IMG/VR virus record: IMGVR_UViG_3300012936_000247
Location: 1-20,195 of that record
Length of the DNA: 20,195 bases
Reading direction: 5' to 3' (one strand)
DNA from: a virus
Under the pieces are notes generated by a model. It saw nothing but the letters and a program-made list of their open reading frames with translations. It searched no databases and had not been told where the DNA came from. Each line of letters begins with the position of its first letter. Within the stretch, counting starts at the first letter, position 1. This document shows positions 1-20,195 of this stretch, piece after piece. The position numbers and the translations under genes were made by a program.

Positions 1-1
1 A

Positions 2-592
2 GCTGCTGAAGCTGAGGCCAAATTTCAGCGGATCAAGGAAAAAATGAATGACCTTGATAAAAAGCTGGAAAAGAACGAAGCTGAGCGGCGTAAAAGGCTA
101 GAAGACCAAGGCCAGTGGAAAGATCTTTGGGAAGAAGCCAACAAAACCGCTCAAACCAAAGACCAACAAATTGCGGATTTGGAGCGTCAGTTAGCTGATC
201 TTCGGACTTCTAACGAGACTGCTGCAATGAAAACATCTGCATTGTCAGCCATTAGCCAGTCTGGAGCGATCAATGCTGAGCAAATGCTGCAGCTTGTTCA
301 AAGTAATTTGAAGAAGTCTGACGACGGTAGTGTCAAAGTATTGAATGGCGGTGTTGAAGAAGACCTTAATGTCTACCTTGCCAAGCTAAAAAACCCTGGT
401 TCTGGGTTTGAGCATCATTTTAAGCCCAGCACTCAAGCTGGAATGGGTGCAAAACCAGCTACAGGGATCACTGGCACGGGAGGTGTCACGAACCCTTGGT
501 TAGAAGGTAGTATTAACTTAACCAAGCAAATGACCTTGGAAGTTACCGACCCTGACCTTGCAGCCGTGCTCAAGCGAGAGGCCGGTAAATAG
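2..592 (+). CDS. Capsid scaffold-like protein, 5'-truncated by window edge
   Basis: The frame is open from base 2, with 14 sense codons before the first ATG at 44, so the gene very probably starts outside the window and ATG 44 is an internal methionine. About 196 residues are visible. The first 75 are very rich in Lys, Glu, Asp and Gln with heptad-like spacing, indicating a helical coiled coil. The rest is less charged, with a Gly/Ala/Thr-rich stretch and a short charged tail (D-L-A-A-V-L-K-R-E). A coiled coil directly upstream of the major capsid gene is the usual signature of a phage scaffolding protein, which fills the procapsid and leaves on maturation. The role rests on position and composition, not on a specific motif. 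No protease catalytic motif is visible in this part; a fused protease upstream cannot be excluded. Confidence 0.72.
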   Translation, partial: AAEAEAKFQRIKEKMNDLDKKLEKNEAERRKRLEDQGQWKDLWEEANKTAQTKDQQIADLERQLADLRTSNETAAMKTSALSAISQSGAINAEQMLQLVQSNLKKSDDGSVKVLNGGVEEDLNVYLAKLKNPGSGFEHHFKPSTQAGMGAKPATGITGTGGVTNPWLEGSINLTKQMTLEVTDPDLAAVLKREAGK

Positions 593-605
593 TCCCCGTG
601 GGACT
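591..605 (+). terminator. Hairpin 1 between scaffold and capsid genes (weak terminator or processing site)
   Basis: AGTCCC (591-596), loop CGT (597-599) and GGGACT (600-605) form a perfect 6-bp stem, followed by a T-run at 605-608. It overlaps the last two bases of the scaffold stop codon. The stem and T-run are short for an efficient terminator, so it may attenuate or protect RNA ends. The structure is seen directly; its function is inferred. Confidence 0.5.
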
Positions 606-611
606 TTTAAT

Positions 612-628
612 TCAAGTCCGTGACTTGA
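612..628 (+). other. Hairpin 2 in the capsid gene leader, same CGT triloop
   Basis: TCAAGTC (612-618), CGT (619-621) and GACTTGA (622-628) form a perfect 7-bp stem, extendable by a T-G wobble (611/629). It lies 6 bases after hairpin 1 and 29 bases before the capsid ATG at 658. Both hairpins carry the triloop CGT closed by C-G. There is no T-run after it, so it is not a simple terminator. It may stabilise or control the capsid mRNA 5' end. Confidence 0.55.
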
Positions 629-657
629 GACCCGCAAACTTTTACCCCGATTAAGAA

Positions 658-1737
658 ATGGCCGCACCATTTCAAAATTATTCCGGCGGTGTCCTTCTCG
701 CGGACATCGTAAAAAGGAATAATCTCAGCACCTACGTGTCTGAGGCCATTAAAGAGCGCAGCTTGTTCGTCAAGTCTGGCGCTGTTGTTCGTAACGCCAT
801 TCTCGATGCACGGGAAGGCGGTACGCGCATTCAAGTTCCCGAGTTCAACCCTGTGTCTCCGACTGAGGAGATCATCGATGGTACTGCAACTTGGGGCACC
901 AGTGGCGCTGGTTATCTGACTCCTCAGAAGATCGGAACCGGAACTCAGATTGCAACCATCTGCCACCGTGCATTTGCATATGCGGTGGATGACATTGCAG
1001 TTCTGGCTGCTGGTGAAGATCCCATGCTTCACATCCGCAACCAGCTTGCTGATGCAATCAACAAGAAGAAGAGCGCACGTCTCTTCTCCCATCTTGCTGG
1101 TCTGTTTGGCACTGCTCTGTCTGGTAACGCACTGGACAAAGGTGTTGCTGCCGCTTCCGGCGCTGCAGAGGCCAATTTCCTGACCGCTGCAACTGTTGCT
1201 GAAGCTCGTTCCAAGCTAGGTGAGCGTGGCGAAGAGCTGGACACTCTGATTGTTCACCCCTCCGTCGCTTACTACCTGTATCAGGTAGGAATGCTGACCT
1301 TCTCTACCTCTGCACTTGCTGCTTCTGGCGCGGTGACCTGGGGTGGCGGCGGTGTGGGCGTTGGTGCTCGCGAAGTTGGCGAATTTGCTGGCATGAACGT
1401 CATTGTTGATTCTCAGGTCAACACTGTCGCTCCTGGCACCTCTGGTCACCAGAAAGAGTTCTACTGCTATCTGGTGAAGTCCGGCACCATCCTTGAAGGT
1501 GTCCAGCAAGATCTTCGGATCGAAGCTGAGCGCAACATCATGTCCAAGCAGGACGTGATCTCTGTTGACTACCACACCGCTTATCACGTGATGGGCACCA
1601 AGTGGAGCAACGCTGGTGACAACCCCACCAACACTGCCTTGGCAACTGCTGGTAACTGGGCTGCTACCTACGACATCGACCTGATCCCCATGGTTCAGCT
1701 CACCGTTAACAGCTCCTTGGATACGTCCACCATCTGA
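658..1737 (+). CDS. Major capsid protein
   Basis: This 359-residue protein is the likely capsid subunit. The N-terminal third has features common in HK97-fold coat proteins: an early segment with S-E-A-I-K-E-R-S followed by V-K-S-G-A, then a region with R-I-Q-V-P-E-F, and a stretch around I-C-H-R-A-F-A-Y-A-V-D-D-I-A resembling the coat-protein core. A helix rich in Asn, Lys and Arg (residues about 125-145) fits the long spine helix. A Gly-rich loop (G-G-G-G-V-G-V-G) is seen near residue 230. Length, position between a scaffold and neck genes, and codon use more C-ending than in the tape measure gene all fit an abundant virion protein. No strong Shine-Dalgarno is visible before ATG 658; the leader instead holds two hairpins. 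Exact coat subfamily is not assigned. A terminator follows directly. Confidence 0.88.
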   Translation: MAAPFQNYSGGVLLADIVKRNNLSTYVSEAIKERSLFVKSGAVVRNAILDAREGGTRIQVPEFNPVSPTEEIIDGTATWGTSGAGYLTPQKIGTGTQIATICHRAFAYAVDDIAVLAAGEDPMLHIRNQLADAINKKKSARLFSHLAGLFGTALSGNALDKGVAAASGAAEANFLTAATVAEARSKLGERGEELDTLIVHPSVAYYLYQVGMLTFSTSALAASGAVTWGGGGVGVGAREVGEFAGMNVIVDSQVNTVAPGTSGHQKEFYCYLVKSGTILEGVQQDLRIEAERNIMSKQDVISVDYHTAYHVMGTKWSNAGDNPTNTALATAGNWAATYDIDLIPMVQLTVNSSLDTSTI

Positions 1738-1753
1738 TCCTGATCAGAGCAAA

Positions 1754-1783
1754 GGCCCTACCATTAGGTGGGGCCACCTTTTT
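1754..1783 (+). terminator. Rho-independent-type terminator after the capsid gene
   Basis: GGCCCTACC (1754-1762) pairs with GGTGGGGCC (1767-1775) across an ATTA loop, giving nine pairs with one T-G wobble. ACC then TTTTT (1779-1783) follows. It starts 16 bases after the capsid stop and ends 8 bases before the next ATG. Termination here, even partial, would make capsid mRNA more abundant than neck and tail mRNA. Confidence 0.82.
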
Positions 1784-1791
1784 CTTGCGCT

Positions 1792-2322
1792 ATGGCTGCC
1801 ACGATCAACGCCACACTGAAGAGTGCGACAGCCAACAGCTATGTGACGCTGGCAGAAGCCGACGCATATTTTGAAACCGTTCCAAGCAGCACGCAATGGG
1901 ATAACAAGTCTGACGACAACAAAAACCGTGCATTGATTTCAGCTACCCGCTGGATCGACACGTTGAATTTTTACGGCGACCGCTGTGATACGAGCCAAGC
2001 GTTGAACTGGCCTCGTAATAATTATCACGTTGATCGTGTAGAGCTTGTTTGCAGCAGCATTCCGAATGATATTAAATATGCAACCTACGAGCTGGCACGG
2101 GCTTTAGCCAATAACACGGACTCGATTACAGGGGCTACTGGCGATACGGGGTTATACGAATCCGTCAAGCTCGGAGAAATGGAAGTCAAGTACAACACTT
2201 CTAGCCAGGCTACTGGAACTGTTAACAACGTATTTGACGTTTATCCTTGGCTTCAGTCTTATCTCGGCGCTTACTGTCTGGGTGGCAGTGGTTCGTATCA
2301 AGTCCGCGTTGTAAGAGGTTGA
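1792..2322 (+). CDS. DnaT-like head-tail adaptor (connector) protein
   Basis: The 176-residue product begins with a segment of the form N-S-Y-V-T-L-A-E-A-D-A-Y-F, then a helix ending N-R-A-L-I-S-A-T-R-W-I-D, then L-N-W-P-R. This order is typical of phage proteins matching the DnaT-like domain family, which are head-tail connector (adaptor) proteins that bind under the portal. I chose ATG 1792 over the in-frame GTG 1768 because the GTG lies inside the terminator stem and would add eight atypical residues. The gene comes first in the neck block and its stop is one base before the next ATG. Family recognition is good; the adaptor role is from known gene order. Confidence 0.75.
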   Translation: MAATINATLKSATANSYVTLAEADAYFETVPSSTQWDNKSDDNKNRALISATRWIDTLNFYGDRCDTSQALNWPRNNYHVDRVELVCSSIPNDIKYATYELARALANNTDSITGATGDTGLYESVKLGEMEVKYNTSSQATGTVNNVFDVYPWLQSYLGAYCLGGSGSYQVRVVRG

Positions 2323-2323
2323 C

Positions 2324-2707
2324 ATGGCTGGAGCGTTAGACAGCTTATTTAAAAGTGTTGCCAAGTCGGTTGTTGCCGATTTAGGTAAATCTTTTGATCA
2401 CACAATTACCTACACCCGTAAAACATCTCCGACGTATAACACCAGCACTGGAACGTTAACGACAACCGATACAATCTACTCGTTTGACGCTCCAATCGAG
2501 TTTGTGCGTTCAGAGGAGGAGGCCGAAGCGGAAAAACGTACAGGTAAGTTGTATGTAACGCCTGATCAAATTGGCGATAACCAACCAACGTTTGAGGACA
2601 CGGTAACCTTGAAGTACGCAGGGTCCAACCGCATTGCTCAAATTACAGATATTCGTACGTTTAAAGGCAATCAAGAGTATTTATTTGTCCTGGAGGTAGT
2701 TTTTTAA
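2324..2707 (+). CDS. Putative head closure protein
   Basis: This 127-residue protein has an N-terminal helical segment followed by mostly beta-type sequence, including T-I-T-Y-T-R-K-T, a T-G-T-L-T-T-T-D hairpin, a charged stretch with E-E-E-A-E-A-E-K-R, and a C-terminal strand ending V-L-E-V-V-F. Size, beta character and position between adaptor and gp10-like genes fit the small SPP1 gp16/HK97-type head closure (stopper) family. AAGAGG lies 5 bases upstream of the ATG. Its stop TAA shares a base with the next start (TAATG), so translation is probably coupled. The function is inferred mainly from gene order. Confidence 0.6.
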   Translation: MAGALDSLFKSVAKSVVADLGKSFDHTITYTRKTSPTYNTSTGTLTTTDTIYSFDAPIEFVRSEEEAEAEKRTGKLYVTPDQIGDNQPTFEDTVTLKYAGSNRIAQITDIRTFKGNQEYLFVLEVVF

Positions 2708-3285
2708 TGGGTAAATTTGCAGACACAAATTTAGACGATTTTGACAATGATTATGAAGCTTATTTTGATAGAGCTTTTAATAATTTAATTCAAACTGCTG
2801 TAGCGGGACTCTCAACCCCAGAGCATAGCCCTGTCTATACCGGGCTTTTTGCGTCTAGTTGGAAAGCTAGGCAAAACAGACCTGTCGAAAGAGATTCGAG
2901 AGAAAAAACTGATCGGTTTAGGCGAGACAAAGACCCCTGGAAAAATGCTTATAAAATAAAAACTACAAACAGTGCGGGGAGAGAAACTGAATGGGGGCCA
3001 ATGCCTCAAGGCGGTATGGAGCAAATTAAAAGGAGGTTTAAAGTCCCTGATTTTAATTACAAAAAAGGGCCTGTCTATATCGGCAATCAAGTTCATTATG
3101 CTCAGTACGCTCTAGAGGATGGGCGTCCTTTAGCGTTTATACAAGGAATGAAGAAAATTGTTGACAATGCTTTTCAAGAAAAACTTCGTTTGGGTAGTAT
3201 TTATGCGGGTGTATCATTCGCTCCACAGCAGCAAATGGGTGGTCAGCTTACTGCTGACTATCAGGGTAATCCTATTTTGGAGTGA
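2707..3285 (+). CDS. HK97 gp10-like neck / tail completion protein
   Basis: The 192-residue product carries the recognisable elements of the HK97 gp10-like family: P-V-Y-T-G-L-F-A-S-S-W (about residues 42-52), where a substrate-like P-V-D/Y-T-G-x-L-x-x-S-W pattern is expected, and the later V-Y-I-G-N-Q-V-H-Y-A-Q-Y-A-L-E segment (about 122-137), matching the usual N-x-x-x-Y-A-x-x-x-E-x-G motif. Between them is a basic, Arg- and Lys-rich region (about 55-85) that is longer than in small family members. A clear GGAGG (2692-2696) lies 10 bases before ATG, which overlaps the previous stop as TAATG. Such proteins sit at the head-tail junction. Confidence 0.75.
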   Translation: MGKFADTNLDDFDNDYEAYFDRAFNNLIQTAVAGLSTPEHSPVYTGLFASSWKARQNRPVERDSREKTDRFRRDKDPWKNAYKIKTTNSAGRETEWGPMPQGGMEQIKRRFKVPDFNYKKGPVYIGNQVHYAQYALEDGRPLAFIQGMKKIVDNAFQEKLRLGSIYAGVSFAPQQQMGGQLTADYQGNPILE

Positions 3286-3293
3286 TTTAACTA

Positions 3294-3722
3294 ATGACAC
3301 TTGTAAATGCCCGAGCTGCTTTTGAAAAAGCCGTAACTGATGCGGTAGTTGCTGCAGACGCCACAGTGTCAATGATTTATGACAACGTTCGATTTACTAC
3401 GCCAGGTAAAACCAAAAAGTATGTGGCGATAAAGATTACGTTCAACCAGTCAACTTTGCAAAACCAAGGCGCTGCTACGGACTATTACAGCGGAGTTGTC
3501 CAGTGCAACGTGTATGTACCCAAGTCTGCTGGCACGGCAGCACTTGCAGCAGTTAGCGAGTCAGTGATCGATGGTTTAACTTCTGTCAATGCTGCTAACT
3601 ACACTGACGCTTTTAGTGTTTCTCCAAGAGTTTTAGACGTTACTGGTCCTAGTGCTTTAGAGCTTGAAGACCGTCCTCATTTCCTAGGAATTATTTCTTG
3701 CCAATTTACAGCAGTTGTATAG
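3294..3722 (+). CDS. Tail terminator protein
   Basis: This 142-residue protein has an N-terminal helix (A-R-A-A-F-E-K-A-V-T-D-A-V), then an alternating beta region with K-K-Y-V-A-I-K-I-T-F and a Y-S-G-V-V-Q-C-N-V-Y-V-P strand, a central helix, and a final strand G-I-I-S-C-Q-F-T-A-V-V. This alpha-beta plan and the position just before the tail chaperone match the lambda gpU-like/tail-terminator family that caps the tail tube and joins it to the head. GGAG (3279-3282) lies 11 bases before the ATG. The tail tube gene usually found next to it is absent here and lies about 10 kb downstream. Confidence 0.72.
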   Translation: MTLVNARAAFEKAVTDAVVAADATVSMIYDNVRFTTPGKTKKYVAIKITFNQSTLQNQGAATDYYSGVVQCNVYVPKSAGTAALAAVSESVIDGLTSVNAANYTDAFSVSPRVLDVTGPSALELEDRPHFLGIISCQFTAVV

Positions 3723-3730
3723 TATATTAG

Positions 3731-4099
3731 TTGAAACAAGATTGTTTTATGCGAGCCACTGAACTGCTTCGGAACAAATTTGGCATTAGTCAGCTTTACA
3801 AGCATGAAGTTAAAGATGGCGACGAAGTGGTGCTTGAGGTTTACTGGCATCCGCTAACTATCGCCGAGCGGGAAGCCATCCAAAAAAAAGCAGGATCTGA
3901 CGATGCCAACGATTTTGCGTTGGGCATGATGATTGAAAAATCTCTTGACGCAGATGGCAACCGTCTGTTTCAGGATGGCGAAAAAGCTCAGCTTAAAAAC
4001 GCTGTAGACGCCAGTGTATTGCAGGATATTCAACTTGCCATGCTGTCTTCTGGCTCAGAAAACAAAGTGGAGGAAGCGAAAGCTGATTTGAAAAGCTAA
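3731..4099 (+). CDS. Tail assembly chaperone, zero-frame product (lambda gpG-like)
   Basis: The frame gives 122 residues from TTG 3731 or 116 from ATG 3749, which begins M-R-A-T-E-L-L and is the likelier start. The protein has a small beta/alpha N-terminal part with V-L-E-V-Y-W-H-P-L-T-I-A-E-R-E, typical of phage tail assembly chaperones (compare phrases such as V-x-L-x-x-L-T-x-x-E-R), then acidic helices. It sits directly between the tail terminator and the tape measure gene, the conserved place for lambda G/GT-type chaperones, which bind the tape measure protein during tail assembly. Its end overlaps another open frame encoding a T-like domain (4092-4289), suggesting a longer frameshifted product. 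I see no strong ribosome binding site for either start. Confidence 0.78.
   Translation: MKQDCFMRATELLRNKFGISQLYKHEVKDGDEVVLEVYWHPLTIAEREAIQKKAGSDDANDFALGMMIEKSLDADGNRLFQDGEKAQLKNAVDASVLQDIQLAMLSSGSENKVEEAKADLKS
4091..4094 (+). promoter_or_regulatory. Candidate +1 frameshift site (AAA-A) in the tail chaperone
   Basis: The zero frame reads TTG AAA AGC TAA (4088-4099). The downstream T-like frame is open only from 4092, because a TGA occupies 4089-4091 in that frame. Any shift must therefore happen within about two codons. At AAA-A (4091-4094) a Lys tRNA could move +1 and re-pair perfectly, then continue GCT AAT AGC. A -2 shift reaches the same frame, but I see no good re-pairing for it. The frame geometry is seen; the mechanism is inferred. 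Confidence 0.5.
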
Positions 4100-4289
4100 T
4101 AGCAGCTGGTTTTTCATTTTTTTTCTTGCAAAGGAGCTGGGCACTACAGTGGCTCAGCTCTCTTGCCATTTAACGCAAGAAGAGTTGGTGGGTTGGGCTG
4201 CTTTTTTTGAATTAAAAAGTGAACAGGAAGACAAGGCTAGAGATCGTGTGCAAACCAGTCGAGGAGCGCAAACGATGGGAAGGCGGTAA
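4092..4289 (+). CDS. Tail assembly chaperone extension (lambda gpT-like), probably made by frameshift
   Basis: This 65-codon frame has no ATG before its core. It begins with a hydrophobic stretch W-F-F-I-F-F-L, then A-K-E-L-G-T-T-V-A-Q-L and E-E-L-V-G-W-A-A-F-F-E-L, a pattern seen in T-domains of G-T chaperones (R-x-L-G-x-T-V-x-E-L ... E-L-x-x-W-x-A-Y-x-x-L). The only start inside is GTG 4149, which would remove the L-A-K-E-L-G part; AAGGAG (4131-4136) lies 12 bases before it, so independent translation is a weaker alternative. Fused to the upstream frame by a +1 shift at 4091-4094, the product would be about 179 residues from ATG 3749. A run of eight T (4117-4124) lies in this frame. The gene is easily missed because of its size and lack of start. 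Confidence 0.68.
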   Translation, partial: KANSSWFFIFFLAKELGTTVAQLSCHLTQEELVGWAAFFELKSEQEDKARDRVQTSRGAQTMGRR

Positions 4290-4319
4290 AATAAAGCAAT
4301 AGGTCTTTGGTTTGGGCTT

Positions 4320-7300
4320 GTGGCTGATTACGGCGTAAATATTGCGGTTGCGGTCAAAAACAGCCAGGCAGTCACGCAGCTTTCTAATAAACTAAAAGAC
4401 ACTGCAGCAAAAATTGAACATATAAATACTCATTTTAATAGTTTTGCAAACATGACCGGGAAAGTCCTTCCTGGCTCTATTGCTAATTTTAATAAAGCAT
4501 TAAGTGACGCATCAAGCAATTTAAATAATGCTGCTCTAGGAACAAAGGCGGCAACTGAAGCTGCAAGAGATTACGTTAAAGCTCAAAATGAGGCTAATGC
4601 TGCGTTAAAAGAGCAGCAAAATTTGCTTCGAGCTGCTCGACTTGCAGGCGAAACTGTTTCTAAAAAACCATTTGGCCCTATGCCATTTGGACAAAACCCT
4701 GGAGATGTTCCTACAAAAGGTCGTCCAGCTTTTGACCCGGTGGAAGGGCGACAACAGGCGATTGCTCGTATGGTAATGCTTGAAACGGCTGCAGACGTAA
4801 AAGTTGCAGATGCAAAGCGAAATTTTATTCTTGAACTTGGCCAAATTGAATTAGACCTTGATCGTAAAATTAGAAACAGAGAAATAGACAACATTATAGA
4901 ACAGGTTAAGCTTGAAAGTAAACTCCAAGATGATCTTTTTAAGTCAGCAATAAAAAAAAGTGAAAAAAGAGCGCAAGCGTTTATGGAAGAGCTTGGGTTT
5001 AGAAAGGGTGAAGAATTAAAAGCGATAGCAGAAGTTGATAGAGCAAGAAAAAAAGCAGAAGGCGAGGCAGTAAGACTTACTGGCCAAACCAGTCCAATCG
5101 GTGGAGCACTAGGTATTCCAGGCAGTCCTGCTGCTTTGCTTGCAGCTCAAAAAGCTCAAAAATTAAAGTCTGCTCAAAGCAGTGCGCTTATTGGAGGAGC
5201 ATTTCCATTGTTGTTTGGCCAAGGACTCGCTTCTTCAATAGGTGGCGGACTTGGCGGTTTTGCGGGAGGTCTTATTGGCGGAGAATTTGGGTTTGGATTG
5301 TCCTTAATCGGAACGCAAATAGGGTCAATTATTACGCAAGCAAATGAAATGGCAGCTGCGCTTGGAAAAGCGTTTAGGACAGGTGTAGGTGCAGCGCAAG
5401 CCTTGGAAGAGGCTATTGGAGAATTAAGCGTTGAAAACAAGGATTATATTAACAATTTAGAAAAATCTGGTCAACTTGGAAAACAACAGCGAGCAATTCT
5501 GGAGCAACTTGAGGAAAAACTTGGTAATGGAGCTAAAGCCTTTTTAGAAAGTGCTAAAGCGGCTGACCGAGCAGATAGATCTACTCAGCAATTTATAAAA
5601 ACACTTCAACGTCTTATTGTTCCTGCGGGAACTGAGTTTGATGTGTTAACTACCGGAAAACCTGTTACTGAGGTTGAAAAAACTCCAGAGTTAACAAAAG
5701 CTGCGCAACGAAGAATAGAAGTTTCTAATCAGTCTCTTGAAATTGAAAAATTAATTTCATCAGAACAAGCCCTGCAAGGCACTAAATTATTTAAAAAAAT
5801 TGCACTAGCAAAACAAGCAACAGCTCAGGCTAAATTTGACCTAGAGCTTACCAAATTGCGAGCAAAAGAGGAGCAAGGAATAATTACTGAAAAAGAATAT
5901 GAAAATGAATTAGAAATAAAAGCGATTCAGCTAGGAAGAATAATGACAGATATTGAGCGAGAAAAAGCTGAAGCAATTAAAAATTCAGCTGAAGAAGCAA
6001 AAAAACTTGTTGACCAGCTTGCTTTAGGAGTTGCGCGGGCACAACAGCCGGGAGTAAGTCTTGCAAAGCAAATACGCAATGAAAACAAATTTTTACAAAA
6101 TGCTGTTAAATTTGGAGAGAAATCTGCTCGAGATTTGCAGCAAATAACAAGATTAACCATGAGCGGGGCAATGAGTCGCGAAGAAGCAACAAAACTGGTT
6201 GCAGAAAATCGAAAACTTAAAGATGCCTTAGACGCAGGCAAGACCTCTGAAGGTAAAGATTTTACTCCGCAACTTAAAAAACGCCTCGGCATTATTGAAG
6301 CCCAGATTAAGGCAGAAGAAGAAATTGTTGGGTTAAGCCAGGAAGGAGCTGCTATTATTAGTCGCAAACTTGCATTTGAAAAACGTATTGCTCAAATACG
6401 TGAAACTGGAAAAGCAGAACGGCAGAAACTAGCTGATTTGGAAGATATTTCTTTAAGCAAGTCTATTGAAGAAAATGGAATCAAACTTGCAACGCTGCAG
6501 TTTGAGCGAGAAATTGCTGTTGCTTTAGAACAGTCAACTAAAGCAAGTGAAAAAACACTTGAACCTGTTCAGAAAAAATTAAACGCATTAAAGGATCGCA
6601 ATGCGTTTGAGCGTGAATACGGAGAGCTGATTATGAGCGGCTCAACAACCGCTGCTGCCAAACAAGTTATCGAAGCTAAAAAACAGGTTAAAGAAATTGA
6701 TGAACTTGTTAAAAAACAAATTTTATCAAATCAAATACAAATTAACATTTTAAGAGTTATTGTTGCTCAAGCTATCAATACTGATCATCACGCAGAAGCA
6801 CAAGAAGCATTAAACGATGCTTTGGAGCGTGAAAAAGAGATTAGAGAAGAAGGCGAAAAAGCCAAGGGCGAGGTTAAAGGCAAAAAAACTCCTGCAGAAA
6901 ATATTGAAGCAGAAATGAAACGCATTCAAGGCGCTCTTAATGATCTTGTTGATCCTTCAAATCAAGTTATTGCAGCTGCTAATGCTATTGGCGATGCGTT
7001 TAGCGAGTCGTTTAAGGGGTTAATTACCGGCAGCATGTCTGCTCAAGAAGCACTTAGAAATTTATTTGCGCGTACTGCAGATCATTTTGCGGACATGGCA
7101 GCGCAAATGATTGCTCATACAATCCGGATGAAGATTTTGGGCATTGCGCTTAATTTCTTTGGATCAGCTGCTGGGTCGGCGGCTCAAGGCAGTTTTGCAG
7201 GTGTGCCTAATTCAACGTTGGATTCGGTGCTGCCCAGCACAAGCAGCTTGGCGGATGCTGCTGCTTCAACTCCCATAACTCCCTTAAGGCTCAACGCAGA

Positions 7301-7664
7301 GGGAAGTTATGTTTCTGGCCCAACTGCAACTTTGGTTGGCGAGGGTGGCCAAGGCGAGTACATCATCCCTGAAAGCAAGATGCGTGAAAGCATGGCGCGG
7401 TACTCGCGTGGTGCTCGCGGATCTTCTGTCATTCCCGAAACGGGGGCTTCTGGAACGTCAGGAGAAGGAGGCGGTGTAGCCGTTGCCGCACCAATCGATG
7501 TTCGGTACACCGTAGAACGCATCAACAGCGTTGATTATGTTACGGCTGATCAGTTCCAGCAAGGCATAAGGCAAGCTGCTGATCAGGGTGCTAAACAGGG
7601 TGAACAACAAACGCTTAAGCGGTTGCAGATGAGCAGCAGCACTCGTAAGAGGTTAGGAATGTGA
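4320..7664 (+). CDS. Tail tape measure protein
   Basis: At 1114 residues this is the tail length ruler, also acting in DNA ejection. It starts at GTG 4320 (M-A-D-Y-G-V-N-I); no good Shine-Dalgarno is visible. Long Lys/Glu/Ala-rich helices fill about residues 20-250 and 360-870. A very hydrophobic, glycine-rich block (about 288-340, with L-I-G-G-A-F-P-L-L-F-G and G-G-L-G-G-F-A-G-G-L-I-G-G) looks membrane-active. Near the C-terminus, A-L-R-N-L-F-A-R-T-A-D-H-F-A-D-M (about 910) and G-P-T-A-T-L-V-G-E-G-G (about 1000) followed by E-Y-I-I-P-E are hallmarks of tape measure C-termini. At the usual 0.15 nm per helical residue, the tail would be roughly 165 nm (inference). Much of the gene is A-rich, unlike the capsid gene. 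It ends in a 4-base overlap with the next GTG. Confidence 0.93.
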   Translation: MADYGVNIAVAVKNSQAVTQLSNKLKDTAAKIEHINTHFNSFANMTGKVLPGSIANFNKALSDASSNLNNAALGTKAATEAARDYVKAQNEANAALKEQQNLLRAARLAGETVSKKPFGPMPFGQNPGDVPTKGRPAFDPVEGRQQAIARMVMLETAADVKVADAKRNFILELGQIELDLDRKIRNREIDNIIEQVKLESKLQDDLFKSAIKKSEKRAQAFMEELGFRKGEELKAIAEVDRARKKAEGEAVRLTGQTSPIGGALGIPGSPAALLAAQKAQKLKSAQSSALIGGAFPLLFGQGLASSIGGGLGGFAGGLIGGEFGFGLSLIGTQIGSIITQANEMAAALGKAFRTGVGAAQALEEAIGELSVENKDYINNLEKSGQLGKQQRAILEQLEEKLGNGAKAFLESAKAADRADRSTQQFIKTLQRLIVPAGTEFDVLTTGKPVTEVEKTPELTKAAQRRIEVSNQSLEIEKLISSEQALQGTKLFKKIALAKQATAQAKFDLELTKLRAKEEQGIITEKEYENELEIKAIQLGRIMTDIEREKAEAIKNSAEEAKKLVDQLALGVARAQQPGVSLAKQIRNENKFLQNAVKFGEKSARDLQQITRLTMSGAMSREEATKLVAENRKLKDALDAGKTSEGKDFTPQLKKRLGIIEAQIKAEEEIVGLSQEGAAIISRKLAFEKRIAQIRETGKAERQKLADLEDISLSKSIEENGIKLATLQFEREIAVALEQSTKASEKTLEPVQKKLNALKDRNAFEREYGELIMSGSTTAAAKQVIEAKKQVKEIDELVKKQILSNQIQINILRVIVAQAINTDHHAEAQEALNDALEREKEIREEGEKAKGEVKGKKTPAENIEAEMKRIQGALNDLVDPSNQVIAAANAIGDAFSESFKGLITGSMSAQEALRNLFARTADHFADMAAQMIAHTIRMKILGIALNFFGSAAGSAAQGSFAGVPNSTLDSVLPSTSSLADAAASTPITPLRLNAEGSYVSGPTATLVGEGGQGEYIIPESKMRESMARYSRGARGSSVIPETGASGTSGEGGGVAVAAPIDVRYTVERINSVDYVTADQFQQGIRQAADQGAKQGEQQTLKRLQMSSSTRKRLGM

Positions 7665-8161
7665 CGCAGTTTGCTTTTGGCCATGTTTTACGAATCAAGG
7701 CAAAAAAGACCGTTGAATTTCGGTATCAAAACTTTTTTATTAACAAGCAACTAAACCATAAAGGCGCAACTGATGAAACGCCACAAAGTTATTTTTTTGT
7801 GCCTTTTGGTTTTTCTGGCGTCACCGTTAACCGCACAGGTGACGGACTTGAATCCACGCTTGTTTTTCCAAATAATGAACTAACTCGTAGTTGGGCGGTT
7901 GAAGCAATTCAAGATAGTCACATGATAGAGGTTGATGTTTTAATTATCGAAGACACTGACCCTGACACTGGCCTTACAGCAAACCACTCCACTGTCCATA
8001 CCTATACCGGCCAAGTCACTGGCGGGCAATGGGATAACGTCTCGCTCAACCTAGAGCTAAGTTCTGTTTTAGATGCCGTTGGAACGGATGTGCCAAGGCG
8101 ATCTTTGACGCAACGCATAGTTGGAAACTTGCCGATTAGCAACAGTGTCCGACTGCAGTGA
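7661..8161 (+). CDS. Minor tail protein, lambda gpL-like by position
   Basis: The 166-residue product starts at GTG 7661, overlapping the tape measure stop in GTGA. It is mostly beta-type sequence with F-F-V-P-F-G-F-S-G-V-T-V near residue 45 and a C-terminal segment V-P-R-R-S-L-T-Q-R-I-V-G-N-L-P followed by S-N-S-V-R-L. A tail of this form (R-R-x-L-T ... L-P-x-S-x-x-V-R-L) occurs in phage minor tail proteins encoded just before NlpC/P60 genes. No cysteine cluster like that binding Fe-S in lambda gpL is seen. It probably forms part of the tail tip, between tape measure and tip hub. The exact family is not assigned. Confidence 0.6.
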   Translation: MTQFAFGHVLRIKAKKTVEFRYQNFFINKQLNHKGATDETPQSYFFVPFGFSGVTVNRTGDGLESTLVFPNNELTRSWAVEAIQDSHMIEVDVLIIEDTDPDTGLTANHSTVHTYTGQVTGGQWDNVSLNLELSSVLDAVGTDVPRRSLTQRIVGNLPISNSVRLQ

Positions 8162-8513
8162 TCTCATCGGAATGCCGTATCGGCTGGGCGCTGACGGCAG
8201 TGATGGTTATATCGACTGCATCCACCTGTGTTATCAGGCATTGGAGCGGATGGGCATTGACGCGCCACCGTTTAAGCAATCTTGGTATAAAGCGACTAAG
8301 CGGGAGGTGTGCCGAGACTTGTTGACTTGGGGTTCCCGAGTAGAGCGGCCTCAGTATGATGGAGATATTCTGCTGCTATCGCAGCAATCCTGGGCATTTG
8401 CAGTCACATGGCAGACGGGAATCTTGTACGTCAATCGAAGAATGCAACAGGTGCAGTGGTCTACGGTCCAACTGTTTACGACGTACCACTGCTTCCGTAC
8501 GAGAAAGAGTTAA
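8145..8513 (+). CDS. NlpC/P60-like tail tip protein (lambda gpK-like), possibly inactive
   Basis: From GTG 8145 the product has 122 residues; TTG 8121 is an alternative start but would increase overlap with the previous gene to 41 bases. D-L-I-G-M-P-Y-R-L-G (residues 5-15) and G-Y-I-D-C-I-H-L-C (21-29) match the NlpC/P60 start and nucleophile region, with Cys25 as the candidate nucleophile. D-G-D-I-L-L-L (72-78) fits the next strand. The strand where the catalytic His is expected reads W-A-F-A-V-T-W (83-89), with no His. These proteins usually cut peptidoglycan at the tail tip; this one may be degenerate or use a changed active site. Its last 106 bases overlap the tip gene in another frame. 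The family call is fair, activity doubtful. Confidence 0.68.
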   Translation: MSDCSDLIGMPYRLGADGSDGYIDCIHLCYQALERMGIDAPPFKQSWYKATKREVCRDLLTWGSRVERPQYDGDILLLSQQSWAFAVTWQTGILYVNRRMQQVQWSTVQLFTTYHCFRTRKS

Positions 8514-11500
8514 TCAAGACGATTGGTATAACAGAAGAGGAATATCGCAAGTTTGCTGCCGAAGTACGCCGCAAAGGCGTGGTGCGTCCTGCTGAGTATG
8601 AGCATATTCCTGATATTCAGGCTGGAGAAACTGCAACAGTTATTTTAATTAACCTTGCCATTAGCTTGGTGCTGACTGGTGTTAGTTACCTGTTGACACC
8701 AAAGCCAAAGATGCCGGAGGCATCAAAGCGGTCGCAACTAGATCTTGGGAGTGTCAACGCAGGCAACCGTTTTACGCAAAGCCGGGGCTTTGACACGCTT
8801 AACGAGCTGGCAGATTATGGCGCACCCGTTCCAATTATTTTTGGTCTTTACGATGACGCAACAAATGCTGGCGGAATGCTTATTACGCCAAAACTTGTTT
8901 GGTCACGGATGTTTAGCCATGGGACGCAACAGTCTGCCAAGTTGATGTTTGTTGTCGGCGAACAAGGAGTTACTGACGATGAAAAACCTGATGGAATTGA
9001 GCCACCAAGCCTTGAGGGAATTTTTCTTGGCAATAATGCCCTAGATGCCATCCACAAAGACTTTTTTGCTTTTTACTGGAAACGAAATACGACTATACCC
9101 CGCAAAACTCGGATTAGGTTCAGCGACATAGTCCACGGAACTAACGGGACTTTAGATGCGGGAGACCCCTCTGTATTTTCTGAGGGTGAGGAAAATGATG
9201 ATGCTTTTACATGTCCAAGCAATGATACCAATAACTCAAAAAATTTCTGCCACGCATATTCGTTATCAAATAACACGCAATTTGGGGTTCACGCAGCGAT
9301 ACCGAATGGCAATGGCTATAGGGTAAATTATGAGACTGTATCAGTTATAGAGGATCTTACATCAGATGACGCTGATAAAGCAGAAAGACAACGAGGATTT
9401 GACTTGATGATGCGTCGGATAAAAATTGTTGGAGATAGTGATAAAAATGTAGACGCAGGTGACAGAGACGCTTTACGCGAACTTAAACCGCAAGGCATGG
9501 AAGGAACAGGGCGTCAATATAGCCCTCGTATGGGCTTAGTTAAATTAACAAGAAAATCAGATAATAGCTCAATTACTGTAGATGGTTTAGGCATAGACGA
9601 CAAACTCTCTGATGTGGTAGAAGTAGAAGAAGGGGATATAGTAAGATTTGTCATTGATCCGTCAAAAATACCTGAAGACAAATATCGCCGTGGATCAGAT
9701 AAGAGAGGAGAAAGCGTTGACGATATAAACCAAACAGTTGCTTCAGAGCAAATCGCGGCTGACAATGTCATGCAAATTGGCGAACAATTTGCGATTGGAA
9801 ATACTTTGTGGAAAGTAGTAAAAAGAAAGTTAACTCAATACGACCCTGACGTTTCAGATGCCGAAAGACAAATAATAACGTTGCGTTGTCTTAGCGTAGA
9901 TGAGTCACGAAATAAAAAAATTGGTCTTGTTAGTGAAAAGCTTGTAATTAAGCCTGAAGGCAAAGATTTTATTGCTGATAAAGGCGGCATTGGAGCTGGC
10001 TTTTTCCCTATTACGCGCGTTTCAACAGGGTTGGTAAGAAACAACAGACCTGCTGTCGTTACTGAAATTGGAATAAAAAGCAGAGTTTTTCAGCGTTTAA
10101 ATGGCTTATGCGCTTTTAATACCATTCCAAGCCCGGAAAAACTTAAAGAGCTTGACGAAAAAGAGGCACAAGTACGCTCTGGAACGTACACTGGGCACAT
10201 TAAAAGAACTTCTGTTTTTCAAGTATTTGTACGCCAGGCCGGTTTAGATGAAAATGGCAATAGTTTTAATTTTGAAAAAATAGATCATTACTTTGCAGTT
10301 ACAGGAAGCAAACCCGTTGATCAGTATAACTCTATACGTTTTATTCATCGCGCAGCGCCAGTTGAGTTAGAATATAAATTTGTAAGTATTCCCGGCTCTG
10401 AATTACGCAGCCTTGCAGATGAACAAGAAATAATCAGCCTTTCAGGTTCTTTTTCTGATGAAAAAACGAAATTGCTTCCTTTGCTTGCTGACGTTGGAAC
10501 CCTTGGAAGATTTGAGATTAAGGTTGCAGGAACAAGTGTTAGAAAAGACAGTATTAAAGTTAACAAAGAATTTATTAGAAATCCTGAAATAATAGAAGTC
10601 AAAAGCTCTGCAACTTCAGGTTTACCCGGAGTAATTTCTAGCAACTTTGTGTTGCCGTCTCAAGAAGAAACAGCAATAGTAGCAACAGCTATTAGAAAAA
10701 CTGTCAATATATCAAGCATCGATCCGCTTGGTATAGAAGGCTTTCCTGGGAAAAACGGAGCATTCTTTTATGAAATTTTTGGCCGTTGCGATAATGATCC
10801 AATCAATGAAGGGGGATTTAAAAGAACAACAACAAGAGAAAATTTTGGTATAGGTAGGTGGGTTATCGTTAAATGGGAAGTACAAAAAGTAAGACTGCCT
10901 GATTTGCATTATGCGCGTGTAAATAATGGGGTAAATTTTACATGGAAATTTATTAGTTGTGAACTTGTAAGCAGTTCAGACCAGTTTGATTTTAACGCTG
11001 GTCTTCAAATTAAACGCGGCCTTGGTTCTACAGAGGATGGAGGTAGTACAGCAGCTTACACAAACTCAAATCCATTTGTTCGTAATCACCCAAATGGAAC
11101 GATGACCTTTTCTGGTCAAAATTATGTAGTTACAGATATTGGCGTAGCAAGAGGGCCTTTAGGTCGAGAACAAGCTTATTATTACGAAGTTTTTGGCGAT
11201 CCCGAAACATTAGACACTGGAGAGTCAAAAACAGTTACTCGAACTTATGCGGAAGGGCTTAAAACTATTAGATTTAAATTAACAGCAACTGTCAAAAAAA
11301 TAGATGCAAGGGATTTTGCTGGTAAAATTAAAGTCTGGAATCATCCCAATAAAATTAAAGTTGTTGAAACAGGCACGACAACTAACTGGACAGAGGATGA
11401 AGTTTTTCCAGATATTGTCGTGATTGCTTCTAACAACCCATACAGAACTTCTTTTGATTTAGGCGGTTTTGAATATATTATTTCAGATATAAACACAAAA

Positions 11501-12895
11501 CCCATAACAATACCAACTGGCGAGCTATTCTTTGAATTTCAAAGTCAGTATGTAGATCTTAGTTTTTACAGAAGTTTCGTACAAAAATCAAATGAATCTG
11601 AGCCTGAACACGCTATTGTTTATGTAAATGAAATTGTTGAAAACGCAGAGATTCCAGAGTATAAAAATTTAACTCTTGCTGGTTTATCGCTAAAAGCAAG
11701 TCGTAATTTTACTAGTTTAGATCAACTGCGTTGCTGGCTAGGAAGTGGTTTGCATGTTAAAAGGTTGCATCCTAGCTTGAAGGTTTATGATCAGCAAGGC
11801 TCTGAAGCTAACCGCAAAGAAATTGGCCCAAGTAATTTATTTACTGATTTAGTTTTTTACCTGTTAACCGATCAAACAGGTGGAGCGGGAGCCTTGCTAA
11901 AAATAGATAAAAACAATCCAGTTCTGCTAGACAAAGATGGAGCAAGAGGAGAAAATTTAAGCGTTTTTAAAATTGCTTCTCGTTTTTTGCACACACAAAA
12001 GTTATTTTTTAATGGGGTGGTTGGCGATAGGACAAATCTTCGCCAGTACATTACTGACACGGCTCCGTACTTTTTGTTGAATTTTGTAATTACAGATGGT
12101 AAGTTTTCCCTAAAACCTGCAATACCTGTAATGGAAAAAAGCGGTCAAATTAACATTGGGCCGGTAGAAATAGATCAGCTTTTTACAGCTGGCAACATTT
12201 TAGAAGACAGTTATAAACTTGAGTATTTAAGAAGCGAAGAGCGTAGACCTTTTAATGCAGTGGTGCGTTATAGGGAAGAATCTAAGAACAAGCTACCTGA
12301 GGAAAAAACGGTACAAGTCAGCCTGAAAAGACAGCTTCAAAAACACGACATAGACGTATTGCCTCAAGAGCAATTTGACCTAACACAGTTCTGCACTTCA
12401 AGAACTCACGCAATTAAAGTTGCAAAATACTTTTTAGGGATTCGCGATTTAGTAACCCATACAATTTCTTTCTCAACAACTTTGCACGGGCTGAACTTAC
12501 GTGCTGGATCTTATATAAAAGTTATTACAAGTTCTAGCCCTTATCTTAGCGCAAATAATGGAACAGTAAGCTCCGCTGGAGTAGTAAATAGCTTGCAAGA
12601 CATGCCTGACAACCAATATAAAGTGTTTTTCTTTAAAACAAACTCGCAGGACGTTGAGGAAGGAATAATGCAAGTTAGTGATGGGAAAGTGTCCGATACA
12701 ACTTTTCACGACACAGTTTTCAGTGTTAAAAATGAAAACGTCTCACAAAACGTGTATGTTGTAGAGCAGCTGACTTTTTCTCAGGAAGGAACGGTGGACA
12801 TTGTTGCTTCAGAGCATCCTTGCGATGATGATGGGAGCAGCAAGCTTGCAAAACTAATTGCAAGTGAAGATTCTGTAATTATTGAATCAACCTAA
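8408..12895 (+). CDS. Tail tip / host specificity protein, fused gpI-like and gpJ-like parts
   Basis: At 1495 residues this is the second largest structural element of the tail. ATG 8408 lies inside the NlpC/P60-like gene; GTG 8456 is a later in-frame alternative. Residues 28-70 (L-L-P-Y-E-K-E-L ... P-A-E-Y-E-H-I-P-D) are a motif common in tip proteins of this type. A hydrophobic segment (76-96) followed by T-P-K-P-K resembles lambda gpI, and F-D-T-L-N-E-L-A-D-Y-G-A-P-V-P-I-I-F-G (128-146) resembles the start of gpJ hub domains. A later region with E-H-A-I-V-Y-V-N-E and L-A-G-L-S-L-K-A-S (about 1075-1110) is also gpJ-like. Residues about 770-1060 contain imperfect repeats. It should form the tail hub and base of the host-binding tip. 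The DNA is A/T-rich for most of its length. Confidence 0.88.
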   Translation: MADGNLVRQSKNATGAVVYGPTVYDVPLLPYEKELIKTIGITEEEYRKFAAEVRRKGVVRPAEYEHIPDIQAGETATVILINLAISLVLTGVSYLLTPKPKMPEASKRSQLDLGSVNAGNRFTQSRGFDTLNELADYGAPVPIIFGLYDDATNAGGMLITPKLVWSRMFSHGTQQSAKLMFVVGEQGVTDDEKPDGIEPPSLEGIFLGNNALDAIHKDFFAFYWKRNTTIPRKTRIRFSDIVHGTNGTLDAGDPSVFSEGEENDDAFTCPSNDTNNSKNFCHAYSLSNNTQFGVHAAIPNGNGYRVNYETVSVIEDLTSDDADKAERQRGFDLMMRRIKIVGDSDKNVDAGDRDALRELKPQGMEGTGRQYSPRMGLVKLTRKSDNSSITVDGLGIDDKLSDVVEVEEGDIVRFVIDPSKIPEDKYRRGSDKRGESVDDINQTVASEQIAADNVMQIGEQFAIGNTLWKVVKRKLTQYDPDVSDAERQIITLRCLSVDESRNKKIGLVSEKLVIKPEGKDFIADKGGIGAGFFPITRVSTGLVRNNRPAVVTEIGIKSRVFQRLNGLCAFNTIPSPEKLKELDEKEAQVRSGTYTGHIKRTSVFQVFVRQAGLDENGNSFNFEKIDHYFAVTGSKPVDQYNSIRFIHRAAPVELEYKFVSIPGSELRSLADEQEIISLSGSFSDEKTKLLPLLADVGTLGRFEIKVAGTSVRKDSIKVNKEFIRNPEIIEVKSSATSGLPGVISSNFVLPSQEETAIVATAIRKTVNISSIDPLGIEGFPGKNGAFFYEIFGRCDNDPINEGGFKRTTTRENFGIGRWVIVKWEVQKVRLPDLHYARVNNGVNFTWKFISCELVSSSDQFDFNAGLQIKRGLGSTEDGGSTAAYTNSNPFVRNHPNGTMTFSGQNYVVTDIGVARGPLGREQAYYYEVFGDPETLDTGESKTVTRTYAEGLKTIRFKLTATVKKIDARDFAGKIKVWNHPNKIKVVETGTTTNWTEDEVFPDIVVIASNNPYRTSFDLGGFEYIISDINTKPITIPTGELFFEFQSQYVDLSFYRSFVQKSNESEPEHAIVYVNEIVENAEIPEYKNLTLAGLSLKASRNFTSLDQLRCWLGSGLHVKRLHPSLKVYDQQGSEANRKEIGPSNLFTDLVFYLLTDQTGGAGALLKIDKNNPVLLDKDGARGENLSVFKIASRFLHTQKLFFNGVVGDRTNLRQYITDTAPYFLLNFVITDGKFSLKPAIPVMEKSGQINIGPVEIDQLFTAGNILEDSYKLEYLRSEERRPFNAVVRYREESKNKLPEEKTVQVSLKRQLQKHDIDVLPQEQFDLTQFCTSRTHAIKVAKYFLGIRDLVTHTISFSTTLHGLNLRAGSYIKVITSSSPYLSANNGTVSSAGVVNSLQDMPDNQYKVFFFKTNSQDVEEGIMQVSDGKVSDTTFHDTVFSVKNENVSQNVYVVEQLTFSQEGTVDIVASEHPCDDDGSSKLAKLIASEDSVIIEST

Positions 12896-13674
12896 TGGCT
12901 TTTCCAATTCTCAAGCCTTCTGGCCGTACTTTTGAGCCTGGAGGCTATCCAGTCAAAACGTTCAAGTCGCAAAGCGGGGCTGAAACTCGAATTTTGTATG
13001 GCAGTCAGCGAACTGATGTCAAGCTCAGCTTGTCCTATGCCAACATTGGCGATCCAAACGTTGAGCTATTTCTTGACCATTACGATGAAATGCAAGGCAC
13101 GTTTCAAACCTTTAGTTTGCCTGGTCAGGCTCTAGGAGGTTGGAGCGGCAATAAGGACGCTTTGAGGCCATCTAAAATTGAAATTTCAACCGTTACCTAC
13201 CGAGTAGAGGTGGTTAGCACTAGTGGGGGCAACAAATACCGTTTTGATGGAGTTACTTCTGACGCACAAACTTTGGAATTGACTGAAGGTACAGTGTATT
13301 TATTTAGTCAGCAGCACAATTCCAACGCAGGCCACCCCTTGCGGTTTTCTGAGGACAGCGATGGAACGCACGGGGGTGGAACGGAGTACACCACAGGCGT
13401 AACGACATTTGGGACGCCTGGGCAGGATGGTTCATATACAAGAATTCTTGTAGCAAAAGACGCTCCAACGCTGTATTACTACTGCAGTGTTCATTCTGGA
13501 ATGGGAGGCCAAGCCAATACGCCTGCTGCAACAACAACCGCTGTCAATTCTGGCAACACGGCTGAATACAGATATGAGGGTCCACCACAGGTTGTTCAGG
13601 TGCGACCTGGGGTAAGCACTGTTACAGTGAATCTGATTGGCGTGACCACTGATTCTGCGAGGAATGCTTCCTGA
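12895..13674 (+). CDS. gpM-like minor tail protein with inserted cupredoxin-like domain
   Basis: This 259-residue protein appears to have a split outer domain. Residues 1-98 (G-Y-P-V-K-T-F-K-S-Q-S-G, R-I-L-Y-G, L-S-L-S-Y-A-N-I) and 222-250 (A-E-Y-R-Y-E-G-P-P-Q-V, then V-T-V-N-L-I-G-V) resemble the two ends of lambda gpM-like tail tip proteins. Between them, about 102-208, lies a module with G-H-P-L-R-F (His147) and Y-Y-Y-C-S-V-H-S-G-M-G-G (Cys197, His200, Met203). This is the ligand order of type 1 copper cupredoxins, although plastocyanin has four rather than two residues between His and Met. Such modules recur in marine phage structural proteins. The start overlaps the tip gene stop as TAATG. 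Copper binding is inferred. Confidence 0.72.
   Translation: MAFPILKPSGRTFEPGGYPVKTFKSQSGAETRILYGSQRTDVKLSLSYANIGDPNVELFLDHYDEMQGTFQTFSLPGQALGGWSGNKDALRPSKIEISTVTYRVEVVSTSGGNKYRFDGVTSDAQTLELTEGTVYLFSQQHNSNAGHPLRFSEDSDGTHGGGTEYTTGVTTFGTPGQDGSYTRILVAKDAPTLYYYCSVHSGMGGQANTPAATTTAVNSGNTAEYRYEGPPQVVQVRPGVSTVTVNLIGVTTDSARNAS
13200..13518 (+). other. Cupredoxin-like insert within the gpM-like gene
   Basis: This stretch encodes residues about 102-208 of the gene at 12895-13674. It contains the candidate copper ligands His147, Cys197, His200 and Met203, and a Gly/Thr-rich loop with S-D-G-T-H-G-G-G-T-E-Y. Boundaries are approximate, set by where gpM-like sequence stops and resumes. Confidence 0.6.
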
Positions 13675-14117
13675 TGTCAAAGGTCTACTCCGGCAGAGAT
13701 GGGGTATTGCAAGTCGGTGGAACGACTCTTGCCAAGGTCGTTAATTTTCAGCTGTCTGCAAATTTAGAAACACTTGAAACAACATCATTAAACGAGCATA
13801 TTCGTGTTTATGTGCCTGGCGTAGTGGGTTATAGCGGCAGCGCGACGTTGCTGTATTACAAAGAGGATAACGGTACTTTTAACACCGCAAACATCCTTAA
13901 CAGTCTTTATAAGACCGGCCCTGATGGCGTTAGCAGCAGCGATATTGTTGAGTTAACTTTTCGCTGGGTTGATGGAGTGGACAATAAAGACATTGTATTA
14001 GACGCATATATCACCAGTGCATCCATTGGCGCGGCAACAGGCGATATTGTCCGAGCTGAGATCGCGTTCCAAGGGACCGGTACATTGAAATCTGTAACCA
14101 TAAATACTCCCTCATGA
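13674..14117 (+). CDS. Tail tube (major tail) protein
   Basis: The 147-residue product is a compact beta-rich protein: a short N-terminal strand region with G-R-D-G-V-L-Q-V-G-G, then V-N-F-Q-L-S-A-N-L-E-T-L-E-T-T, a G-Y-S-G-S-A-T-L-L-Y-Y strand, a helix-like N-T-A-N-I-L-N-S-L-Y, and final strands with V-L-D-A-Y-I-T-S-A-S and A-E-I-A-F-Q-G-T-G. This order is typical of tube proteins, with E-T-x-E-T-T-S-L marking the subunit-joining region. It should polymerise around the tape measure protein. GAGGA (13659-13663) lies 10 bases before ATG 13674, which overlaps the previous stop (TGATG). Tube genes normally lie before the chaperone pair; here it lies after the tip gene. Confidence 0.78.
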   Translation: MSKVYSGRDGVLQVGGTTLAKVVNFQLSANLETLETTSLNEHIRVYVPGVVGYSGSATLLYYKEDNGTFNTANILNSLYKTGPDGVSSSDIVELTFRWVDGVDNKDIVLDAYITSASIGAATGDIVRAEIAFQGTGTLKSVTINTPS

Positions 14118-15028
14118 CAGTATATCTTGGAACTCACGGCGAAATTGAGTTAAAGCGTGTCTTTAATGGCGGCAAGTTGCAAGCAAGCATCAATGCTGCC
14201 GCAAACAATGCTGGTGATGTAAATGCAACTGAAAAACGATTTGGTTTTGATTTTAAGCACGGTGACTCTTTATCAGACGATTTAAAACACGGCTTGCTTT
14301 TAACAGGTGATCAAATTGAGATTACAACCACTGATAACACTGCCCTTGATTTTATTGACAGCTATACAGATTCAAGCGTTAAAAAATTTATTCACGTTGA
14401 CGAGCTAGACGGCATCAGGCTTTACAACAGTTTTGCCCATGCGGTCAGTGGCGGCAAAGCAAACGCAATTGCTCTTGCATGTTCAGGCAGCCTGAGAAAC
14501 GTCGAAATAGTTGTTGAATCTGCTGCGCCGCGTCTTTTGGCTCAAGTCAACAGTTTTGAGATAAATACCGAGCGTGAAACAGTAGACACGACAGTGTTGT
14601 CTGATGAATTTCGTTCCAGAGTCAATACGTTAATTTCTGGTTCTGGTCGCATCAGTGCGTTTTGGGAGTACACAGGTGACACGGCTAATGAGTTGCCGAT
14701 GTATTTATATGAGTTAGCGCATCGCACCAAGGTTGGTAGCAATTTTGTCGGGCGTTTTTACATTAAAAAAGCTGGGTATAACCCGAGCGGTGTAGCGGAA
14801 CGAAATAATGATGAGATTTGGTGGAACGTGGAAGGAATTATCACGGCAGCAGCCATTCAGTTTTCACCTGACAGCACAGTGCAAATCACTGCTGATTTCG
14901 TAACGACAGGCGAACTGCGTCTACGAATGGACCTTGACCCTCCGGTGGGGATCTTGCAAGAGGACAATGGTCAAATACGCTTGGATCAAGACGGTGCGGC
15001 TAAACTTGGCCTACAGCAGCAAACCTGA
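14114..15028 (+). CDS. Second tail-tube-like protein with an extra N-terminal domain
   Basis: This 304-residue protein overlaps the tube gene by ATGA. Its C-terminal half (about 139-275) parallels the 147-residue tube protein strand by strand: V-N-S-F-E-I-N-T-E-R-E-T-V-D-T-T against V-N-F-Q-L-S-A-N-L-E-T-L-E-T-T, S-G-S-G-R-I-S-A-F-W-E-Y against G-Y-S-G-S-A-T-L-L-Y-Y, L-P-M-Y-L-Y-E-L against a similar helix, then I-T-A-A-A-I-Q-F and I-T-A-D-F-V-T-T-G-E-L against I-T-S-A-S-I and A-E-I-A-F-Q-G-T-G-T-L. The N-terminal about 138 residues do not match a family I know. It could be a minor tube ring at the tail end, a decorated tube subunit, or an adaptor between tube and fibres. The likeness is seen; the role is inference. 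Confidence 0.65.
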   Translation: MTVYLGTHGEIELKRVFNGGKLQASINAAANNAGDVNATEKRFGFDFKHGDSLSDDLKHGLLLTGDQIEITTTDNTALDFIDSYTDSSVKKFIHVDELDGIRLYNSFAHAVSGGKANAIALACSGSLRNVEIVVESAAPRLLAQVNSFEINTERETVDTTVLSDEFRSRVNTLISGSGRISAFWEYTGDTANELPMYLYELAHRTKVGSNFVGRFYIKKAGYNPSGVAERNNDEIWWNVEGIITAAAIQFSPDSTVQITADFVTTGELRLRMDLDPPVGILQEDNGQIRLDQDGAAKLGLQQQT

Positions 15029-15045
15029 CACGGAGCTAGCCGCCC

Positions 15046-17478
15046 ATGGCTGATCTAAAAATTAGTGAGCTTAATGCTCTAACCGGCTCGGCTCTAGCCA
15101 CTGGTGATTTAGTTGCTGTTGTCGATAGCAGTGCCAGTGAAACCAAAAAGCTGACTATCGGTGATTTGATTGCTAATGGCGTCACAGTCATTAGTGATGC
15201 AACGATCCCTGGCGCAAAAATTTTATTTGCTGATGGCGGCATCGCTACAGCAAAAATTGCTGATTCAGCAGTCTCAACAGCAAAGGTCGCTGACGACGCA
15301 ATTACGGCTGCAAAGTTGGGCAATGAATCAACCGTTGATCTAGTTACAACGCTTCCAGCCTCTGGTGTTTTTACAGGGCAGCTAGCTGTCGATACGGACG
15401 ATAATTCTCTGTATTGCTGGGACGGTAGTGCATGGTTAAGCCTTAAATCTCCTGGTTCAATCAACAGTGTTGCTGGTAGCACTGTTGGCGTTGTTGACAT
15501 TACTGTTACTACAACAAGTGGAGTCGCAACAATTGCAGCAGTCATAAACGATACGTCTGCAGCGAACCAGTTTTTAGCTGGTCCTACTAGCGGTGGTGGT
15601 GCAGTCGAATATCGAACGATTGACGGCAGCGACATCCCTGTCGCAACTAGCAGCGCCAAAGGCGGTGTTGTTGTTAATGGTGAAGGACTCCGAATGGATT
15701 CCAACACCATTGAAGTGGATAATGATGTAACTGCTAGCACGACGCATCATGTTGTTACTTACAACGCAAAAGGTTTAATTACTGGCGGTCGTGCATTAAC
15801 TTCTGCCGATTTGCCTGCTGCAACCAGCTCTGCAAAAGGTGCTGTTATTCCTGGCGCTGGACTTTCAGTTGATGGTAGTGGAAATATAGGTATTACTAAT
15901 ACGGTAACGCCTGGCACCTATACAAAGGTGACTGTTACGGCGCAGGGTGTTGTTTCTACTGGCGACAGTTTAGCTGCTTCTGACGTTCCAAATCTTGCTG
16001 CATCGCAGATTACAAGTGGCACGTTACCAGCAGCCAGAATCGCGTCTGATGCGATTACAGCAGACAAGCTAGCCGATCAATCAACTGTCAAGTTTGGCGG
16101 TGCTGGTGCAACTGATAACATTGTTACCTTCCCTGATGGTGACTTTAAGGGTCAGTTCTTTTTTGACGAGTCAACTGACGGCGATCTTTATATTTTTACA
16201 GGTCAATCTTTTCAACCAATTACAGTTATTAGCGGCAACCTTGTAAACGCTGGAACGTACAACGCTAATACCAATCAGCTGACCAGTGTAACGACACAAG
16301 GCTCTGCAGCTGGTTTTACTGCTGGAGCGGCACTGCCTGCACCGGCTAGTACCAACCTTAATTACTACGTTGTTGTTGACACTTCAGGCACAGGTTCAGG
16401 TAATGCACCTGCTGTTGCGTTAGCACCCCCCGATATGCTCGTAAGTTTGGGCACAGGGGCAACGTTCTCGTTAATCGATGTTTCCAATGCAATCGCTGGG
16501 CAAACTGCTGCAAACATTTCAGTTGTTCCGGTTGGTGGTATTGCAGCGACCAATGTCCAGTCTGCAATTCAAGAGTTAGACACCGAAAAAATTGGTGCTG
16601 CTAGCCCAACATTTACTGGAACTGTATTGCTGGGTCAGAACGCTGTATTAGCGTTTGAGGGTTCATCAGATGATGGAAACGAAACAACAATTACGGTTAC
16701 CAACCCTACTGCTGACAGGTCAATTGTTTTTCCTGATGTCAGCGGAAACGTTGTAACGACTGGCGATACTGGAACGATTACTAGCACAATGATTGCGAAC
16801 GCAACGATTGCGGACGCAGACATTAGTTCAACCGCAGAAATTGCAGTTAGCAAGCTTGCAAACGGTACTGCGCGTCAACTGCTGCAGACTGACGCAGCTG
16901 GAACGGGTGTTGAATTTACCGATGACGTAGACATCCCCGGCACGTTGGATGTCACTGGAGCGGTGACGCTTGATTCGACGTTGCAGGTTGATGGCGTTGC
17001 GACGTTTAACGCCAACATCGTGATGGAGGGCACGTCTGCTGATGACCATGAACTGACGCTAACTTGCAATCCGACTGCTGATGTAACGGTTACGCTGCCT
17101 GATGCAACGACAACTGTTGCTGGTCTTGCTGTTGCTCAGAGCTTTACAAAGGCACAGCGAGGTACGCCTGTTGCTTTGACCGATGCAGCAACGATTGCAG
17201 TTGACCTGAGCTTGGGTAACAACTTCAGCGTGACGCTTGCAGGCAACCGGACATTAGGCGCTCCAAGCAATGTAACTGCTGGTCAGTCTGGTGTAATTGT
17301 GGTTACGCAGGACGGTACGGGAGGCCACACGTTGTCATACAACACGGTGTATAAGTTTGCTGGCGGCTCCATACCGACTGTCACTACGACGGCCAATGCT
17401 GTTTCGATCCTTGCTTACTATGTGGAAAGCTCCAGCCGCATTACGATGACGGCATTGCTAGACACTAAGCGGACATGA
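15046..17478 (+). CDS. Tail fibre, repeat-rich
   Basis: The 810-residue protein is dominated by Ala, Thr, Gly, Ser, Val and Asp, with few aromatic or basic residues, as in elongated trimeric fibres. It starts M-A-D-L-K-I-S-E-L, a beginning common in cyanophage fibre proteins, with GGAG (15032-15035) 10 bases upstream. D-(I/L/V)-P units recur at residues 196, 255 and 313 with A-T-S-S-A-K-G after the first two; D-A-I-T-A-(A/D)-K-L occurs near 84 and 335; N-P-T-A-D plus a P-D strand occurs at 553 and 675. The C-terminal part (about 700-810) looks more globular. No intramolecular chaperone peptidase motif was recognised. It probably contributes to host recognition and overlaps the next gene by ATGA. 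Confidence 0.82.
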   Translation: MADLKISELNALTGSALATGDLVAVVDSSASETKKLTIGDLIANGVTVISDATIPGAKILFADGGIATAKIADSAVSTAKVADDAITAAKLGNESTVDLVTTLPASGVFTGQLAVDTDDNSLYCWDGSAWLSLKSPGSINSVAGSTVGVVDITVTTTSGVATIAAVINDTSAANQFLAGPTSGGGAVEYRTIDGSDIPVATSSAKGGVVVNGEGLRMDSNTIEVDNDVTASTTHHVVTYNAKGLITGGRALTSADLPAATSSAKGAVIPGAGLSVDGSGNIGITNTVTPGTYTKVTVTAQGVVSTGDSLAASDVPNLAASQITSGTLPAARIASDAITADKLADQSTVKFGGAGATDNIVTFPDGDFKGQFFFDESTDGDLYIFTGQSFQPITVISGNLVNAGTYNANTNQLTSVTTQGSAAGFTAGAALPAPASTNLNYYVVVDTSGTGSGNAPAVALAPPDMLVSLGTGATFSLIDVSNAIAGQTAANISVVPVGGIAATNVQSAIQELDTEKIGAASPTFTGTVLLGQNAVLAFEGSSDDGNETTITVTNPTADRSIVFPDVSGNVVTTGDTGTITSTMIANATIADADISSTAEIAVSKLANGTARQLLQTDAAGTGVEFTDDVDIPGTLDVTGAVTLDSTLQVDGVATFNANIVMEGTSADDHELTLTCNPTADVTVTLPDATTTVAGLAVAQSFTKAQRGTPVALTDAATIAVDLSLGNNFSVTLAGNRTLGAPSNVTAGQSGVIVVTQDGTGGHTLSYNTVYKFAGGSIPTVTTTANAVSILAYYVESSSRITMTALLDTKRT
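15631..16035 (+). repeat. Degenerate fibre repeat, period about 58-59 codons
   Basis: Within the fibre gene, three units begin with Asp-(Ile/Leu/Val)-Pro at codons 196, 255 and 313 (bases 15631, 15808, 15982). The first two continue with A-T-S-S-A-K-G and similar following sequence; the third is more diverged. The likeness is clear at protein level but weak at DNA level. Confidence 0.55.
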
Positions 17479-20195
17479 GTATTCCTGGAGCGGCAAGTCC
17501 GCTGTTTATTGGAGCGGCGGTTGCTGAGGTTGCGGCGCACCAAATTGACCGTTCGCTTAGATTTTCGTCAGGAGACTCGGCCTATCTTAATCGCACTCCA
17601 AGTTCTGCAGGCAACCGGAAGACGTGGACTTGGAGCGGGTGGGTAAAAAGAAGCACGGTTGATGGTAGTTACATGGGTATTTTTGGCGCAGGCGGTGGCT
17701 CAACTCGTGATCGTATTCAATTTTTTAACGACCAAAAACTTGTTGTTAATTTCAACGACGGGAACGATGGAGTTCTCAAAACAAGTCAAGTTTTTCGTGA
17801 CCCAAGCGCCTGGCAACACATTGTTGTCGCTTTAGATACTACTCAGGCCACAGCCTCTAACAGGCTAAAAATATATGTTAATGGCTCACAGGTTGAAGAT
17901 TTTGATACAGAAACCTATCCTTCTCAAGACTACCAAACTCGGCTAAACAACAATATCGCAACCTACATTGGTCAATCGTCTAGTAACAATCTTTATTTTG
18001 ATGGCTATTTGGCCGAAGTTTATTTTATCGACGGTCAGGCACTTGATCCGACTAACTTTGGTAAAACAAGTAGTGACGGCGTTTGGGTGCCTATTGAATT
18101 TGCTGGTTCCTATACGTCAACTTCAACATCTACAACATTAAGTCAAACAGGCTGGACGGTATCATCTCCAACCTCAGAAAATAACATCTGGGACGGAAAC
18201 ACAAGCTCGGTATCCAATGGACACAATGGTGGAATAATTGGTACTGTAAGCTTCTCGCCGCCGCTAACTAATGTTACTAAGGTTGAAGTTTATCAACAAA
18301 ATTACCACCATTATTTAAATGGAAGCCAAGTCACTACGCCCGAAAGTGGCACCACGTGGCATACTCTTTATGACAATAGCAGCAGCCCTATTACGCTTAA
18401 TTCAGTAGGTAATTCATACACTAATAATACGCAAACGGTTGATATTATGGCTATACGTATTAACGATAGCGTCGTTAATTCAAAGACCTGGACTCCACCA
18501 AGCGGTGTTGGGGTGCAAGCAGGAGGTCTAAATAGTTTTTATCTAAAATTTGCCGATAATTCATCAAACGCTGCGCTTGGAACGGACAGCAGCGGTAACA
18601 GCAATACTTGGACCGTTAACAACCTCTCTGTTGCATCAGGGTCTGGCAACGACAGCTTGATCGACACGCCGACGAATTACGAAGCGGCGTCCGGCAATAA
18701 CGGCGGCAACTATGCGACGTTGAATCCTCTGCAAGCAGGAAGCCAATGCACCTTGTCAAACGGAAATCTTGATCTTGTATGGACTGGGTCTGCGGGTCAT
18801 GCGGCAGGTTCAACCATTGCCGTCTCGTCGGGCAAATGGTACATGGAATTTACCGTCGGCTCAAAACGAGGGTTAATTGGAATAATTCCAAGTACTTATA
18901 CGAGCCAACTAAACAATTGGCCCGGCAATAGCGCCTACGGTTCTGACAGCTATGGCTACTACGGCATCGGCGGTAATTTATACAACAACAGCAGCAATAG
19001 CGCGTATGGAGCCGGTTGGACAACCAATGATGTTATTGGAGTTGCCTTGGATCTTGACGCAGGCAATCTAGTTTTTTACAAAAACGGTTCTAGCCAAGGG
19101 ACTGCCGCAACTGGGTTGTCTGGCTCTTACATCTTTGCTATTGGTTTTTCTGATTTCAGCAGTGGAGGCGACCCTGGCAGCGTCAACTTCGGCCAACGTC
19201 CATTTGCGATCTCTTCTGTACCAACCGGCCACAAGTCACTCTGCACTGCAAATCTTCCCGATCCCGACTCAACGATTGCCGATAGTTCGGATCACTTTGA
19301 TACCAAGCTTTATACCGGTAACGGAAGCACGCAATCAATCAGTGGTTACGATTTTAGCCCGGATTTGCTATGGATTAAAAATCGTAGTTATTCATCCTCC
19401 CATGAACTTTATGACACTGTGCGCGGTGCCACTAAACGCCTAACGATTTATTACGGAGGTGAACAAACTGTTTCCGGTGTTACTGCATTTAATTCTGATG
19501 GATTTTCGCTTGGTAGCGACAACGGTGCCAATAGAAACTCAGATTCTTTTGTAGCCTGGGCATGGGGTACTGGAGCGTCAACAGATAGCAACACTGACGG
19601 CAGCATTACTACTAATGTCAGAACCAATCCGTCTGCCGGATTTTCAATTATTAACTACCAGGGAAATAGTACATCTGGAGCAACTATTGGTCACAATTTA
19701 AACAGTGCTCCTGAATGGCTAATGTTTAAAGCTACAAATGCCGCTTACGACTGGTACGTTTATCACAAAGCTGTTGGTCATACTAAATTCCTAACTTTAA
19801 ACAACAATCATGTTGCCAATACAAGTAATTTTTTAAATAACACTGCGCCGACAAACTCTGTAATTACTTTAGGTAATGTCAGTGATGTTAATTATAATAA
19901 CACAAACCTAATTTGCTATGCGTGGACTTCTGTTGCCGGATATAGCAGCTTCGGTAGTTATGTAGGAAATGGATCTGCAGATGGTCCGCTTGTAGCGTTA
20001 TCGTTTCGGCCCGCATTTCTCTTACTGAAACGCATCAATACCACAGGTAACTGGTTAATTTATGATAATAGACGCGAAGGATACAATTTTAATAATGATC
20101 CTTTGTACGCAAACCTTGCTGACGCCGAAGGGACTACGGATTACTTGGATCTTCTAAGTAATGGTTTTAAGATTCGGAGCACGCATGGCTCAGTC
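17475..20195 (+). CDS. Large LamG/SPRY-like appendage protein, cut by right window edge
   Basis: ATG 17475 overlaps the fibre stop as ATGA, and the frame stays open for 907 codons to the last base. Residues about 24-200 are LamG (concanavalin-like) in style: S-L-R-F-S-S-G-D-S-A-Y-L, T-W-T-W-S-G-W-V-K-R, W-Q-H-I-V-V-A-L-D, and F-D-G-Y-L-A-E-V-Y-F-I-D-G. Residues about 216-345 form another beta-type region with many Ser, Thr and Asn. About 415-580 is SPRY-like (G-K-W-Y-M-E-F-T-V ... D-V-I-G-V-A-L-D-L-D ... V-F-Y-K-N-G). From about 610 there are repeated units built on F-S-P-D-L-L-W-I-K-N-R, A-P-E-W-L-M-F-K and R-P-A-F-L-L-L-K-R. These folds bind sugars or proteins, so this is a likely receptor-binding or capsid/tail-decorating appendage. 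Confidence 0.8.
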   Translation, partial: MSIPGAASPLFIGAAVAEVAAHQIDRSLRFSSGDSAYLNRTPSSAGNRKTWTWSGWVKRSTVDGSYMGIFGAGGGSTRDRIQFFNDQKLVVNFNDGNDGVLKTSQVFRDPSAWQHIVVALDTTQATASNRLKIYVNGSQVEDFDTETYPSQDYQTRLNNNIATYIGQSSSNNLYFDGYLAEVYFIDGQALDPTNFGKTSSDGVWVPIEFAGSYTSTSTSTTLSQTGWTVSSPTSENNIWDGNTSSVSNGHNGGIIGTVSFSPPLTNVTKVEVYQQNYHHYLNGSQVTTPESGTTWHTLYDNSSSPITLNSVGNSYTNNTQTVDIMAIRINDSVVNSKTWTPPSGVGVQAGGLNSFYLKFADNSSNAALGTDSSGNSNTWTVNNLSVASGSGNDSLIDTPTNYEAASGNNGGNYATLNPLQAGSQCTLSNGNLDLVWTGSAGHAAGSTIAVSSGKWYMEFTVGSKRGLIGIIPSTYTSQLNNWPGNSAYGSDSYGYYGIGGNLYNNSSNSAYGAGWTTNDVIGVALDLDAGNLVFYKNGSSQGTAATGLSGSYIFAIGFSDFSSGGDPGSVNFGQRPFAISSVPTGHKSLCTANLPDPDSTIADSSDHFDTKLYTGNGSTQSISGYDFSPDLLWIKNRSYSSSHELYDTVRGATKRLTIYYGGEQTVSGVTAFNSDGFSLGSDNGANRNSDSFVAWAWGTGASTDSNTDGSITTNVRTNPSAGFSIINYQGNSTSGATIGHNLNSAPEWLMFKATNAAYDWYVYHKAVGHTKFLTLNNNHVANTSNFLNNTAPTNSVITLGNVSDVNYNNTNLICYAWTSVAGYSSFGSYVGNGSADGPLVALSFRPAFLLLKRINTTGNWLIYDNRREGYNFNNDPLYANLADAEGTTDYLDLLSNGFKIRSTHGSV

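Follow-up and report, generated by a model that had tools for sequence, protein, structure and literature searches.

A conserved AAA_AGC site and a probable programmed +1 frameshift in the tail assembly chaperone genes of a marine phage and its relatives

Reading frames and identity of the tail chaperone locus

The window, that is, the whole stretch of 20,195 nucleotides analysed from IMG/VR virus record IMGVR_UViG_3300012936_000247, carries a G-like gene between a tail terminator gene and a tape measure gene, with a change of frame near the 3′ end of G leading to a T-like open frame (Table 1). By direct reading, the G-like ORF ends in ...VEEAKADLKS*, and the T-like frame, which stands in a +1 (or −2) relation to it, is translated as KANSSWFFIFFLAKELGTTVAQLSCHLTQEELVGWAAFFELK...MGRR* with its stop codon at 4287-4289. 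Since a TGA closes the T frame on the 5′ side and a TAA closes the G frame on the 3′ side, a frame change is possible only at AAA_AGC, over about two codons. Read in −1, the sequence is translated as FEKLIAAGFSFFFLQRSWALQWLSSLAI* up to a stop at 4171-4173, and a T-like domain looked for in this frame of the window was not found. These readings agree with the initial annotation, which had reached T from G by +1 (or −2), limited the switch to about two codons at TTG AAA AGC TAA, and described the −1 frame as ending near 4173 without a T-like domain; the arrangement of the G and T frames is also kept in relatives. No tRNA gene was found within the window.

Table 1. Coordinates in the window of the chaperone frames, the shift site and neighbouring features
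Feature	Position	Strand	Description	Evidence
Tail terminator gene (context)	3294..3722	+		phrog_179 E 2.5e-12
G-like tail assembly chaperone ORF	3749..4099	+	116 aa, product of standard decoding	phrog_20784 E 2e-25; phrog_344 'tail assembly chaperone' E 4e-5
GTGGAGGAAGCG, purine-rich Shine-Dalgarno-like block	4067..4078	+	5′ of shift site; proposed role	conserved
TGA closing T-like frame 5′ of shift site	4089..4091	+		direct reading, T frame
Shift site AAA_AGC	4091..4096	+	P-site Lys AAA, A-site Ser AGC; +1 reads AAA GCT	
T-like open frame	4092..4289	+	reached by +1	phrog_26456 E 1e-6; phrog_337 E 6e-4
G-frame stop (TAA)	4097..4099	+	directly after AGC in the window	
Tape measure gene (context)	4320..7664	+	1114 aa	position; weak phrog_1107 tape measure match E 0.017

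The G proteins of 38 of 60 relatives matched phrog_344, and phrog_337 is common to the T of the window and lambda gpT, which was also matched by a profile of the T family (E 9e-4, profile comparison). The lambda G sequence showed no match to G of the window family, and no useful match was obtained when PDB sequences were searched with the G profile as query. The predicted G model (mean pLDDT 82), compared with PDB by Foldseek, was closest to the HK97 tail assembly chaperone, with 2ob9_A and 2ob9_B as the two top hits (prob 1.00, TM 0.51-0.61, E ~0.01). The phrog matches, the gene neighbours, the gpT profile match and the 2ob9 fold match thus support the tail chaperone pair named in the initial annotation, and gene position, G fold and T homology place the pair with the siphovirus G/GT tail assembly chaperones, in which a fusion protein produced at a low ratio is required in tail assembly. 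It is like lambda G/GT and HK97 (the family of Xu, Hendrix and Duda 2004) in its position before the tape measure gene, its small G and its T as a C-terminal extension, but differs from them in its predicted +1 shift at AAA_AGC instead of −1 on a slippery heptamer.

Other tail genes showed features of their own. In the window, G directly follows the tail terminator (3722-3749) without a tail tube gene between, and two major-tail-protein-like genes are found ~9.5 kb 3′ of the chaperone pair (13674-14117 and 14114-15028). S-2L has an annotated major tail protein just 5′ of the chaperone. Two further tail genes of the window, 8121-8513 (phrog_329-like) and 8408-12895 (J-like), overlap by ~106 bases, each in its own frame; the overlap may be real, or the J-like gene may have a misplaced start.

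Conservation of the +1 relation and of AAA_AGC

T was in the +1 frame in all 80 of the nearest IMG/VR loci (G identity 88-100%). A second marine group, around the single-cell virus AG-345-A17, had it there in 80 of its 81 loci, and for the window's own clade as a whole the count is 161 of 162. A locus resembling the AG-345 group, with TTA_AAA_AGC and T in +1, lies on a contig (L461) of the Prochlorococcus single-cell genome AG-418-M08, which suggests, short of proof, a Prochlorococcus host. Of two genome scans, the first was without a match and the second yielded this Prochlorococcus contig together with one from a metagenome bin, both +1. Among the records searched, none of the +1 type came from a cultured phage. 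T was likewise in +1 in two sets for which 'freshwater' is an inferred label, one made up of the 9 loci that lie nearest to KBS-S-2A and the other of loci around L201 (12 of 13 in +1). Altogether 182 of 184 loci of the +1 type had T in +1, the remaining two being without a T-domain score, and these 182 loci are spread over three clades in the tree. In the window group, the T frame varied most at its third positions (0.53 vs 0.18 and 0.14), so T is under coding selection and a decayed frame is excluded. The +1 relation is neither an error nor a chance event.

The initial annotation had proposed an alignment of related phages at the site, and this revealed an in-frame AAA_AGN in every +1 locus. 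Among 179 loci, the second codon was AGC in 170, AGT in 6, AGG in 2 and AGA in 1, and in five further +1 loci, where the stop is more distal, it was always AGC. The P-site Lys codon was AAA and never AAG, whereas the codon 5′ of it was free (TTG, TTA, CTC, CTT, CTA, CTG, ATG or TCC), and in 140 of the 179 loci the second A of the AAAA run is the very base at which the T frame becomes open. Conservation was also evident among 29 window-group representatives that were <90% identical around the site: AAA was found in 29/29 and AGC in 28/29, the adjacent Leu codon was mixed, and AGC accounted for 22% (41/186) of Ser codons elsewhere in these G genes. When identity was lowered to 75%, 15 representatives remained, all with AAA_AGC or AAA_AGT.

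Because the G stop has a variable position among +1 relatives, 0-8 codons past AGN, it is not essential to the signal, and a stop-codon pause of the RF2 type was ruled out by this distance. A rare-codon pause at AGC in its simple form was ruled out as well, since the window uses AGC for Ser more often than any other codon (26%); competition with GCN at the A site is possible. Since AGC is not rare and AAAAGC occurs in frame four times in the ORFs of the window, the hexamer alone is not the whole signal and context must matter.

XXXYYYZ heptamers occurred within the last 12 codons in only 26 of 184 +1 loci, no heptamer able to serve −1 was conserved in the window's clade, and the −1 frame of the +1 loci terminates 3 to 29 codons beyond the stop. 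Neither the window nor its clade belongs to the class with a canonical −1 heptamer (X_XXY_YYZ, T in −1).

Proposed shift, its context and the alternatives

Frame relation, conservation, homology and the direction changes within the family were established by computation, whereas the sign of the shift (+1 and not −2), what the upstream block does, how efficient the shift is and how its products function are inferred. A programmed +1 ribosomal frameshift probably yields a G-T fusion (predicted length 179 aa) as a minor product beside the major G of 116 aa. Peptidyl-tRNA-Lys would sit on AAA (4091-4093) while AGC waits in the A site; the tRNA-Lys would then slip one base forward to the overlapping AAA (4092-4094), GCT (Ala) would enter the A site, and translation would run through the T domain to its stop. 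The fixed AGN, mostly AGC, would fit a competition of Ser-tRNA in the 0 frame with Ala-tRNA in +1. Both GCT and GCA are frequent in the window, at 36 and 32 per thousand codons compared with 22 for AGC. The ribosome would probably be paused by the upstream Shine-Dalgarno-like block. If the pair works as in lambda, G would bind the tape measure protein and T would recruit the tail tube protein.

Sites of similar logic have been reported. The window site agrees with the forward rule of PRFect, which takes three or four equal bases and a commoner +1 codon (PMC10885494), and fits the logic of Ty1 and Ty3, in which a slow 0-frame codon competes with an abundant +1 tRNA (PMC5009743). In a Ty1 reporter in yeast, +1 shifting was 1.2% at AAA-AGG-C, 0.05% at AAA-CGT-C and 0.02% at AAA-ATT-C (PMC4627075), and the slow AGG after AAA is a precedent in yeast for +1 at Lys AAA (PMC4627075). 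In Ty1 (CUU_AGG_C) and Ty3 (GCG_AGU_U), as here, the A site is occupied by an AGN codon that specifies an amino acid, and Ty1 also has a favourable overlapping +1 codon (PMC5009743); both differ in being eukaryotic and in having an A-site codon known to be slow.

The block upstream of the site was examined in the marine groups. In the window group its codons are GTG GAG GAA GCG, with GTG, GAG and GCG in 29/29 and GAA in 26/26 sequences vs an expected synonymous usage of 19-75%; its predicted pairing with the anti-SD in the window is ~−9.3 kcal/mol, and its best 6-mer ends 16 nt 5′ of the P-site codon. The AG-345 group has fixed synonymous choices upstream at AAG GAG, plus GAG GCT AAA GCC, although GAG and GCC make up elsewhere ~8% of the codons for their amino acids, and the block lies ~22 nt from the P site; across the marine groups the distance is 16-23 nt. 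Freshwater +1 loci have a weaker SD-like block at variable distance. The block beat synonymous shuffles in the +1 marine groups but not in the −1 groups, with a mean per-sequence z of only −1 to −1.7 and among related sequences. The prfB +1 signal has its SD ~3 nt from the slip codon, and the spacing observed here (16 / ~22 nt) fits neither prfB +1 nor dnaX geometry. Judged from sequence, the upstream block is the obvious candidate for the needed context, though its spacing is unlike that of prfB. A small upstream hairpin, GC-NAAA-GC, was considered and rejected, as the A-K-A codons account for it and the window group does not keep its outer pair.

Downstream RNA structure was rejected as a stimulator in the window group, where the consensus was only −4.4 kcal/mol and no pair covaried. 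Two hairpins lie 3′ of A_AAA_AAC in the KBS −1 group, with a consensus of −33.7 kcal/mol and seven pairs changed on both sides. Mean structure z for the groups was ~−5 for KBS, ~−2 for the window, and −0.5 to −1.1 for AG-345 and the freshwater +1 loci; since no strong structure is present at the corresponding place in the other −1 groups (S-H1 z −1.4, HTVC026P z −0.5), this contrast in stimulators is limited to the KBS group and does not extend to −1 loci generally. The hairpins at KBS-type −1 loci, for example at ~2272-2336 of L083, a cultured cyanophage without an annotated T extension, look like classical −1 stimulators.

The frame of T would be reached equally well by a programmed −2 shift, and the tail chaperone pair of Mu, which has this net frame relation, is cited as a −2 case (PMC2628397). 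What separates the two directions is re-pairing: a +1 slip puts AAA on AAA, which is perfect in every +1 locus, whereas the −2 landing codon varies (TGA, TAA, TCA, TTA or CCA) and pairs badly with the anticodon UUU of tRNA-Lys, while a tRNA-Ser would land on AAA. The window differs from Mu in this respect, having no conserved −2 target codon, and the conservation of AGY would be without a role in such a slip. The wide spacing of the SD-like block would favour backward movement under the tension model of SD spacing, which was drawn from dnaX and prfB. Because of the perfect AAA re-pairing we prefer +1 and regard −2 as unlikely; the predicted junctions are ADLK-ANSSW for +1 and ADLKK-ANSSW for −2 after AAA.

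It is quite improbable that T is made separately, by re-initiation or an internal start, and not as a G-T fusion. The window has a T-frame GTG at ~4150 preceded by AAAGGAG, and the S-H1 annotation gives a short ORF of its own over the T region, but homology with other T domains begins 5′ of this GTG, the first T-frame start codon lies anywhere from codon 6 to 61 and is absent in 6 loci, and bases at and 5′ of AAA_AGC are conserved. Transcriptional slippage on the A run appears very improbable, as the run present at the site has only four, sometimes five A, known slippage runs being longer than this, and AGY would not be needed. An assembly error or pseudogene is scarcely credible at all: apart from the split frame itself nothing speaks for it, and against it stand the same arrangement in all 80 close relatives, which are separate metagenome contigs, and in the Prochlorococcus contig, as well as the coding selection seen at third positions of the T frame.

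Distant relatives, switches of direction and known systems

T was in the −1 frame in 188 more distant loci around KBS-S-2A, S-H1, HTVC026P and S-2L, and 186 of these had an in-frame canonical heptamer (A_AAA_AAC in 184 and A_AAA_AAA in 2). With the KBS T domain as its anchor, a further scan retrieved 80 loci, partly on contigs already counted, which were all −1 with A_AAA_AAC, A_AAA_AAA or C_CCA_AAA by inspection. The contention of the initial annotation that the shift is +1 rather than −1 is supported within the window's clade, where a single locus of 162 departs from T in +1 and no serving heptamer is conserved, and gives way only in these more distant homologues with −1 heptamers, in which T truly lies in −1. 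Thus, as far as sequences can tell, one chaperone family uses both directions, each with its own site.

Variants of the −1 site were observed as well. In the HTVC026P group (L296-L375) and in L086 (~2292-2303) it lies inside a run of nine A (GTAAAAAAAAAC), where transcriptional slippage could act beside or instead of ribosomal slippage. A KBS-like subgroup (L412, L414, L421, L453 and similar loci) has C_CCA_AAA for A_AAA_AAC and is still −1; L453 reads C_CCA_AAA_GCT, with AAAAGC in another frame.

In a G+T tree of 42 rows and 170 columns, from which the end of G near the site was excluded, shift direction changes at least 3 times, also when starred branches only are counted; groups were chosen after the frames had been seen, and the long branches of S-2L, L204 and L199 blur details. 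A single clade for all +1 rows was rejected (AU p 0.007), but a single clade for the two freshwater +1 sets was not (p 0.066), so two or three switches of direction in the family are likely, with gain and loss not distinguishable. Whether AAA_AGY, in marine phages together with the purine-rich block, is a recurrent bacterial +1 cassette that was swapped several times with a −1 heptamer-plus-hairpin, the T frame being re-set each time, seems to us evenly balanced.

G/GT frameshifting is described in PMC5009743 as widespread in long-tailed phages and mostly −1, and the tail chaperone of haloarchaeal virus HSTV-2 is given there as 'very likely +1'. The SEA-PHAGES annotation used by PRFect also holds +1 shifts, most of its joined genes being tail chaperones (PMC10885494). 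These chaperones are likewise inferred to be +1, in different hosts, the likeness lying in shift direction and not in a comparison of sites; the window family differs in the conservation of its site across many genomes and in having −1 relatives. Listeria phages PSA, A118 and A500 have +1 shifts in structural genes too (capsid or tail shaft), but at proline CCC before a stop codon or pseudoknot and in genes other than that of the window (PMC5009743). The window is not of the RF2 (prfB) type, with AGN in the A site, the stop 0-8 codons on and the SD-like block 16-23 nt away in marine loci. No paper on the AAA_AGC site or on direction switching in this chaperone family was found among the open-access papers searched. 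While +1 shifts of tail chaperones have already been inferred elsewhere, the AAA_AGY site and the switching in this family appear to be new.

For programmed shifts in the forward direction, no general motif has been agreed on (PMC10885494). AAA_AGY, fixed in many marine and freshwater phages beside −1 relatives, offers a matched pair for testing shift direction. An AAA_AGY rule would also help annotators find T domains, which in the cyanophage records examined were left out or listed as a separate ORF. If true, the recurrent swapping of +1 and −1 cassettes would be a natural series on what sets frameshift direction.

Follow-up and report, generated by a model that had tools for sequence, protein, structure and literature searches.

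In phage λ the gpM protein (109 aa) has no inserted domain, and its gene lies before the one for gpL, which holds a [4Fe-4S] cluster. Phage tails commonly bear Ig-like and other β-sandwich decorations. More elaborate cases are the evolved Dit (evoDit) proteins of siphophages, which carry carbohydrate modules (PMC9863714, PMC6669499) and with them take part in adsorption (PMC9863714); the described cases considered here come from phages of Gram-positive hosts. In the Dit protein of phage T5 (pb9) the Dit core is joined by an OB-fold domain (PMC9863714). Metal sites are known from fibres as well: HxH iron sites occur in gp37 of T4 and in the fibres of Alteromonas phage R22Y, and such iron-binding fibres were proposed to act as "Trojan horse" attachment sites (PMC11705849).

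The protein analysed in this work is encoded in the window, by which we mean the whole stretch of DNA studied, an IMG/VR virus record of 20,195 bases that contains head and tail genes. Their order is: major head protein (phrog_247), head-tail adaptor, tail terminator, tail assembly chaperone, tape measure (the gene being named from its position and length), a tail protein of phrog_25799 (positions 7661-8161, + strand; E-value 3.9e-9), an NlpC/P60-like protein, a gpJ-like protein (1495 aa), the 259-aa gpM-like protein (12895-13674, + strand, stop included), two tail-tube-like proteins and fibre genes, among them a fibre or virion structural protein (17475-20195, + strand; phrog_19943, E-value 3.8e-187) that is open at its 3' end where the window stops. 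The ATG of the 12895-13674 ORF overlaps the TAA of the preceding gpJ-like ORF. The head protein shares 75.5% identity with its counterpart in Marine virus AG-345-A17 and 28-35% with cyanosiphovirus head proteins; for the outer part of the tail-tip protein, distant relatives occur in Synechococcus phages S-CBS1, S-CBS3 and S-LBS1 and in Microcystis phage Mic1. Since both proteins have relatives in cyanobacterial phages, a cyanobacterial host for this virus appears plausible on sequence grounds.

The window protein contains a domain that λ gpM lacks, and its gene follows the gpJ-like gene, whereas the λ gpM gene is located elsewhere. With the evoDit proteins it shares an accessory domain on a Dit-type tail-tip protein; however, the evoDit modules bind carbohydrates, while the fold predicted here is cupredoxin-like and not that of a carbohydrate module, and because of this fold the protein can at most be said to "work like" an evolved Dit, without being one of them. 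The extra domain of T5 pb9 is an OB fold, for which we know of no metal ligands, in contrast to the putative cupredoxin of the window protein. In T4 gp37, the R22Y fibres and λ gpL a component of the tail tip or fibre holds a metal site, as is predicted here, but these proteins differ in metal, ligands and fold, and the window protein presents a complete domain of the blue copper type instead of HxH motifs. The predicted fold and the order of ligands agree with those of cupredoxins such as rusticyanin, the N-terminal domain of Hyphomicrobium denitrificans nitrite reductase (HdNiR), plastocyanin, pseudoazurin and amicyanin, and the C-x2-H-x2-M spacing is that of amicyanin (Cys92, His95, Met98). 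Unlike the known cupredoxins, the domain sits in a virion protein, carries a long conserved stretch (GTHGGGxEYTTGVTxxGTPG) between the first His and the Cys, and matches no cupredoxin in a PDB sequence search and only PF00127, weakly, in Pfam.

The gpM-like protein and its empty site

The assignment of the 259-aa protein to the gpM/Dit type comes from the match of residues 2-82 to phrog_15525 ("minor tail protein", E-value 7.8e-18) and from the position of the gene among tail-tip genes, after the gpJ-like gene. The outer part consists of an N-terminal segment (residues 1-88; 12895-13158, + strand), supported by phrog_15525 and by alignments with homologues that lack the module, and of C-terminal strands (residues 225-250, YRYEGPPQ...LIGV; 13567-13644, + strand), delimited by alignment with the same homologues. 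Enclosed between them are an N-side linker (residues 89-98; 13159-13188, + strand), in or beside the low-pLDDT segment 82-96, the cupredoxin-like domain (residues ~99-211, ~112 aa; 13189-13527, + strand), supported by VIA, profile comparison and alignments, and a C-side linker (residues 212-224; 13528-13566, + strand), which contains the low-pLDDT segment 214-221. The full-length model has poor confidence in both linkers and a pTM of only 0.49, so the placement of the domain is uncertain. The alignment used for this model set the empty-site strand YRYE on the YRFD of the module, which may have lowered the quality of the model.

An insert-less homologue (L174) predicted alone, with moderate confidence (pLDDT 66), found λ gpM as its best match (8iyk_E; VIA Z-score 7.9, 90 aligned residues, 2.8 Å), followed by T5 pb9 (Z-score 7.5) and the T1 tail tip (Z-score 7.0), and the outer part of the full-length window protein matches T5 pb9 (7qg9_V) over residues 1-251 with a Z-score of 7.2. 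The name "gpM-like", which an earlier sequence-only reading had already used, is thus the best available for the modelled outer part, with the caution that Z-scores under 8, as obtained here (7-8, for a model of pLDDT 66), can reflect merely a common arrangement.

A search with the outer N-terminal alignment revealed homologues without the module, 20 of which are 66-70% identical to the window protein in the outer part and ~124-132 aa long. Their N-terminal segment ends at e.g. "GGWKGNKDALGAGESGNN" and is followed by "YRYEGPPQV"; a stretch similar to "GGWKGNKDAL" and a few residues lead to "NNYRYEGPPQVAQVRPGISTVTVNLIGVL", where the window protein has the linkers and the whole domain. S-CBS3 gp17/gp18 and S-LBS1 A24/A26 likewise have no domain. 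Because such close homologues exist, the domain is present or absent at one and the same site in nature, and in a tree calculated from the outer part alone its presence switches once or twice (once in 70% of the bootstrap trees). We therefore conclude that the domain is an insert in the gpM-like protein, rarely gained or lost there. It is also dispensable in this protein, since many phages of the same group carry none at this position. The occupied and empty sites agree with the arrangement in evolved Dit proteins, an accessory domain in a Dit core, although the core itself can be called Dit/gpM-like only with caution. The sequence-only reading had described an interruption of about 107 residues and had called for a search for insert-less homologues; the interruption is borne out and the homologues exist, so the segment is not integral to the outer fold, but the length has to be corrected to 112 aa (~99-210).

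Fold of the insert and its predicted copper ligands

The domain is the well-modelled part of the AlphaFold model, with ten-residue blocks at a confidence of 81 to 95. Its predicted structure is the cupredoxin Greek-key β-sandwich: residues 96-215 matched best the N-terminal cupredoxin domain of HdNiR (2dv6_A; VIA Z-score 9.9, 105 aligned residues, 3.0 Å), followed by rusticyanin (Z-score 8.5), the laccase Ssl1 (8.2), McoA (6.8), plastocyanin (5.9) and pseudoazurin (5.4), with a pseudoazurin carrying the amicyanin loop (2ux6) also among the matches. Altogether the VIA Z-scores of cupredoxins range from 9.9 to 5.2, against 4.1 and below for antibodies (Fabs). Profile-profile comparison with blue copper proteins, drawn from SAR86 and further genomes, gave a probability of 93.5% (P-value 2.3e-7), with His147, Cys197 and His200 falling on the columns of the blue copper ligands. 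Foldseek alone, run with the full model, ranked many Fabs beside the cupredoxins, a likeness that we discarded because VIA puts the cupredoxins well above the Fabs. Similarly, PDB sequence searches starting from either the protein or the module profile returned antibody chains alone (E-value 0.3-0.9), which we regard as β-sandwich noise. In the Pfam and NCBIfam search no family exceeded its threshold for the domain; PF00127 (Copper-bind) did not match the window protein and matched three of 29 members weakly (best E-value 0.017, below the gathering threshold). Residues ~98-214 do match parts of several phrog families, classed as tail fibre, baseplate wedge or unknown (phrog_27200, 30742, 693, 677 and 708). 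On the strength of the structural and profile matches we regard the insert, already called cupredoxin-like from the sequence, as almost certainly a cupredoxin domain, one for which we found no curated family and, in the open-licence literature, no description of cupredoxin or plastocyanin-like domains in phage tails.

The predicted ligands are His147 (codon 13333-13335), Cys197 (13483-13485), His200 (13492-13494) and the axial Met203 (13501-13503), all on the + strand and at exactly the residues named beforehand; their order, His ... Cys-x2-His-x2-Met, makes up the complete type 1 copper set. In sets of 69 and then 99 unique copies all four were invariant, while His159 varied; these sets had been collected partly via short conserved peptides, so the conservation seen in them is inflated. 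The set was widened to 144 unique sequences by tblastn of phage records and an iterative profile search, and the four ligands are kept in 138 of the 138 copies that span the site. His159 was rejected as a ligand, as it is missing from about one in six copies, and the losses in three sequences (L133, L160, L162) proved to be only apparent, being due to contig ends. In 14 non-redundant copies that are just 24-43% identical to the window, all 14 keep the ligands, which account for four of the six invariant columns among 83 (hypergeometric probability ~8e-6). The residues around the site (YYYCxxHSGMGG) are likewise among the most conserved.

There are two exceptions. A second copy in S-CAM4 has C-x6-H and no Met, and a degenerate copy from SAR86 (L225, residues 79-175) reads Asn, Ser, Ala and Met at the four positions, yet is still recognised with an E-value of 1e-22. 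Since the latter has lost three of the four ligands and remains recognisable, the ligands are not needed for the sequence pattern of the fold, and their near-universal retention is thus evidence for selection on metal binding. From the sequences and the model we strongly infer that the domain binds copper, at a site of putative type 1 geometry, and it is likely that it does so in the virion.

Distribution of the domain in phages and in SAR86

At least 595 stretches of viral contigs matched the domain, some of them via the outer part, and it is also carried by marine phage isolates such as S-TIM5, P-SSM2 and HTVC028P; together with the invariant ligands and the low probability of their coincidence given above, this argues that it is not a product of chance. 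The carriers are phages of Synechococcus, Prochlorococcus, Pelagibacter and Methylophilales, and their proteins, from ~180 to over 1600 aa long, have the domain at the N-terminus, internally or at the C-terminus and are annotated as tail fiber, baseplate wedge tail fiber connector (gp9), virion structural protein or hypothetical. The aligned copies are mostly 60-80% identical to that of the window, in otherwise different tail proteins. Further copies come from MAGs and single-cell genomes labelled Pelagibacteraceae, Verrucomicrobia, Flavobacteriaceae and others; at least part of these are phage DNA, because one of them ("Flavobacteriaceae", L087) is a gpM-type protein like that of the window and another (Pelagibacteraceae, L095) matches tail-fibre families.

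In two records syntenic with the window, L195 and L196, the site in the gpM-like protein is empty. L195 has the domain as an N-terminal fusion on its phrog_25799 protein, which over 162 aa shares 36% identity with the product of 7661-8161 in the window, and in L196 the domain lies inside a fibre homologous to the product of 17475-20195 (blastp segments), between the equivalents of window residues 704 and 705, i.e. near nucleotide 19587, a site that is empty in the window. Both records, as well as every searched record with a domain-bearing gpM, have a single copy, and two larger records with a module-less gpM (34 and 27 kb, both fragments) contain none. In the tree of the module the gpM copies form a cluster in or next to which the L195 copy falls, and the fibre copies come next (SH-aLRT 82-94).

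Outside phages, the domain occurs in SAR86 genomes, in short and long proteins and in proteins of over 3400 aa. The N-termini of most short and long carriers read as lipoprotein signals (e.g. LFILAACGGGGG), which places the SAR86 relatives, as predicted from these signals, in an extracytoplasmic setting, as expected for a cupredoxin. A whole-profile search, independent of the motif, covered 61 relatives of one SAR86 genome, 29 of which were positive, and one further genome. It yielded 27 copies, a few of which had been counted before; 26 of the 27 keep the four ligands, down to a profile E-value of ~1e-9. The SAR86 lipoprotein had no match among plasmids, and the search for a cellular partner beside the lipoproteins revealed just one large secreted-looking protein without a Pfam family.

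Possible role of the domain at the tail tip

We propose that the insert is a portable, copper-loaded cupredoxin that acts as an accessory docking module of the tail tip, an explanation to which, taken as a whole, we give about an even chance. The cupredoxin domain is grafted via flexible linkers in a loop of the gpM/Dit-like protein that separates the N-terminal segment from the last strands, and should this protein assemble into a ring, as is the case for Dit/gpM proteins, several copies would be displayed around the tail tip. The apo-protein would be made in the cytoplasm of the host and acquire its copper at lysis or later. The loaded domain could then serve in attachment or docking and so play, in marine phages, the part of the carbohydrate modules in evolved Dit proteins, its copper centre contributing to, or gating, the contact with a widely shared partner on the cell surface. 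The docking role itself is tentative, our analysis favouring it at somewhat less than even chances. A host-specific receptor-binding surface is unlikely, because the domain is very similar across different tail proteins and most conserved around the metal loop; a partner common to many marine cells, or copper itself, fits better. If the domain binds copper, the virions of many marine phages, cyanophages and pelagiphages included, would be copper proteins, phage tails would possess a metal-centred element, perhaps of adsorption, the sea might contain a virus-borne copper ligand, and phages and SAR86 would have a new cupredoxin family in common. The role of the domain can be tested directly by comparing close relatives, thanks to the occupied and empty gpM homologues and to its moves from one tail gene to a neighbouring one, and a name can now be given to a portion of numerous cyanophage and pelagiphage proteins recorded as "tail fiber" or "hypothetical".

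Among the alternatives, a purely structural role survives best, although we consider it unlikely. The domain would then be a β-sandwich decoration or spacer in which the metal is merely stabilising, and the gain would be virion stability or weak Ig-like adhesion. The frequency of such decorations on phage tails and the N-terminal, internal and C-terminal positions of the domain in unrelated proteins are consistent with this, but the degenerate SAR86 copy keeps the pattern of the fold with a single ligand, which indicates that metal is not needed for persistence, and a mere spacer should lose its ligands often, whereas they are almost never lost.

A redox role ranks below the structural one, and we deem it improbable: the type 1 copper would exchange electrons, either with reactive oxygen species or, on docking, with a redox protein at the surface of the host, and thereby protect the virion in sunlit water or sense the cell. 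The Cys-His2-Met site with a short loop is the electron-transfer site of cupredoxins, and here the set is complete, the short loop is conserved together with the adjacent residues, and the SAR86 relatives resemble exported lipoproteins. Against it, the examined phages have no partner domain fused or adjacent, their hosts span different phyla, and a virion is without an electron source of its own. Still more doubtful is a working blue copper centre within the infection machinery, spread over cyanophages, pelagiphages and others, by which the tail tip would dock on a host surface protein that handles copper or has a redox function, or the copper state would gate attachment, as a copper counterpart of the iron "Trojan horse".

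It is very improbable that the segment is a passenger, spreading through easy recombination between tail genes while hardly benefiting the phage: its occurrence in many unrelated proteins and its dispensability in the gpM-like protein would suit a passenger, but retention of the ligands at 24-43% identity requires long-term purifying selection on the site. Least credible of all is an Ig-like domain with a C-x2-H-x2-M motif arisen by chance, since the antibody chains of the PDB search and the Fabs of Foldseek are outweighed by the VIA ranking, by the profile match to blue copper proteins and by the invariance of the distant His147 together with the Cys/His/Met loop.

Copies of the cupredoxin domain with altered ligands and a vacant site in the fibre

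L225, a record from a SAR86 relative, encodes a giant protein (3684-aa frame) with two copies of the cupredoxin domain, of which one is intact and the other is ligand-poor, its His, Cys and His ligands all being gone; the latter, borne by the protein that also has an intact copy, is a natural control. Phage S-CAM4 (L221) has a second, diverged copy of its own (residues ~853-1020), with a C-x6-H loop that is devoid of Met.

The fibre encoded by the window (17475-20195) exhibits an empty site for the domain at about nt 19587, which is occupied in its homologue from the syntenic phage record L196. As the fibre ORF is open at the window end, a copy may be present further downstream.

Small proteins and SAR86 neighbours

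A recurrent layout, seen in L061 (4581-5324), L117 (260-1078) and similar records, comprises a small protein with a phrog_28581-type N-terminus (KEWNGLLV...) and the cupredoxin domain at the C-terminal end.

Genes for cupredoxin-domain lipoproteins adjoin or lie close to those for two mutually related SAR86 proteins (24% over ~1080 columns, E 2e-41), of 966 aa (L104, 6319-9219) and 1061 aa (L116, 413-3598). The Pfam search identified no family for the former.

Other tail genes of the window

The phrog_25799 protein (7661-8161), flanked by the tape measure and NlpC/P60, occupies roughly the gene place of lambda gpL. gpL carries an Fe-S cluster; the phrog_25799 protein contains zero cysteines and thus cannot hold a cluster of this type.

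Residues 76-147 of the gpJ-like ORF (8408-12895) match the tail assembly protein phrog_32, and the position of this segment near the start of the ORF suggests a gpI-gpJ fusion. Two consecutive tail-tube-like genes, 13674-14117 (phrog_1407) and 14114-15028 (phrog_10528, a weak match), are placed downstream of the gpJ-like gene, not upstream of the tape measure.
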